Shown: positions 1 through 64,000 of the stretch, one piece after another
Layout of the letters: the number at the start of each line of letters is the position of its first letter
Numbering within the stretch: position 1 is the stretch's first letter
Assembly: GCA_003209755.1 (NCBI GenBank)
Contig: QCPD01000007.1
Span: 1-64,000, forward strand
Direction of reading: 5' to 3'
DNA length: 64,000 nt
From: Prochlorococcus sp. AG-436-C14
GTDB lineage: Bacteria > Cyanobacteriota > Cyanobacteriia > PCC-6307 > Cyanobiaceae
Notes under the pieces: generated by a model
Database searches by the model: none
What the model saw: the letters and a program-made list of their open reading frames with translations, nothing else
Told to the model about the DNA's origin: nothing
Program-made: the position numbers and the translations under genes

Positions 1-408
1 AGGAGTTTTAATTGTCATGTTATAGAACTCCGCAAACTGAGATCAGTTATTAATCGGATGTTGGAAAGCTGTAGAAATAAGCAAGAGTTAGGTTCTTCTT
101 TGGAAGCATCAGTGAGGATTGATATAGCTGATGAAAAAGTTCAAGCTGCTATTGAATGGTTGGCTGAGAGTGAATCAAACAATGTTGATGTACTTAGAGA
201 TTGGTTCCTGGTTTCATCATTACAAATTGGTGGCGAGCCTTGGGCTGAAGTTTTAGTTAATGAGGATAATGATCTTGCTTCAGTTGAGATTGCAAAAGCA
301 AGAGGGTTTAAGTGTGAAAGATGTTGGCATTATGAAACTGAAATGAGCAAGAATGAAAAACATCCTAATATCTGTGCAAGATGCGAAAAAGTAGTTTTAG
401 CTATTTAA
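1..408 (+). CDS. ileS: Isoleucyl-tRNA synthetase, C-terminal part (5' truncated by window edge)
   Basis: This is the last ~135 codons of a cytosolic enzyme that charges tRNA-Ile. The frame is open from base 1, so the gene begins outside the window. Visible residues match the end of the anticodon-binding region (ELRKLRSVINRMLE), followed by a zinc-binding tail of the bacterial IleRS type with two Cys pairs, CERCW and CARCE. The stop is TAA at 406-408. Nothing looks broken. The call is firm from the C-terminal zinc motif, although the catalytic HIGH and KMSKS motifs are not visible here. Confidence 0.93.
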   Translation, partial: RSFNCHVIELRKLRSVINRMLESCRNKQELGSSLEASVRIDIADEKVQAAIEWLAESESNNVDVLRDWFLVSSLQIGGEPWAEVLVNEDNDLASVEIAKARGFKCERCWHYETEMSKNEKHPNICARCEKVVLAI

Positions 409-440
409 ATATTAAAATTCAATATTAAAGTTGTTTGTTT

Positions 441-1052
441 TTAAAATTTACCGGCGAAACGACCATTCTTTGGTAATTGAATAATTAACCATTGGAGTAA
501 ACCTATTAAGTATAATATCAGAGCTAAATATGCAAAAAATGTAGCAAATCCTGTACTCCAATTACCATCTAAAACAAATTTTATTATTGTTTTAGTTGTT
601 ACGAATGAATTAAATGGAACTTCTCTCCATGCATCACAATAGTTCTCATTAATTGAATTTAAACATTTCCAACTAAATAGATGAAGACCAGTATTTAGTA
701 TGGCCCAAAAAGATAAAGTCCATCGCCAAATTCGTGTAGTTAAAGCAATTGGTTTATAAATAGGCATTTCATCAATTTCTTCATTGAGATCGAACCAAAA
801 CCAAATAGACGCAACCATAAGTATGGGTGAAATGAATGAAATAAATTGGCCTAATTGGCTATTAACACTAAGAAATAAAAGGTTTATCGCATAAAGACTA
901 GAAACTTTCCAGTAAATTGACAAAAGCCTATCAATAGATCTTAAATTGGATCTTTTTGCCCAAATTAATAGAATTAATGGGAGCCCAAATGCGAAGGCAG
1001 CAGCAATTCGATAAGAGAGCCAAACTAGAATTTGGAATTGAGGTTCAGTCAA
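441..1052 (-). CDS. DUF3177 family membrane protein
   Basis: This 203-residue integral membrane protein is of a type conserved in cyanobacteria and has no established function. It has about four hydrophobic segments: residues ~8-30, ~55-85, a Trp-rich one near 110-125, and ~165-195. Between the first two is a basic loop (WAKRSNLRSIDR). The start is TTG at 1052, because no in-frame ATG or GTG lies close upstream. It is convergent with ileS and divergent from trmB. Assignment to DUF3177 rests on remembered family features (length, membrane layout, lineage) and not on a search. Confidence 0.7.
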   Translation of the reverse strand: MTEPQFQILVWLSYRIAAAFAFGLPLILLIWAKRSNLRSIDRLLSIYWKVSSLYAINLLFLSVNSQLGQFISFISPILMVASIWFWFDLNEEIDEMPIYKPIALTTRIWRWTLSFWAILNTGLHLFSWKCLNSINENYCDAWREVPFNSFVTTKTIIKFVLDGNWSTGFATFFAYLALILYLIGLLQWLIIQLPKNGRFAGKF

Positions 1053-1286
1053 AAAAAAATCTCATTTATATTTATTATCAACCTTAAGGTATTCTTTTTA
1101 TGACTATTTTTCATTATTAAAGTATTTTCTCTATATTTGAAAATACCCTTAGGGTCTAATCCAATTACTGCCTTAAATTGATTAATGATTATCTACCTAT
1201 AAAAAGATAATTAATAGATTCTAATCAAAATTTATAAATTCTCTTGTGTGGTTACTATTTTCTGAGAAATTTAATTGACTTGCTAA

Positions 1287-1292
1287 TATAAT
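1287..1292 (+). promoter_or_regulatory. Putative -10 element for trmB
   Basis: A perfect TATAAT lies 31 bases upstream of the GTG start of trmB, which would put a transcript start near 1299. No convincing -35 is seen; TTGACT at 1275 is too close. In a genome this AT-rich such matches arise by chance, so this is weak support only. Confidence 0.28.
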
Positions 1293-1323
1293 AATCTGAT
1301 TTATTCATATCAGCTTTTATTCT

Positions 1324-1968
1324 GTGAGACAGCATGTAAATCCTCTAAGCCAATTTTTTCAGTTACCATTATCACTCCCAAGTAAGAATGTTCTTTTTAG
1401 GGAATCTCATTATCCAATTCATTTAGATATTGGATCTGCGAAAGGTGAATTCCTGATTGAATTAGCAAAAAAATCTCCTGACTGGAATTTTGTTGGGTTT
1501 GAGATAAGAGAACCTCTTGTTAGCTTATGTGAAAAGAAAAGAATAAAATTAGAATTGGATAATTTAAAATTTCTATTTTGTAATGTTAATGTCAGTCTAG
1601 ATGAATGGTTGTCAGATTTAGATTATGGTCAATTAAAAAGAGTTTCAATTCAATTCCCAGACCCTTGGTTTAAAAGAAAACACTTCAAAAGGAGAGTCTT
1701 AAAAACAAATCTTCTCAATTCAATTGCTAAATCCATGAGTAAGAATGGTGAAATTTTTTTTCAAAGTGATATATTCAAACTTTTTGAGTCTATGACTAAT
1801 ACTATTGATAAAAGTCGGTATTTTAATAGGAAAGATTTAGGAAATCTGAGTTTTATGGATCAGAACCCTTATAATGTAAAGACAGATAGAGAATTATTTT
1901 CTCTTAAGAAAAATTTGCCAATTTATAGAGCAATGTATATTAGAAACAGCCAATTATTCATCGATTAG
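1324..1968 (+). CDS. trmB: tRNA (guanine-N7-)-methyltransferase
   Basis: This is a SAM-dependent enzyme making m7G46 in the tRNA variable loop. The 214 residues include the SAM-binding strand (HLDIGSAKGEFLIELA, ~36-50), the family motif GFEIREPLV, and the signature FPDPWFKRKHFKRR (~120-133) typical of TrmB. The start is GTG at 1324, the first start in frame before the conserved region. It stands alone between a leftward DUF3177 gene and txlA, about 70 bases before the latter. Length is slightly shorter than the E. coli enzyme, as is usual in cyanobacteria. Confidence 0.93.
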   Translation: MRQHVNPLSQFFQLPLSLPSKNVLFRESHYPIHLDIGSAKGEFLIELAKKSPDWNFVGFEIREPLVSLCEKKRIKLELDNLKFLFCNVNVSLDEWLSDLDYGQLKRVSIQFPDPWFKRKHFKRRVLKTNLLNSIAKSMSKNGEIFFQSDIFKLFESMTNTIDKSRYFNRKDLGNLSFMDQNPYNVKTDRELFSLKKNLPIYRAMYIRNSQLFID

Positions 1969-2007
1969 TTTAATATATATATTATATTTTGACTTAAAGC
2001 TTATGTA

Positions 2008-2013
2008 TATAAT
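2008..2013 (+). promoter_or_regulatory. Putative -10 element for txlA
   Basis: TATAAT ends 24 bases before the txlA ATG. TTGACT begins 19 bases upstream, at 1989, but the spacing is only 13 bases, too short for a standard sigma-70 pair. Treat it as a possible -10 only. Confidence 0.28.
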
Positions 2014-2037
2014 TAACAGTGTAAAGTATTAACTCTG

Positions 2038-2613
2038 ATGATTGATAACACTAGTACAGGTAAAGATCTTAGTTTACTTCAAAAAAACTTCTTAGTTTTT
2101 TTGAGTCTTTTTTTAGTTGTTTCATTATTCTTTTTTCGCACTGGGTTTAAAGCCAATAAAATGCTTGACCAATTGGCTAAGAATTCCCTTGAACCAGATA
2201 TAGCTTTGTCGAATGGGAAACCTACAGTATTTGAATTTTATGCGGATTGGTGCGAAGCTTGTAAGGAAATGGCTCCTGATATGGTTGAGGTTGAAAAACT
2301 AAATTCAAATAAGGTAGATATAGTTTTACTTAATGTTGATAATTCAAGGTGGTTTGATTTGATTAATAAATACGATGTAAGTGGTATTCCTAAATTGATT
2401 TTTTTTGATGATAAAGGTGAATTTAAGGGCTTTTCATTAGGAGTAAGAAAATATAGTGAACTCAATGAAATCTTTCTTGCTTTAATTAATAATTCTGAAT
2501 TACCTTCTTTTACTAAATTATCAAATATAAGTAATTTAATTTCTAAAAATAATTCAAAAGAATTAAATAATAAAATGATTACTAGATCAGAAGGCCCTAG
2601 ATTTCATAGCTAG
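2038..2613 (+). CDS. txlA: TxlA/HCF164-like membrane-anchored thioredoxin
   Basis: A single N-terminal membrane segment (residues ~17-36) is followed by a thioredoxin fold with the redox motif WCEAC (~70-74) inside FEFYADWCEACKEMAP. The cis-Pro loop is seen as SGIPKLIFF. In plants and cyanobacteria this family (HCF164/TxlA) passes reducing power to the thylakoid lumen side and is needed for cytochrome b6f assembly. The C-terminal ~40 residues are Asn/Ser-rich and weakly conserved. The gene converges with thyX, and the two stop codons share the palindrome CTAG at 2610-2613. Confidence 0.87.
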   Translation: MIDNTSTGKDLSLLQKNFLVFLSLFLVVSLFFFRTGFKANKMLDQLAKNSLEPDIALSNGKPTVFEFYADWCEACKEMAPDMVEVEKLNSNKVDIVLLNVDNSRWFDLINKYDVSGIPKLIFFDDKGEFKGFSLGVRKYSELNEIFLALINNSELPSFTKLSNISNLISKNNSKELNNKMITRSEGPRFHS

Positions 2614-3248
2614 TCTAGCCAATTCAATGCGGATGAAACTACTGGATATTCTTGTGAAAAAATATTTTTACATTCTTGCGCAATATTCATATGCTCTTTT
2701 TGCGTCCCATGACCAGTTCTTAAATTTATATAATGAATCCAAGATCGACAAGAGCCTGTCATATAAATTCTGGTTGGGGTAGCAAGTGGTAGTACGAATC
2801 TTGCACATTCTTTGGCGATTCCAGCTTCTAACATCTCTTCATAAAGTTCTTTATTTTGATCGAATTGACGTTTAATTTTTTTGTTGAAATTATTAATAAT
2901 TTCTTTCGATAAGTCTGAGATAGAATTTTGTCTATTTTTATTATCTTGCCTTCTTAATTCTGGTATTGGAATTTCTCCTAATTGTCTGCTATCTGCATAA
3001 CGTTGAGAGAACTCTTGAAAGGTAAATGATCGATGTCTTAATATTTGTGCAGCAATTCCTCTAGTAGTTTCTATTTGCAAAGTCATATAGGCTTGCTCAA
3101 AAACACTCCAATGTTCATTTTTAATGCAATATCCAATTAGTTTAGTAAAGTCATCATTATCTTGATTTTTTGGATTACTTACCCTGGCAATGTATGCCAT
3201 GCTTTTCTCAGCATCTGGTGTAGAAGTTATTAATTGAACACAACTCAT
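2610..3248 (-). CDS. thyX: Flavin-dependent thymidylate synthase
   Basis: ThyX converts dUMP to dTMP using methylene-tetrahydrofolate, FAD and NADPH. The 212-residue protein carries the ThyX signature as RHRSFTFQEFSQRY (~75-88), where the usual RHRxxS serine is replaced by Thr. The C-terminal substrate region PLATPTRIYMTGSCRSWIHY is also present. It lies 2 bases downstream of dcd, whose product feeds the dUMP supply, so the pair forms a pathway unit. No thyA was seen in this window. The ATG at 3248 fits the neighbour spacing. Confidence 0.93.
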   Translation of the reverse strand: MSCVQLITSTPDAEKSMAYIARVSNPKNQDNDDFTKLIGYCIKNEHWSVFEQAYMTLQIETTRGIAAQILRHRSFTFQEFSQRYADSRQLGEIPIPELRRQDNKNRQNSISDLSKEIINNFNKKIKRQFDQNKELYEEMLEAGIAKECARFVLPLATPTRIYMTGSCRSWIHYINLRTGHGTQKEHMNIAQECKNIFSQEYPVVSSALNWLD

Positions 3249-3250
3249 AT

Positions 3251-3844
3251 TTAAACCTTTGCTAATGTAACTCTTTCTTTTTGATATTGATATTTACCTT
3301 TTCTATCACTATAAGTTGTTTCGCAAGGATCTCCTTCAAAGAAAAGTAATTGACAAATTCCTTCATCAGCATAAATCCTGCAATCTGCGCCTGAGCTATT
3401 ACTAAATTCAAGGGTTAGATGGCCCTCCCAGCTTGCTTCCGCAGGAGTTGTATTAACTATTATCCCTAAGCGGGCATAGGTGCTTTTCCCAAGGCAAATA
3501 ACAGTAATATTTGGAGGTACCTTCATTTTCTCTAAAGCGACACCAAGGCCGTAAGAGTGAGCTGGTAAAATGAAAAATTTACCATCCGAGTCTTCTTTTA
3601 AATCTGTAGGTTCTAAATTGGCAGGATTAAACTTTTTTGGATTCATTACTGTCCCGGGGACATGCCTAAAAATCAAAAACTCTTTAGAGGAGAGACGCAA
3701 ATCATATCCATAAGATGAGCAGCCAAAGCTTAAGACAGGTGATTTTTTTGATTCCGGCTCAAGATGTCTTATTAGCTTTTCTTGAAAAGGTTCAAGCATT
3801 CCTAATGAAGCCTGTTCTGAAATCCAACGATCATTTTTTAACAT
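3251..3844 (-). CDS. dcd: dCTP deaminase
   Basis: Dcd belongs to the dUTPase/dCTP deaminase trimer family and supplies dUTP, and hence dUMP, for thymidylate synthesis. Of its 197 residues, the diagnostic parts are CSSYGYDLRLS (~42-52), FILPAHSYGLG, GKSTYARLGI, and the catalytic segment AEASWEGHLTLEFSN containing the conserved Glu. The start codon at 3844 directly abuts the stop of the cobO-like gene at 3845, and thyX follows after 2 bases, so the three are very probably cotranscribed. Deamination-only versus bifunctional activity cannot be settled by eye. Confidence 0.92.
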   Translation of the reverse strand: MLKNDRWISEQASLGMLEPFQEKLIRHLEPESKKSPVLSFGCSSYGYDLRLSSKEFLIFRHVPGTVMNPKKFNPANLEPTDLKEDSDGKFFILPAHSYGLGVALEKMKVPPNITVICLGKSTYARLGIIVNTTPAEASWEGHLTLEFSNSSGADCRIYADEGICQLLFFEGDPCETTYSDRKGKYQYQKERVTLAKV

Positions 3845-4441
3845 TTAATTGCAGCGTAATTCAGTAATTTGATCAGCCATCTCAATTACTTTAGGAGGGA
3901 TTGATGGTCCTGTAAGAATAATATCTGTGGATGATGGCCGATTATTTATCATGAAAATTAAATCATTTTCTTTAATGAAACCAAGGCTAATAGCTATTCC
4001 TATTTCATCAAGAACGATTTTATCTATTTTTTTTTCGATTAAACTTACTTTACAAAATTCCCAAATTTCTTTTATAGCTTTTTCTTCATATTTTCTTTTT
4101 AAAGATAAATGCTCTTCTGATATTTGTTCGGGTAAGCATGTTTCAATTGCTGGTCTTAGCCACTCAAGTCGCCCACAAAGATTTATTGCTCCATTTGGTC
4201 CTTGATTGACTCCACCTCTTAAAAATTGAGCTATTAAAACATGACTTCCCAATCCCGCCGATCTAAGTGCTTCACTTAAAACAACAGAAAAACTACCTCT
4301 AAAAGTAGCGGTGTGGATTTGAACTTGACCTTGGGTCTCAACTAGTCGTAAAGGTTTCCTAATGGGGGTAGCCCTTGGAGAAATCTCTGTTGACGTCGAT
4401 GACCCCCTTTGTTGAGGATTAATGCTAACTCGTGCATTCAT
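3845..4441 (-). CDS. CobO/BtuR-family corrinoid adenosyltransferase homologue with degenerate P-loop
   Basis: The 198-residue protein follows the CobA/CobO/BtuR layout. A strand ending QVQIHTATF leads to the P-loop position (residues ~45-53), then EALRSAGLGSHVLIAQFLRGG, which matches the family's LALRAxGxGxxVxxxQFLKG. The Walker B-like KIVLDEIGIAI is also present. However, the family's G-x-G-K-G-K-T-T loop is replaced by TATFRGSFS, without Lys or the Thr pair. Known members transfer adenosyl from ATP to cob(I)alamin; whether this one still binds ATP is doubtful. It is the first gene of the run with dcd and thyX. The N-terminal ~30 residues are low-complexity Ser/Thr/Pro. Confidence 0.72.
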   Translation of the reverse strand: MNARVSINPQQRGSSTSTEISPRATPIRKPLRLVETQGQVQIHTATFRGSFSVVLSEALRSAGLGSHVLIAQFLRGGVNQGPNGAINLCGRLEWLRPAIETCLPEQISEEHLSLKRKYEEKAIKEIWEFCKVSLIEKKIDKIVLDEIGIAISLGFIKENDLIFMINNRPSSTDIILTGPSIPPKVIEMADQITELRCN

Positions 4442-4756
4442 CTCAATTTTTAGCAGGATGACTTTTAGTTAATCTAGCGGTATAAAATTTCTAATCAACC
4501 AATTCAACACTATCTGTGGTGTATGGATGAAAATATTTGGTTCTCAAAATTGTTAAGGCCCCAAATGTGATGCAAGGACAGCCTGAAAATGTAGTTTTTA
4601 ATATTTTTTTGATAGATCCCTTAGATTTTTGAGCAAAAAAGATAGAATTTTTGAGTCAGTCTAAGCTTGGATTCAAGACTTAGCTTCAAAAAAGTCGCCA
4701 TGGCTACATATCGTTTTTTCACGACTTATTAATGTTCTCTGAACAATAAATTAAAT
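4442..4756. other. Intergenic region upstream of ntcA (divergent from the cobO-like gene)
   Basis: This 315-base stretch has no credible ORF. Its right end holds the ntcA promoter, described separately. A small hairpin (4661-4683, CTAAG/CTTAG plus CTTG/CAAG around GATT, with one bulged base) lies just left of the NtcA box. The remainder is AT-rich and would also hold the promoter of the leftward cobO-like/dcd/thyX run, for which I see no clear element. Confidence 0.6.
4694..4735 (+). promoter_or_regulatory. NtcA-activated promoter of ntcA (NtcA box plus -10)
   Basis: GTC-N8-TAC spans 4694-4707 and differs by one base from the NtcA consensus GTA-N8-TAC. After exactly 22 bases comes TAATGT (4730-4735), matching the TAN3T -10. 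This is the classic architecture of cyanobacterial NtcA-activated promoters. The predicted transcript start is near 4742, about 15 bases before the ATG. It suggests that NtcA controls its own gene, as is known in other cyanobacteria. Confidence 0.7.
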
Positions 4757-5488
4757 ATGGTCACTTCATATCGTGGCTTTACTCGTTTCAATCAACAAAA
4801 AAATAGCCAGATGGTTGGTAATTCATCATCTCCTTTGCCGCCAAACAAAACTCTCTTAGATGTAATTAAATCTTTGGAGGGAATTTCTACTGAAACTGTA
4901 GATAGATCAAAAACTATTTTTTTCCCTGGTGATCCTGCAGAAAGGGTTTATTTAATAAGGCGTGGTGCAGTTCGATTGAGTAGGGTCTACGAAACGGGAG
5001 AAGAAATTACAGTTGCTTTGTTGAGAGAAAATAGTCTTTTTGGAGTTTTATCTTTATTGACAGGGCATAGATCAGATCGTTTTTATCATGCTGTTGCCTT
5101 TACCCGTGTGGAACTCGTTTCTGCTCCAGCCTCATCAGTAAGGAATGCAATTGAGCGAGATGCCTCTGTTGGTTTGTTGCTTTTACAAGGTTTATCAAGT
5201 CGAGTACTTCAAACAGAAACAATGATTGAAACTTTAACTCATAGAGATATGTCCTCTCGTCTTGCAAGCTTTTTACTTGTTTTATGTAGGGACTTTGGTG
5301 TGCCTGGGGAAAAAGGAGTAACAATTGACTTAAGACTTTCTCATCAAGCTATCGCTGAAGCAATAGGTTCAACCAGAGTTACTATTACAAGACTACTGGG
5401 TGAGTTGAAAAGTTCCTCATTATTAGCAATAGATAGAAAAAAAATAACCATATTCGATCCAGTAGCCTTAGCAAAAAGATTTAATTGA
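4757..5488 (+). CDS. ntcA: Global nitrogen regulator NtcA
   Basis: NtcA is the CRP-family factor that senses 2-oxoglutarate and activates nitrogen-assimilation genes. An N-terminal double-stranded beta-helix domain (about residues 35-150, with [18 protein letters not shown]) leads to a dimer helix and a C-terminal winged helix-turn-helix with recognition region [20 protein letters not shown] (~195-214), the NtcA hallmark. At 243 residues it is slightly longer than typical (~223), because of a ~20-residue variable N-terminus; an internal Met at residue 19 is an alternative start. Its own promoter carries an NtcA box, and a second box lies before amt1 in this window. Confidence 0.96.
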
Positions 5489-5542
5489 AGGCCATTGCAT
5501 ACTAAGGTTTAGAAGGTTTGTTAATTCCTCTTCTTTATTTCT

Positions 5543-6475
5543 GTGTCTGCCTGGCTCAAAATTCTTTTACTATTAATCCTAGGTGGAATACTCTCTACTT
5601 TGGGAGATCGCTTAGGTACTAGAGTTGGCAAAGCGCGTTTAAGTATTTTTAAATTAAGACCAAAAAGTACAGCTGTTTTAATAACTGTTTTCACTGGAAG
5701 TATTATTAGTGCTATTTCATTTGCAACTATGGTTGCATTTGATAGGGATTTAAGGGTTGGATTATTTCAGTTAGAGGATATTAGAGAGAAGATCATAGAG
5801 AGTGAAAAAGAATTAAAAAAACTAGAAAAAAATTTGTATGCTTTTAGAAGTGGAAATGTAGTAATAAGTAGTGGCCAAACCTTAGTAACTAAGACTATTA
5901 AATTAAATAAAACTAATGATATAAAAAAAGCTATAGAAAGCTTATTACAGCAAGCAAATTTCTATGCTTTTAACTTAGTAAGGACAAATCAATCTAAATA
6001 TCGAAGAATATTATTAGTTCGTAAAGATGATATTGAGAAGCTTGAAAATAAATTAGCTGATAATAGAAGTTGGGTCGTGAGGATTAAATCAGCAGGAAAT
6101 ATACTTAGGGGTGAAAATTATGTTTATGCATTTCCTGAAGTGACATTAAATAAAATAATTACAATGAAAGGTGAAGTAATTGCTATAGAAAAAATATCCT
6201 TATCAAAGTCTGACTCTGACTCTGAATCTATCAGTAAGAAGATTAATCTTTTGATGGCTTCAACTTTAGCCGAGGTTAGGCGACGAGGCTCATTAAGCTC
6301 GGAGTTGCAAATTAATGCTACTCAAATTAATAATTTAGGAAAATATCTAGTAAGTAAAAAAAAGGGGGATTACCAAATTATTGCAAGAGCTCTTGATAAT
6401 AGTCAAAGCGCAGATAAAGTCTCAGTATCATTGGAACTACAATCTTTAGAAAAATCTATACTTAAAAAGAGTTAA
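5543..6475 (+). CDS. DUF3084 family membrane/coiled-coil protein
   Basis: This 310-residue protein has two N-terminal membrane segments (residues ~5-22 and ~43-67) separated by a basic loop (GTRVGKARLSIFKLRPK). A short charged coiled coil follows (~75-100), and then a soluble alpha/beta region. This arrangement is typical of the cyanobacterial DUF3084 family, whose function is unknown. The start is GTG at 5543. The stop is immediately followed by the ATG of the YqgF-like gene at 6476, so the two are translationally adjacent and probably work together. It lies ~55 bases downstream of ntcA. Confidence 0.8.
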   Translation: MSAWLKILLLLILGGILSTLGDRLGTRVGKARLSIFKLRPKSTAVLITVFTGSIISAISFATMVAFDRDLRVGLFQLEDIREKIIESEKELKKLEKNLYAFRSGNVVISSGQTLVTKTIKLNKTNDIKKAIESLLQQANFYAFNLVRTNQSKYRRILLVRKDDIEKLENKLADNRSWVVRIKSAGNILRGENYVYAFPEVTLNKIITMKGEVIAIEKISLSKSDSDSESISKKINLLMASTLAEVRRRGSLSSELQINATQINNLGKYLVSKKKGDYQIIARALDNSQSADKVSVSLELQSLEKSILKKS

Positions 6476-6913
6476 ATGAGTCTTTATATATCAATAGATC
6501 CTGGAATCAAAAAATGCGGCTTATTATTAGCTGATATGCAATCCGGAAAAGTTATTGAGGCTGGTGTTGCTTCATTGACTAAATTTTCTGATTTAGTTAC
6601 TTTGTGGAATAAAGATTATCAGATTATAAAGATAATAATTGGTGATGGGACTAATTGTAAGTATGTGGAGAATGAATTAAAAGAAAAAAACTATTTCAAT
6701 CTCAATTATGTTAATGAAAAAGGATCAACTTTTAGAGCAAGGTTTAGATATTGGGAGATTTGGCCTCCAAATTACCTTATTCGTTGGCTTCCAAAAGAAA
6801 TTCTTTTTCCTCCAGAAAATCTTGATGCTATTGTTGCATTGATTTTATTAGAAGATTTCTTAAAATATAGATTTACTTGGCCAGATAAAGTAGATATTAA
6901 AATTTGGCCCTAA
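6476..6913 (+). CDS. RNase H-fold (YqgF/RuvX-like) putative nuclease
   Basis: The 145-residue protein begins SLYISIDPGIKKCGLLLAD, the first strand of an RNase H-like fold with the acidic metal ligand in IDPG. A central Glu/Arg segment (VNEKGSTFRARFRYW) resembles the YqgF DERxxT region, and the C-terminal ENLDAIVALILLEDFL fits the final acidic helix. It is therefore likely a divergent member of the RuvC/YqgF superfamily. No specific substrate can be named. It starts directly after the DUF3084 stop and overlaps the convergent DUF3146 gene by 17 bases. Confidence 0.66.
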   Translation: MSLYISIDPGIKKCGLLLADMQSGKVIEAGVASLTKFSDLVTLWNKDYQIIKIIIGDGTNCKYVENELKEKNYFNLNYVNEKGSTFRARFRYWEIWPPNYLIRWLPKEILFPPENLDAIVALILLEDFLKYRFTWPDKVDIKIWP

Positions 6914-7154
6914 CTGTAAAAATGTAATCTCCACCACACTCAAGTTTATAATCAGCTTTGATTAAATAGCGCTCTAATGCATCTTTAATTAGAGCTCTAC
7001 CTAGTGGTGGTTCGACAAAAAGTTCTCCCTGGTTAAAAGCCCAAATAAAATTCCACTCAAAATCTCCTGCACGTACAATACCCTCAACTTTTTTTTTGTT
7101 AAAACATTGCTTATGAATCTGAAGATATGCAGTGGTTGATGGTTTGTTATACAT
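6897..7154 (-). CDS. DUF3146 family protein
   Basis: This is a small soluble protein of 85 residues and unknown function, of a type conserved in cyanobacteria. Visible features are a compact alpha/beta pattern with GDFEWNFIWAFNQGELFVEPPLGR and a C-terminal strand GGDYIFTVRAKF. The assignment to DUF3146 is from family memory. Its 3' end overlaps the rightward YqgF-like gene by 17 bases, and it follows pth in the same direction with a 10-base gap, so it may share its transcript. Confidence 0.72.
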   Translation of the reverse strand: MYNKPSTTAYLQIHKQCFNKKKVEGIVRAGDFEWNFIWAFNQGELFVEPPLGRALIKDALERYLIKADYKLECGGDYIFTVRAKF

Positions 7155-7164
7155 TTTTCTAGGT

Positions 7165-7776
7165 TTATGAGTTTTCAGGCTTGTAAGAATTTAGTCGAGT
7201 AGTTATTTTTTCCCAGTTATTAGATCTAATTGATTCAATACAAATAATAATTTCCTGAATAATGAAATCTAATATTGTAAATTCTTGTTTTGAAAATTTC
7301 CCTAAAACGTGAGAGACAGTCTTAGATTTTCTCTCTTTCTGAACTTCACTTGGCGGGCCTATTCCAATCTTTAATCTCTTAAACTCAGAAGTACCAAGAT
7401 GGTTGATAATGCTTTTTAATCCATTATGACCTCCGGAACTCCCTTTAGAGCGGACTCTTATTTTTCCCAGAGGAAGATCCATGTCATCTACTAGAACTAT
7501 TAATTGATGATTTTCAAATCCAAACCAATCCTTTGCTGATCTCACTGATTTACCACTTTCATTCATGTAAGTGTTAGGCATTAAAAGTCTTTTTTTTTCT
7601 ATACCTGTGCCAAATTCACAAGTCCTGCCGAACAGTTTTTTGCTTTCACGAAAGCTACAATTATTTTTTCTTGCGATTTCTTCTAACACCATAAATCCAA
7701 CATTATGACGAGTTTTTTTGTAATCAGCCCCAGGATTCCCTAAGCCAACTAATAATTTCAAGTCATCGGACGACAT
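7165..7776 (-). CDS. pth: Peptidyl-tRNA hydrolase
   Basis: Pth rescues tRNA from peptidyl-tRNA released by stalled ribosomes. All family landmarks are visible in the 203 residues: VGLGNPGADYKKTRHNVGF (the Asn and catalytic His), TYMNESG, VLVDDMDLPLG (catalytic Asp) and SSGGHNGLKSI. The length is as usual. The ATG at 7776 precedes the first strand by 7 residues. It lies 61 bases after tatA on the same strand and upstream of DUF3146. Confidence 0.95.
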   Translation of the reverse strand: MSSDDLKLLVGLGNPGADYKKTRHNVGFMVLEEIARKNNCSFRESKKLFGRTCEFGTGIEKKRLLMPNTYMNESGKSVRSAKDWFGFENHQLIVLVDDMDLPLGKIRVRSKGSSGGHNGLKSIINHLGTSEFKRLKIGIGPPSEVQKERKSKTVSHVLGKFSKQEFTILDFIIQEIIICIESIRSNNWEKITTRLNSYKPENS

Positions 7777-7837
7777 GCCAATTTGACAGAATCGTTTTTG
7801 ATTCTAGTAGCTTTATATCTAGTTATTTTTGGAGAAA

Positions 7838-8053
7838 CTAATTTTCTTTGTCCAAAATGTTTTCATTTGAAGACTCTTCTTCATTCATGGCATTTTTTAT
7901 TTCACGCTCAAATTCCGTAGAGGCACTTTGAAGCCCTTTGAGAGTTTTTCCAATAGTTCGCCCAAGTTCTGGAAGACGTTTTGGACCGAAAATAACAAGT
8001 GCCAATCCAGCAATTACAGCTATTTCGGGCAAACCAACCCCAAAAATATTCAT
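7838..8053 (-). CDS. tatA: Twin-arginine translocase TatA/TatE-type subunit
   Basis: TatA forms the pore of the twin-arginine protein export system. The 71 residues consist of one N-terminal membrane helix (MNIFGVGLPEIAVIAGLALV), the hinge FGPKRLPELG and an amphipathic helix, followed by an acidic tail rich in Glu and Asn. This is the standard TatA/B/E layout; the short tail favours TatA over TatB. It lies 37 bases downstream of psbH on the same strand. Confidence 0.9.
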   Translation of the reverse strand: MNIFGVGLPEIAVIAGLALVIFGPKRLPELGRTIGKTLKGLQSASTEFEREIKNAMNEEESSNENILDKEN

Positions 8054-8090
8054 GGGCGAATCTAAAGGAACTGCTCAGAATTTAATCAAT

Positions 8091-8288
8091 TCAGCCGTTC
8101 CAGTCGACTGAAAAACCTTGTAGTAGAAGTGATTGGTTATAAATTTGGAGCATAATCACTAGAAAAACCAGTAGTAAAATTCCTATGAAGGCCATTACTG
8201 GTGTTGCTCCCCAACCTGGAACAACTTTTCCTTGTCCAGAATTTCCAATGGATTTAAGCAAAGATCCAAGTGCTGTTTTTTGTCCCAT
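8091..8288 (-). CDS. psbH: Photosystem II reaction center protein H
   Basis: PsbH is a single-span PSII phosphoprotein homologue near the QB site and CP47. The 65 residues start [12 protein letters not shown], contain the family landmark [12 protein letters not shown], and then the membrane helix [20 protein letters not shown]. The length is normal for cyanobacteria. It heads a leftward set with tatA and pth. psbN, which is commonly encoded divergently just upstream of psbH, is not seen here. Confidence 0.95.
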
Positions 8289-8658
8289 GTCGTTTCTCTT
8301 GGCTCAGAATTGTATGAGTCAAGATATTGTATGAGAACTTGTCCAAAAGAAGAAGAGACTGTAGAAACTTGTGATGGAATGACCTAAAAAAATTTGATTT
8401 TTTAAAAAAATGTTCTTGTATAAGCTAAAAAATGGGAAAAATTACAAAAATAAAAAGGAAAGATAAGGGTTTTAGGAATTCGAATGAGAAAAAAAATTGA
8501 TCTTTTTATCTGTTTCCATTGCATTTATTGACTTTTTTCACTCCTTTCTAGGGATACTAATTTCCCTTATTTCCAAAAGTCTGTAACACCTTTGGTTTTT
8601 TCATTGGAGTTATTGACTTCATAGGATAGGTTTAATCTCTAATTAGTTGGTTGAATTT
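8289..8658. other. Gene-free divergent region between psbH and psbI
   Basis: This 370-base region contains no ORF that I can support on either strand. The longest plus-strand candidates are under 25 codons, and the best minus-strand one (about 40 codons, starting near 8522) is low-complexity Phe/Lys-rich. PsbN landmarks (a membrane helix followed by FGPPS and an acidic DPFxxHED tail) were looked for and not found. It should hold the divergent promoters of psbH and psbI; TTGACT occurs at 8528 and 8613, but no well-spaced -10 stands out. Confidence 0.6.
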
Positions 8659-8787
8659 ATGCTTGCCCTCAAGATTTCCGTCTATACGGTCGTATTTTTC
8701 TTTGTAGGGATCTTTTTATTTGGTTTCTTGGCAAGTGATCCAACAAGGACACCCAATAGAAAGGATTTGGAAAGTCCTCAGGACTAA
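8659..8787 (+). CDS. psbI: Photosystem II reaction center protein I
   Basis: PsbI is a tiny single-span PSII core subunit close to D1 and CP43. The 42 residues begin [19 protein letters not shown] and continue [16 protein letters not shown], a clear PsbI pattern of N-terminal membrane helix and SDPxRxPxR tail. The acidic LESPQD end makes it a few residues longer than the 38-residue norm. It starts with ATG and stands alone ahead of the DUF3769 gene. Confidence 0.93.
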
Positions 8788-8866
8788 AATGACACGCTAA
8801 TTACTGGACTAAACAAGCCCCTGTAATTGCTTTATTAGGTAATATCTTTTCTTCGGCTTAACACAA

Positions 8867-10870
8867 TTGGCGGAGAAGAAAAAATATGCTTGGCTTTTAA
8901 ACCTTGGTCTTCTAGGGTTTACAGGTTTACTGTCTTTACTTGAGACTTCGAAAGGAAAGGAGAATTTTCTTCAATATACAGATGCAAATAATCAATATAG
9001 TTTTTCTGTTGGCACTTTAGTTGATAATTCTACAAGCGCTGATTTTGAAAAATTAAAAGCAGAAAATAAAGAAAATATTTTTTTAACCTTAAAAATTTTT
9101 GCAGATAAGCAATATGATTACAATCAAAATATTTATAAAGCTGAAGGCAATGTCAAAGCAATAATAAATGGTGGAATCTTAAGATCAGACTTTCTAAGTT
9201 ATGAAAAATCAACTGGTACTTTATCTGCTGAGGGAAATATTAGATTCACTAAGGGAGGGCAATATTTTCTAGGTAAAGAGTTTAAATTTAATTTATTAAA
9301 GAAAGAAGGAGTAATTAAAGATGTATATGGGATATTAGATGTTGAAAATGTATTAAATGATTTAAAATTTGAGATTAATTCAAATAAGACTGGTCCTAAA
9401 AAAAATAAAATAAATATTTATGATGATGGAATAGAATATTCTTTTGGAAATATTAAATTAACAGAAAATAAAATCACGAGGTCTAATAAATCGATAGGAT
9501 TAATTAATAACTGGAGATTTAAATCAAATTTAATAACTGTTGAGGAGAATGGCTGGAAATCTAATAGAATTATTTTTACGAATGATCCATTTGATTCCCA
9601 TCAAATTTCTTTTGAAGGAATAGATGTTATTGCAGAAGAAGAAGATGATGGTAATTTACTTATTACTAGTTCTAAAACTAATTTAATTCTTGAGAATAGA
9701 ACTAAGATTTATCTAGGTAAAAGAATATTTGGAAGAAAGAAGAAAAATAAAAATAAGCTTGAGTTCATATATGATGGTAAAGATCGTGATGGATTAGTCT
9801 TGATAAGAAGAAGTAATACTACAAATATTAATGATAATATAGAACTTGACTTTCAGCCTCAATTTTTGATTAATAGAGCTATTTTAGGTAAAACTAACAG
9901 CTATAAAAATAGTGAAAATAAAAATACTAATTTTTCTGATTTATTTGGCTTGAGTTTAAAAGTAAATGCAATTAATGATAATTGGGTCTTTGATAGTATA
10001 AATGATCTAAGTACATTAAATATATATAGATTTTCTAATGCTATCAGACATTCAAGTACTTTGAGAAGATATTTTAGGATGCCTATTATAGATGACTCAA
10101 GTTTTAATCTTTTCACTACTTATAGGTCTAGAGCTTGGAATGGAACAATTGGTGAGACTGAGATTAAATCTGCTTTTGGAGGTTACGTTGAAAAGACAAA
10201 GTATTTTAAAACTGGAGAAGTGAAAAATAATTTAAATATTCGAATAGGAACCGCTAGATATGAAGCGGAAAAATTTGAAAATAGTGATATGATAAGTCTT
10301 TGGCGTTCTAGTGTTTTTGCTTCTTTAGATAGTGAATATCCAATCTGGAAGAGTAATCAAAAAGATCTTTATCAAAAGGAATTATCGTCTTTATCTCCCG
10401 TTTTAATTAACCCTGAATTAGTCTTTAGAACTAATATTAATTCGGCATATTTTAACTATAACAATTCAAGTGATCAAGGCTTTCTAAAACTCAGTTTAGG
10501 CCCTGAAATTAGACTCGGAACTTTAGATCGCAATTTTCTTGATTATACAAAATTTTCGGTTATGCCAGGTTTGAAAATTAAGTTTGGAAATAGTCCATTT
10601 AAGTTTGACAATGCTATTGATTTGAAAACATTAAATATAAGTTTAATGCAACAAATATATGGACCTTTGATGTTTGATGTGATCTCTAATTTAAATATTG
10701 ATAATAGATCAAACACTTATGGAGAATATTATGATACAAAGTTAGGCCTTTTGTGGCATAAAAGATCATACGAATTTGGAATTTACTATCATCCTAATAA
10801 TTATGCAGGAGGATTATATTTTCGTATAAATGGATTTAAATTTGGTAATTCTGTAAACGCAGTATTTTAG
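8867..10870 (+). CDS. DUF3769 LptD-like outer-membrane beta-barrel protein
   Basis: This 667-residue envelope protein has an N-terminal hydrophobic segment (residues ~8-22), which could be a signal peptide. An OstA/LptA-like repeat region follows (about 75-160, with NIYKAEGNVKAIINGG and TGTLSAEGNIRFTKGG). The long C-terminal part alternates aromatic and polar residues and ends GLYFRINGFKFGNSVNAVF, with a terminal Phe as in outer-membrane barrels. The family is probably the cyanobacterial counterpart of LptD, which inserts lipopolysaccharide. The start is TTG at 8867; no ATG or GTG is in frame before the signal. A/T-rich codon use matches the neighbourhood. Confidence 0.75.
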   Translation: MAEKKKYAWLLNLGLLGFTGLLSLLETSKGKENFLQYTDANNQYSFSVGTLVDNSTSADFEKLKAENKENIFLTLKIFADKQYDYNQNIYKAEGNVKAIINGGILRSDFLSYEKSTGTLSAEGNIRFTKGGQYFLGKEFKFNLLKKEGVIKDVYGILDVENVLNDLKFEINSNKTGPKKNKINIYDDGIEYSFGNIKLTENKITRSNKSIGLINNWRFKSNLITVEENGWKSNRIIFTNDPFDSHQISFEGIDVIAEEEDDGNLLITSSKTNLILENRTKIYLGKRIFGRKKKNKNKLEFIYDGKDRDGLVLIRRSNTTNINDNIELDFQPQFLINRAILGKTNSYKNSENKNTNFSDLFGLSLKVNAINDNWVFDSINDLSTLNIYRFSNAIRHSSTLRRYFRMPIIDDSSFNLFTTYRSRAWNGTIGETEIKSAFGGYVEKTKYFKTGEVKNNLNIRIGTARYEAEKFENSDMISLWRSSVFASLDSEYPIWKSNQKDLYQKELSSLSPVLINPELVFRTNINSAYFNYNNSSDQGFLKLSLGPEIRLGTLDRNFLDYTKFSVMPGLKIKFGNSPFKFDNAIDLKTLNISLMQQIYGPLMFDVISNLNIDNRSNTYGEYYDTKLGLLWHKRSYEFGIYYHPNNYAGGLYFRINGFKFGNSVNAVF

Positions 10871-10875
10871 ATTTC

Positions 10876-11487
10876 TTATTTGAAATTATTTAGGTAAGGT
10901 AGATCTTTGACGGTATTATTAATTTTTTCTTCTGCATCCAATAGTTGAGAAGTAGCATCCCATTTTCCCGAAAAAAGCATTTTGTATGCTCCTCCTTCCA
11001 GATCGAGCTTAAAGCTTTCTTTTTTATTGGAAATTGAAAGTTCCTTAAGATTAAAATCCCAAATTTGATTCGAGTTCTCATTAACTAGGTTTTGTAATTT
11101 AGTAATTTCTTGTTTTGAAGAAGTCATACAAGGTATGCCAAGTGCAAGACAATTCCCAAAGAAAATTTCAGCAAAACTCTCCCCGATAATTAATCTTATT
11201 CCCCATCTCATAAGAGCCTGTGGGGCATGTTCGCGACTTGAACCACAGCCAAAATTATCATTAACAACAAGAATATTGCTTCCTTTATGCTGGGCTAAAT
11301 CAAAGGGGTGCTTTCCTTTCAGTTCTTTTCTGTCATCTGCAAAAACTTGTTCTCCTAATGCGGAAAAACTTACACATTTGAGAAATCTTGCTGGAATAAT
11401 TCTGTCAGTATCAATATCATCGCCTTTGATTACCAAGCTGCGACCCCTAATTGCTTTGATTTCTCCTTTTGGGAATTCCTGTTTCAT
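10876..11487 (-). CDS. leuD: 3-isopropylmalate dehydratase small subunit
   Basis: LeuD pairs with LeuC to isomerise 2- and 3-isopropylmalate in leucine synthesis. The 203 residues hold the swivel-domain signature: GDDIDTDRIIPARFL (~22-36), NFGCGSSREHAPQAL (~78-92), and GESFAEIFFGNCLALGIPC. It follows leuC after 24 bases and ends 5 bases from the convergent DUF3769 gene, making it the last gene of the glyA-cinA-leuC-leuD run. Confidence 0.95.
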   Translation of the reverse strand: MKQEFPKGEIKAIRGRSLVIKGDDIDTDRIIPARFLKCVSFSALGEQVFADDRKELKGKHPFDLAQHKGSNILVVNDNFGCGSSREHAPQALMRWGIRLIIGESFAEIFFGNCLALGIPCMTSSKQEITKLQNLVNENSNQIWDFNLKELSISNKKESFKLDLEGGAYKMLFSGKWDATSQLLDAEEKINNTVKDLPYLNNFK

Positions 11488-11511
11488 TGAAAAATAACGT
11501 TATTTGTATTT

Positions 11512-12921
11512 TTATTCTTGGAGTAATTTTCTTACATCCGTAACCTTGCCATTGATTGCAGCAGCAGCAACCATCGCTGGACTCATCAATAAGGTTCTTC
11601 CATTTGCAGACCCTTGTCTTCCTTTGAAATTTCGATTACTTGAGCTAGCGCTTATTTGTCTGCCTTCTAACTTGTCTGGATTCATTGCTAGGCACATTGA
11701 ACAACCTGGTTCTCTCCATTCAAAACCTGCCGCAAGGAATATCTTATCTATTCCTTTTTGCTTGGCCTCTTTAGCAACCTTTTGGGAACCAGGTACAACA
11801 AAAGCTCTAATTCCAGAAGAGACTTTCCTACCTTTAACAATTTTTGATGCCTCTTGGAGATCACTTAATCTTCCATTCGTACAGCTACCTATAAAGCAAA
11901 CATCAATTAATGTTCCTTCTATTGGTTGGTTTGCTTCTAGATTCATATATTTGCATGCATCTTTAGCTATTTGTTGTTCATTCATTGGTAGTTCGTCAGG
12001 ATTTGGAATTTTTTCTTTGATTGAAATACCTTGACCAGGAGTTATACCCCAAGTAACTGTGGGTTCAATAGATGATCCATCCAATTGAATCTCATCATCA
12101 AATTTAGCTTCTGAATCACTTGCTAAACTTTTCCACCACTTGATAGCTTTATACCATTCTTGACCTTTGGGAGAATATTCTTTCCCTTTAAGATATTCAA
12201 AAGTAGTTTCATCTGGATTGATATATCCACATCTTGCACCCCCTTCAATAGCCATATTGCATATGGTCATTCTTCCTTCCATTGAAAGTTTTTTTATGGC
12301 AGGGCCAGCAAATTCATAAGCAAATCCGACCCCTCCTTTAACTCCAAGCAAACGGATGATATGAAGAATAAGGTCTTTTGCATAAACTCCCTTCTGCAAT
12401 GAACCATCTACCCAAATTCTTCTTACTTTTAATTTTTTCATTGCCAAACTTTGACTGGCTAAAACATCTCGAACTTGACTTGTTCCAATGCCAAATGCAA
12501 TTGCTCCAAATGCTCCATGCGTTGAGGTATGTGAATCTCCGCAAGCCACCGTCATCCCAGGCTGGGTTAGTCCTAATTCGGGAGCCATAACATGAACTAC
12601 ACCTTGAGAATTGCTTCCAATTCCATGAAATTTTATTCCATGAGTTTTGCAATTTTTTTCTAAAGTAGTCAGCATTTCCTCTGCGAGAGGATCACTAAAA
12701 GGACGCTGCTGATTTAATGTTGGAACTATATGATCGACAGTAGCAACAGTTAGATTAGGGAATTTGACTTCAAGATTTTTTTCATTTAGAGCAGAAAAAG
12801 CTTGGGGACTTGTAACTTCGTGAATTAAATGAAGTCCAACAAACAGTTGCGTTGCACCCCCAGGTAGTTCTTTTACCTGATGGAAGTTCCATACTTTGTC
12901 GTAGAGGGTTCCAGAGCTCAA
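11512..12921 (-). CDS. leuC: 3-isopropylmalate dehydratase large subunit
   Basis: This is the aconitase-superfamily 4Fe-4S subunit of isopropylmalate isomerase. Of 469 residues, the key parts are [27 protein letters not shown] (~130-143), the first cluster ligand in FIGSCTNGR (~348), and the paired ligands in [13 protein letters not shown] (~409-421). The C-terminal RNFKGRQG is also typical. Cluster cysteines are all intact. The ATG at 12921 lies 23 bases after cinA, and leuD is directly downstream. Confidence 0.96.
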
Positions 12922-12944
12922 CTGTCAAATCCAGCAATTAGGAC

Positions 12945-14237
12945 TTATTTGTCCATGATTATAGATAAACGTAATCTATCAAGAGCATTTAAAACGCTTA
13001 ATTTTTGAATATCTTCTCTTGTCTTATTAGATCCAAATCTTTCCTCCCACGCGATGAGGGTCTTTGGACCTTTAATACAAAAATTGACTAGACCAACTGG
13101 TTTTAATTCACTTCCTCCAGTGGGCCCTGCAATTCCACTGACAGATATTGCCCAGTTAACTTTGAATTTCTTTTGGACACCTTCTGCCATTGATTCAACT
13201 ACTGGCTTTGAGACTGCACCATAGGTATTAATTAACTCCTCAGGGACACCTAATATTCTTTGCTTAATCGAATTGTTGTATGCAATAACACCTCCATGGA
13301 AAATTTTTGAAGATCCAGGAATTTTTGTAAGTTTAGAACCTATTCCACCTCCAGTGCATGATTCTGCAACAGCAATTGTTTCTTTTCTTTTCAGTAATAA
13401 TCTTAATACTAATTCTTCAAGAGTTATATTATCTACCCCAAAGCATTTTAATCCAGTGATTTGAGTTAACTCTTTTTCAATAGGTATGATCATTTTATTA
13501 GTTTCTTCTAAATTAGCTCCTTTGGCTGTGATTCTTACCTTTACTTCTTCGGTGCTTGCATAAGTTGCAACAGTAGGGTTATTTGATTTCAGTAAATGTG
13601 TGATTTTGTCAGCTAATAATGATTCACTTATACCCGCGAAATGTAAAACTTTGCTAGAGATGATTTTATTCGAGAAATTATTACTAATTAACCATTTTTT
13701 TGCTTCGTTATTCCACATTTCTTTTAATTCACTTGGAACTCCAGGGAAAGTAAGAATTGTAAAATTCTTCTTTGGACTAAATATAATTCCTGGTGCTGTG
13801 CCTGAGGAATTGTTTATGATTTTAGAACCTCTGGGGACTAGGGATTGCTTTTTTTGACTTTGAGACAAGTTACGATCCTTATTTCTTAATTTGTTTTTCA
13901 AGTCAATCAAAATATCATTTCTTTGTTCTAGCGGTGTGTTAAAAGTATCGGCAATTACTTGCGTTGTTATATCATCAGGCGTGGGTCCAAGACCACCAGT
14001 TGTTATTAGAATTTCAGATCGATTAGATGCCTCAAGGATTGCTTCTTTTAATCTGGCAGGGTTATCTCCGATAACGGTTTGTCTAAAATGTGGAATACCT
14101 AAACTTGCTAGTTGTTCTGCTATCCATTGAGAATTAGTATTAATAATATTTCCTAGAAGTATTTCACTCCCAATGCATAAAATCTCTGCTCCAAATTGAT
14201 TTTTATTGCTATTATTTATATCTTTAAATTTTTTCAC
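12945..14237 (-). CDS. cinA: CinA family protein (nicotinamide-nucleotide amidohydrolase / ADP-ribose pyrophosphatase)
   Basis: This is the full two-domain form of 430 residues. The N-terminal MoCF-like domain ([30 protein letters not shown]) acts on NAD breakdown products in characterised CinA proteins. The C-terminal PncC-type amidase domain has [13 protein letters not shown] and the [12 protein letters not shown] loop. It overlaps the end of glyA by 14 bases, and leuC follows 23 bases later, so it is embedded in a leftward transcription unit. The first ~14 residues, rich in Lys and Asn, precede the conserved start and may not all be translated. Confidence 0.92.
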
Positions 14238-15480
14238 AATATAAAGGAAACTTATTGCAAAGTTCAGATACTTTTTTGATTGATTCTTCCTTTATTTTTT
14301 CATCATTAGGGTTAAGCAGTCTATTTGCAATGATATTCCCAACATCCTCAAAGGCTTGTTCATTAAAGCCCCTAGTAGTAAGAGCTGCTGAACCTAGCCT
14401 TAGTCCACTAGTAACAAATGGAGATTCAGGATCAAAAGGCACAGTATTTTTGTTTGCTGTTATTTTGATATCACTAACTAACTGATCAGCAATTTTTCCT
14501 GTCATACCTATACTTCTAAGGTCAAGAAGAACAATATGATTATCAGTCCCTTTACTTACAACAGAAATACCTCTTTTTTGAAGTTGATTGGAAAGAACTT
14601 TTGCATTTGAGATTACTCTTTGACTGTAGTGCTTGAATTCGGATTCAGAAGCTTCTTTGAATGCCACTGCCTTGGCTGCTATTACATGTTCTAAAGGACC
14701 TCCTTGGGTGCCTGGAAACACTGCCTTATCAAGCTTTTTCCCAAGCTCTTCATCTTTTGAGAGGATTAGTCCTCCCCTTGGCCCTCTAAGAGTTTTGTGA
14801 GTGGTTGTAGTAACTACATCACAATATGGTATTGGACTTGGATGAAGACCACTTGCCACTAAACCAGCAATATGAGCAATATCAGCTAATAAATAAGAAT
14901 TCACCTCATCAGCAATTGATCTAAAGGCCTGGAAGTCAATTTTTCGTGAATACGCAGAAAATCCACAAATAATTAGTTTAGGTTTATGTTCAATGGCTTT
15001 TTTTCTAATTGCGTCCATATCGAGTATTTCGCTCGTTTTATCAACTTCGTAATGGCATGTCTTAAACCATTTGCCACTGACATTGACAGGTGAACCATGG
15101 GTGAGGTGCCCTCCATGAGATAGGTCCATTCCCATGATTGTGTCACCAGGCTTAAGAAGACTTAGGAAAACGGCAAAGTTAGCTTGTGCACCGCTGTGGG
15201 GTTGGACATTTGCCCAGTTGGCACCAAAAAGGTTCTTTGCTCTTTCGATGGCTAACTGCTCAATTTCATCGATATGTTCACACCCTCCGTAATAACGTTT
15301 GCTGGGGAGCCCTTCAGCATATTTATTTGTTAAGACTGATCCCTGTGCTTCCATTACTGCCTTTGAGGCGAAATTCTCACTTGCAATAAGTTCTAAATGA
15401 GTTTCTTGCCTTGTTAATTCATTATTTATTAATTTCGCAATACTTGGATCACATTCCATCAAAGAAGATTTAATAATCAC
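14224..15480 (-). CDS. glyA: Serine hydroxymethyltransferase
   Basis: GlyA is a PLP enzyme interconverting serine and glycine and charging tetrahydrofolate with a one-carbon unit. The 418-residue length is normal. Visible landmarks are [12 protein letters not shown] (~28-39), [32 protein letters not shown], and the PLP-lysine segment [15 protein letters not shown] (~226-240). It is the first gene of the leftward run with cinA, leuC and leuD, and tRNA-Arg lies about 100 bases upstream on the same strand. Confidence 0.96.
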
Positions 15481-15583
15481 TTTATTCTTTTATTTATGTT
15501 GTGATAGTAGACATATGTTTAGTCTAATGAGTAAAAACCTTCTCTTATTTTCTGGTTATATAAGGATTTACAAATTTTTTAAA

Positions 15584-15657
15584 CGCGCCTGGAGAGATTC
15601 GAACTCCCGACCCTCTGATCCGTAGTCAGATGCTCTAATCCGCTGAGCTACAGGCGC
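15584..15657 (-). tRNA. tRNA-Arg (anticodon ACG)
   Basis: A full cloverleaf is visible on the minus strand: a 7-bp acceptor GCGCCTG/CAGGCGC, D arm GCTC/GAGC, anticodon stem TCTGA/TCAGA around CTACGGA with anticodon ACG, and T arm GGGAG-TTCGAAT-CTCTC with one G-T pair. The discriminator is G, and CCA is not encoded. ACG is expected to be edited to ICG and to read CGU/CGC/CGA. Confidence 0.95.
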
Positions 15658-15839
15658 ATAAAAAAACAATATCAGATTGACTCCCAAAGAAAAGGGAAAT
15701 ATGTTTGTATCTAGGCCTTGAAAATTCATTGAAATACGATCGTGAAACTTAAAAAGTTATTTTTCCATTAGTTTTTTCATTTTTAGATAGTAACCAATCT
15801 CTATCTAAGGTCATTAATAATAGAAAAAACTATGTTTTC

Positions 15840-16136
15840 ATGTCCACTTCTATCGATTCATCGCTAATTAAGGAGCTAGCAGTTTCTATAGCTGACAGAT
15901 TATTTATTCAAGTTGGAAATTGGAACCTTTATCTAGGTGATGCTGGCCTTGCAAAGGACTTAGCTATTGAATGTCAGGCTAACTTTGATCAAGGTGCAAA
16001 TGTTGCAGCTAGAAAAGGTCTTGAGGCGATTCAAGTAAAACTTGGAGGAGGTAAGACGAGATTGCCATTATCAAAATTAATTCCATCAAATCAATTTTTT
16101 GACCTTGAAGAGATTTTAGAACCCTATTGCAGATAA
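15840..16136 (+). CDS. DUF3181 family protein
   Basis: This small soluble protein of 98 residues, of a type conserved in cyanobacteria, has no assigned function. It is largely helical at the N-terminus (IKELAVSIADRLFIQVGNWNLYLGDAGLAKDLA) and ends with a conserved acidic FFDLEEILEPYCR. The DUF3181 assignment is from memory of the family's size and motif. It precedes the gene at 16177 on the same strand by 40 bases and probably shares its transcript. Confidence 0.7.
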   Translation: MSTSIDSSLIKELAVSIADRLFIQVGNWNLYLGDAGLAKDLAIECQANFDQGANVAARKGLEAIQVKLGGGKTRLPLSKLIPSNQFFDLEEILEPYCR

Positions 16137-16176
16137 GATTTGATCAATTGCATTGTTTTTCTTGTTAATCATTCAG

Positions 16177-16425
16177 GTGACTAATGCACGAGAGGTAGTA
16201 AGGCAGCGAATTGGTCGTTTAGGAGAAAGACTTATAGGAAAAGTTGCTGATGCAGATGCACAGGTTGAAAAGGAATTGATGAAAGAGATGGAAATAGCTT
16301 TTCAAGAGTTTGGTATTGAAGCAAGAATTCTCTCAGTAAGTGGAGTGAAAACTGATGAAATGAACTTTTTAGAAATCCCACTTAAAGTTAGATCAGAAAA
16401 AGATGTTTTTCTTAAAGACGAATAA
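16177..16425 (+). CDS. Conserved hypothetical protein
   Basis: I do not recognise this 82-residue soluble protein. I chose GTG at 16177 (VTNAREVVRQRIGRLGERL) over an in-frame TTG at 16153, because the extra eight residues are merely hydrophobic and look untranslated. A basic N-terminal helix is followed by an acidic one (ADAQVEKELMKEMEIAFQEF) and two short strands, suggesting a compact alpha/beta domain. It overlaps the end of the convergent murJ gene by 14 bases. Confidence 0.6.
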   Translation: MTNAREVVRQRIGRLGERLIGKVADADAQVEKELMKEMEIAFQEFGIEARILSVSGVKTDEMNFLEIPLKVRSEKDVFLKDE

Positions 16426-18019
16426 ATTTCTCTTTTAAAAACTTATTTAAACTCTCTATATCATCAACTTTAAGAATAATTGCTAGAGAATAGAATATAG
16501 CAAGACTAATACTTGATGAAATTATAATTTTAAATAATAAATTAAAGAAACTATAGGGTAAATCTATTATCTTAAAAATAAGAAATGAGCTAATACCAGA
16601 AATTAAACCAGTTAAAATAATCCTAAGATTTTGAAATACTATTTTTGATAATTTCAGATTTTCTAGTTTATTATTTAATTTTAATAGTAAAAGTATGCAC
16701 GCAAATAAATTAACAAACGTAGTAGAATATACTAAACCATTTACTCCTAAATTGATTGGAGATAGTTGCCCCCAATGACTTGTTCCTCCTATTAAAAACC
16801 AGTCAAAAAATAAATTTAATAATATTGCTATAATTGAAATTCTAAATGGTGTTTTTGAATCTTCAATACCATAAAAGACTCTAACTAATAGATCTCTTAA
16901 TAGATAAAAAGGCATTCCTATTCCATATGCAATTAATAGTTGACTTACAACATCTATAGCATTTTGGTTAAATGAACCTCTGCCATAGATTAATATTACT
17001 ATTGGAGCTGATAATGAAATAAATATCGAACCTAGAAATACCATCGAAGAGGACGAAATGATTAATCCTTGATGGATTTTTTTGATCAATTTTATATGAT
17101 TTTCTCGAGCTCTTAAGCTTACAAAAACCGGTAATAATGGAATTAAAATAGAATTTGATATTATTCCAAGAGGAGCTTGAACTAAGAAGTTTGCATAACT
17201 TAGAGCAGCTGCAGCCCCAACTATTTTTGATGCAAAGAATAAATCAGTAATAACATTGATTTGCATCATTCCTGAAGAAAGTGAAGCAGGGGCAATCATT
17301 TTCCAGGCTCTTTTTAGTTCTGAGTATTTTGTTTGGATTGAAAAACTTATAGTAAATATCCCTTTTTTAATTAGAAAAGGTATTTGAATTAAATATTGAG
17401 ATAGAGCTCCTATAAATGTGGCCTTTGCAAGAATAACTCCTCCCCTCAAATTTAATTCATTTATATCAACTGAGGATTCTTTATTTATCCAGAAGTTTGA
17501 TACGGCAATTATAATTATAAGACTTGAAAGTAATGGAGATATAGATGGGATGAAAAATTCTTTTTTCGCATTTAGAGATCCAAAACCTAGTCCTATCAGT
17601 CCAGATAAGAATATAATTGGAGACATTATTTTTAATTGATAAGATGCTATCTCTTTGATCTCAGGGCTTAAACTTGCTCCAACTAAATTAATCAATAAAT
17701 CGGATGAAAAGAAAATAAAAAAACTTATTACTAATAGTATTAGAGATAAAATATTATTTATTGAACTTATGAAAAATCTACTATCAACTTTGTTTTTATC
17801 TGCTATTAGTGTAACCATTGAATTATGCAACGGTCCATTAATACCTCCTAAAAGGACTAAGAAAAATCCAGGTATAATATAAGCATAGTTATATGCATCA
17901 TATGCAGCACTAATACCGAAAGCACCAGCAATAACTAACTGCCTTGTCATCCCTCCAAATTTGCTTAATAAAGTTCCTAAACTTACGACAAAAGCAATTT
18001 CTTTGATTGATTTCGGCAT
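16412..18019 (-). CDS. murJ: Lipid II flippase MurJ (MviN family)
   Basis: MurJ moves lipid II across the cytoplasmic membrane for peptidoglycan synthesis. The 535-residue protein is hydrophobic throughout, with about 14 membrane segments. It starts with the family's SLGTLLSKFGGMTRQLVIAGAFG (split here as SLGTLLSKFGG and TRQLVIAGAFG). Typical motifs are YNYAYIIPGFF, LLGGINGPLHNSMV and the mid-protein LSYANFLVQAPLGI. The start ATG is at 18019, and sfsA starts divergently 76 bases away. Confidence 0.92.
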   Translation of the reverse strand: MPKSIKEIAFVVSLGTLLSKFGGMTRQLVIAGAFGISAAYDAYNYAYIIPGFFLVLLGGINGPLHNSMVTLIADKNKVDSRFFISSINNILSLILLVISFFIFFSSDLLINLVGASLSPEIKEIASYQLKIMSPIIFLSGLIGLGFGSLNAKKEFFIPSISPLLSSLIIIIAVSNFWINKESSVDINELNLRGGVILAKATFIGALSQYLIQIPFLIKKGIFTISFSIQTKYSELKRAWKMIAPASLSSGMMQINVITDLFFASKIVGAAAALSYANFLVQAPLGIISNSILIPLLPVFVSLRARENHIKLIKKIHQGLIISSSSMVFLGSIFISLSAPIVILIYGRGSFNQNAIDVVSQLLIAYGIGMPFYLLRDLLVRVFYGIEDSKTPFRISIIAILLNLFFDWFLIGGTSHWGQLSPINLGVNGLVYSTTFVNLFACILLLLKLNNKLENLKLSKIVFQNLRIILTGLISGISSFLIFKIIDLPYSFFNLLFKIIISSSISLAIFYSLAIILKVDDIESLNKFLKEKFIRL

Positions 18020-18095
18020 GTTAAATTTGAAATAAGAGAGCTTTCATTTTTCTAGAATATTTTTGTAGTTCTTGTTTTAATTGGATGTTAATTAA

Positions 18096-18884
18096 GTGAT
18101 TGAGATTGGGAAAACCATTATTAAGTTTCCCCCTCTTATAGAGGGAATCCTAATTAAGAGATATAAGAGATTCTTGGCTGATGTTGAGCTGGCTAATGGT
18201 GAAATTGTTACCGCTCATTGTGCAAATACAGGACCAATGAAAGGGGTTTTGTGGCCTGGTGGTCGAGTTAGGCTTAAGTACTGTCCTTCTCCTAAACGTA
18301 AATTAGATTGGTCTTGGGAGCAAGCTGAAGTGCCAAGTCATAATGAACTCAAGAGATGCTGGGTAGGTATCAATACATCTTTACCTAATAAATTGATTAG
18401 AAATTTAATTGAGGCCAATTGCCTAGAGAAGCAATTGGGTTTAATTGCAAATATCAAGCCTGAAGTTAAATATGGTTTAGAAGGTAAAAGTCGAATTGAT
18501 TTGTTACTTAAACCAGAAACAAACAACTTAGATTGTAGAAATATTTATATAGAGGTTAAAAATACAACTTGGTGTGAAAAAAAATTGGCTTTGTTCCCCG
18601 ACACTGTTACTACAAGAGGTCAAAAACATTTGAGGGAGCTAATGAGTATTTCTGCTAATTCAAGAGCGGTATTGATTCCTTGCATAAGTAGAAGTGATAT
18701 GGAAATTTTTGCACCTTGTGATTTAGCAGATCCTTTATATGGGAAATTATTTAGAGAGGCAATATCTGTCGGTGTAGAAGTTATCCCCTGTGCATTTGGT
18801 TTCTTTTTAGACCATATCACTTGGGAAGGTGTCAAACCCTTTCAGAATTCACAAAAATGCAATATAGAAAACATAATTTCTTAG
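18096..18884 (+). CDS. sfsA: SfsA family DNA/RNA nuclease
   Basis: The family was first described as a sugar fermentation stimulation protein, and members bind or cleave nucleic acid. The 262 residues contain [20 protein letters not shown], the family marker [16 protein letters not shown] (~40-55), [10 protein letters not shown], and [16 protein letters not shown] (~167-182), which are standard SfsA blocks. The start is GTG at 18096. It is divergent from murJ and followed by 240 bases before amt1. Confidence 0.9.
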
Positions 18885-19022
18885 TTAAATCTATTTTAGC
18901 TATTTGAACTAGTATTTTGTTTTGCTTTTTAATTTTGGGAGCTAAATCAATAGGAAAAGCTAATCGATTTACAGGGGAAATGTGTAAATAAGAACATATC
19001 TTTAGAACTAAACTCTTTTTTT

Positions 19023-19067
19023 GTATCAACACTTACATCTTGTCAGTATCAGTTGCATTCATATTAA
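19023..19067 (+). promoter_or_regulatory. NtcA box and -10-like element upstream of amt1
   Basis: GTA-TCAACACT-TAC at 19023-19036 has both half-sites of the NtcA consensus GTA-N8-TAC. A -10-like TATTAA (19062-19067) lies 25 bases downstream, slightly further than the usual 22-24. The box ends 88 bases before the amt1 ATG. NtcA activation of ammonium transporter genes is established in cyanobacteria, so this fits the function. Confidence 0.65.
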
Positions 19068-19124
19068 TAAGTGTATAAATTTTGGATTAACTATCCTTTT
19101 CTTTTTTCGAAGTAAGCATCATTT

Positions 19125-20615
19125 ATGACCACTGCTTTGCAATCGCCTCCACGGCGAAGTACTACTCGTCTTCAAGACGCAAGTCTTTTGAACGGGCCAA
19201 TGCTTCTTCTAAGAAGTATTAAAGGTTTTAGAAGAAGTCAATCTTGGGCATGGCTAGCGTCTGTCCCTTTGGCACTTTTAGGATTAGGTGTTTTCACTTT
19301 CTCTGCAAGAGCTGAAGTTGCACTTTCAGATTTAACTGGACCACAAGCTGCTGCATTTTTGGCAGATAACCTTTGGTTATTCATTGCCACAATCCTCGTT
19401 ATTTTTATGAACGCAGGATTTGCAATGGTTGAAGCTGGTATGTGTCGCCAAAAAAATGCGGTAAACATATTAGCTAAAAACTTATTTGTTTTTGCTCTTG
19501 CTGTTACTGCCTATTGGGTAATTGGATATTCCCTGATGTATGGCGGTTCAGTAATAGATGGATGGCTTTATTTTCAAGGCTTATTTGTTGATCCTGATCC
19601 TTCAGGTGCATTAGAGTGTGCAGCTGCTGGTGATACAGGTTGTCTTGTTCCAGCAGTTGATTTTCTTTTCCAGTCTGCTTTTGCTGGTACTGCTGCAACT
19701 ATCGTTTCTGGATTAGTTGCTGAGAGAGTCAAATTTGGTGAATTTGTCGTTTTTTCGATAATTTTAACTGCTTTTATCTACCCAATCGCTGGTAGCTGGC
19801 AGTGGAATGGTGGATGGCTAGCTGAACTTGGCTTTATTGATTTTGCTGGTTCATCTATTGTTCACTCTGTTGGAGGCTGGGCAGGTCTTGTTGGGGCAAT
19901 GCTTCTTGGACCACGTATTGGTAAATTTGTAGATGGCAAAGCTCAAGCTATGCCTGGTCATAATATGGCTATTGCAACTTTAGGAGCACTAATCCTTTGG
20001 ATTGGTTGGTATGGATTTAATCCTGGCTCCGAATTAGCAATGGATCAATATGTTGCTTATATTGCCGTCACAACAACATTGGCAGCAGCTGGTGGCGCAA
20101 TTGCGGCTACGGTTTTATCTACCATTACCTCTGGTAAGCCTGATTTGACTATGATCATCAATGGTATTCTTGCTGGGTTAGTAAGTATCACTGCTGGTTG
20201 TGGCAATATGACTTTTGCTGGATCTTGGCTTGCTGGCGCAGTGGGTGGATTAATCGTTGTTTGTTCAGTAGCTGCTTTAGATTCTGCAGGTATTGATGAT
20301 CCAGTTGGTGCTTTCTCCGTTCACGGCGTATGTGGTGTTTGGGGAACAGTAGTTATCGGCCTTTGGGGCGTTGATGGTATGGACCCTGGCGCTGCAGGAA
20401 TTGGTCTTCTTAATGGAGGAGGCCTTAACCAATTCTTCATTCAAGCCTTAGGTGCAGCTGCTTATGGTGTTTGGACCGTTGTTACCTGCTGGATTGCTTG
20501 GCAAATTATTGGTGGCTTCTTCGGAGGTATCAGAGTTAGCGAAGCAGAAGAGACACAGGGACTTGATATTGGCGAGCATGGAATGGAAGCTTATCCTGAC
20601 TTTGCGTCAAGCTAG
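19125..20615 (+). CDS. amt1: Ammonium transporter
   Basis: This is an Amt/Mep-family channel for ammonium uptake in the cytoplasmic membrane, 496 residues long. An N-terminal basic stretch and a hydrophobic, signal-like segment (~40-62) precede the first core helix. Core motifs are FMNAGFAMVEAGMCRQKN (~97-114), VHSVGGWAGLVGAMLLGP (~246-263), WYGFNPGSE and VHGVCGVWGT. The C-terminal tail is acidic. It is transcribed alone, with an NtcA box upstream and a strong terminator just downstream. Its higher GC content at synonymous sites than its neighbours suggests high expression. Confidence 0.96.
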   Translation: MTTALQSPPRRSTTRLQDASLLNGPMLLLRSIKGFRRSQSWAWLASVPLALLGLGVFTFSARAEVALSDLTGPQAAAFLADNLWLFIATILVIFMNAGFAMVEAGMCRQKNAVNILAKNLFVFALAVTAYWVIGYSLMYGGSVIDGWLYFQGLFVDPDPSGALECAAAGDTGCLVPAVDFLFQSAFAGTAATIVSGLVAERVKFGEFVVFSIILTAFIYPIAGSWQWNGGWLAELGFIDFAGSSIVHSVGGWAGLVGAMLLGPRIGKFVDGKAQAMPGHNMAIATLGALILWIGWYGFNPGSELAMDQYVAYIAVTTTLAAAGGAIAATVLSTITSGKPDLTMIINGILAGLVSITAGCGNMTFAGSWLAGAVGGLIVVCSVAALDSAGIDDPVGAFSVHGVCGVWGTVVIGLWGVDGMDPGAAGIGLLNGGGLNQFFIQALGAAAYGVWTVVTCWIAWQIIGGFFGGIRVSEAEETQGLDIGEHGMEAYPDFASS

Positions 20616-20646
20616 TTACCTTGTTTAATTGTCTTACATTAAATCT

Positions 20647-20677
20647 AAAAAAGCCCGGAATATATCCGGGCTTTTTT
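20647..20677 (+). terminator. Rho-independent terminator of amt1
   Basis: GCCCGGA (20653-20659), loop ATATA and TCCGGGC (20665-20671) form a perfect 7-bp GC-rich stem extended by A/T pairs, followed by six T. It begins ~30 bases after the amt1 stop. The flanking A and T runs make it potentially bidirectional, but only ispH, on the plus strand, follows. Confidence 0.93.
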
Positions 20678-20734
20678 AGTGTGGTTTAATAGTGATGAGA
20701 TTCCTATCAATTTGTTTTTTACTATTTAATTGAA

Positions 20735-21940
20735 ATGGATACTCAAGCTTTTAAGCAAACTCTTCATAAATCTGATCGTTATAACCGAAGAGGATTTGGT
20801 TCAGCTAATAAGCGAGCTCAGGCTCTTGCTGAGGCTTATCAAAGTGGATTGATTGGATCTATTAGAGAAAATGGAAATCTTTTAGAGCATGGAAGATTAA
20901 CAGTTAAACTTGCGGAAGCTTTTGGTTTTTGCTGGGGAGTAGAAAGATCAGTAGCAATGGCCTACGAGACTAGGAAGCATTATCCAAATGAAAGAATATG
21001 GATTACTAATGAAATCATTCATAATCCTTCTGTAAATGATCATTTAAGGAAAATGAATGTCCTTTTCATTACTGAGGATAAAGGGGTCAAAGATTTTTCA
21101 GTAGTTAAAGAAGGAGATGTAGTAATTCTTCCTGCATTTGGTGCAACGGTTCAAGATATGAAGCTCTTACACGATAGAGGTTGTCATATTATTGATACCA
21201 CTTGCCCATGGGTTTCAAAAGTTTGGCATACAGTCGAAAAACATAAAAAACATACATTCACATCAATTATTCACGGCAAATATAAACATGAAGAAACTCT
21301 AGCGACTAGTTCTTTTGCAGGTACTTATCTAGTCCTATTTGACCTTGAAGAGGCAAATTATGTTTCTGATTATATTTTAGGCAAGGGAGATAGAGAAGAT
21401 TTCTTAAAGCGTTTTTCAAAAGCCTCTTCAGCAGGTTTTGATCCCGATAAGGATTTACAAAAAGTTGGGGTTGCTAATCAGACCACAATGTTAAAAAGCG
21501 AAACTGAGGAAATAGGAAGATTGTTTGAGAAAACAATGTTGAAACGATTTGGCCCTTCTGAATTGAACGATCATTTTCTAGCCATTAATACCATTTGTGA
21601 TGCTACTGAAGAAAGACAAGGAGCAATGTTTTCGCTTGTTGATGAACCTCTTGACCTTATGGTTGTAATTGGTGGGTTCAATTCTTCCAATACAACTCAT
21701 CTTCAAGAAATCGCAGTTAGTAGAGGGATTCGTTCATTTCATATTGATACTCCAGATCGAATTGGAGAAGAGACTAATACCATTACCCATATGCCTCTAG
21801 AGGGAGGAGAATTGCTAACTGAGGAAAATTTCCTTCAAAAGGGAAATATTAGTGTAGGTATTACTTCGGGAGCTTCAACTCCTGACCGCGTAGTTGAAGA
21901 TGTTATTCATAAGCTAATGAAATTAGGCGAAAATTTTTGA
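20735..21940 (+). CDS. ispH: 4-hydroxy-3-methylbut-2-enyl diphosphate reductase
   Basis: IspH is the last MEP-pathway enzyme and makes IPP and DMAPP using a 4Fe-4S cluster. The three cluster Cys are in [10 protein letters not shown] (~67), [13 protein letters not shown] (~155) and [11 protein letters not shown] (~289). The protein has 401 residues, longer than the ~315 of E. coli, with the N-terminal extension and internal insert ([17 protein letters not shown]) normal for cyanobacteria and plants. It follows the amt1 terminator, so it has its own promoter. Confidence 0.95.
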
Positions 21941-22002
21941 TAAGAAAAAAACACAATTTTGCCCCAATCCCTCGTAGGATAGTTAATAGTTTTTAGTAGA
22001 AG

Positions 22003-22536
22003 ATGACTCAAGCAAACAAATCTAATCTTAAAGATCCTGATTCACAAAAGGTTGAAGTGGTTGTTCAAAGTCCTGAAGGTGAAGTAAATATTTTTGGAGA
22101 GCTCTCAATATTAGTTCTCAGAGTAAGTTTTAGTTTGTTGATGGTTCATCATGGTTTGGAGAAATTAAATGATCCAGGTGGATTCGCTGAATATGTTGTG
22201 GGTAAATACTTCAGCTTTCTACCTGGTGATCCTGTTATTTGGACTTATATGGCTGCAGTTACTCAAATAGTTTGTCCAATTGGACTAGCAACGGGCGTTT
22301 TGGCAAGATTATCTTCTTTAGGTCTACTATCAACTATGGTATTTGCGTTGTATTTCCACTTTATAGATACTGGCTTAGAAGGATTTCCTTTTGCTGTTGT
22401 TGAAAATCATAATTATATTTTTGAACTATCAGCTATTTATGCAGCTATATCATTTTATTTCTTATGTGCGGGGCCTGGACGATTATCACTTTTCAGGAAA
22501 TCTAACAAAATAACCTATTATCCTAAAGGTTCATAA
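22003..22536 (+). CDS. DoxX family membrane protein
   Basis: The 177 residues include about four membrane helices and match the DoxX pattern: LVLRVSFSLLMVHHGLEKL (~37-55), GFAEYVVGKYFSFLPG, ICxIGLATGVLARL-like and NHNYIFELSAIYAAISFYF. DoxX proteins are membrane components with varied or unknown roles, some in oxidative-stress redox systems. The first ~30 residues are hydrophilic. It lies ~60 bases after ispH on the same strand and converges with purH. Confidence 0.82.
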   Translation: MTQANKSNLKDPDSQKVEVVVQSPEGEVNIFGELSILVLRVSFSLLMVHHGLEKLNDPGGFAEYVVGKYFSFLPGDPVIWTYMAAVTQIVCPIGLATGVLARLSSLGLLSTMVFALYFHFIDTGLEGFPFAVVENHNYIFELSAIYAAISFYFLCAGPGRLSLFRKSNKITYYPKGS

Positions 22537-22597
22537 TTGAACAAAAAATATTTAACTTAGATTTCTATTTTTTTATACTTACATTATTTGTGCTTTC

Positions 22598-24154
22598 TTA
22601 ATGTAAAAAATGTCTTTTACCTGTAAGAATCATTTTTATACCTAATTCATTGCATGCTTTAATAGAATCTTCGTCTCTAATACTTCCCCCGGGTTGAATA
22701 ATAGAACTAATGCCATAATCTGCTGCCATTTTTACAGTATCGTCGAACGGGAAAAAACCATCACTAGCTAAAACAGCACCTTTTGATTTGCTACCCGCAG
22801 CTTTTAATGCAAGTTTTGCTGAACCTATCCTATTCATTTGACCAGCTCCAATCCCTAGACTCTGCTGATTAGATGCAACAGCTATAGCATTTGATCGTAT
22901 ATGTTTTACAATTTTCCATGCAAAAGATAAGTCATTTATTTCGTCTTCTGTTGGGATTAGTTTAGTAACATTTTTCCATTCTGTTTGGTCAATATTTGGT
23001 TCATCTAAATCTTGAATTAATAAACCACCAAGTATGCTTCTTATGTGATTTTTATCTGCTTTTTGAATAGACTCAGCGTTTAACTCTAAAAGCCTTAAAT
23101 TTTTCTTTTTTGATAATATTTCTTTTGCATCATTATCAAAATATGGAGCTACAACACATTCTATAAATATATTTTCAAGTTCTTTTGCCGCAGCTTCATC
23201 AACATGGCAATTAATAGCAATAATTCCACCAAAAGCACTTATTCTATCTCCATCTAATGCTCTTTTTAGAGCCAAGGATGTTGAATCTCCAATTGCTACT
23301 CCACAAGGGTTTGTATGCTTAATTACTACCGCCGCTTTTTGATATGAGGCATTTTTTATACTATTTTCATATCCAAATTCACGGAGAGTAGATAACGCAG
23401 CTTCCAGATCTAGAAGATTATTTGTACTTAATTCTTTTCCTTGTAATTGATTAGCTCCACTCCAACCTTTCTCAGGTTCCCCATACCAAAATGCCTTTTG
23501 ATGAGGATTTTCTCCATACCTAAGCTCTTGTTTTAATGGCAAGCTTTGCAACCAAGACCCTTTCTTTGAGGTAATTCGGTTGGCAATCCATTTGCTTATT
23601 GTTAGGTCATAAATAGCTGTATGCTCAAAAGCTTTTTGTGAATAGTTTTTTCTTAATTCAATAGTTATTGTTTTTGATTTATATGCATTAATTAAGTTTG
23701 AGTATTGACTTGGATTAGTAACTACAAGAACATCTTGATGGTTTTTTGCGGCTGCTCGGATCATTGTTGGACCGCCAATATCAATGTTCTCGATTGCTTC
23801 CTCCCATGAAACATTTTCTTTTGAAATTGTTTGTTCAAATGGATACAAGTTAACGACCACCAAATCAATAGGATTGATATTTTGTGACTTCAAATCTTCC
23901 AAATGATTTTGTTTATCCCTTCTAGCTAATATTCCTCCATGAATTTTGGGATTTAGTGTTTTCACTCTTCCTTCTAGAATTTCTGGAAACCCTGTGTAAT
24001 CTGCTACTCGAGTAACAGGCAGATTTGCGCTCTCAATTAATTTTGCAGTCCCGCCACTTGAGATGATTTTGAAGCCTAATTCATTAATTAATGCTTGAGC
24101 CAGAGGAATTAAGCCAGTTTTGTCTGAGACACTTAGCAGTGCTATGGGTGACAT
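22598..24154 (-). CDS. purH: Bifunctional AICAR formyltransferase / IMP cyclohydrolase
   Basis: PurH catalyses the last two steps of IMP synthesis. The 518-residue protein has an N-terminal MGS-like cyclohydrolase domain ([51 protein letters not shown]) and a C-terminal transformylase domain with [22 protein letters not shown] and the terminal [12 protein letters not shown]. All blocks are intact and the length is normal. It is divergent from the esterase gene, with 64 bases between start codons. Confidence 0.96.
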
Positions 24155-24218
24155 GTTTATTGTTTGAAATCGATTCTTCTCGATAACCTACGCATCAAAG
24201 AGGCATATTGCATTCAAG

Positions 24219-24824
24219 ATGACTGAACTACTATTCTTAAATTCTGAATCCGCAACAAATAGATTAGTTTTACTTCATGGTTGGGGAGCTGATGTAAATG
24301 ATCTAGTACCTCTTGGAAAATTATTAACTGAAGGATTAAAAGATCGTTTTGAAATAGTTTCTCTCTCGGCTCCTCAGTCTCATCCTAGCGGATCAGGTAG
24401 GCAATGGTATCCTTTATATCCTCATGAATGGCAACAGGTTCCCAATGCAGTATTAGATCTTGAAGAACGTTTAAATAATCTTTGCTTTAAAAAAATACCT
24501 TTAAACAAAACATTGCTACTTGGGTTCTCTCAAGGCGGTGCTATGGCTTTAGAGCTTGCAACAAGAAAAAAATTTGAGGGAGTTTTTGCACTTAGCTCTT
24601 ATCCACATCCAGAGTGGAAACCGATAAAGGATATGCCACCCATTTTTCTTTGTCATGGAAATAACGACGAAGTAGTTCCCAAATCTGCTTCTCAGAAAAG
24701 CTTTGATATGTTGGTAAAAAATGGAGTTAAATCAGAGCTGTATTTTTTTGATGGAGGGCACGAAATAACTAATGATCTAATTGAGCATTGCCGTGGAAAA
24801 ATTAAAAAAGTATTTCTAAGTTAA
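24219..24824 (+). CDS. Phospholipase/carboxylesterase-type alpha/beta hydrolase
   Basis: This 201-residue alpha/beta hydrolase starts with VLLHGWGAD (oxyanion strand). The nucleophile elbow is GFSQGGAMAL (~108-117), the Asp is in LCHGNNDEVVP (~150-160), and the catalytic His is in FDGGHEI (~185). This is the layout of the small esterase/phospholipase family (YpfH/EstB-like). The substrate cannot be deduced. Its end overlaps the convergent DUF3155 gene by 4 bases. Confidence 0.86.
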   Translation: MTELLFLNSESATNRLVLLHGWGADVNDLVPLGKLLTEGLKDRFEIVSLSAPQSHPSGSGRQWYPLYPHEWQQVPNAVLDLEERLNNLCFKKIPLNKTLLLGFSQGGAMALELATRKKFEGVFALSSYPHPEWKPIKDMPPIFLCHGNNDEVVPKSASQKSFDMLVKNGVKSELYFFDGGHEITNDLIEHCRGKIKKVFLS

Positions 24825-25189
24825 ACAAAAGCGTATTCATACTCTTCGATTTCTTCCCAATCATCTGCTGTGAGTTCTAAACCAGCAAAAATTTTGTCCT
24901 CACCAAGAAATTCAACAATAACTCTAAGAGAAGGGAAAAGAAAGTGATTCTCCTCTGCGTACTGAGCACTAAACAAACCTTTCTCTCCCCAGAAGAAGCG
25001 ATCTGTAGTGTGTTCATTACGGCGCACATTAAGTATTGCTGGTGCAAATATGCCTTCTTCAGCAATAAATCGTCTCGCGGCTGTTACAGGCTTATGTTGG
25101 CCTGTTCCTAAATGAAAAATAGGGACATGGGACATAACTCGCTGACCTGCGAGTCTACGTCTGCTAATTCTTTTACGCTTCTTAGACAT
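24821..25189 (-). CDS. DUF3155 family protein
   Basis: This 122-residue protein, of a cyanobacterial type, has a very basic N-terminus (MSKKRKRISRRRLAGQRV), then HVPIFHLGTGQHKPVTAARRFI, and an acidic C-terminus (ADDWEEIEEYEYAFV). The basic head could bind nucleic acid, but this is conjecture. The family name is from memory of the head motif. It converges with the esterase gene. Confidence 0.76.
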   Translation of the reverse strand: MSKKRKRISRRRLAGQRVMSHVPIFHLGTGQHKPVTAARRFIAEEGIFAPAILNVRRNEHTTDRFFWGEKGLFSAQYAEENHFLFPSLRVIVEFLGEDKIFAGLELTADDWEEIEEYEYAFV

Positions 25190-25498
25190 GAAAAAACTAC
25201 CTTTATTGGGTGAGAGAGTTAGAGGCTTTTCTTTTTTATCAGCTCAGGCTGAAGCAAGAGTTTTTAAGGAAATTAGATTTGAAATTGAGATAAGAAGATA
25301 TTCTCAAATAAATCAAAGTGGACTACGGAGGTTACCCATCAATTTTTCCGTGGCCTCAAAGTCACTCAAAGTGCTCACTTTTGAATTAAATTTGAGATAG
25401 CCTCCTTTAGGGATCTAAATTCTTTATTCACATCTTAATACTTTTTTCAAATTTTTCAAGTTTTTGAATACTTCTTTTCCCTTTTCTAAGATTGCATA
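25190..25498. other. Gene-free region between DUF3155 and the histidine kinase
   Basis: This stretch has 309 bases. An open frame of 70 codons at 25188-25400 on the plus strand has an unusual Arg/Lys/Ser composition, no recognisable motif, and begins on the DUF3155 start codon, so I do not call it a gene. A short hairpin (CAGC-TCAG-GCTG, 25241-25252) and CAAAGTG/CACTTTTG near 25370 are visible. TTGAAT-N17-TAAGAT at 25464-25492 could be a promoter, but its transcript would start almost at the kinase ATG. Confidence 0.5.
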
Positions 25499-26620
25499 AT
25501 GAGTTCAATAAAGTATTCAGAACGGTTTTTGAATTTTGTTCAACAACAGTTGATGAACTTTCAAGCTGATCAAGAATTGGAGCATCTTGTTGTTTACGTA
25601 GCTCGATCTGGAGACAGTGGATCCCCAACTTTGGAGGTAGTAGGTCAGTGGCCTAATTCAGAAAAAGTACTACAGCCAGTAGAAACTGATGCTGCCCTTC
25701 GCACTCCTTCGTCTAATAGGAGATGGTACCCGTTGCAAGAAGGCTCAATATTATTGGGTGTTATTCGTGCGGAGCGAATTGCTTCCGAGGAAGAATGGCC
25801 TGAATTTCTTGATCAGCAGTTGCAATCAATGTCAATTTTATTGGCTAACTCTCTTGCGTCCGAACTTGATAGAAAAAGATTGGTAGATCAATTAGATGAT
25901 CAAAAAGAACAGATATCCTTAATGGTTCATCAATTAAGAAATCCGTTAGCTGCTCTTGGAACATATGCAAAACTTCTTTTAAGAAAAATAGGTCCTGAAA
26001 GTGAACATGAGAACCTTCTAAAAGGCCTCATGACAGAGCAAGCACAAGTTAACAAATATCTTTCAGCGCTGGATCAACTTAGCCAGGTGAAATTACCTCA
26101 ATCTGATGATGGATCAAACAGACTACTGTTGCCTCCACTTTTGCCAACTGAGACCTATATCAGTGTGAAAAGCTTAATAGAACCATTAATTGAAAGAGCT
26201 AAAGCTAGAGCTAATTTGCAAGGCAGGAAGTGGTTTAGTCCTTCTGAATGGCCATCATGGATGGAATCAAGATCAATTTCAGAAGGTGTAATAGCTGAAA
26301 TTGTTGCAAATTTACTGGAAAACGCATTTCGATATAGCCCGTCTCAATCATCTATCGGGATAGAATTAGTTGAAGATGGTATATGCATTTGGGATGAGGG
26401 CATTCCAATAAATGAAGAAGAAAGAGAGAAGATTTTTGAGAAAGGTTTTAGAGGTGAAAGTGGTTCGAAAATGGTTGGAAGCGGTATAGGTCTTGCACTG
26501 GCTAGAGATTTGGCTAGACAATTAGGGGGAGATTTGAAATTAGTTGTTAATCCAAGCAAATTTAAAAATTCTTTACCAGAATCAGGGAATGCTTTCGTTC
26601 TTAACTTGGGCCCAAAATGA
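25499..26620 (+). CDS. Sensor histidine kinase (Hik2/CSK-like)
   Basis: This 373-residue soluble kinase has no membrane segment. The N-terminal ~130 residues look like a GAF-type sensor domain. The phospho-acceptor box is ISLMVHQLRNPLAALGTYAK (~138-157), with N box NLLENAFRYSP, G1 ICIWDEGIPI and G2 GSGIGLALARDLARQLGG near the end. The H-box with ALGTYAKLLL resembles Hik2, the relative of chloroplast sensor kinase that responds to redox or salt. That subfamily call is moderate. No response regulator is adjacent. Its end overlaps convergent cobS by 20 bases. Confidence 0.8.
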   Translation: MSSIKYSERFLNFVQQQLMNFQADQELEHLVVYVARSGDSGSPTLEVVGQWPNSEKVLQPVETDAALRTPSSNRRWYPLQEGSILLGVIRAERIASEEEWPEFLDQQLQSMSILLANSLASELDRKRLVDQLDDQKEQISLMVHQLRNPLAALGTYAKLLLRKIGPESEHENLLKGLMTEQAQVNKYLSALDQLSQVKLPQSDDGSNRLLLPPLLPTETYISVKSLIEPLIERAKARANLQGRKWFSPSEWPSWMESRSISEGVIAEIVANLLENAFRYSPSQSSIGIELVEDGICIWDEGIPINEEEREKIFEKGFRGESGSKMVGSGIGLALARDLARQLGGDLKLVVNPSKFKNSLPESGNAFVLNLGPK

Positions 26621-27338
26621 TACTTAAGAGTAATAAATTAGTTGTTTCTGTTATAACTAAACATGCTCCATAGCTATCTCCACTATGACCTCCTAAAGAT
26701 TTATTTATAATGTGTGGGATTAATATTGAAGTAACTAAGCCTGATAGAATACAATATAATAATAATAAAGTATTAGATATATTTGAATTGGTTAAAGATA
26801 AAAAAAATATTATTCCTATAGAAATAATTATCAATGATGGTCTTATTTCGTGAGATATACCTTTCCAGTATTGATGATGAAAGGAAAGGGATTCTTTTTT
26901 GAAAATGTATTCATAATTTTCAATTGCAAAAATTTGGGAGAGTCTTCCCCAAAAGGCAGCTAAAGGGAATGCAAAGGGTGCATATAAATCAAGTTTGATG
27001 ATTGCTGCAATTTGAAGAATTAAAATAATTACTAAACTTTGAACACCTATTGCTCCGACTCTGCTATCTTTCATTGCCTCAACCCGCTTTGTTGGACCTG
27101 CTCCAATTCCATCAGCCGTATCCATTAAACCGTCAATATGAAGACCACCAGTTATGAAGATGCTAATTGCAAAAGATATCAAGGCAACGGAAATATTTGG
27201 CCAATTAAAGTATTTCAATAAAAGCCAAGAAAATGATTGTAAAAAGCCAATTAAAATTCCTATTAAAGGGGCAAAACGGGCAATTCTTTTGAATCTTGGT
27301 TTAACTATTGGCCATTGAGGCAAAATTGTGTAAAACAC
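26601..27338 (-). CDS. cobS: Adenosylcobinamide-GDP ribazoletransferase (cobalamin synthase)
   Basis: CobS joins adenosylcobinamide-GDP and alpha-ribazole in the membrane at the end of cobalamin synthesis. The 245 residues include GGLHIDGLMDTADGIGAG (~61-78), RVEAMKDSRVGAIGV (~82-96), and several membrane helices, ending LGGHSGDSYGACLVITETTN. GTG at 27338 is the only standard start in frame, but it cuts off a well-conserved N-terminus: the same frame upstream encodes WLNDLAGAW just before VFYTILP, back to a stop at about 27400. A non-standard CTG (27380) or ATT start would restore it. It is divergent from tgt. Confidence 0.88.
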   Translation of the reverse strand: MFYTILPQWPIVKPRFKRIARFAPLIGILIGFLQSFSWLLLKYFNWPNISVALISFAISIFITGGLHIDGLMDTADGIGAGPTKRVEAMKDSRVGAIGVQSLVIILILQIAAIIKLDLYAPFAFPLAAFWGRLSQIFAIENYEYIFKKESLSFHHQYWKGISHEIRPSLIIISIGIIFFLSLTNSNISNTLLLLYCILSGLVTSILIPHIINKSLGGHSGDSYGACLVITETTNLLLLSIILGPS

Positions 27339-27456
27339 CCATGCACCTGCAAGGTCATTTAGCCAGTTTTTGAAAATCAGAATTACAACCTCAACTGTTT
27401 CTTAGGTCTCAAATTAGTTATATAACTAGTTTAAGTTAATGAATATTTAGGAATAA

Positions 27457-28590
27457 TTGAAAAAGACTTTATTTGATTTCCAAATAAAAAGCAGATGCAA
27501 TTCGACATTAGCTCGTGTCTGTTCTTTTAAAACGCCAAATGGAATTGTAAATACTCCTAGATTTATGCCAGTAGGAACCTTAGGAACAGTTAAGGGTGTC
27601 ACATCTGAGCAGCTTAGGAAAACAGGAGCAGAAATGATTCTTGCTAATACTTTTCATCTTCATTTGCAGCCTGGGGAAAAGATTGTTCAAGATGCAGGTG
27701 GGCTCCATCAATTTATGAGTTGGAATAAGCCAATACTTACTGATTCAGGAGGTTTTCAAGTCTTTAGTTTGGCAAAGTTAAACAAAATTGATGATGAAGG
27801 AGTTTCGTTTCAAAGTCCAAGAGATGGTAAACATATTTTTTTGACTCCTGAAAAAGCTATAGAAATTCAGATGGCTTTAGGCTCAGATGTGGCAATGGCT
27901 TTTGATCAATGCCCACCTTACCCAGCGAGCGAATCAGACGTTGAGGAGGCTTGTAAAAGGACTCATCTTTGGTTAGAGAGATGTCTAAAGGCTCACAAGA
28001 AAGATGATCAAGCAGTTTTTGGAATAGTTCAAGGAGGTTGCTTCCCACATTTGAGGAAATTGAGTGCAAAGATTGTCTCAGGATATGATTTGCCTGGGAT
28101 TGCTATTGGAGGAGTAAGTGTAGGTGAACCCATAAATCAAATGCACAAAATTGTACGAGAAACTTGTCCGCTATTACCTCAAGATCGACCTAGATACTTA
28201 ATGGGAATTGGAACTTTAAGAGAAATGGCAATAGCAGTAGCAAATGGAGTAGATCTATTCGATTGTGTAATCCCTACGCGCTTGGGAAGGCATGGGAGTG
28301 CATTAGTTAATGGTGAGACATGGAATTTAAGAAATTCTCGTTTTAAAGACGATTACAGACCATTGGATTCATCTTGCACTTGTGAGGCATGTTCTGGTGG
28401 ATATACAAGGGCATATATTCATCATTTAATTCGCAACAAAGAATTACTTGGCCTTTCACTTTTGAGTCTTCATAATCTCACGCATTTGATCCGTTTTACA
28501 GGTGCTATGAGGCAAGCAATCATTGAGGGTTGTTTTTCAGAGGATTTCGCTCCGTGGCAGAGTGACTCTAAAGCGCGTCATACGTGGTAG
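27457..28590 (+). CDS. tgt: Queuine tRNA-ribosyltransferase
   Basis: TGT exchanges the wobble guanine of GUN anticodons for queuine or preQ1. Among its 377 residues are [15 protein letters not shown] (~33-47), the catalytic Asp in [11 protein letters not shown] (~95-105), GGVSVGEP, the second Asp in [14 protein letters not shown] (~265-278) and the zinc ligands [17 protein letters not shown]. All are intact. The start is TTG at 27457, the only start before the conserved N-terminus. psbK follows 34 bases downstream and may be cotranscribed. Confidence 0.94.
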
Positions 28591-28624
28591 CGTGCGTGCT
28601 TAATACGTCCATTATTTATTAGGG

Positions 28625-28768
28625 ATGGCACTGATTAATCTCGACTTACTTGCTGAACTTCCGGTTGCTTACCAGGCTTTTGCACCAACAGTGGATGTAC
28701 TTCCGCTCATACCTCTTTTCTTCTTTCTGCTTGTTTTTGTATGGCAAGCGGCAGTTGGCTTTCGTTAA
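28625..28768 (+). CDS. psbK: Photosystem II reaction center protein K
   Basis: The product of 47 residues is a single-span PSII subunit beside CP43. After a short leader comes the conserved mature start [20 protein letters not shown] and the end [11 protein letters not shown], which is diagnostic for PsbK. The ATG at 28625 is preceded by a short AGGG purine run. It lies downstream of tgt, as in other picocyanobacteria, and is followed by a terminator-like hairpin. Confidence 0.93.
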
Positions 28769-28828
28769 TAGCGAAGTTTTTTCTTTTGGATTTTTTAAAA
28801 TCTAAGTAATTGCTTAGAGGTTCTTAAC

Positions 28829-28882
28829 AAAATAAAATTTTTGCTCGAAGTAAAATATCGGGCAGGAATTTTATTTTTTTTT
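28829..28882 (+). terminator. Terminator-like hairpin after psbK
   Basis: AAAATAAAATT (from 28829) pairs with AATTTTATTTT (from 28867). Inside, TGCTCG pairs with CGGGCA through one G-T pair. A run of T follows, to 28882. It lies ~60 bases past the psbK stop and ~20 bases past the end of the leftward oxidoreductase gene, so it may stop transcripts from both sides. The AT-rich stem makes it weaker than the amt1 terminator. Confidence 0.55.
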
Positions 28883-28903
28883 GAGTGCATTAATCAAGTT
28901 CAT

Positions 28904-29926
28904 CTAGATTCCTTTGCTAAGCAAAACGTCTTCACTTGGCATTGATACAGCCTTTTCAATCAAATCAGCAAGATGAAGTGCTCTAGATGCTTGAAGCCCT
29001 CCAACCGCAGGTTTCTCCTTACCTCTAACGCATTGCAGAAAATGCTCCAACTCTGCATACAACGGTTCAATTGATGTTGTACTGACTTCTTCAATAAAAC
29101 CATCATTTCTATAAAGTAATTCTCCATGATCGGCTGAATACCATTCGTGAGCCTTTCTATGGATGTGAATATTATGATTTAGGAAATCAGTTTCTATCAG
29201 ACTTTGTTTGCAATGAGCGCTCAAGCTTCTAATTTTTTTGTGACTCATTTTGCTTGCAGTCAGACTCGCAACCACCCCGTTTTGAAATCCCAGTGTCGCG
29301 TTAACGTAATCCATTGGTCCATCTCCACTGCAACCTCCAACTGCAGCAAGCCTTATTACTTTTGAATTTGCAAGTTCAATAACTAAATCAATATCATGAA
29401 TCATTAAGTCCAATACGACTGAAACATCATTAGCTCTCTCAGGATGCGGGCTATGCCTTCTGGCTTCAAGAACTACAACTTCTTCGTTAGCAATTACTTT
29501 TGTTAATTCTCTAAAAGCGGGATTAAATCTTTCTATATGACCAACTTGTAATAATTTTTTTGAATTGTTTGAAGCATTAATCAACGATGATGCTTCTTCT
29601 TTATTAGCTGCTATCGGTTTTTCAATTAATACATGTTTGCCGGAGTTTAGACATTCTAGACCTACTTCATGGTGAAATAATGTAGGTACAGCAATACATA
29701 CAGCTTCCACTTGATTTAATAAATCCTTGTAATTTTTATACCAATTACAATTAAATTGCTCCATAGCCAGCTTCCCTCGTTCTTCGTCTAAATCTGCAAC
29801 TCCTATTAGCTCAGCATCTTTAAGAAGACTTAGTACTCTTGCATGGTGCCACCCCATATTTCCAATTCCTATTACCCCAACTTTTACTGGAATAATATTT
29901 TTGTTGATCTTAGAAATTTTTTTCAT
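28904..29926 (-). CDS. Gfo/Idh/MocA-family oxidoreductase
   Basis: This is a NAD(P)-dependent dehydrogenase of the sugar/inositol type, 340 residues. The Rossmann start is KVGVIGIGNMGWHHARVL (~16-33) with ADLDEERG. The family lysine is in HVLIEKPIAANKEEA (~95-109). A C-terminal beta-sheet domain includes the DLMIHDIDLVIEL helix. The substrate is unknown, though such proteins often act in surface polysaccharide or UDP-sugar metabolism. It follows the CBS-domain gene by 37 bases on the same strand. Confidence 0.87.
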   Translation of the reverse strand: MKKISKINKNIIPVKVGVIGIGNMGWHHARVLSLLKDAELIGVADLDEERGKLAMEQFNCNWYKNYKDLLNQVEAVCIAVPTLFHHEVGLECLNSGKHVLIEKPIAANKEEASSLINASNNSKKLLQVGHIERFNPAFRELTKVIANEEVVVLEARRHSPHPERANDVSVVLDLMIHDIDLVIELANSKVIRLAAVGGCSGDGPMDYVNATLGFQNGVVASLTASKMSHKKIRSLSAHCKQSLIETDFLNHNIHIHRKAHEWYSADHGELLYRNDGFIEEVSTTSIEPLYAELEHFLQCVRGKEKPAVGGLQASRALHLADLIEKAVSMPSEDVLLSKGI

Positions 29927-29963
29927 TTTTATTTTCTTATTAATTAATAATCTTTTTTATAAA

Positions 29964-31232
29964 TTATTTAGGAAGGATTATTTTTACTTTATTTATTCTT
30001 GGACCTTTCATGGAGATAATTTCAAATATAATTTTATTATGGACGAACGTTTCTCCTGAGTTGGGGATTTCTTGAAGTTTTTCTAAAACAAATCCAGCAA
30101 GAGTGTAATGATCATCTGCTTCGGGTAATTCTAATTTAAGCTCTCTATTTATTTCTATCACTTCTATCTCCCCAGAAGTAATCCATATTTTTTTTAAGTC
30201 ATCAATAGGTCTTAGCTCAGATTCTTTATTGTCAAATTGAATCTCATCACCAACAATTTCACCTGTTAAGTCTGCTGATGTTATTAATCCTTCAGTTCCA
30301 CCATATTCATCAACAACCAACAGTAGTGGGTTCCCATTTTTTATGATCGGTAGTAATTCGGCCAAAGTAGAAGTTTCTAAAACACGAACAACTGGTTTTA
30401 TATAAGGCTCTAAAGATGAGTTGGCTTGCATTTCCCCTTTGGCTATTGGATCAGCAAGTTGCCTTAAATCTAAAACACCAAGAACATTATCAAGTGAATC
30501 ATCAATTACTAAGTATCTTGCATGACGAGTTTTATGAACTTCTTCCATCATTTGAGTAAAGGAAACCTCTCTTGGAAGAGTAACCATCCCTGACCTGGGA
30601 ACCATTACTTCTCTGACTTGTGTATCTCTTAAAGCAAAAACACCTTCTAGAATGTTTCGTTCATCAGGTTTTAATCCTGTTACGCCACCAGTTTCAATTA
30701 ATTTCTCTAATTCTCCTGCAGAGAATGCAGCTGTCGTAAGACTTTCTGATTGTGTATTAAGTCCAAATAATCTAAGTATTAATAAAGCAAGTCCTTCAAG
30801 CAAAGAAAGGAACGGAGACATCCATTTTATCGCTGCTTCAATTAGAGGTGATAATTTCAGAGCAGAAGTCTCTGGTTGATTAAGAACAAGTGCTTTTGGA
30901 AGAAGACCAGATATCAGAGTTGCAAAAAGTACAACAGTTACAAAAAGTCCTAAATCTAAAAAATAGTTAAATGAAGCATTATTTCCCCAGAATTGACTTG
31001 CTAAATTTTTGCAAATCCAACCAATTGAAATTAATGAAATAGTTATTCCTAATTCTGCTATTAAAAGGGTTCTTCTCAGCCTTTTCTGCAGACGAATTAT
31101 TGAACTTGAACCAGGGAGTCCATCTTCTACCAGTCTTTGAACCTTAGTTGAACGAAGGCGTAAAATAGCAAATTGCCCTGCATTGAAAAATGCTGGTATT
31201 GCAAGCAATATACAAAGAAGTAATAAACTCAT
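29964..31232 (-). CDS. CNNM/HlyC-CorC-type membrane protein with CBS domains
   Basis: The 422 residues begin with a DUF21-like membrane region of three to four helices (residues ~1-150), preceded by AFFNAGQFAILRLRSTKVQRL. A CBS pair follows (VREVMVPRSGMVTLPREVSF and the VLGVLDLRQL region), then the CorC/HlyC C-terminal domain with LLLVVDEYGGTEGLITSADL and AGFVLEKLQEIPNSGE. Related proteins are implicated in divalent-cation (Mg/Co) efflux; 'hemolysin' is only a historical label. tRNA-Met lies immediately upstream on the same strand. Confidence 0.88.
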   Translation of the reverse strand: MSLLLLCILLAIPAFFNAGQFAILRLRSTKVQRLVEDGLPGSSSIIRLQKRLRRTLLIAELGITISLISIGWICKNLASQFWGNNASFNYFLDLGLFVTVVLFATLISGLLPKALVLNQPETSALKLSPLIEAAIKWMSPFLSLLEGLALLILRLFGLNTQSESLTTAAFSAGELEKLIETGGVTGLKPDERNILEGVFALRDTQVREVMVPRSGMVTLPREVSFTQMMEEVHKTRHARYLVIDDSLDNVLGVLDLRQLADPIAKGEMQANSSLEPYIKPVVRVLETSTLAELLPIIKNGNPLLLVVDEYGGTEGLITSADLTGEIVGDEIQFDNKESELRPIDDLKKIWITSGEIEVIEINRELKLELPEADDHYTLAGFVLEKLQEIPNSGETFVHNKIIFEIISMKGPRINKVKIILPK

Positions 31233-31246
31233 TAATAATTTTTCTA

Positions 31247-31319
31247 TGGGGGTGGCGAGGATCGAACTCGCCTAAGGCGAATTATGAGTTCGCTGCATTC
31301 ACCAGATTGCTACACCCCC
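31247..31319 (-). tRNA. tRNA-Met (anticodon CAT), probably elongator
   Basis: The minus strand folds into a cloverleaf: acceptor GGGGGTG/CACCCCC, anticodon stem GCGAA/TTCGC around CTCATAA, T arm with GTTCGATCC, and discriminator A. CCA is not encoded. The fully paired first acceptor position argues against an initiator tRNA. A lysidine-modified tRNA-Ile with CAT is a remaining alternative. Confidence 0.9.
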
Positions 31320-31429
31320 AAAAAAAGCAGAACTAAAACTTTTTTTGATAATAGTTAATTAGTTTGCCTAAAGTAAATATATATCTAATCCCACCAAGAT
31401 GTTTAATAATTAAACTTGCATATAAAGAT

Positions 31430-32008
31430 ATGATCCCATTGAATGCTTCATTAGATGGAATAAAAGAAAATCTATTAACTTTATTAGCTCAAAAAGCTTA
31501 TAGGTTTGGCGATTTTTCTTTGGCTTCCGGGAAAAAAAGTTCTCATTACGTCAATTGCAAGCCAGTATCTCTATCAGGTCCAGGCCTCTTGTCGATAAGC
31601 TCACTATTCCTGAAACAAATAAATGAAAGTGATAGTGGAGTGGCTGGCTTGACTTTGGGTGCTGACCCCCTTGTTAGCGGAGTTGTAATGTTAGCTGCTC
31701 AATCAGGTATTGATTTAAGCGGTTTAATAGTAAGGAAAGAAGCTAAAGGTCATGGTACTGGTGCTTGGTTAGAAGGGCCTTTGCCTCCTAAGGGTTCTGT
31801 GATTACTGTCTTAGAGGATGTAGTTACTACTGGTGGCTCTTCTTTAAAAGCAGTTGAACAGCTTAGAAATCAAGGGTATTTAGTTAACCAAGTACTAGCA
31901 ATAGTCGATAGAGAAGAAGGAGGAATAGATGCCATGAGTAAAGCTGATTTAGATTTAAATAGTCTTTTCTTTTTAAAAGAGATTGTTGAAAGAGCGAAAA
32001 GCTTGTAA
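31430..32008 (+). CDS. pyrE: Orotate phosphoribosyltransferase
   Basis: PyrE attaches PRPP to orotate in pyrimidine synthesis. The start ATG at 31430 ([16 protein letters not shown]) gives 192 residues, the usual size; an upstream in-frame TTG at 31364 would add 22 unrelated residues. Motifs are [20 protein letters not shown] (~26-45), [23 protein letters not shown] (flexible loop), and the PRPP site [20 protein letters not shown]. The TAA stop overlaps the ygfZ ATG by 1 base, so the two are translationally coupled. Confidence 0.94.
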
Positions 32009-32856
32009 TGACAGAAACTAAATTATTGATTTGGGATGAAACATTCCCTTCATTCCTTCTAACAGGGGAGGGAACTGCTGCTTTTTTACATGGCCAAACG
32101 ACTGCAGATATTTTTGCTCAGAAACAACTAGAAAGAACCTTCTTGAGTTGTTGGTTATCAACTAAAGGAAGTTTAAAAGCTTTATTGGAAATTCGACTTA
32201 CAAATAACATGGCTGAAATAGTTATTATTCTTGGAGAAATTAATTCTATAATTGATGGATTTGAATCAGTAATATTTCCAGCGGACAAAGTAAAGTTAGA
32301 AGTTCTAAAACCAATAAGAAGAATACAAAAAATGAATAACTATGAATCATGGAAAGAGTCAAGTCCTATTTGGATCGGTAATAGCGACTCAATTGAAAAT
32401 AAAATTTCTTCTTATACTAAAGCAACAAAAGAAGAATTAGAAATATGGAAAATCAGACAAGGGATACCTGGATTTGATAGACAGGTATACGGAGATTCAA
32501 ATCCTTATGAGTTAGGCTTAGGAGATATTATAAAGCTTGATAAAGGTTGTTATTTGGGTCAAGAAGCTATAGCAAGATTTTTTAGATCTAAGTCTTTAAA
32601 ATACCAGCTTCGTTATTGGGAGTCTTATGGGGAAGCTGATAATTTCGATGTTGGTAAAAAAATTCTGAATAATAATCAAGATAACAAATTGAAAAAGAAA
32701 GTAGGAGTCATTACATCTTCAATTCAAATCAAAAATAATTTCCTTTATGGACTTGCTTTAATCAAAAACAATTTTATTGATCAGGATATTTGTTTTTCTG
32801 AAAAAGACGAACCTATAAATATAAAAAAGCCAATCTCGTTTATTCAGACTTTTTAA
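32008..32856 (+). CDS. ygfZ: YgfZ/GcvT-like folate-binding protein
   Basis: This 282-residue protein resembles the folate-binding domain of the glycine cleavage T protein. The N-terminal LLTGEGTAAFLHGQTTADIF and the YgfZ signature KGCYLGQEAIARFF (~183-196) with its redox-active Cys are present. In E. coli, YgfZ supports Fe-S cluster assembly, including that of the tRNA-modifying MiaB. It is coupled to pyrE by a one-base overlap. Confidence 0.9.
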   Translation: MTETKLLIWDETFPSFLLTGEGTAAFLHGQTTADIFAQKQLERTFLSCWLSTKGSLKALLEIRLTNNMAEIVIILGEINSIIDGFESVIFPADKVKLEVLKPIRRIQKMNNYESWKESSPIWIGNSDSIENKISSYTKATKEELEIWKIRQGIPGFDRQVYGDSNPYELGLGDIIKLDKGCYLGQEAIARFFRSKSLKYQLRYWESYGEADNFDVGKKILNNNQDNKLKKKVGVITSSIQIKNNFLYGLALIKNNFIDQDICFSEKDEPINIKKPISFIQTF

Positions 32857-32872
32857 TTTTGTAAGATATTTA

Positions 32873-34327
32873 TCATTCTTGATCTATTAACCACTTCGCG
32901 ATCATTAAAGTAGCAATACAATCATCACGATTATATTTAAAGAGTGAATTTAAATTTTTAGAGTAAATGTTATTTAATCTACGCGATTTTTTCCATTGTC
33001 TCCACCATAAAAGAGCTCTAGCCCCATCAGTATTGGATTGTTCCCATTCGAACCCTATGAATTCTGCGATTGATTTAAGTCCATAATTCTGTACAGGAAG
33101 GCACCAGTATTCTCTAATTAATAGATGTATGTCAATAAATCTTTTTTTTATCGCATCAATTTCATGAGGACTAGCCCCTTCCCTTAATCCTAGTTTTAGT
33201 AAAGATATAGGCTCTGTTTCACCATAATGAAGTATTGGAATACCTTTAAGATGATTTAACTTTCTATTTATTCGTTTCCATAGGGAATTTTCTGTATCCT
33301 TTTCAAGATTAAGTAATGGTGAATATTTAATTTCTTTTAAATTTATCTCCTTATGGAAATTGTTTGGTATTCGAATAAAACCGTGTAAAAAATCATGTTT
33401 AATATCTGGGTCAGATTCAATATCGTAAATCAAAAAACCTTTTGCTTGTTTTAGTTCATTTAGTTCTTTTGTTGACTTTAGCTTAATGGCCTTATTTGTT
33501 AATTGAGATTGTGCTTGTAAAGTAAGTTGTTTGGAAATATCACCATGCTGTGTGCCAAATTTATCAAGTTTTTCCTTTAGTTTATAATGCTTAATTTTTG
33601 CTAACTCCTCGATATTATTTATAGCAATCTTGTTTAATAAAAGTTCTCTTTTTGCTCCTATTCCACTAACTTCGCTTAAATGTCCTTCTTTAATAGCTAT
33701 AGCACCACAATATTTTCTCCAAGAACATATTGTGCATTTTTTTCGATTAGAAGTGATTGGTGGAGGAGTTTTTGATTCAATATCTCTCTCTAGATTTAAT
33801 AATGATTCTATTAATTCTGTGTTAATATTATCGGTTAATCTTATTTTTTCGACTTTTAAAGTTTCATTTTCTTTGTGTAGTATTAAACCTTTTTTGACTT
33901 GATATTTTTGTAAGTTATTTATTAATAAGCTAGTCATAGCAAGTATTAATCTATGCTCCCTTGTGACTTTTTTCCCTTGCCTAGCTATCATTGGTTGATA
34001 AGAAAAACTACCCCAAATACTTTCTCCTGTTGTCTTGCTTAGTATTGGTAAATTTCCTTTAATAACTCTATTTTTTATTAGAGGATATTTAAGCCTTATT
34101 CCATATGCGATGTTTTTTCCTTCTTCACAAGCTTGAATTCCTATCCCATAACTTTTTTGTGCGAGATTATGAAAGCAGTCGATTTGATGATTTAATTGAA
34201 GTGTGCTATGGGCTGTCCACAATTTTTTTTGTTTATCACCATTGATTTCAAGCCAAGCTTTTCTTCTGCATCGAATCCAACTCCTTAAAAGGTGATCGTT
34301 AATTGGTTTGGATTTATTGCATTTCAT
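32873..34327 (-). CDS. TM0106-type RecB-like nuclease with RNase H-like exonuclease domain
   Basis: The 484 residues combine two nuclease parts. The N-terminal ~200 residues have the RecB/Cas4-like layout, with LLRSWIRCRRKAWLE and a cysteine cluster CTICSWRKYC (~195-204), suggesting an Fe-S-stapled PD-(D/E)XK domain. Helix-hairpin-helix-like repeats (SGIGAKRELLL) follow. The C-terminal domain starts FLIYDIESDPD with the DxE pair and ends YNRDDCIATLMIAKWL, as in DEDD exonucleases (YprB-like). The biological role is unknown. It is divergent from the phosphohexomutase gene. Confidence 0.8.
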   Translation of the reverse strand: MKCNKSKPINDHLLRSWIRCRRKAWLEINGDKQKKLWTAHSTLQLNHQIDCFHNLAQKSYGIGIQACEEGKNIAYGIRLKYPLIKNRVIKGNLPILSKTTGESIWGSFSYQPMIARQGKKVTREHRLILAMTSLLINNLQKYQVKKGLILHKENETLKVEKIRLTDNINTELIESLLNLERDIESKTPPPITSNRKKCTICSWRKYCGAIAIKEGHLSEVSGIGAKRELLLNKIAINNIEELAKIKHYKLKEKLDKFGTQHGDISKQLTLQAQSQLTNKAIKLKSTKELNELKQAKGFLIYDIESDPDIKHDFLHGFIRIPNNFHKEINLKEIKYSPLLNLEKDTENSLWKRINRKLNHLKGIPILHYGETEPISLLKLGLREGASPHEIDAIKKRFIDIHLLIREYWCLPVQNYGLKSIAEFIGFEWEQSNTDGARALLWWRQWKKSRRLNNIYSKNLNSLFKYNRDDCIATLMIAKWLIDQE

Positions 34328-34379
34328 ACTTAGAGAATAATCTGCATCTCTTCAAGAACAAAGTTTCTCCACTATAAAG

Positions 34380-35840
34380 ATGAAAAAGAAAAAGTTAAAT
34401 CTTACTAAGGAGAAAATTTCTTTCGGAACAGATGGATGGAGAGGAATATTAGGAGTTGATTTCACATTGGAAAGATTACTAAAAGTAGCTGCTGCTGCAG
34501 CCCAAGAGCTTGCGTATGTTAAGGAGAAAAAAAATAATAAAATAATTATTGGTTTTGACTGCCGTTTCCTTGCAGAGGAGATGGCTGAGGCAGTTGCATC
34601 TGCAGTTAGAGGAGTAGGTTTAGTACCTTTGCTGGCATCTTCCGCGCTGCCAACTCCTTCCTGTAGCTGGGGAATAGTTGAAGAAAGTGCACTTGGTGCA
34701 CTGGTAATCACAGCAAGTCATAACCCTTGTGAATGGTTGGGTTTGAAAATTAAAGGCCCTTTTGGAGGCTCAGTTGATAGTTCTTTCACCGATGCCGTTC
34801 AAAAAAGATTAGATGCTGGAGGACTATCAATTCCAATTGAAGATGTAACAGAGAGAGTTGATTTTAGGAAACAACATCTTATAGGGATTAGAGAGAAATT
34901 TGACATACCTTTAATTTCTAATGGCTTGAGGAAATTAGGTTTGAAAATATTTGTCGATCCAATGCATGGATCTGCTGCGGGCTGCATGTCTGAATTATTT
35001 GGCTCTAATAGTAATGAGCTTATTTATGAAATTAGAACTAAAAGAGACCCATGTTTTGGAGGGAACCCTCCAGAACCTATGAAGGCTTATCTATCTCAAT
35101 TAATAGAAGAAGTTCAGGATTCATGCAAAGCAGGTCAGTTATCTATGGGCTTGGTTTTTGATGGAGATGGAGACCGAATTGCGGCAATTGATGAAAAAGG
35201 TAGATTTTGCAATACACAGTTGTTAATGCCTGTCCTTATAGATCATTTAGCAAGAGTGAGAGATATGGCAGGTTGCGTTGTTAAAACTGTAAGTGGTTCT
35301 GACTTGATGCGATTGGTTGCGGAGGATTTGGGGAGAGAAGTGCTCGAAAAGCCAGTTGGCTTTAAATATATTGCTGAAGAAATGCTTTCAAATGAAGTGC
35401 TCATAGGAGGAGAGGAGTCAGGGGGAGTTGGATTTGGACATCACTTGCCAGAACGTGATGCTTTGTTTACCGCTTTACTTTTGCTGGAGTCAATAGTTGC
35501 TGATAGTAAATGTTTAGGTGAGAGAATAGATTCTCTTCATGGTCGTTTTGGTAAGAGTTATTTTGAACGTATTGATTTAACTCTCAAAGACATGAAGATG
35601 AGAAGGGAATTGGAAAATTTTTTGAAACAGAAAACTCCATCTTCAATTGGTCATAAATCAGTTTTAGAAGTTATTTCAACTGATGGAATAAAACTTATAC
35701 TTGATAAGAGTCACTGGCTAATGTTCCGTTTCTCTGGAACAGAACCTCTGTTAAGAATTTATTGTGAAGCTCCCTCAAGTGCAGAAGTTTCTTCAACTTT
35801 GTATTATGCAAAGCAACTTATAGATAATAGTTTTGGGTAA
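34380..35840 (+). CDS. Phosphoglucomutase/phosphomannomutase family protein
   Basis: This alpha-D-phosphohexomutase has 486 residues. Landmarks are FGTDGWRGILG (~16-26), the phosphoserine loop VITASHNPCEWLGLK (~103-117), the metal loop LVFDGDGDRIAAID (~258-271), the sugar loop GGEESGGVGFGHHLPERD and the phosphate-binding RFSGTEPLLRIY. Whether it favours glucose, mannose or glucosamine phosphates cannot be decided by eye. The stop overlaps the TTG start of rdgB by 8 bases. Confidence 0.9.
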   Translation: MKKKKLNLTKEKISFGTDGWRGILGVDFTLERLLKVAAAAAQELAYVKEKKNNKIIIGFDCRFLAEEMAEAVASAVRGVGLVPLLASSALPTPSCSWGIVEESALGALVITASHNPCEWLGLKIKGPFGGSVDSSFTDAVQKRLDAGGLSIPIEDVTERVDFRKQHLIGIREKFDIPLISNGLRKLGLKIFVDPMHGSAAGCMSELFGSNSNELIYEIRTKRDPCFGGNPPEPMKAYLSQLIEEVQDSCKAGQLSMGLVFDGDGDRIAAIDEKGRFCNTQLLMPVLIDHLARVRDMAGCVVKTVSGSDLMRLVAEDLGREVLEKPVGFKYIAEEMLSNEVLIGGEESGGVGFGHHLPERDALFTALLLLESIVADSKCLGERIDSLHGRFGKSYFERIDLTLKDMKMRRELENFLKQKTPSSIGHKSVLEVISTDGIKLILDKSHWLMFRFSGTEPLLRIYCEAPSSAEVSSTLYYAKQLIDNSFG

Positions 35841-36411
35841 TCTCCCTCTAGTAATTGCTAGTGGCAATCAAGGTAAAATCAGAGAATTTAAAAAACTTTT
35901 GGAAGATTTTCCATTTGATTTATTGACTCAGCCTGTTGGATTTGAGATTGAAGAAACAGGTAATACATTTGTTGAAAATGCAAGAATCAAGGCCATTGCT
36001 GTTAGTCAAGACACGGGAAATATGGCTATTGCTGACGACTCTGGATTAAGTGTTGAGGCTCTTGGAGGAGCTCCGGGTATTTATTCTTCAAGGTATGCAA
36101 GTTCAGATAAGGAGAGAATTCAAAAACTATTGGCCGAGTTAAAACCTTTCCCAAATAGAAAAGCTAAATTTGAATGTGCATTATGTATTGCTATTGGAGA
36201 AAAAGTGTTGATAGAAGTTTCTGGCTTTTGCGAAGGTCTAATAACTTTTTCCCCGAAAGGGAAAAATGGCTTTGGTTATGATCCAATTTTTGAAGTTTCT
36301 GGATTAGGTGAGACTTTTGCAGAAATGGACCATGAAAAAAAGAAGCACATTGGTCACAGGGGAAATGCATTTAAATTGCTCAAACCAGAATTGAAAAAAC
36401 TATTTACTTAA
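35833..36411 (+). CDS. rdgB: XTP/dITP pyrophosphatase
   Basis: This Ham1/RdgB-family house-cleaning enzyme hydrolyses deaminated purine nucleotides. The 192 residues contain VIASGNQGKIREFKKLL (~7-23), AIADDSGLSVEALGGAPGIY (~65-84), FGYDPIF and HIGHRGNAFK near the end, a complete family set. The start is TTG at 35833, inside the end of the phosphohexomutase gene. Overlap and orientation imply cotranscription. Confidence 0.94.
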   Translation: MGNLPLVIASGNQGKIREFKKLLEDFPFDLLTQPVGFEIEETGNTFVENARIKAIAVSQDTGNMAIADDSGLSVEALGGAPGIYSSRYASSDKERIQKLLAELKPFPNRKAKFECALCIAIGEKVLIEVSGFCEGLITFSPKGKNGFGYDPIFEVSGLGETFAEMDHEKKKHIGHRGNAFKLLKPELKKLFT

Positions 36412-36444
36412 ATATAAAATTAGTTTTGTTTTCTTAGTAAACTT

Positions 36445-37938
36445 TTAGTTTTCTACCCAGCTTCCGTGTAATCCATGGGGGATTGAAATAGGAACTTCAA
36501 GAATAGCTTTTTCAGCTAGATCTTTAGAATCAAGGATTATTAAATCAGTTCCAGATCTAATGCTATTCCAAACCAATACAATAATCCATCCATTGTCTTC
36601 TTCCGATTTTGATTCTTGGGAAGGAATAAACATCGGCTCACTTACAAAACCTTTTGGTGCAGCACTCCAACAGATCTCTTTATTGTTAGAAAAATCGATT
36701 TTTTTTATAGATTGAAGTGGTCCATTCCCTTCTTTTTCTTCTGCAGTTGCCATCCAACTGAAGCGTGCCTTTAGTCCCTCGAAATGAGGGTTAACCATTG
36801 CAAATTCACAACATTGATTGCTTATTATTGAACAGGTAAATGTATTTTTTATTGGATTGATTTCACTTCTTTTTAAAATACCTGGTGGTAAAAGATCAAA
36901 ATCGATTTCTCTGAAGTTATCCTCGGGTCCGATACTTGGAAAATCATCATAAAAAATACTTTCAATATTGATTCTCTCCCCATCTTCCCAAGCATTTAGA
37001 TGATGGAAAACAAAACCTTTTGGAGCATCAACTAATTTTGGAGGTTGACCAGCAAATTTTCCACAATCCCTTGGAATTAATAAGAATTTTGGAGTCCCAT
37101 CAGATTTGGAAGCTAAACATTGTGCAGCTCCTTTTTGTCCAAGAAGGAATGGGAGAGGATTAAAACTTATTGCATTTTGCAGAAATATTGCCCAGTTTGG
37201 TGTGATGGCAAAATCATGCAAAAAAGCAAATCCATTAAAAGAATCTTTTCTATCGCTTAAAAGAGAACCCATCTTTTCTTCTTCTGTAGAGAATTCCATC
37301 AATCTAATTGTGCTTTTAGGACCAGTAGAGACTCCAAAAGTAACCATTCTTTGACCTTTGTGGTGGCCAGGGTCGAATCGAGGATGAGCACTAAATGCTT
37401 CTCCTTTTTTCAAAACTCCTTTTAAATCAGATAGACCATTGGTTTCTAGGGTGTGTGGATTGAGTGAATATGGACTAGATGCTTCCCAAAGAGCTAAAAG
37501 ATCATTCCCAAGTTTTATTACGTGAGTATTGGCAATATTTTTTAGCCTTACATCAAAAGCATTAGATAAGACACCGCCTTCTTTTTGAGTTCCAAATACA
37601 CCTCTATATAGAAATTTCTGGGATTTTTCTTCTTCTATCCATTCCTTAGTACGAACAAAACGATTAGTCAGGTTTATTTTTCCGTTTTCAAATTTAAAAG
37701 CAGCAATCATACCATCTCCATCAAATGGATGGTGGACCCATCTTCCGCCTCTTTCTAGCCTCCCTGGACCGTTTCGATAAAAGGTACCAGAAATTTGTTT
37801 AGGAATAGAGCCTTTTACAAGTTTTAGTTCAGCATGATCTAGTTCTTTTTCAACATTGCAATATGCACTTGACCAATCCTCTTTGCTGAAGATTGTTTGC
37901 TGTGGGGATGTTTCTTTTTTTAAATAACTAACGGCCAT
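36445..37938 (-). CDS. Carotenoid cleavage oxygenase family protein
   Basis: The 497-residue protein belongs to the RPE65/CCD seven-bladed propeller family of non-heme iron enzymes. Four candidate iron-ligand histidines are visible in order: FSAHPRFDP, FAFLHDFAIT, FVFHHLNAWEDG and PHGLHGSWVEN (C-terminus). The N-terminal block ISGTFYRNGPGRLERGG is also typical. Known cyanobacterial members cleave apocarotenoids (Diox1-like); the substrate here is not deducible. It lies ~90 bases downstream of hisB on the same strand. Confidence 0.9.
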   Translation of the reverse strand: MAVSYLKKETSPQQTIFSKEDWSSAYCNVEKELDHAELKLVKGSIPKQISGTFYRNGPGRLERGGRWVHHPFDGDGMIAAFKFENGKINLTNRFVRTKEWIEEEKSQKFLYRGVFGTQKEGGVLSNAFDVRLKNIANTHVIKLGNDLLALWEASSPYSLNPHTLETNGLSDLKGVLKKGEAFSAHPRFDPGHHKGQRMVTFGVSTGPKSTIRLMEFSTEEEKMGSLLSDRKDSFNGFAFLHDFAITPNWAIFLQNAISFNPLPFLLGQKGAAQCLASKSDGTPKFLLIPRDCGKFAGQPPKLVDAPKGFVFHHLNAWEDGERINIESIFYDDFPSIGPEDNFREIDFDLLPPGILKRSEINPIKNTFTCSIISNQCCEFAMVNPHFEGLKARFSWMATAEEKEGNGPLQSIKKIDFSNNKEICWSAAPKGFVSEPMFIPSQESKSEEDNGWIIVLVWNSIRSGTDLIILDSKDLAEKAILEVPISIPHGLHGSWVEN

Positions 37939-38027
37939 TATTTTTCTTGGATTGGAACTTGATTTTCGCTCAAACTTCTAATTTTTGCGAGCTCAAACTC
38001 AAAAATATTTATTTGAATATGGATCTT

Positions 38028-38639
38028 TTAACTACCAGCTTGTTCAAGAACTCCTTTACTGCTAGGAATTTGACTTGATCTTCTTGGATCAATTTCAGTA
38101 GCCATTCGAATAGCTCTTGCAAAAGATTTGAAAGTAGCCTCAATTATATGGTGAGTGTTATTTCCCGCTAGTTGTCTTATGTGGAGAGTTAAACCACCAT
38201 TGCTGACAACAGCACCAAAGAATTCTTTAACCAACTCAGTATCGTAAGTTCCCACTTTTTGAGAAGGAATATCTAAATTAAAACTTAAATGTGGTCTACC
38301 GGAGCAATCAACCACAACTTGAATAAGAGCTTCATCAAGCGGAGCTAAAAAATGACCAAAGCGTTTTATTCCAACTCGATCTCCTAATGCCTTTGATAAA
38401 GCTTGTCCAATTGCAATCCCAACATCTTCATTAGTGTGATGATCATCTATGTGAGTATCTCCATTTGCTCTTACCTCAATATCAAATAATCCATGACTAG
38501 ATAATTGTTGGATCATATGGTCTAGAAAACCTATACCTGTATTTGCTTTGCATTTGCCAGAACCATCAAGATCAATTTGGACAAAAACGTCCGTTTCCTT
38601 AGTTATCCGGCTAATCTCTGCTTCTCTAGTTTTCTTCAT
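38028..38639 (-). CDS. hisB: Imidazoleglycerol-phosphate dehydratase
   Basis: This is the monofunctional histidine-pathway enzyme of 203 residues. Metal-binding repeats are [20 protein letters not shown] (~61-80) and [16 protein letters not shown] (~160-175), plus [16 protein letters not shown] near the N-terminus. It is not fused to a phosphatase, as is usual in cyanobacteria. It follows fabI by 30 bases on the same strand. Confidence 0.95.
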
Positions 38640-38669
38640 ATTTAATTGGCAATTTGAGTTGGCTTAAAA

Positions 38670-39452
38670 TTACATTCCATTTATGCAATAACCTGCATCA
38701 ACATAAACAGTTTGTCCTGATATACCACTCGAAAGATCGCTAAGCAAGAAAGCCGCGGTATTACCCACCTCGATTTGAGTAACGGTTCTCCTGAGTGGAG
38801 CTTTTTCCTCAACGTTATGAATCATGTCCAGAATTCCTCCAATAGCTGAACTGGCGAGAGTTCTTATTGGCCCAGCACTGATGGCATTAACTCGAACCTG
38901 ATTTTCAGGACCAAGTTCCTCCGAAAGATATCTAACTGATGCCTCTAAAGCTGCTTTAGCAACTCCCATTACGTTGTAATTAGGAATTGCTCTTTCTGCT
39001 CCTAAATAAGTCAAGGTGACTACGCCTGAACCTTTGCTGAAAAGAGGTTTTGCATATTTGCATAGTGGGGCGAGTGAGTAAGCGCTAATTTCTAGGGCTC
39101 TTGAGAATCCCTCTGAAGAAGTTGCACTATAATTACCAACTAATTCTTCTTTCCCTGCAAAGGCTAAACAGTGAACTAATCCGTCAAGCTGTCCCCATTG
39201 ATTTTTAATGGCTTCAAAAACTTCTTCAATCTGAGAAGAGTTTTGAACATTAAGTGGTAAGAACAAGCTTGGATTTAAAGGTGAAGTAAGTTCTTTTACT
39301 TTTGCTTCAAATCTACCTTTTTCATCGGGCAAGTATGTAATTCCTAATTCAGCTCCAGCTGCTTTTAACTGTTGTGCAATGCCCCAGGCAATTGATCTGT
39401 TGTTTGCTATTCCTGTAACAAGGATTTTTTTGCCACTAAGATCGAGAAGCAT
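38670..39452 (-). CDS. fabI: Enoyl-[acyl-carrier-protein] reductase (NADH)
   Basis: FabI is an SDR-fold enzyme completing each fatty-acid elongation cycle. The 260 residues show KILVTGIANNRSIAWGIAQQ (~9-28, the FabI-specific nucleotide loop), the catalytic Tyr and Lys in YNVMGVAKAALEASVRYL, and the RVNAISAGPIRTLASSAI substrate helix. It ends with VYVDAGYCINGM. The ATG is at 39452, and the region upstream is shared with the rightward thioredoxin-fold gene. Confidence 0.95.
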   Translation of the reverse strand: MLLDLSGKKILVTGIANNRSIAWGIAQQLKAAGAELGITYLPDEKGRFEAKVKELTSPLNPSLFLPLNVQNSSQIEEVFEAIKNQWGQLDGLVHCLAFAGKEELVGNYSATSSEGFSRALEISAYSLAPLCKYAKPLFSKGSGVVTLTYLGAERAIPNYNVMGVAKAALEASVRYLSEELGPENQVRVNAISAGPIRTLASSAIGGILDMIHNVEEKAPLRRTVTQIEVGNTAAFLLSDLSSGISGQTVYVDAGYCINGM

Positions 39453-39571
39453 CTTTCGGATTCATTTGGTTAGTATTACTAATTGTCCCTTATTTAGGGC
39501 TATAACTCATAGTTAAATGAATATATAGTTAAAAGTTGTGTAATCCATTAAACCTAAAAACTATAAGAATC

Positions 39572-40192
39572 ATGGTTCGAACAGCCTCAACAATGCTTCC
39601 ATTAGGAACTCCTTTACCTGATTTTGAGTTAGGTGTGGTTTCAGGCGTGAAACTTGCTCCGGATGATTCTTTAAAAGGCCTTAGTCAAATTAGAAGTTTT
39701 GATTTAACAAAAAGACCATTGTTTTTGATGGTTATATGCGCCCATTGTCCATTTGTTAAACACGTAGAAAGTGGAATCACAACTTTGTTCAATTCTTTTG
39801 GTGATGTTGTTCAATTTTTGGCTATTTCTAGCAATAGCGTCATCACACATCCGCAAGACTCGCCAGAATTCTTAGCCTCTCAAGCTAATAAGCTGGGATG
39901 GAAGTTTCCATATTTATTTGATTCTGATCAAAAATTAGCAAAAGCGCTTAAAGCGGCATGCACGCCCGATTTTTATGTTTTTTGGCCTTCTTCAGATGGA
40001 GAATCAAAATTGAGATACAGGGGACAAATGGATGGAAGTCGTCCTGGTAATGAAATACCTGTTTCTGGGGATGATATTCGTTTAGCACTCAGATCATTAT
40101 TAAGGGGAGAAGATATTTCAGCTAATCAAAAACCTTCTATTGGTTGCAACATTAAATGGCATCCTGGTATGGAGCCTGAGTGGTTTGGATGA
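39572..40192 (+). CDS. Thioredoxin-fold (peroxiredoxin-like) protein
   Basis: I start at ATG 39572 (MVRTASTMLPLGTPLPDF), giving 206 residues; an in-frame TTG 36 bases upstream would add residues unlike the family. The fold is AhpC/TSA-like with the motif LFLMVICAHCPFVKHVE, i.e. CAHC in the active-site position (~60-63), and GWKFPYLFDSDQKLAKALKA later. Proteins of this kind are common in cyanobacteria and have no firm role. It is divergent from fabI. Confidence 0.82.
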   Translation: MVRTASTMLPLGTPLPDFELGVVSGVKLAPDDSLKGLSQIRSFDLTKRPLFLMVICAHCPFVKHVESGITTLFNSFGDVVQFLAISSNSVITHPQDSPEFLASQANKLGWKFPYLFDSDQKLAKALKAACTPDFYVFWPSSDGESKLRYRGQMDGSRPGNEIPVSGDDIRLALRSLLRGEDISANQKPSIGCNIKWHPGMEPEWFG

Positions 40193-40244
40193 ATTAATGA
40201 GTGTATTTTTGATTTTTCATCGTTACAACTTAATTTAAATAGTT

Positions 40245-41414
40245 ATGCAAATACCTCCTTTTAGCCTTGAAGCTCAAATTTCTGAAATAGGAGAAGAGAT
40301 TGAAGAAGCTTTAATTAAAGTTTTTAGAAGCGGAAAATATATTGGTGGAGAGGAAGTAGCTTCATTTGAAAAAGCTTTTGCATTAGCCATAGAAACTTCT
40401 TACTCAGTTAGTTGCAATAGTGGAACAGATGCATTAATTCTTGCCTTAAGATCGCTAAATATTGGTCAGGGTGATGAGGTGATCACCTCATCATTTAGTT
40501 TTTTTGCTACCGCAGAAGCAATTACCAGTGTTGGAGCTAGGCCGGTTTTTGTAGATATTGATCCTGAAAATTATCTTATGGATCTGGGTTTAATAGAAAA
40601 AGCAATAACTTCTAGAACAAAAGCTATTTTGCCTGTGCATTTGTTTGGTCATCCACTAGATATGGATAAAATAATGGAAATTGCTGAAGTAAATAATCTA
40701 AAGGTTATAGAAGATTGTGCTCAAGCAGCTGGTGCACATTGGCGAGATAAACCAGTAGGAAGTTATGGGAATGTAGGTTGTTTTAGTTTTTTTCCTACTA
40801 AAAACTTAGGTGCAGCCGGAGATGGAGGAGCTATAACCACCAATGATTTTGATCTGGCAAAAATAATTAGGGAACTAGCTATTCATGGAATGCCAAAGAG
40901 ATATTTCCATACAAATATTGGATATAATAGTAGGCTTGATTCATTACAAGCTGCAATCTTAAATATTAAATTAAATCGATTAAACAAATGGATAGTTAAA
41001 AGAAAGGAAATAGCAATTAATTATATAAATAAGCTATCAATGATAGAAGGAATTAAATTGCCATCTAATACTTTGATCAACAATTCTGGTCATTCTTGGA
41101 ATCAATTTGTAATAAGAATAACGGACAATTCTTTTGTTGATAATATAAAATCTAATTCAAAAAATGTTTTTGATAATTCAAATAGAGATCTATTTAAAAC
41201 TGAACTTCATAGACTTGGAGTTAATACAATTATTTATTATCCAATACCTATACACCTTCAACCAGCATATAAAGAGTTAGGGTATAAAGAAGGTTCTCTT
41301 CCTGTTACTGAAAAAGTATGTAGTCAGGTAATTAGTTTACCCATTTTCCCCGAATTGAAATCTATTCAGCAATCATATGTGATTGATAAAATAAAGGAAA
41401 TGTTTAGAAAATAA
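40245..41414 (+). CDS. DegT/DnrJ/EryC1/StrS-family aminotransferase
   Basis: This PLP enzyme has 389 residues and belongs to the family that aminates nucleotide-linked sugars. Visible are FRSGKYIGGEEVASFEKAFA, NSGTDALILALRSLNIGQGD, and the PLP-lysine segment CFSFFPTKNLGAAGDGGAI (~181-199). The C-terminal part contains an Asn/Ser/Lys-rich insert (DNIKSNSKNVFDNSNRDLFK), where family members usually have a shorter loop. Its role in surface polysaccharide is likely but unproven, and no other sugar-pathway genes are adjacent. It converges with the photolyase gene with a 1-base gap. Confidence 0.88.
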   Translation: MQIPPFSLEAQISEIGEEIEEALIKVFRSGKYIGGEEVASFEKAFALAIETSYSVSCNSGTDALILALRSLNIGQGDEVITSSFSFFATAEAITSVGARPVFVDIDPENYLMDLGLIEKAITSRTKAILPVHLFGHPLDMDKIMEIAEVNNLKVIEDCAQAAGAHWRDKPVGSYGNVGCFSFFPTKNLGAAGDGGAITTNDFDLAKIIRELAIHGMPKRYFHTNIGYNSRLDSLQAAILNIKLNRLNKWIVKRKEIAINYINKLSMIEGIKLPSNTLINNSGHSWNQFVIRITDNSFVDNIKSNSKNVFDNSNRDLFKTELHRLGVNTIIYYPIPIHLQPAYKELGYKEGSLPVTEKVCSQVISLPIFPELKSIQQSYVIDKIKEMFRK

Positions 41415-41415
41415 T

Positions 41416-42897
41416 TTAATTAATACTTGAATATAATTCTTTGAAGATTGATGTTTGATTTTTGTGGTTTATAATAGGGCTTGGATAGCCTTTTCTCTCC
41501 GCAGAAATTATTTCCCCGGAAAGTAAGTTAGGCGTCGAGACATGTGCCAACTCTGGGATCCATTTTCGGATGTAATCGCAATTTTCGTCGAATTTAGCAG
41601 CTTGTCTAGAAGGATTAAATATTCTCATAGGTTTTGGATCCATTCCACTGCTAGCACTCCATTGCCAACCTCCATTATTTGATGCTAAGTCACCATCAAC
41701 TAAGCTTTTCATGAAGAAAAGTTCACCCCATTTCCAATTAATTAAAAGGTCTTTTACTAAAAAAGAGGCAACAATCATTCTGCATCGATTATGCATCCAT
41801 CCAGAATTCTTAAGCTGTCTCATTGCAGCATCAATTATTGGGATACCTGTTAATCCGTTCTCCCAAGCTTTAAACCAATCAGGTTTATTTTGCCATGGAA
41901 ACTTTAACCATTTTTCTCTATATGGACCATTCTCTAATTCTGGAAAATTAATGAGAGCATTTTGATAAAACTCTCTCCAAGCAAGTTCCTTTATCCATGT
42001 ATCAATAGAATTTAATTGGTATTCATTATTTGCCATGTTTTTCGATACTTGAGCCCCATTCCATACCGCTCTACAACTTATTGTACCTAAACTTAACGCA
42101 GCACTTAGATTAGAAGTTGATTCTAAAGATGGAACATCTCTTGCTTGGTTATATGAATTTATACTTCCTGAATTTATGAAAAAGTTTAATTGATTTATTG
42201 ATTCTGATTCTCCTGGTTTGCAAGGACAGAGGTTAGTATTATTAAATCTATTTGAAGTAAGTAAATCATAAACAGATTTGCTTTCCCTAGAAATACAATA
42301 GTTTAATTCAGAGCCTTTAATTGATGATAACTCTCTCTCATTAAGACCTCTAATCTTTTTAGATGTTCTTGATATTTTTATTGAATTATTCATTGATATG
42401 TTGCTCTTAGTAATTATATCAATCCATTTACGATAAAAAGGTCCATATACTTTGTAAGGTTTATCATCGTTTGTCTTGATGTCATTTGGCTTGACAATTA
42501 ATTGATCTAAAAATGTATATATTTTAATTTTCTCTTTTGAAAGATGTTCTTTAATTAGTCTGTCTCTATTGATCTCATAAGGTTCAATATTATCGTTCCA
42601 GTAAATACATTCAGCTTTAATTAAGTCCGCTAATTTAGAAATTAATTTTATAGGATCTCCATTCAATATTAATAATCGACTTCCTCTTCTCACCCAATTC
42701 TTTTGAAGTTCTAAAAGACTTTTAGCTAAAAACCAATTTTTCGCCTCAGACGTTGTTCTATTGAGATTTAAAAGATTGGGATCTAAAACATATACTCCAA
42801 TAAGATTTTTTGAATTTTTAGATGCTTCAAATAAACCTATATTATCTTCAATTCTTAAATCTCTTCTATGCCAAAATATTGAGCGAAACTTTTTCAT
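41416..42897 (-). CDS. phrB: Deoxyribodipyrimidine photolyase (class I)
   Basis: This light-driven DNA repair flavoprotein of the cryptochrome/photolyase family has 493 residues. The N-terminal antenna domain starts SIFWHRRDLRIEDNIGL. The C-terminal FAD domain has LAWREFYQNAL, TGIPIIDAAMRQLKNSGWMH, NRCRMIVASFLVKDLLINW and GDLASNNGGWQWSASSGMDP, which favours CPD photolyase over a signalling cryptochrome. The start overlaps the NUDIX gene end by 4 bases. Confidence 0.93.
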   Translation of the reverse strand: MKKFRSIFWHRRDLRIEDNIGLFEASKNSKNLIGVYVLDPNLLNLNRTTSEAKNWFLAKSLLELQKNWVRRGSRLLILNGDPIKLISKLADLIKAECIYWNDNIEPYEINRDRLIKEHLSKEKIKIYTFLDQLIVKPNDIKTNDDKPYKVYGPFYRKWIDIITKSNISMNNSIKISRTSKKIRGLNERELSSIKGSELNYCISRESKSVYDLLTSNRFNNTNLCPCKPGESESINQLNFFINSGSINSYNQARDVPSLESTSNLSAALSLGTISCRAVWNGAQVSKNMANNEYQLNSIDTWIKELAWREFYQNALINFPELENGPYREKWLKFPWQNKPDWFKAWENGLTGIPIIDAAMRQLKNSGWMHNRCRMIVASFLVKDLLINWKWGELFFMKSLVDGDLASNNGGWQWSASSGMDPKPMRIFNPSRQAAKFDENCDYIRKWIPELAHVSTPNLLSGEIISAERKGYPSPIINHKNQTSIFKELYSSIN

Positions 42898-43472
42898 TTT
42901 TTATTCAAGATTTGACATGCTCTAAACCATGCGGTAATAGTTTTCCCATCAAGTGATTCTTCTCCACTTGCAATAATTTCATTTAACCTTTCGGGGGCAA
43001 TTTTTAATACTTCAATATCTTCATCTGCATCGCCTTCAGGCTTTTGATCAAGCTTCGTTAAATCTCTTGCAAGGAAAAGATGAATTGTTTCGTCTGAATA
43101 TCCTGGACAAGGAAGCATTTCTCCAAGATTGTCCCATCTTTTTGCAGAGTAACCACTTTCCTCTTGAACTTCTCTTTTAATAGATTCAAGTGGGCTTTCT
43201 CCTGCTTCTAAAGTCCCAGCTGGAAACTCAAGGATTCTTCTCGAGCAAGCAAATCTGTATTGACGAAGAATAATGACTTCTCCAGAATATGTTATTGGTA
43301 CTGCCAATGAAGCTCCTGGGTGGCGAATTATCCCAAATTCACCCTCCATCGAATTAGGTAACAGAAATTTATTAATTTCAAAACGAATTTTTTTTGCATC
43401 AAGACAAGCTTTTGTCTCAATAATTTTTGAGGGTTCTGGTCCTGGAATAGACATGAATTTTTTGTTATTCAT
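42894..43472 (-). CDS. NUDIX hydrolase (ADP-ribose pyrophosphatase-like)
   Basis: The 192-residue protein has a full NUDIX box, split here as GTLEAGESPLESIKREVQEE and SGY (~102-124). Before it comes VIILRQYRFACSRRILEFPA, the pattern of ADP-ribose/ADP-sugar pyrophosphatases. It overlaps the photolyase start by 4 bases (same strand) and follows folK by ~50 bases, so the three may be cotranscribed. Confidence 0.9.
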   Translation of the reverse strand: MNNKKFMSIPGPEPSKIIETKACLDAKKIRFEINKFLLPNSMEGEFGIIRHPGASLAVPITYSGEVIILRQYRFACSRRILEFPAGTLEAGESPLESIKREVQEESGYSAKRWDNLGEMLPCPGYSDETIHLFLARDLTKLDQKPEGDADEDIEVLKIAPERLNEIIASGEESLDGKTITAWFRACQILNKK

Positions 43473-43522
43473 ATAGGATGATTGATTTTTTTAGAAAAGG
43501 TTGGTGATTTTTGTTATGAGTT

Positions 43523-44104
43523 TTATTCAGGCCAAATATTTTTATAAGTGATTCTTTTCGTTTTACCTTGAGCCTTTGACAAAACTTCTGCAAGGGGAAT
43601 TAAAACAAAGTTCCTCTGACTTAATCTTGGATGAGGCAAAATCAGCGTATTTGTATTTATCTGTAGTTCTCCCCAAGCAATGAAGTCAATATCTAAAGAT
43701 CTTGGCTCCCACAAAATTTCTGTATTTCCTCTTTCCCTGCCTGCGATTTTTTCTAATTCTAGAAATTTTTTCATTAAACAGATTGCTGCTTTTTCATTTG
43801 GGGTTACTGATGCAAAAGACTCTCCCTCTACAACAAGTACGGTATTGATAAATTTTGGTTGATCAATTGGCCCCCCTAAAGGTTCTGTCTCAAAAAGAGG
43901 CGCCCATTTAAAAGATAAAGACTTATCAATATTTTGAGAGTCGATTTTTGGACGATTTAAAGCATCATTCCACTTAATTATGCTTTCTTCTATTTGCGGC
44001 CTCATGGCAGCGATTGTTGTTATGGGATCTCCAAGAATGCCAGGGATATTTGCGCCTATTGAGATTACGAGTTCCAATTCTGTTTTTTGTTTTGCATAAG
44101 TCAT
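43523..44104 (-). CDS. folK: 2-amino-4-hydroxy-6-hydroxymethyldihydropteridine pyrophosphokinase
   Basis: HPPK transfers pyrophosphate to the pterin in folate synthesis. The 193-residue monofunctional form shows VISIGANIPG at the start, FETEPLGGPIDQPKFINTV (~71-89), EPRSLDIDFIAWGE with the Mg-binding Asp pair (~132-145) and LPHPRLSQRNFVLIPL. It is divergent from chlD, with under 50 bases between them. Confidence 0.93.
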   Translation of the reverse strand: MTYAKQKTELELVISIGANIPGILGDPITTIAAMRPQIEESIIKWNDALNRPKIDSQNIDKSLSFKWAPLFETEPLGGPIDQPKFINTVLVVEGESFASVTPNEKAAICLMKKFLELEKIAGRERGNTEILWEPRSLDIDFIAWGELQINTNTLILPHPRLSQRNFVLIPLAEVLSKAQGKTKRITYKNIWPE

Positions 44105-44151
44105 GCGAATATTAAAAGACTTTTAAAAATTTGCTTGATTTATCCAACCTT

Positions 44152-46305
44152 ATGGTTTCCAGTGGATTGAATAACAAGAATATGTCTTCGGCTTCAAAAG
44201 ACACTGCTGTTATGGATAGAGCCAATCGTTCTTTCCCTTTGGCTGCAATTACAGGCCATGGAACTTTAAAGCTTGCTTTAATGCTCGCCGCAGTTGATCC
44301 AGGTTTGGGAGGCGTAATAATTGCTGGTGGTCGTGGTACTGGTAAATCTGTTTTAGCTAGAGGTTTACATGCTCTTCTCCCTCCGATTGAAATAATTGAT
44401 TTTGAAAAATTATCTAATAAAGAGAGTGATCATGATTTATTTGTTTATCCAGCAGGTAGAAATTTAGATCCATCTTTTTCAGGGGAGTGGGATGATTTGA
44501 CTAAAAAACTATTTACAAAAAAGATAGGAAGTCTAGAAAATATTAATGACTTAGAAAATATCCCTAAGAAAGTTGTTTCTGCTCCTTTTATTCAGGTTCC
44601 CTTAGGGGTAACTGAAGATAGGCTTGTTGGTGCTGTTGATGTTGCTGCTTCATTATCAAGTGGAACTCCAGTATTTCAGCCAGGGTTACTAGCTGAAGCT
44701 CACAGAGGAGTTTTATACATAGACGAATTGAATTTGTTGGATGATGGCATTGTTAATCTTCTTTTGGCTTCAGTAGGGGCAGGTGAAAATAGAGTTGAAA
44801 GAGAAGGATTGAGCCTAAGTCACCCATGCCGTCCATTATTAATTGCTACTTATAACCCTGAAGAGGGGGCATTGAGGGACCATCTTTTGGACAGATTTGC
44901 AATTGTGTTGTCTGCGGATCAATTAATTACAAATGAACAAAGAGTTGAAATAACTCAGTCTGCGATTTCTCATGGTCAATCTAGTGAAGCTTTTTCTAAG
45001 AAATGGTCAGAAGAAACAGAATCTCTCTCAACGCAATTACTTTTGGCAAGGCAATGGCTTCCAGATGTTCAAATTAGTGAGGATCAAATTGAATATTTAG
45101 TTGTAGAAGCTATTCGAGGAGGTGTAGAAGGACATAGATCAGAGCTATATGCAGTAAGAGTCGCAAAGGCTCATGCTGCTTTATGTGGCAGAGATTCAGT
45201 GGACGCGGAAGATTTAAAGGCTGCAGTAAGACTTGTAATCGCTCCAAGGGCTATGCAAATGCCTGCAGAAGAGGAAATGGAGCCCCCAGCACCAGAAGAT
45301 CAGCAGCCACCCCCACCGCCTCCTGAAGACTCTGATGACAATAATGAACAAGAAGAAGATCAGGAAGAAGATCAGGAAGAGGACCAAGACCAAGAGTCAT
45401 CACCTCCAATCCCAGAGGAATTTATGCTTGACCCAGAAGCATGTGCTGTTGATCCTGATTTGTTACTGTTTTCATCCAACAAATCAAAAAGTGGAAATAG
45501 CGGAAGTCGTTCAGCTGTTTTAAGTGATAACCGTGGTAGATATGTAAAACCAATTCTTCCAAGAGGTCCAGTTAGAAGAATTGCAGTTGATGCGACTTTG
45601 AGAGCTGCCGCCCCTTATCAAAAAGCCAGAAGGGAAAGAGAACCCAATAGGAAAGTTATTGTTGAGGAGGGAGATCTACGTGCAAAATTACTGCAGCGTA
45701 AGGCAGGTGCATTAGTTATTTTCTTGGTCGATGCAAGTGGTTCGATGGCTCTAAATAGAATGCAAAGCGCTAAAGGAGCAGTTATTCGCTTGCTAACTGA
45801 AGCTTATGAAAATAGAGATGAAGTTTCTCTTATCCCTTTTAGAGGAGATCAAGCAGAAGTCTTGCTTCCGCCGACAAGATCAATTACTGCTGCAAAAAGA
45901 AGACTTGAGGCAATGCCTTGTGGCGGTGGATCTCCACTTGCGCATGGTTTGACTCAAGCCGCAAGAGTAGGAGCAAATGCTTTGGCGACTGGAGATCTGG
46001 GCCAGGTCGTCGTAGTTGCAATTACTGATGGTAGAGGAAATGTTCCATTAAGCACTTCATTAGGTCAGCCAGTTCTTGAGGGCGAAGAACCTCCTGATTT
46101 GAAACAAGAGGTTCTTGATGTTGCTTCGCGGTATCGATCACTTGGCATCAAATTGCTTGTAATTGATACAGAAAGAAAATTTATTGCAAGTGGTATGGGT
46201 AAAGACTTGGCTGAGGCCTCTGGAGGTAAATATGTTCAATTACCTAAGGCAAGTGATAAGGCTATTGCTTCAATTGCAATGGATGCAATTAATAGTGTCA
46301 CCTGA
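44152..46305 (+). CDS. chlD: Magnesium chelatase subunit D
   Basis: ChlD works with ChlI and ChlH to insert Mg into protoporphyrin IX at the chlorophyll branch. An AAA+ domain ([33 protein letters not shown]) is followed by a Pro-rich then acidic linker (about residues 375-410, [11 protein letters not shown] then repeated Glu/Asp/Gln). The C-terminal vWA domain has the MIDAS motif [13 protein letters not shown] chose ATG 44152 (717 residues); an upstream TTG at 44131 or ATG at 44179 are alternatives. It is divergent from folK. Confidence 0.93.
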
Positions 46306-46316
46306 TATGTAGTGCT

Positions 46317-47162
46317 TTAAGGATATATATCATCGAATAATTTACTCAAACCTATAGTCACCCTTTTTAAGGCATCTATAAGTTCTTTGTCTTCCATAAT
46401 ATTTCCCATATCTGAACTCATTTGATCAATTTTCTTTGTTAGAGAACTAGATGTTGAGGCGAGTTCCTTAATATCATTTAGCGTCTTTGGATTGTCTAGG
46501 CTTTCAAGAATATTATTTAAATGCATAGAAGCTTTTTTCAGTTCAGAAATTATAGGTTTTGCTCTTATAAGTTCTGATTTAGATAACAAGACAAGCTCGT
46601 CAAGATTGGCTTGCGTTCTGTCAAATTGTTGAATAGATTCTGATACTTTATTTACTATTGCTTTCCTATCTGCTTCATCAATAATTCCATTTATACCCTC
46701 TGTTAGGTTAGACATACTAACCATCTCTACACCTTTAATCTTATCTCCACCACATAAAATTCTTTTATTAGGACAACCTTTTTTGACTGTAACAATTTCG
46801 TTTTGATTTAATGATTTCCCTAATGAGACTAAAGATAATTGAGCATCTCCTCCAAGCATAGAGCTTGTGACGATTTTAGCAATTACAGGTTTTGTTAAAA
46901 TTAGATTATCGTTATTTAGTTTGATATTAGTTTCAACAGTGTTTGGAGTGAAACTTATATTTTGAACAGATCCAACAATGATTCCCCGATAAGTAACTGG
47001 AGACATCTTGGCAAGACCACTTGCATCTTTGAAGCTTGCAGATATCTCCCATGTTTTCGAACCTAATCGAAAATCTCTTAACCAAAGCATTGCTCCTGAA
47101 AAGATAACTAATCCACCTAAAAGTGAAAAACCAACAAACGCATCTCGTAAACTTCTTCGCAT
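46317..47162 (-). CDS. MlaD/MCE-domain lipid-transport protein
   Basis: This 281-residue protein has one N-terminal membrane anchor (about residues 9-27) and an MCE domain (AKMSPVTYRGIIVGSVQNIS, PVIAKIVTSSMLGGDAQLSLV), then a helical C-terminal tail with Leu heptads. Homologues are the substrate-binding partners of Mla/TGD ABC transporters, which move phospholipids between membranes. It lies 4 bases downstream of its probable ATPase partner. No MlaE-type permease is in the window. Confidence 0.88.
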   Translation of the reverse strand: MRRSLRDAFVGFSLLGGLVIFSGAMLWLRDFRLGSKTWEISASFKDASGLAKMSPVTYRGIIVGSVQNISFTPNTVETNIKLNNDNLILTKPVIAKIVTSSMLGGDAQLSLVSLGKSLNQNEIVTVKKGCPNKRILCGGDKIKGVEMVSMSNLTEGINGIIDEADRKAIVNKVSESIQQFDRTQANLDELVLLSKSELIRAKPIISELKKASMHLNNILESLDNPKTLNDIKELASTSSSLTKKIDQMSSDMGNIMEDKELIDALKRVTIGLSKLFDDIYP

Positions 47163-47166
47163 AAAT

Positions 47167-47952
47167 TTATGAGTCCTCAGGTTGCATTGGTCCTTGAAGA
47201 TTACCTTTACGAAATTGTTTCACATAGGAATTTTCACTTTGTTTAAATTGATCTATTGATCCATCCCATTGAAACTTGCCACCGTAAAGCAAAATAACTC
47301 TATTAGCTGTTCTTTCAATTGTACTTGAAACGTGACTTACTACAATTGAACATCCCTCCGCAGCCTCAGTTGTTTTAATAATTAGATCTTCAATTCGGGT
47401 ACAAGCTATTGGATCTAAACCAGCAGTTGGTTCGTCATATAAAAGAAGCGGAATAGAGTCTTTTCCTTTTTTGGAGTCACTAATTAATGCACGAGCAAAA
47501 CTTACTCGTTTTTGCATCCCTCCACTCAGTTGATTTGGAAATTTGTCTGCAACATCATATAAACCTACTTTCTTTAAACAGTTTATGACTTTTTGATTAA
47601 TAATCGCCTCTGGAAAAACCTTCTGTTTTTCAAGCAAAAAACCTACATTTTCCCTTACAGTTAATGATGCTAATAATGCTGGGTTTTGAAAAACCAATCT
47701 CACATCTGGAGGGCTATTTTGATCAAGCCTTAAATAATTTTGCTCAATACCTGATATTTGAAGGCTTCCTTCAGAAGGTAATAGCAAACCAGCTAGTAAG
47801 CGAAGTATTGTTGACTTGCCTGAGCCTGATGGTCCAACAATTGCCAATCTCTCTCCAGCCATCATGGCTAGATTGACTTCATCGAGAACTTTGTTTGATC
47901 CCAGTTCGACACTGAGATCTTTCATTAACATTACTTGAGTGTTTTTTGTCAC
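47167..47952 (-). CDS. ABC transporter ATP-binding protein (MlaF-like)
   Basis: The 261 residues show all ATPase motifs: Walker A GPSGSGKSTILRLLAGLL (~39-56), Q-loop VFQNPALLASL, signature LSGGMQKRVSFARALI (~144-159), Walker B LLLYDEPTAGLDP and the H-loop IVVSHVSS. The signature and the Q-loop resemble MlaF/Ttg2A. It precedes the MCE-domain gene by 4 bases. The membrane permease needed for a full transporter must be encoded elsewhere. Confidence 0.9.
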   Translation of the reverse strand: MTKNTQVMLMKDLSVELGSNKVLDEVNLAMMAGERLAIVGPSGSGKSTILRLLAGLLLPSEGSLQISGIEQNYLRLDQNSPPDVRLVFQNPALLASLTVRENVGFLLEKQKVFPEAIINQKVINCLKKVGLYDVADKFPNQLSGGMQKRVSFARALISDSKKGKDSIPLLLYDEPTAGLDPIACTRIEDLIIKTTEAAEGCSIVVSHVSSTIERTANRVILLYGGKFQWDGSIDQFKQSENSYVKQFRKGNLQGPMQPEDS

Positions 47953-47973
47953 ACTCTCTCCTAATGTTTGTTT

Positions 47974-48000
47974 ACCTATCTCATTTTGTATGAGATAGGT
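47974..48000. repeat. Perfect 11-bp inverted repeat between divergent genes
   Basis: ACCTATCTCAT, loop TTTGT, ATGAGATAGGT form a perfect 11-bp palindromic pair, 22 bases upstream of the ABC ATPase start and 80 bases upstream of yvcK. No T run follows on either strand, so it is not a typical terminator. It could be an operator or a leader-RNA hairpin. Confidence 0.75.
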
Positions 48001-48079
48001 GAAATGGGAAGTTTAATTAGAGTGAATATGAATTAATTATTTAGGTCTCTTTGTTGAAACTTTCTCAAACTCGAATCCA

Positions 48080-49477
48080 TTGATTAAAAGAAGGAAAAGA
48101 AAATTAAGAAGATCTACGTTGCGTAAAAGCTTTTTCGCTAGTTTGTCTTTTCATCTTTATTCTCGCTTCAAAAGAGCTATTAGATGGCTTTTGCCAGGAC
48201 TAGTAGTCAAAAGGTGGATGATGACATCTGGATTGGGCTTGTTAATTGCTTTGATTGGGGCCTCTATTTGGGCTGATCTGCGTCCAATTTATTGGGTCGT
48301 TGAAATACTTTTTTGGTTTTTAGGATTTATAACTACTTTTTTACCTAGAACCATTTCTGGACCAATAGTCTTTTTGATAGGAATATATCTTTTAATTTGG
48401 GGTCAAGGGAGAAGTTTTGAATCTATTAGGCAGGCTTTAGGTTCAAAAAAAGATACTTTCTTGGTTGATGCATTAAGAGCTAAGCAAAAATTAAATAGAG
48501 GTCCAAATATTGTTGCTATAGGTGGAGGAACAGGTTTATCTTCATTATTAAAAGGTTTAAAAAGATATAGCAGCAGAATCACAGCAATAGTGACTGTTGC
48601 TGATGATGGAGGAAGTAGTGGAGTGCTTAGGAGAGAACTGGGTGTTCAGCCTCCAGGAGACATTAGGAATTGTTTAGCAGCTTTAGCAACGGAAGAGCCT
48701 CTCATAAAAGGACTTTTTCAATATCGCTTTCCTTCAGGAAGTGGACTTGAGGGTCATAGTTTTGGGAATCTTTTTTTATCTGCCTTAACTGCAATAACTG
48801 GAAGCTTAGAGACCGCAATTACTGCATCAAGTCGGGTTCTGGCTGTTCAGGGTCAAGTTGTACCAGCTACTAATGTCGATGTTCGATTGTGGGCGGAACT
48901 TGAAAATGGTGAGAGAATAGATGGAGAATCAGCTATTGGAAATGCTCGATTTCCAATAATCAGAATTGGCTGTTATCCATCCAGACCGCCAGCTTTGCCA
49001 AGAACTCTAGAAGCTATTAGAAATGCTGAAATTATTTTGATAGGCCCAGGAAGTTTGTATACTTCAATTCTTCCAAACTTACTTGTCCCTGAAATAGTCG
49101 AAGCGATTGAGAAGAGCAAAGCTCCAAAACTATACATATGTAATTTGATGACTCAACCAGGTGAAACTGATGGACTTGATGTCACAGGTCATGTAAGGGC
49201 TATCGAAGCGCAATTGGCATCTAGAGGAATTACTAGGAAAATATTTAGTTCTATACTTGCCCAAGATGAATTAGAACCCTCCCCATTGGTTGATTACTAC
49301 AAATCGAAAGGAGCTGAACCTGTTATATGCAATAAAATTGATCTTCTATCAAAAGGTTACAAGGTTTATTTGGCTTCTCTTCAAGGTTCAAAGGCTACAC
49401 CAACTTTGAGGCATGATCCTAGAAGTCTCGCTTTGGCAATAATGAAATTTTATAGAAGATACAAAAAAGGTAAATAA
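48080..49477 (+). CDS. YvcK/CofD-like family protein
   Basis: YvcK-type proteins bind UDP-sugars and influence cell-wall and carbon metabolism. The 465 residues begin with a very basic head and two membrane segments (~47-65 and ~73-108), a cyanobacterial addition. The domain IVAIGGGTGLSSLLKGLKRY (~144-163), IVTVADDGGSSGVLRRELG and PPGDIRNCLAALA follows, with the GPGSLYTSILPNLLVPEI block later. The start is TTG at 48080. It converges with ndhJ with a 1-base gap. Confidence 0.88.
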   Translation: MIKRRKRKLRRSTLRKSFFASLSFHLYSRFKRAIRWLLPGLVVKRWMMTSGLGLLIALIGASIWADLRPIYWVVEILFWFLGFITTFLPRTISGPIVFLIGIYLLIWGQGRSFESIRQALGSKKDTFLVDALRAKQKLNRGPNIVAIGGGTGLSSLLKGLKRYSSRITAIVTVADDGGSSGVLRRELGVQPPGDIRNCLAALATEEPLIKGLFQYRFPSGSGLEGHSFGNLFLSALTAITGSLETAITASSRVLAVQGQVVPATNVDVRLWAELENGERIDGESAIGNARFPIIRIGCYPSRPPALPRTLEAIRNAEIILIGPGSLYTSILPNLLVPEIVEAIEKSKAPKLYICNLMTQPGETDGLDVTGHVRAIEAQLASRGITRKIFSSILAQDELEPSPLVDYYKSKGAEPVICNKIDLLSKGYKVYLASLQGSKATPTLRHDPRSLALAIMKFYRRYKKGK

Positions 49478-49478
49478 A

Positions 49479-50000
49479 TCAGTATGCATCTTGCATCTCA
49501 TAGAAATCGGGCTGAACATAGTCTTTTCTAAGTGGCCATCCTTTCCAATCTTCAGGCATTAAAAGTCTTTTAGGATGTGGGTGGCCTGTGAAGTTAACAC
49601 CATACATATCGAATGTTTCTCTTTCTTGCCAATCGGCTCCTCTAAAAAGACTGTATAAACTAGGAACAGTTAAGTCCCCATCCCGATCTAGGAATACTTT
49701 TAATCTTACTTCGCGAGGAGAAATATCTTTCTTGAATTCACTCATTTCTATTAAATTATAAAAACAAACTATATTTAAACCTGGACCCTCATCGTATCCA
49801 CCTTGGCATTGAAGATAATTAAATCCATCATTTTTTAAAGCTTCAATTATTGATAAAAGATTGCTTGGATTGATTTTTATTACTTCAACTCCTAAGTGAT
49901 CATCATGGAGAGGAATGTTTTCAAATCCATTTTTAGAGAGCCAATCGCTAATTGGACCTGAGATTTGTTCTTCAACTACAATTTTTGATTCATTTGTCAT
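49479..50000 (-). CDS. ndhJ: NAD(P)H-quinone oxidoreductase subunit J
   Basis: NdhJ belongs to the peripheral arm of the thylakoid NDH-1 complex (cyclic electron flow, respiration, CO2 uptake). The 173 residues include [20 protein letters not shown] (~124-143) and [20 protein letters not shown], the complex I 30-kDa signature. It ends the ndhC-ndhK-ndhJ operon, 18 bases after ndhK. Confidence 0.95.
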
Positions 50001-50018
50001 TTTTTTAATAATAGATGT

Positions 50019-50768
50019 TTAATTACTTGAAAGTTCCTCAGATATTTTTTGAACTTCTTTTAAAGATTGATCAAATTCTTCAGATAGAGAAGGATTTAAT
50101 GCAATTAGTTGGGATTTTGCATTGAGATATTTTCCATTAACTTTTGACTCGGCTCTCTTCATTTTATGAGGGATAGTTAAATAACGATGAGTTTGAGTCA
50201 TCTTTGATCTCTCAGAGATTGATTCGTTTGCAACTTTTTTTCTTAATTTAATAACAGCATCAAATATTGCTTCTGGTCTTGGAGGGCATCCAGGGAGATA
50301 AAGGTCTACTGGTATTAATTTGTCAACACCTCTAACTGCCGTAGTTGAATCAGCGCTGAACATACCACCAGTAATAGTGCAAGCCCCCATGGCTATTACG
50401 TACTTTGGATCTGGCATTTGCTCATAAAGCCTTACAAGAGCAGGTGCCATTTTCATTGTGACCGTACCTGCAACTATCAATAAATCAGCTTGCCTCGGAG
50501 AACTTCGGGGTACTAATCCAAATCTGTCAAAATCAAATCGAGAACCAATTAGAGCTGCAAATTCAATAAAACAACAAGCAGTTCCATAAAGAAGAGGCCA
50601 TAAACTGCTTAATCTTGCCCAGTTGTGAAGATCTTCAAGGCTCGTGAGAATTATATTTTCGCTTAAATCGTTTGTTACTGTTGGTGATCCAACAGGGCCA
50701 CAGGAAGCTTCTCTAAGATTTCTTACGGCTTCAGAAGAAGGAGATTTATTCAAGGGATTTAACTCCAT
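50019..50768 (-). CDS. ndhK: NAD(P)H-quinone oxidoreductase subunit K
   Basis: NdhK carries the N2-type 4Fe-4S cluster next to the quinone site. Cluster cysteines appear in [26 protein letters not shown] and [11 protein letters not shown]. The 249 residues have a variable N-terminus and a charged C-terminal tail ([19 protein letters not shown]). The start overlaps ndhC by 10 bases. Confidence 0.95.
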
Positions 50769-51121
50769 TCAAGGGCACCTTTTCTCCATGCATATGCTAA
50801 TGCCACAACCAATATTGTGATAAAAACAAGTGCTTCTATAAATGCTAATAACCCAAGCTTGTGAAAAGCAACTGCCCATGGGTAAAGGAACACTGTCTCA
50901 ACATCAAATATAACGAAAACTAGAGCAAACATGTAGTAACGAATATTAAATTGGATCCATGCTCCTCCAATGGGTTCCATACCAGATTCATATGTAAGCT
51001 GTCTTTCTCCTGCTTTGCTTTTAGGAGAAATTAGCTTATTTGTTGTGAGAGCAAGAATGGGAACTGCTCCAGAAATAAGAAGAAATCCTAAAAAATACTC
51101 ATAACCCTGAAGGGAAAACAT
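50759..51121 (-). CDS. ndhC: NAD(P)H-quinone oxidoreductase subunit 3
   Basis: This is a three-helix membrane subunit of NDH-1 with 120 residues. The conserved loop [17 protein letters not shown] (about residues 39-55) and the helix [18 protein letters not shown] are diagnostic. Its reading frame runs 10 bases into ndhK, so they are translationally coupled. It is divergent from rubA. Confidence 0.95.
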
Positions 51122-51205
51122 GAATGAATTACTGATTTCAATATCAGTCTGACAGTCATTTTCTAGATTAGTGCCATAGAGTTGTTATATGTGAAAGTGA
51201 AAACT

Positions 51206-51631
51206 GTGAGTGAAGACACCAAAACAAAATCAAATCCTTTGGAAAATTCGAATTCTGATGGAAAACAGAAGCAAGTTATTTCATTGGATCCAAAAAACTC
51301 AACCGAGGAATTTGATCCAAAAGGAAATCGCTTCGAATGTATGAGTTGTGGTTTTATTTATGATCCTGATGAGGGTATAAAAAAGCTAAATATTGAACCA
51401 GGAACGGCATTCTTGGACATAGACAGAGAGAAGTTTAGATGTCCAGTCTGTCGAGTAGGATTTGGTGGATATAAGGATATTGGTCCTAAGTCAAAGCCTA
51501 GTGGATTTGAAGAAAACCTTACTTATGGCTTTGGATTTAATAAACTTCCCTCAGGTCAGAAAAACGTTCTTATTTTTGGAAGCCTGGCTTTAGCCGCTGC
51601 CTGTTTTCTCTCTCTTTATTCTTTGAAATGA
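51206..51631 (+). CDS. rubA: Membrane-anchored rubredoxin
   Basis: RubA is a thylakoid rubredoxin needed for early photosystem II assembly. I chose GTG 51206 ([13 protein letters not shown]); in-frame TTG/GTG codons at 51182, 51191 and 51197 are alternatives. The iron site is [15 protein letters not shown] and [15 protein letters not shown], with four Cys in two CxxC pairs, and a C-terminal membrane helix ([20 protein letters not shown]). The stop overlaps the ycf48 ATG, coupling two PSII assembly factors. Confidence 0.92.
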
Positions 51632-52644
51632 AACGTCTGTTTTCAAATGTCATTAATTTGGCCCTTGTCTTAATTGTTGGATTGGCTCTTAGTGGTTGTA
51701 CTGTTAGCAATGCTTCCATTGGTTCATCAAGCCCTTGGTCACTAATCGACCTCGATACTGAGGCTAATCCACTGGATGTTGACTTCGTCGATGACAAAAA
51801 TGGGTTTTTAGTTGGCACAAATAGATTGATTCTTGAGACAAATGATGGTGGGATTACATGGAAAGAAAGAAATTTAGATATTCCAAGCGAAGGCAACTTT
51901 CGTTTGATAAGCATTGATTTTAAAGGGCAAGAAGGTTGGATTGCAGGTCAACCAGGATTGATTCTTCATACAACTGATGGAGGAAAAAATTGGACTCGAC
52001 TCGATTTGGGAAATAAGTTGCCAGGAGATCCATATCTGATTACAACAATTGATAATGATTCTGCTGAGTTGGCAACTACTGCTGGAGCAATTTATAAAAC
52101 AATTGATGCTGGTACAAATTGGGAAGCAATAGTTGTTGATACCTCAGGCTCTGGAGGTATAAGAGAATTAAGGCGCACAAATAATGGTGGCTATCTAAGC
52201 GTTAGTAGTCTTGGAAACTTCTTCTCGGTTCTGACTCCAGGAGAGGAGACATGGAGTCCTCATCAAAGAGCTAGTAGCAAGAGAGTACAAAGTGTTGGAG
52301 AACAGCCAAATGGCGATTTATGGATGCTTTCTAGAGGAGCTGAAATCAGATTTAATGCAGATCCTGATGATGTCGACTCCTGGTCAAAGCCCATAATCCC
52401 AATCGTCAACGGGTATAACTATCAAGATCTTGCTTGGGATCCATCTAAGTCGATTTGGGCAGCGGGAGGAAATGGAACATTATTAGTGAGCAATGATGAT
52501 GGAAAAACTTGGGGGAAAGACCCCGTTGGTGAATCTGTTCCAACAAATTTCATCAGAATTTTATTTGTGGACGATTTTAATAGTGACAGTCCAAAGGGAT
52601 TTGTATTCGGAGAAAGGGGCAATTTACTGCGATGGCAGGGTTGA
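51628..52644 (+). CDS. ycf48: Photosystem II assembly factor Ycf48/HCF136
   Basis: Ycf48 binds newly made D1 and guides the PSII reaction center assembly module. The 338 residues start with a lipoprotein signal peptide ending [12 protein letters not shown] (lipid-modified Cys ~24), then a seven-bladed propeller with repeated WxxxDLG-like turns ([43 protein letters not shown]). The length is normal. It overlaps rubA by 4 bases, and psbE follows 107 bases downstream. Confidence 0.95.
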
Positions 52645-52751
52645 AATCATAAATTCTCGATGATTTCCATGACTCTGTGTAACCACCTTGCAACAGAGAT
52701 CGTTTCTTTTGATTTCGCTTGATAAGATCACTGAGCTGATTAAGTGAGGCT

Positions 52752-53000
52752 ATGGCTGCCGGCTCTACCGGGGAACGCCCGTTTTTTGAGATCATTACTA
52801 GTGTCCGCTATTGGATTATCCATGCGGTAGCACTTCCTGCGATCTTCGTGGCAGGATTCCTATTTGTGTCTTCTGGGCTTGCCTACGACGCTTTTGGAAC
52901 TCCTAGACCAGATACGTATTTTCAGGCTGGAGAAAGCAAAGCTCCTGTTGTTGTTCAGCGCTTTGATTCCAAGGCTGAACTTGACACGCGTCTGAAATAA
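52752..53000 (+). CDS. psbE: Cytochrome b559 subunit alpha
   Basis: PsbE supplies one of the two heme-ligating histidines of cytochrome b559 in PSII. The 82 residues contain [20 protein letters not shown] (~17-36) with the heme His, and the lumenal end [11 protein letters not shown]. The sequence is intact and of normal length. Only 29 bases separate its stop from psbL: the beta-subunit gene psbF, expected here, is not present. Confidence 0.96.
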
Positions 53001-53029
53001 CCAAATTTCATCTGATTGCTTTTTTATCC

Positions 53030-53149
53030 ATGCAAGTCAATCCAAATCCAAATAAAGTTCCGGTTGAATTAAACCGAACAAGTCTTTATCTTGGACTCTT
53101 ACTTGTTTTTGTAATGGGAATTCTTTTTTCCAGTTACTTCTTTAACTAA
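53030..53149 (+). CDS. psbL: Photosystem II reaction center protein L
   Basis: The 39 residues [20 protein letters not shown] and [19 protein letters not shown] match PsbL along its whole length; PsbL sits at the PSII dimer interface and stabilises QA. The ATG at 53030 lies between psbE and psbJ, where psbF-psbL-psbJ is the normal order. It ends 11 bases before psbJ. Confidence 0.95.
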
Positions 53150-53160
53150 ATCTCTTTATC

Positions 53161-53358
53161 ATGAGCAAATTAAATGGACCTGATGGACGAGCGGGAGATC
53201 GTCTGCCAAATGGTATGCCTGCAGTCTCCTGGGAAAGGCGTTGGACAGAAGGAGCACTTCCTTTATGGTTAGTAGCTACTGCAGGTGGAACAGCTGTTAT
53301 TTTTGTTCTTGGTATTTTCTTTTACGGTTCATACACTGGTATTGGTAACGCTGGTTAG
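53161..53358 (+). CDS. psbJ: Photosystem II reaction center protein J
   Basis: PsbJ is a single-span PSII subunit near the QB channel. Its 65 residues have the hydrophilic N-terminus typical of marine picocyanobacteria ([20 protein letters not shown]), then [20 protein letters not shown] and the helix ending [13 protein letters not shown]. The longer N-terminus compared with the ~40-residue PsbJ of other cyanobacteria is usual in this clade. A terminator lies 38 bases further on. Confidence 0.94.
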
Positions 53359-53395
53359 TTTTAACTAGAAAAATACTATTTTTTTAAAATAACTT

Positions 53396-53432
53396 AAAAA
53401 CCAACTGACATTTATTGTCGGTTGGTTTTTTA
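53396..53432 (+). terminator. Rho-independent terminator after psbJ
   Basis: AACCAACTGACA pairs with TGTCGGTTGGTT around a TTTAT loop (one G-T pair), followed by a T run. The A run on the left makes it plausible for the leftward mtnP gene as well, whose 3' end (53430) touches the hairpin. Confidence 0.88.
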
Positions 53433-54392
53433 AAGCCAATATTTATCTGTAAATAATTTGATTTTGCCTTTGGTTTTATTTGGTACATGCTCTTTTGGAG
53501 TAACTAGTGCATTTTTTAACGCATTATGAAAAGAGCTTGACGGCCTTAATGATGAGATTTTTTTGGCGGCAGCAGAGATTATTGATTTTGCAAAATTTGA
53601 ATTTTCCTGAAGGTTTTTAATGACCATCTCTACAGATACATCTTCGCAATTTTGATTCCAGCAATCATAATCAGTAACCATGGATAGGCTTGAGTAAGCG
53701 ATTTCGGCTTCTTTTGCTAATCGGGCTTCAGTATGGTTTGTCATGCCTATGATTGAACATCCCCAATCTCTGTATAAGTTTGATTCTGCTTTTGTTGAAA
53801 ATGCTGGCCCTTCCATAGCAAGATATGTTCCTCCAAGATGCATTTTTTTTTCTTTGGTTAAAAGTTTTTCTATTTCTTGCGACAGTATTTGAGAAAGAAT
53901 TTCGCAAAAAGGATTTGCCATGCTTATGTGTGCTACAACTCCATTGTTGAAAAAAGTCAATGGCCTTTGATGAGTTCGATCAATAAATTGATCAGGGATA
54001 ACAACATCGCAAGGTTTAATATTTTCTTTTAAAGACCCTACAGCGGATGCTGATATTAACCATCTAACATTTAGATATCGCATAGCCCAGATATTTGCTT
54101 TATATGGAATTTCGCTTGGATTTAAAGTATGTTTTTCTCCATGGCGAGCTAGAAAAACAATCTCTATTCCAAATAGATTACCTACTAGTAACTTATTAGA
54201 AGGTTTCCCATAGGGAGTGTCTAAGCTTAATTCGACTATGTTTTTAAGGTTTTCTATCCTATATAATCCGCTTCCTCCAATAATTCCTAATCTGGCTTTT
54301 TTGAAATCATAGGCATCTGATTGTGTTCCAGAAATATTCAAAAAATCATGTTCAGTGATCATCTCGTTCTTGCTGGTGGTGGTCATACTCAT
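53430..54392 (-). CDS. mtnP: S-methyl-5'-thioadenosine phosphorylase
   Basis: MtnP phosphorolyses methylthioadenosine in methionine salvage. The 320 residues include KARLGIIGGSGLYRIENL (~32-49), FLARHGEKHTLNPSEIPYKA, YLAMEGPAFSTKAESNLYR (~195-213) and GMTNHTEARLAKEAEIAYSS with the substrate Asp/Thr region (VTDYDCW). The N-terminal ~30 residues are not conserved, and Met at 54362 is an alternative start. Either way the 5' end overlaps the divergent selD gene. Confidence 0.9.
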   Translation of the reverse strand: MSMTTTSKNEMITEHDFLNISGTQSDAYDFKKARLGIIGGSGLYRIENLKNIVELSLDTPYGKPSNKLLVGNLFGIEIVFLARHGEKHTLNPSEIPYKANIWAMRYLNVRWLISASAVGSLKENIKPCDVVIPDQFIDRTHQRPLTFFNNGVVAHISMANPFCEILSQILSQEIEKLLTKEKKMHLGGTYLAMEGPAFSTKAESNLYRDWGCSIIGMTNHTEARLAKEAEIAYSSLSMVTDYDCWNQNCEDVSVEMVIKNLQENSNFAKSIISAAAKKISSLRPSSSFHNALKNALVTPKEHVPNKTKGKIKLFTDKYWL

Positions 54393-56525
54393 GCCCTTGT
54401 GTTGCTGCGATGGGCAATGAACCCAAAATTGAAGCCTGCTGGAATGATTACTTTAGTCAATAAATCAAGTACTACTATTTATTCTGGGATGTTTCCAGGT
54501 GTAGTTGCAGGTAAGTACAAGATCGATGAAATACTAATTGATTTGAGGAACCTTGCTTTAAAAGCAGGAGTTTCCTTTGTGATGGCAGAAATTGAGGGGA
54601 TTGACCTAAAGAAGAAAAAACTACGTTTAGCAGGACGCCCAGAAATGGAATATTCTTTGTTATCCCTGAATATAGGAACAAAAACTAACTTAAATTCTAA
54701 ACCTTTAATTTTAAGGGATAAAGATTTAGCTGTTCCAATTAAACCTTTTTCTAAATCCTATAAATTTATTGTCGAACAAGATATTTACAAGGATGATTCC
54801 TCTGCAAAACCATTTGTAATTATTGGTGGTGGATTCGCTGGCATAGAAATAGCTTTTTCACTAAGAAAAAGATGGCCCAAAAGATGTATTTTATTAAAAG
54901 TTAAATCAGGAAAAGATATTAATAAAAATCTCTTGAGAAATTTAAAGGCTCTAGATATTAAAATTACACAAAAGACTCCATCTGTTTTATATCCAAAATT
55001 AATATGTACTGGGAATAAACCATTTGATTGGATAAAAGATAGTGGTTTACCTTTAGATGAGAATGGGAGGGTTCTAACAAGAAAAACTTTTCAAGTCCTT
55101 CACTTTCAAGAGTTGTTTGCTGTAGGAGATTGTGGCGTCATTAAGGATTATCCACGTCCTTCTTCTGGAGTATGGGCAGTTCGTTCGGCAAAACCACTAG
55201 CAAAGAATTTAGAGTTTATCAGTGGAGGTTTAAAACTTGAGGAATGGAAACCTCAAAAAAAAGCAATACAACTTTTGGATATCAACTCCAGAAAAAAAGA
55301 ATCCAAAGCTTTTATTTCGTGGGGTGAATTTATGATTGGTCCTTTTAATTTTCTATCAAGATTGAAAGAATCAATTGATAAAAGATTTATCTCTAAATTT
55401 TATCGTTTTAAAGATATAGATTCAGAAATGTCTTCTGAAAAAGAGATGATTAAATGTAGAGGATGTGCAGCAAAATTAGCCTTTACTCCATTAAGTTCAG
55501 CATTAAATAAATTAAATTTAATAGAATCTTCAAAAGATGATTCTATTGATATAGGTATATTGGATTCTAGTAAGACTTTAATACAAAGTGTAGATGGATT
55601 CCCTTCTTTAATTAGTGATCCATGGCTAAATGGGAGGCTTGTAGCATTTCATTCTTGTTCTGATATTTGGGCATGCGGAGGATCTGTGATCTCAGCACAA
55701 TCTGTTGTGAATTTACCATCTATTCCAAATAATTTACAGCAAGAACTGCTATTTCAAGTTTTGGAAGGTATTAATTCTGCTTTAAATATTCAGGGGGCAA
55801 ATCTTATAGGTGGGCATACATTAGAATCAAGAATAACTTCTGAAGAGCCTTACTCTCTAGGAATTGAAAACGTATTAACTGTAAATGGGATTATTGATGA
55901 TAAAAAATATGTTTGGTCTAAGGGAGGAATGAAAAAGGGAGATCAAATTTTAATAAGTCGTTCTCTGGGTACTGGAATTATTTTTTCTGCATTTATGAAT
56001 GGCCAAGTAAAACCTTATATACTTGATTATGTTTTAAAAGAAATGAATAAAAGTCAGCATAATATTGTGAATTATATTAATCAATTAACAAATATAAACC
56101 CACACTCAAAGATTATTAATGCATGTACTGATATAACTGGCTTTGGTTTGCTAGGTCATTTATCAGAAATGTTGGAATCTACAAATAGCGATCAGTTAAA
56201 GATGAATTTAGAACCCTTGAGAGTCAGTCTTGATCTTGACAAGATTCCATTGTATGAGGGTGTAAAAGAACTTTTAGATAAAGGTTTTGAAAGTACTTTA
56301 GCTCCTGCAAATGAAATTTTTTTAAAAAATATTAATGGAGATAAAAACTTAAGATTTGATATCGTATCTAATTATTATTCTTCTAATTCCTCGTTTTATA
56401 AATCAATGCTAAAAATTCTAGTAGACCCACAAACCTGTGGTCCATTGCTTATTAGTTGCTCGCCCATTTATTCAGAAAAACTTATACAAAAAGGACCTTG
56501 GATTAAAATTGGATTTATTTCTTAA
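54348..56525 (+). CDS. selD: SelD fused to an N-terminal FAD/NAD(P) oxidoreductase domain
   Basis: I start at ATG 54348 (MFSDHLVLAGGGHTHALVLL; 725 residues). The first ~370 residues are a pyridine-nucleotide disulfide oxidoreductase-like domain with LAGGGHTH, FVIIGGGFAGIEIAF and ELFAVGDCG. The remainder is selenide water dikinase, which makes selenophosphate: MIKCRGCAAKLAF (catalytic Cys and Lys), GGHTLESRI, TDITGFGLLGHLSEM and DPQTCGPLLIS. This fusion is known in cyanobacteria. It overlaps the divergent mtnP by 45 bases. Confidence 0.92.
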   Translation: MFSDHLVLAGGGHTHALVLLRWAMNPKLKPAGMITLVNKSSTTIYSGMFPGVVAGKYKIDEILIDLRNLALKAGVSFVMAEIEGIDLKKKKLRLAGRPEMEYSLLSLNIGTKTNLNSKPLILRDKDLAVPIKPFSKSYKFIVEQDIYKDDSSAKPFVIIGGGFAGIEIAFSLRKRWPKRCILLKVKSGKDINKNLLRNLKALDIKITQKTPSVLYPKLICTGNKPFDWIKDSGLPLDENGRVLTRKTFQVLHFQELFAVGDCGVIKDYPRPSSGVWAVRSAKPLAKNLEFISGGLKLEEWKPQKKAIQLLDINSRKKESKAFISWGEFMIGPFNFLSRLKESIDKRFISKFYRFKDIDSEMSSEKEMIKCRGCAAKLAFTPLSSALNKLNLIESSKDDSIDIGILDSSKTLIQSVDGFPSLISDPWLNGRLVAFHSCSDIWACGGSVISAQSVVNLPSIPNNLQQELLFQVLEGINSALNIQGANLIGGHTLESRITSEEPYSLGIENVLTVNGIIDDKKYVWSKGGMKKGDQILISRSLGTGIIFSAFMNGQVKPYILDYVLKEMNKSQHNIVNYINQLTNINPHSKIINACTDITGFGLLGHLSEMLESTNSDQLKMNLEPLRVSLDLDKIPLYEGVKELLDKGFESTLAPANEIFLKNINGDKNLRFDIVSNYYSSNSSFYKSMLKILVDPQTCGPLLISCSPIYSEKLIQKGPWIKIGFIS

Positions 56526-56544
56526 TAAATCCTTATTAACTTAT

Positions 56545-57801
56545 TCAGGAAATAATTTCTTCATCAATTAATTTCATTCTTTGTCGTTTTAGTTCTAACC
56601 CTATTTCTGGTCCGGGTGCCCAACCTTTGGCTATTAAATCATCTCCTTTTATTGGAGACTCTATATCCTTCCAATTAGTTAGCCAAGATATCAAATATTC
56701 TTTTAGAGGATTTTCTTTACATATTTCAAGTATGAAAGAAGACTCATTAGCATTTATTTCCTCTAAAAAACTTGTCCACTTAGATGGAGGCCACTTTTTA
56801 TATAAATCATTAACGGTTAGATTTTCTAGATATTTTTTTAATTGACACGCTCCTTCTATAATTTCTTTTTGTTGTTTATCAAAGTGTAATCTCTGAGCTA
56901 GAGAAATAGGGTATTTGGATTCATAAACTAATGCTGTTAGAGGTTCAATATTTGATTTCTTTGCAATGAATACTTTTTCGATTAGGCTCTGATCATTCTG
57001 TAGCTTCGGATCTAATATATTTAGTCCTCCCCAATCTTGTAGGTTCTTTAATGCGTTCTTCCAATAGTTACTTTTTAAAAGTAACTCGAGTTCCATTTTT
57101 AATCTTATTGATAAACCTGAAGGAGCTAAATCAGCATTATCTCCAATATGCCAATTCCAAGGCCAAAGATTTACTGTATCTTTTATTTGTCTTAAGGCTT
57201 GATGTGATAGACGAAAACCTAACTTGGCTGAATAGCGAGAAGCTCTAATAATTCTAGTTGGGTCATCGAGAACGCTTGATTCATGTAAAAAGTCAATTTT
57301 CTTGTTGTAAATGGCATCTAATCCTGAAAATAAATCCAATAACTTATTATCTTTCAGTTCGATTGCCATAGCATTTATATTAAAGTCTCTTCTTATTAGA
57401 TCATTTTGGATTGTTGATGACTCGACTATTGGATTTTCCCCAGGTATGGGGTAAGTTTCTTCACGAGCAGTTGCAATATCAACTTTTATTCCATTAATTG
57501 ATATTTCTGATGTTTTATAAGTTGTGTTATTGCGTATGACCTTTACTCTTTCTGGTCCAAGTTTTTTTTGCAATTCTTTTACATATATTGATGTCTCACC
57601 TTCAATGATTAAATCTAGATCATTAAAGATAATTTCACTATCTTGATTTTTAGACTTTGTTATTAAGTCTCTAACCACTCCTCCAACTATCGCTATGGAA
57701 TTTATATTAAGTGAGACTGCTGTATCTAATAGAATAGTTAGAATTCCATTGGGTAATTCACGTATCTCTTTTTCAATTTTAGATTTGTCAAATAATTCCA
57801 T
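56545..57801 (-). CDS. cca: CCA tRNA nucleotidyltransferase / poly(A) polymerase family
   Basis: This class II nucleotidyltransferase of 418 residues matures tRNA 3' ends or adds A tails. Motifs are IVGGVVRDLI (~38-47), NDLDLIIEGE (metal Asp pair, ~61-70), QNDLIRRDFNINAMAIEL (~131-148) and DDPTRIIRASRYSAKLGF. The two tRNAs in this window lack an encoded CCA, which is consistent with a need for CCA addition. A specificity limited to CC- or A-adding cannot be excluded by eye. It lies 61 bases downstream of uvrD. Confidence 0.9.
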   Translation of the reverse strand: MELFDKSKIEKEIRELPNGILTILLDTAVSLNINSIAIVGGVVRDLITKSKNQDSEIIFNDLDLIIEGETSIYVKELQKKLGPERVKVIRNNTTYKTSEISINGIKVDIATAREETYPIPGENPIVESSTIQNDLIRRDFNINAMAIELKDNKLLDLFSGLDAIYNKKIDFLHESSVLDDPTRIIRASRYSAKLGFRLSHQALRQIKDTVNLWPWNWHIGDNADLAPSGLSIRLKMELELLLKSNYWKNALKNLQDWGGLNILDPKLQNDQSLIEKVFIAKKSNIEPLTALVYESKYPISLAQRLHFDKQQKEIIEGACQLKKYLENLTVNDLYKKWPPSKWTSFLEEINANESSFILEICKENPLKEYLISWLTNWKDIESPIKGDDLIAKGWAPGPEIGLELKRQRMKLIDEEIIS

Positions 57802-57862
57802 CAGATATATAGAGATATATAATTTTTAATTAATTAATTAACATTTTTCTGCTTAAATTTTA

Positions 57863-60277
57863 CTAATCTATTAATTTCAATGGAGCTAGTCTTGGGTCCA
57901 ATATTTTGGGTCCCATCCCTGAGAATTTTATAGCAAGTGAGATTTTTTCTCCTGAACCAAAAACATGTGTTATTTTTCCTTCTCCGAATGAAGAATGTTC
58001 AACTCTATCGTTAACTGACCATCTTTTCCCTGGGGAAGGACCAGAATATGTTTTTCTTACTCCATTTTCAGCTCCAGCAATAAAAGATTTTTTACTACTT
58101 TGGCGATCTATTCTAGTTAGTCTATCTAGATTTTTTTCTCTTCTCAGTGTAGCCCCACCAGATAATGGGATATCCCCTTGAACAAGCTCTTCAGGAATTT
58201 CGGAAAGAAATATAGATGCTATAGCAGGTTCTCTCATCCCTCCCCACATTCTTCTCTCAGATGCATGAAAGAGAAATAGTTTTTCTTTCGCTCTAGTAAG
58301 TCCTACATAGCAAAGTCGCCTTTCTTCCTCAAGTGAAGATGGATCATTGAGTGATCTATAGCTTGGGAATAAACCTTGCTCCATTCCCACAAGACAAACA
58401 ACAGGAAATTCCAAACCTTTACTGCTGTGAAGAGTCATTAATGTAACTCGATTTGAAGCAGTGTCTTTATTATCTGCATCGCTTGATAAAGCAGCAGTTG
58501 ATAAAAAACCTTCTAAATTTGCATCTTCACTTTCTTCCTGATACTGCAAAGCCGCATTAACTAATTCTTGAAGATTGCGTCTTCTTTCTTCTGCCTCATC
58601 TGTTCCTGTCGCAATTAATTCACTTAAATAGCCACTTTTTTCTAAAACTAATTGAACTAATTCTGCCGGGCTTGAAGAAAGAAGATGACTTTGTAATTCA
58701 TTGATCAGCTCACTAAAAATCAAAAGCCCTTTAGCTGATCTTCCGGCTAGAGATCTGACAGCTTCGGGGTCATTTACAACTTCCCAAAGAGGAATTTTTA
58801 ATTGACTAGCCGCATCACTCAATCTTTGAACTGTTGTTTTCCCAATCCCTCTTTTGGGAACGTTTAAAACTCTTAGAAGACTTACACTGTCAGATGGATT
58901 AATTAAAAGTCTTAAATAAGCTAGTAGGTCTTTAATTTCTCTTCGATCATAAAAACGCAATCCTCCAACCACAATGTATGGGATACTCCAGCGGACCAAT
59001 GAGTCCTCAATTGCTCTTGATTGAGCATTAGTTCTATAAAGAATAGCCATATCTCCCCAATTTAATTCTGGATTCGAGGCATCTAAAATTCTCAGCCTAT
59101 GAATAACTGCCTCTGCCTCTGCTATCTCATCGTCACATCTTGTTAATTTAATAGGTTCACCTTCTCCTCTGGTGGCTCTAAGAATTTTATCTATTCTCTC
59201 TTTATTGTTGGAAATTAGTGAATTGGCTGCTTCAAGGATGGTAGAGGTAGACCGGTAATTTTCTTCAAGTTTTACGAGAGTTGAATCATTTGTCTTGTCT
59301 TGGCTTCTTTTCCCAAAGTCCTCTTGAAATCCCATTAGTATCCTAAAGTCCGCAGCTCTAAAGCTGTAAATACTTTGATCTGCATCGCCAACAACAAAAA
59401 CTGATCGATTGTTCCAATCTTTAAAAGAAGATGGATCTACACCATTTGTAACCAATTGTTTAATTAATTCGTATTGTGTCCAATTAGTATCTTGATATTC
59501 ATCGACTAAAACATGCTTAAAACGACTGTGCCAATAACTCCTAATTTTTTCATTTTGCTGTAGTAATTGAACAGGTATTAATAAAAGATCATCAAAATCT
59601 AATGCATTATTAGCAGCTAAAGCTTTCCTATAAAGTCTATAAGTTTCAGCAACTAACTTACCTCTCTGACCTTCTTGGCTCTTTAACAAATCATCAGGAA
59701 GCAAGCATTGATTTTTGGCATTACTGATTGCCCAGCGGACTTTTTTGGGCTCAAATCTTTTAGGGTCTAATTGTAGGTCTTGTGTAACTATTTCTTTGAT
59801 AAGACTTTGTGCATCTGTTTCATCGTATATTGAAAACTGTCTAGTCCATGTCAATCCTTCAGGATCTTTGAACTTGTCAATATCAAAGCGTAATAATCTT
59901 GCAAATAAAGCGTGAAAAGTTCCTATCCATAATTCACGGCTGATTTCACGATATATACGATTACGAATTTGTCTTTGTTCTGCTACTTGCAAGGTAGTCC
60001 AGGGTTTTCCATGACTTATATTTGCTAGCCTTTTTGCTAAAAGTAATTCAAGTCTATCTTTCATTTCTCTTGCGGCTTTATTGGTAAAAGTTACTGCAAG
60101 AATAGAGCTTGGATCCACATTATATTCAATAATTAGATGTGCAATACGATGAGTAAGAGCTCTAGTTTTCCCGCTTCCTGCTCCTGCAATAACTAATAAT
60201 GGACCATGAAAATGATCAACTGCTTGAGACTGAGCTTGGTTTAATCCATTTAAAAATATATTGTTTGATTCTTTCAT
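57863..60277 (-). CDS. uvrD: UvrD/PcrA-type DNA helicase
   Basis: This superfamily 1A 3'-5' helicase acts in excision and mismatch repair. The 804 residues contain Walker A VIAGAGSGKTRALTHRIAH (~31-49), AVTFTNKAAREMKDRL, Walker B VDEYQDTNWTQYEL (~262-275), GDADQSIYSFRAAD, LEENYRSTSTIL, GLRFYDRREIKDLLAYLRLL, VTLMTLHSSKGLEFP and LCYVGLTRAKEKL. The C-terminus ends in a Tudor-like PcrA tail (VEHSSFGEGKITHVFGSGEK). The length is normal. Confidence 0.95.
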   Translation of the reverse strand: MKESNNIFLNGLNQAQSQAVDHFHGPLLVIAGAGSGKTRALTHRIAHLIIEYNVDPSSILAVTFTNKAAREMKDRLELLLAKRLANISHGKPWTTLQVAEQRQIRNRIYREISRELWIGTFHALFARLLRFDIDKFKDPEGLTWTRQFSIYDETDAQSLIKEIVTQDLQLDPKRFEPKKVRWAISNAKNQCLLPDDLLKSQEGQRGKLVAETYRLYRKALAANNALDFDDLLLIPVQLLQQNEKIRSYWHSRFKHVLVDEYQDTNWTQYELIKQLVTNGVDPSSFKDWNNRSVFVVGDADQSIYSFRAADFRILMGFQEDFGKRSQDKTNDSTLVKLEENYRSTSTILEAANSLISNNKERIDKILRATRGEGEPIKLTRCDDEIAEAEAVIHRLRILDASNPELNWGDMAILYRTNAQSRAIEDSLVRWSIPYIVVGGLRFYDRREIKDLLAYLRLLINPSDSVSLLRVLNVPKRGIGKTTVQRLSDAASQLKIPLWEVVNDPEAVRSLAGRSAKGLLIFSELINELQSHLLSSSPAELVQLVLEKSGYLSELIATGTDEAEERRRNLQELVNAALQYQEESEDANLEGFLSTAALSSDADNKDTASNRVTLMTLHSSKGLEFPVVCLVGMEQGLFPSYRSLNDPSSLEEERRLCYVGLTRAKEKLFLFHASERRMWGGMREPAIASIFLSEIPEELVQGDIPLSGGATLRREKNLDRLTRIDRQSSKKSFIAGAENGVRKTYSGPSPGKRWSVNDRVEHSSFGEGKITHVFGSGEKISLAIKFSGMGPKILDPRLAPLKLID

Positions 60278-60365
60278 TTTATAGACTGAAAATACTTTGA
60301 TTTAAACTTAGTGTTTGCCATATTAATAGAGACAATTTTGTATTATTTATAGAGAAAAAATAAAT

Positions 60366-60590
60366 TTATATTATTATGTTAGAATCTGCATTTTCTTTTT
60401 GTTTATTTAGTTTAGAAAGTAATATTTTTATTTGATTAAGCTCTGAATGGGAGTTGATAATTGAGTTGATTTTTTTCTGAGGCATTTTTAGCTTATTTGA
60501 AATAATTATCACCTCTTTTTCTAAACGATTTTTGTACTCGGTTAGTTCTTTAATTGATTCTTCTAACTCTTCTTCTTTAGGACTTTGCAT
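60366..60590 (-). CDS. Small coiled-coil hypothetical protein
   Basis: I do not recognise this 74-residue protein. It is almost entirely a charged helix with heptad spacing (LEESIKELTEYKNRLEKEV), an interruption at MPQKK, and a second helix (LNQIKILLSKLNKQKENA). No Cys or membrane segment is present. It lies between uvrD and cpeB, transcribed leftward like uvrD. Codon use matches the region, so it is plausible as a real gene. Confidence 0.55.
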   Translation of the reverse strand: MQSPKEEELEESIKELTEYKNRLEKEVIIISNKLKMPQKKINSIINSHSELNQIKILLSKLNKQKENADSNIII

Positions 60591-60750
60591 TTTTTATCTC
60601 AACAATAGCTCAAATTAGTAATATCCCCTTTGCTTATAAGCTTTTTGAGATAACTCTATGAATGAATGATTTTAGTGACAATTCTTTTTTACAGTTAAGA
60701 AGCATTGCGTTCTTAGATCTCTTTCGGCGTAATTTGACTGTAAGTCTTAG

Positions 60751-60797
60751 GTTAAATAAGAAATGAGTAATGAAGTCATTACTTATTTAACTTTTTT
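60751..60797 (+). promoter_or_regulatory. Hairpin with T run in the cpeB upstream region (possible attenuator or terminator)
   Basis: GTTAAATAA (60751-60759) pairs with TTATTTAAC (60783-60791). Nested inside is GTAATGA-AG-TCATTAC, leaving a 7-base bulge (GAAATGA) on the left arm. Six T follow (60792-60797). It ends 27 bases before the cpeB ATG. TTGACT at 60734-60739 could be a -35 element, in which case the hairpin would lie in the promoter or early leader. Confidence 0.6.
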
Positions 60798-60821
60798 ACT
60801 TAATCGAGACTAGGTAGTTAA

Positions 60822-61373
<552 letters not shown>

Positions 61374-61436
61374 ATATTCAACTTTAATTTTAATTCCTCT
61401 TCTAAAGCACTTCAAACTAACTTTTATTAAGTCATT

Positions 61437-61904
61437 ATGAAATCTGCAGTTACAACCGTTGTTAGCGCAGCTGATGCAGCAGGAAGATTTCCTAGCATGA
61501 GCGATTTTGAGTCTGTGAAAGGTTCTTTTGATAGGGCAAAAGCTCGTTTAGAGGCTGCAGAAAAACTCGCTTCTTGTCTTGATAAATTTACCAATCTTGC
61601 TGTTGATGCTGTGTATCAAAATGGCTCATATGAGCAGGCTAATAAAGATAAGTGTGTGAGAGATATTCATCATTATTTGCGTCTTATTAATTATTGCTTA
61701 GTAACTGGTGGAACTGGTCCTTTAGATGAATGGGGAATATCAGGTATGCGAGAAATTATTCGTATCCAGCTATTACCAACAGCTGCATATATAGAAGCAT
61801 TTATTTTTATTCGAGATGAAATTAAAATTAATGATGTTATGAGTCAGCAAGCCGAAACGGAATTCAAAGGATTATTGGATTATCTAATAAACGCACTTGC
61901 ATAA
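61437..61904 (+). CDS. cpeA: Phycoerythrin alpha chain (Prochlorococcus class III)
   Basis: This alpha partner of CpeB has 155 residues against ~164 in ordinary phycoerythrins. The start MKSAVTTVVSAADAAGRFPS and the block NYCLVTGGTGPLDEWG are typical. The first bilin site is kept as DKCVRDIHHYLRLI (C73, equivalent to alpha-82); the 9-residue shift reflects a deletion between residues ~50 and 72. At the second site (alpha-139), EIKINDVMS has Lys instead of Cys, so only one bilin can attach. It is in operon with cpeB and cpeZ. Confidence 0.93.
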   Translation: MKSAVTTVVSAADAAGRFPSMSDFESVKGSFDRAKARLEAAEKLASCLDKFTNLAVDAVYQNGSYEQANKDKCVRDIHHYLRLINYCLVTGGTGPLDEWGISGMREIIRIQLLPTAAYIEAFIFIRDEIKINDVMSQQAETEFKGLLDYLINALA

Positions 61905-61964
61905 AAATAAATAAATTTAATTAAAATCTTTTTTACTAATTTTGAATAATTATATAAAATTATA

Positions 61965-62561
61965 ATGTCTAATTCTATAGATTTACATAAATTTATAGAA
62001 CTTTATCAAGATTTCTTGCATCCAAATCCAAATATTAATTCTCAAGCATTTTTGATTTTAAGAAAAGAATTTGAGGTTAAATTTATGAATAAACTTTTAG
62101 CTAATCTCAAGGAAGAAGATGTATTTATAAGAAGAAAATCAATATTAGCTTTGGGACAATTTGGAGAAAAAACTTTAAAGTCAATCGTTTCATTGTATAT
62201 GAACAATAGCAATAAAACTGTTAAAGTTAGCTGCCTTAAAACGATGATAAAAGTTGTCGTTAATTTTAATTTAGAAGAATTATCTCAGGAGGAGATGTTA
62301 GTAGTTGATTTAGCGCTTAAAGATGATTCTCCTGAGATGATATTGACTGTTATTTCTCTTCTTAGGCAATTAGGGACAACTGGTAGAAATATTTTGATGA
62401 AAAGTTGTAGAGATAAAGACTTATTAAGGTCGAAAGCTTCTATTAGTGCTCTTTTGGAAATTAAAGATCAGACTGTTGATGATTTATTTGATGAATTGTT
62501 AAATGATAACTCTATTGATCCAATGATAAAAGAAGATATTTTAAGAGAGAAAATTATTTAA
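61965..62561 (+). CDS. cpeZ: Phycoerythrin lyase-type HEAT-repeat protein CpeZ
   Basis: The 198-residue helical protein shows HEAT-like repeats such as DVFIRRKSILALGQFGEKTLK (split DVFIRRKSILA, LGQFGEKTLK), KTVKVSCLKTMIKVV and PEMILTVISLLRQLG, as in the CpeY/CpeZ lyase family. CpeZ acts as a chaperone-like partner of CpeY in bilin attachment to phycoerythrin. It follows cpeA by 60 bases and converges with the HEAT-repeat gene to its right. Confidence 0.85.
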   Translation: MSNSIDLHKFIELYQDFLHPNPNINSQAFLILRKEFEVKFMNKLLANLKEEDVFIRRKSILALGQFGEKTLKSIVSLYMNNSNKTVKVSCLKTMIKVVVNFNLEELSQEEMLVVDLALKDDSPEMILTVISLLRQLGTTGRNILMKSCRDKDLLRSKASISALLEIKDQTVDDLFDELLNDNSIDPMIKEDILREKII

Positions 62562-62586
62562 TATTCTAGATTATTTTTTAAAACTA

Positions 62587-63465
62587 TCAGTTATTGATTT
62601 TTTTTATAGCTAATTTAATAACTGCTCTAACATTTGTATCCTGCTCAATCTTAAGATGCTCTTTGAGTATATTTATAGCTTCGTTAATATTAAGTTGCAT
62701 CAACGATAAAACGGAAGCTTTTCTAATATCTGGATTTTTATTTTTTAATTTTAATATTAAGGTAGGAATTAAAGATTCTATTCTATACAATTTACCAACT
62801 AATTTAATAGCTTCAAGCTGAACATTTTCAGCAGTATCATTAATGGCACTTTCTAATAATTGAATTGCTTCTTGATCTTTTGACTGTCTAATATGTTCTT
62901 CAAGTGCTGAAATTGCAGCTGATTTAACATTGGTATTTTTTGATTTGGCTGCCTGTTTTATTGCATTAGGGGCTTTGGCTCCAATAAATTCTAAACACCA
63001 GGTAGCAAGACCATATTGCATTTCTGTATTTTCTTGATTCTCTAAGATAATGATTAGATGTTTAACAGCAGCTTCTCCAAAAATCGCAATTGCACCAGCT
63101 GCGGAGAATTGCACTACAAAATCTGAATCATTGGTAAGAGCTTTTATTAAATGAGGTAAAGCTTTTGGATCTTTAACTAATTTTAAAGTCTTTGCTGCCG
63201 CTCGTCTCTGTATTACGTTTTTACTATTCAGAAGAGCTTTAATTAATTCAGGTAAAGCTGCTGTGCCAACTTGGGCTAATGCTTCTCCATGACGTCTTCT
63301 CACTAAACCATTTTCATCACTAAGACCTTTGATTAACAACTTGATGTCGTTTTGACTTGATTTTTTCTTACTCCTTATCTTGTTTTTATCTCCATTTATT
63401 TTTTCTCTTTCTTCTTCAGTTGGTTGTTCATTTTCCAAGTAATAAACCACTTTTTTGTTATCCAC
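62587..63465 (-). CDS. HEAT-repeat phycobilin lyase-like protein
   Basis: The 292 residues begin with a charged linker (EEREKINGDKNKIRSKKK). About six HEAT/PBS-lyase repeats follow: LSDENGLVRRRHGEALAQVG, LLNSKNVIQRRAAAKTLKLV, TNDSDFVVQFSAAGAIAIFG, and so on to the C-terminus. It belongs to the same superfamily as CpeY and MpeU. A HEAT-repeat gene called mpeX has, from memory, been described in Prochlorococcus phycoerythrin clusters and could be this one. It lies opposite to cpeZ and cpeY, and which bilin site it serves is unknown. Confidence 0.75.
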   Translation of the reverse strand: MDNKKVVYYLENEQPTEEEREKINGDKNKIRSKKKSSQNDIKLLIKGLSDENGLVRRRHGEALAQVGTAALPELIKALLNSKNVIQRRAAAKTLKLVKDPKALPHLIKALTNDSDFVVQFSAAGAIAIFGEAAVKHLIIILENQENTEMQYGLATWCLEFIGAKAPNAIKQAAKSKNTNVKSAAISALEEHIRQSKDQEAIQLLESAINDTAENVQLEAIKLVGKLYRIESLIPTLILKLKNKNPDIRKASVLSLMQLNINEAINILKEHLKIEQDTNVRAVIKLAIKKINN

Positions 63466-63616
63466 TTGAAAGCTTATTATATAATCTAGATTAAATTATT
63501 TGCTATAATCTTATTACATGTATTTTCAAAAATAATATCGTTTTATATTAAGCATCATCCTAGTATGAATATAATGCTATCAGCTTATCTACTAAATACA
63601 GGACTTTAGAAAAAAA

Positions 63617-64000
63617 GTGCAATCAAATCCATTTAATAATTTACCGAAAATAAATAAAATAGAAGCTATCAATATTCTTAGAAAACCCATTTCTGAGGTT
63701 AAGCTTTTAGTAGATTATTATAAAGCTGTATTCCACTTAGTAAATTTCCCTTGTGAAGAATCAGAAAAGGTGCTTCTTGACTTTATTAAATATGACTGTG
63801 AAAAACTTGAATATAAGATAGCAAAAAGAAAAGCAATAGAGGTACTTGCTATCTTCGATTGTAAGAAAGCAATACCAACTATTGCAGGTTTTCTTCAAAA
63901 TGATAATAACGATGATTATCTTATTGAGACGGCTATCTGGTCATTAGGTAAACTTAAATGTAAAGATAATGATATTATTAATGAAATTTGTTTGATCTTG
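63617..64000 (+). CDS. cpeY: CpeY-like phycoerythrin alpha-82 lyase, N-terminal part (3' truncated by window edge)
   Basis: An open frame runs from GTG 63617 to the window end (128 codons, no stop). The translation begins VQSNPFNNLPKINKIEAINI and continues with AVFHLVNFPCEESEKVLLDF, AKRKAIEVLAIFDCKKAIPT and LIETAIWSLGKLKC, the E/F-type HEAT-like repeats of CpeY. CpeY attaches phycoerythrobilin to Cys82 of CpeA, matching the one alpha site kept here. The GTG start, preceded by an AAAAAA run, is provisional. Confidence 0.82.
   Translation, partial: MQSNPFNNLPKINKIEAINILRKPISEVKLLVDYYKAVFHLVNFPCEESEKVLLDFIKYDCEKLEYKIAKRKAIEVLAIFDCKKAIPTIAGFLQNDNNDDYLIETAIWSLGKLKCKDNDIINEICLIL

Follow-up and report, generated by a model that had tools for sequence, protein, structure and literature searches.

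The stretch of DNA analysed in this study (hereafter the window, 64,000 nucleotides long and with a GC content of 33-36%) comes from Prochlorococcus sp. AG-436-C14, a member of a genus that is labelled g1 here and is probably low-light clade I. It carries a cluster of photosystem II (PSII) genes, which is arranged as follows:

51628 to 52644, + strand: open reading frame 5' of psbE for a PSII assembly factor, presumably ycf48/HCF136-like; used as a tree marker only
52752 to 53000, + strand: psbE (cytochrome b559 alpha subunit), 82 aa; TIGR01332 at 118 bits, heme His retained (RYWIIH)
53001 to 53029, + strand: psbF-less junction between psbE and psbL, 29 bases; spacing read directly
53030 to 53149, + strand: psbL, 39 aa; Pfam PsbL at 82 bits
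53161 to 53358, + strand: psbJ, 65 aa; Pfam PsbJ at 57.5 bits

In the window, psbE, psbL and psbJ are all intact and stand in the usual order. A preliminary description, which placed the end of psbE at 53000 and the start of psbL at 53030 with 29 bases between them, was exact in these coordinates, and the families of the flanking genes are confirmed by profiles. Close strains have the same arrangement. The psbF gene is absent from its place between psbE and psbL in all 27 g1 genomes whose junction was read, as well as at both junctions read in the sister genus g19, with spacers of 27-30 bases in g1 (n = 27) and of 33 and 34 bases in g19 (n = 2). These 29 junctions comprise 23 from g1 (the window's included), four further ones from g1 and two from g19, and six of the g1 genomes concerned are single contigs of 99-100% completeness. 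A comparison set of 32 genomes contained 27 with a psbE match (4 from g1, 2 from g19 and 21 from other genera); no psbE match was found in the remaining five (G099, G075, G052, G132 and G302). The last of these, G302 (genus g33; 100% completeness, 2 contigs), also gave no match to the PsbF pattern, possibly owing to a contig break. Among the 21 genomes of other genera in the family, psbF sits between psbE and psbL without exception (two read FTIR and four read FFAVH), and in the 17 that were measured, 1-7 bases separate psbE from psbF and 11-25 bases separate psbF from psbL. Given these spacer lengths, the 29-base gap is about as long as expected if the psbF frame had been cleanly excised.

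Three possible causes of the gap had been proposed in the preliminary description, namely an assembly or local deletion artefact, a relocated psbF, and an unusual cytochrome. The artefact is excluded by the agreement of all 29 genomes, 27 from g1 and two from g19. As regards relocation, a PsbF query against the window's assembly returned a PsbE cross-match alone (E 0.2), the Pfam Cytochrom_B559 profile matched PsbE only, and the motif FTVRxxA[V/I/M]H, searched as a DNA pattern, gave no match, in agreement with the earlier remark that no psbF-like motif is seen elsewhere. Ordinary PsbF was likewise not found in the 41 g1 genomes with a Prochlorococcus-type PsbF protein query, whose matches were a long-form protein described below, PsbE cross-matches, and one sequence with an internal stop (E 0.49, genome G188). 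The DNA pattern was matched in 0 of 41 g1 and 0 of 3 g19 genomes; it matches 155 of 400 genomes overall, with many false negatives in genera that have a normal psbF, and weight therefore falls on the protein search. A relocated ordinary psbF was thus not found in the 41 g1 genomes, and what stands of that proposal is that a PsbF-like helix persists elsewhere in the genome as part of a fusion protein. It is scarcely credible that an ordinary psbF is present in the genus and was missed, or that the gap is a fault of assembly after all: the window's genome is a draft (52 contigs, 94% completeness) and the DNA pattern is prone to miss psbF, but the junctions are fully concordant, single-contig genomes among them, and the PsbF protein query that detected PsbF in all 15 class outgroups found none in g1, nor did the Prochlorococcus-type query.

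The sole PsbF homologue in g1 is a protein of 97 residues (96 and 101 residues in two g19 genomes), in which a PsbY-like helix comes first, then roughly 26 residues of linker, then a PsbF-like helix (33 protein letters, not shown). It is a member of the NCBIfam family 'cytochrome b559 subunit beta, long form', and hence the long form already has a name: it matches NF002717 over its whole length (residues 3-97; 173.4 bits, cut-off 153), whereas the family name (NF002717/NF002720) is silent on the PsbY-like half, on an Asn discussed below, and on the failure to find ordinary PsbF in g1 and g19. Residues 59-92 alone match the PsbF profile TIGR01333, above its cut-off (64 bits, cut-off 61.15); unlike PsbF, the long form has Asn in place of the heme His, Thr in place of Trp, and an extra preceding helix. 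The long form was found in 30 of the 41 g1 genomes, including all seven of at most 7 contigs and all 12 of at least 95% completeness, and the 11 genomes without a match, the window's included, are all drafts (51-94% completeness). In g19, two of the three genomes carry it among the matches listed. The PsbF-like part is under strong constraint: across 31 distinct sequences (30 from g1 and one from g19, all at least 80% identical by tblastn), the PsbF-like part had a pN/pS of 0.014, compared with 0.140 for the linker and 0.189 for the PsbY-like part. A predicted structure with two helices (residues 3-26 and 65-91) was too weak for use (pLDDT 60, pTM 0.36). No phage-borne long form was matched in 50,697 phage records, and one 12-residue piece matched in the viral contigs.

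In the window's own assembly (G000), the long form had no match. Contig C12 of this assembly, which shares synteny with the complete genome G002 at the long-form locus, stops at base 61132, i.e., 1.0 kb short of the gene start expected from that synteny. It is very improbable that this genome has lost the long form too, leaving a cell devoid of any beta subunit: the missing match is in favour of such a loss, but the place of the gene was simply not assembled. A true absence is accordingly unsupported, and presence is not thereby proven. In G002, the long form adjoins two genes of unknown family (L094:8678-9106, - strand, and 9781-10215, + strand); the arrangement is similar in G011 (L060), where the close homologues of these two genes had no Pfam or NCBIfam match.

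The sequence of the first helix hints, weakly, at a PsbY-like identity. Its best PDB match was PsbY (9t5u_R, E 0.017) and the second was 7ymi chain F (E 1.8), and Pfam PsbY (PF06298) was the sole match for three of five long-form N-terminal pieces (E 0.005-0.012), though at 15.9-17 bits these matches lie below the cut-off of 24 bits, and PF06298 did not match the g1 N-terminal piece. The helix also bears an FWLxxW motif, which the stand-alone PsbY of g26 and g55 lacks. Gene content argues independently for the PsbY identity, since stand-alone PsbY was not found in g1 and g19. In g26, g55 and g33, this gene adjoins trmFO; it is absent from the trmFO flank in four g1 genomes and one g19 genome (the window's contig begins too close to trmFO for that flank to be judged). 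No credible match to stand-alone PsbY was obtained in the 17 g1 and three g19 genomes searched, where the only g1 match (E 0.33, in the window's genome) shows no PsbY on reading, and no match to a PsbY profile was better than E 0.3 in six g1 genomes and one g19 genome. These searches have blind spots, as G065 (99% complete, with an ordinary psbF) gave no PsbY either. With both PsbF and PsbY missing, the missing subunits are therefore the two whose helices the fusion carries. A fusion of the same two proteins is found in chain F of PDB 7ymi/7ymm, presumably from Acaryochloris marina, and both long-form helices align to that one chain; its order is opposite to that of the long form, with PsbF first, and its heme His is present. 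This chain has 99 residues and is named PsbY although it is a PsbF-PsbY fusion. The PDB sequence search returned no structure of a g1-type PSII.

Cytochrome b559 has two His ligands to its heme, one per subunit. At the heme-His position, Asn is found in all 143 long-form loci read (142 by the search expression, plus L076, which escaped it and also reads Asn), where loci overlap and several come from one genome, so that they are not 143 distinct genomes. The same holds for 43 of 43 g1 loci taken alone and for 80 of 80 loci of named Prochlorococcus (the best 80 of 244 relatives), as opposed to a heme His in 51 of 51 short-form loci. Two loci, L078 and L168, were counted as long forms on the basis of 67 open residues upstream (range 59-118 for long forms, 12-42 for short forms). 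The Trp next to the heme site is changed as well (FTVRT instead of FTVRW) in 18 of 19 aligned long forms, and the Arg of FTVR adjoining the site is retained. The ligand on the PsbE side has been retained in g1, with the heme His present in 27 of 27 psbE genes. The pair of His ligands is therefore not complete in g1, as there is a His in PsbE and none in the only beta-like protein found. In G052 (genus g29), the linker of the long form L083 is shorter and the Trp is the ordinary one (FTVRWLAIN), yet the Asn is already there; in this 90% complete draft, psbE was not found, nor was an ordinary PsbF among the matches listed.

Loss of the other ligand was observed elsewhere in the family. Gln takes the place of the PsbE heme His (FWVIQ or FWIIQ) in 13 of 400 family genomes, belonging to 10 of 59 genera (L275-L287); a reversed-pattern control gave 0 matches. 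Each of the 13 has psbF in its usual position with the His retained, but the sequence there is FFAVH instead of WLAVH. The three of these genomes examined for PsbY (G091, G060 and G040) encode a stand-alone PsbY-like protein with FWLxxWGV, a motif of which L, W and V are invariant in 19 of 19 long forms, and nine genomes that match the N-terminal part of the long form alone all belong to PsbE-Gln genera, among the matches listed. In the few genomes concerned, an FWLxxW-type PsbY thus appears to be tied to ligand loss.

A Ycf48 tree of 46 rows (L024 and L029, of the 48 outgroup loci, were omitted as their Ycf48 match was too short) joins g1 and g19 in one clade (support 99/93) and places g32, g55 and g26 in another (support 99/99), with the PsbE-Gln genera in an unresolved part together with g73, which has an ordinary psbF. 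Ordinary psbF and the long form occur together in the sampled genomes of g26, g55, g32 and g69 and in three of g33 (G106, G155 and G173), and the g33 genomes G056 and G133 have the ordinary form only, among the matches listed. This coexistence in related genera indicates that the fusion either predates the loss of psbF or has spread laterally. In genomes that have both, the long form might have a role outside PSII.

The reading that we regard as probable is that the fusion has replaced both PsbF and PsbY, and that one of the two ligands of the cytochrome b559 heme has been lost, probably together with the heme. The gene loss and the residue changes are read directly from the genomes, and from these it is inferred that the long form is placed in PSII, stands in for both subunits and leaves the site without heme. 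In the common ancestor of g1 and g19, psbF would have been deleted cleanly from between psbE and psbL and stand-alone psbY lost too, with the roles of PsbF and PsbY passing to a single protein. The PsbF-like helix would join PsbE in the usual position of cytochrome b559, and the PsbY-like helix would lie alongside. Since the beta ligand is Asn and not His, PsbE and the long form could not share the usual bis-His heme; the simplest outcome would be a heme-free cytochrome b559 with only a structural and assembly role left. The proposal of an unusual cytochrome is therefore favoured, since the fusion has no heme-binding His. According to PMC9214863, alpha-His mutants of T. elongatus have active PSII with apo-cytochrome b559, and Arabidopsis without PsbY has low-potential b559 only; PsbY has also been proposed as a stabiliser of heme binding (PMC4823308). 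A covalent PsbY-PsbF unit could keep the pair together without heme.

Several points count against this reading: the 11 g1 genomes without a long-form match, the weak sequence case for PsbY in the first helix, the blind spots of the PsbY searches, and the possible other role of the long form where an ordinary psbF is present. As for the heme, little active PSII accumulates in the majority of Synechocystis and Chlamydomonas strains mutated in a heme ligand (PMC9214863), and a heme-free protein would not need the PsbE His that g1 has kept throughout. The conserved PsbE His, together with the retained Arg of FTVR, would suit a cytochrome in which the long form replaces PsbF and the heme stays, either five-coordinate via the histidine of PsbE or weakly ligated at the sixth position by Asn or another side chain, so that b559 would be high-spin and of low potential. 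This outcome is unlikely, as the neighbouring Trp has also been altered, and as the loss of the PsbE ligand in other genera fits heme loss better than it fits one special coordination. The same His could alternatively serve a heme site built from two PsbE proteins, with the long form outside the PsbF position. This is improbable, given that each g1 genome has one psbE match and no duplicate, that constraint within the long form is strongest on the PsbF-like helix, and that this helix is close enough to ordinary PsbF to pass the cut-off of TIGR01333.

The state in g1 and g19 resembles that of laboratory PsbE and PsbF heme-ligand mutants in that one of the two His ligands is missing; those mutants are man-made, whereas the present case is natural and clade-wide (PMC9214863). 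A proteomic study has measured PsbF in strain SS120 (PMC5451487). Among the matches listed in the open-licence PMC literature, no report of psbF loss or of the Asn was found. The annotation 'beta subunit, long form' hides the missing ligand, and presence/absence tables would therefore score such genomes as normal.

More broadly, it could equally well be right or wrong that evolution in the Prochlorococcus family has produced PSII with a heme-free b559 on two or more occasions, via the Asn fusion in g1 and g19 and via the change of the PsbE His to Gln in 10 other genera, both with an FWLxxW variant of PsbY, and that the genera with both forms (g26, g55, g32, g69 and part of g33) may assemble photosystems with and without the heme in parallel. 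According to a recent review, opinions differ as to whether cytochrome b559 has any physiologically relevant redox function (PMC12661325). PSII of this Prochlorococcus group may work without the b559 heme, and a clade apparently lacking one heme ligand, together with genera lacking the other, would allow what the helices do structurally to be told apart from what the heme does as a redox group, and this in abundant living organisms.
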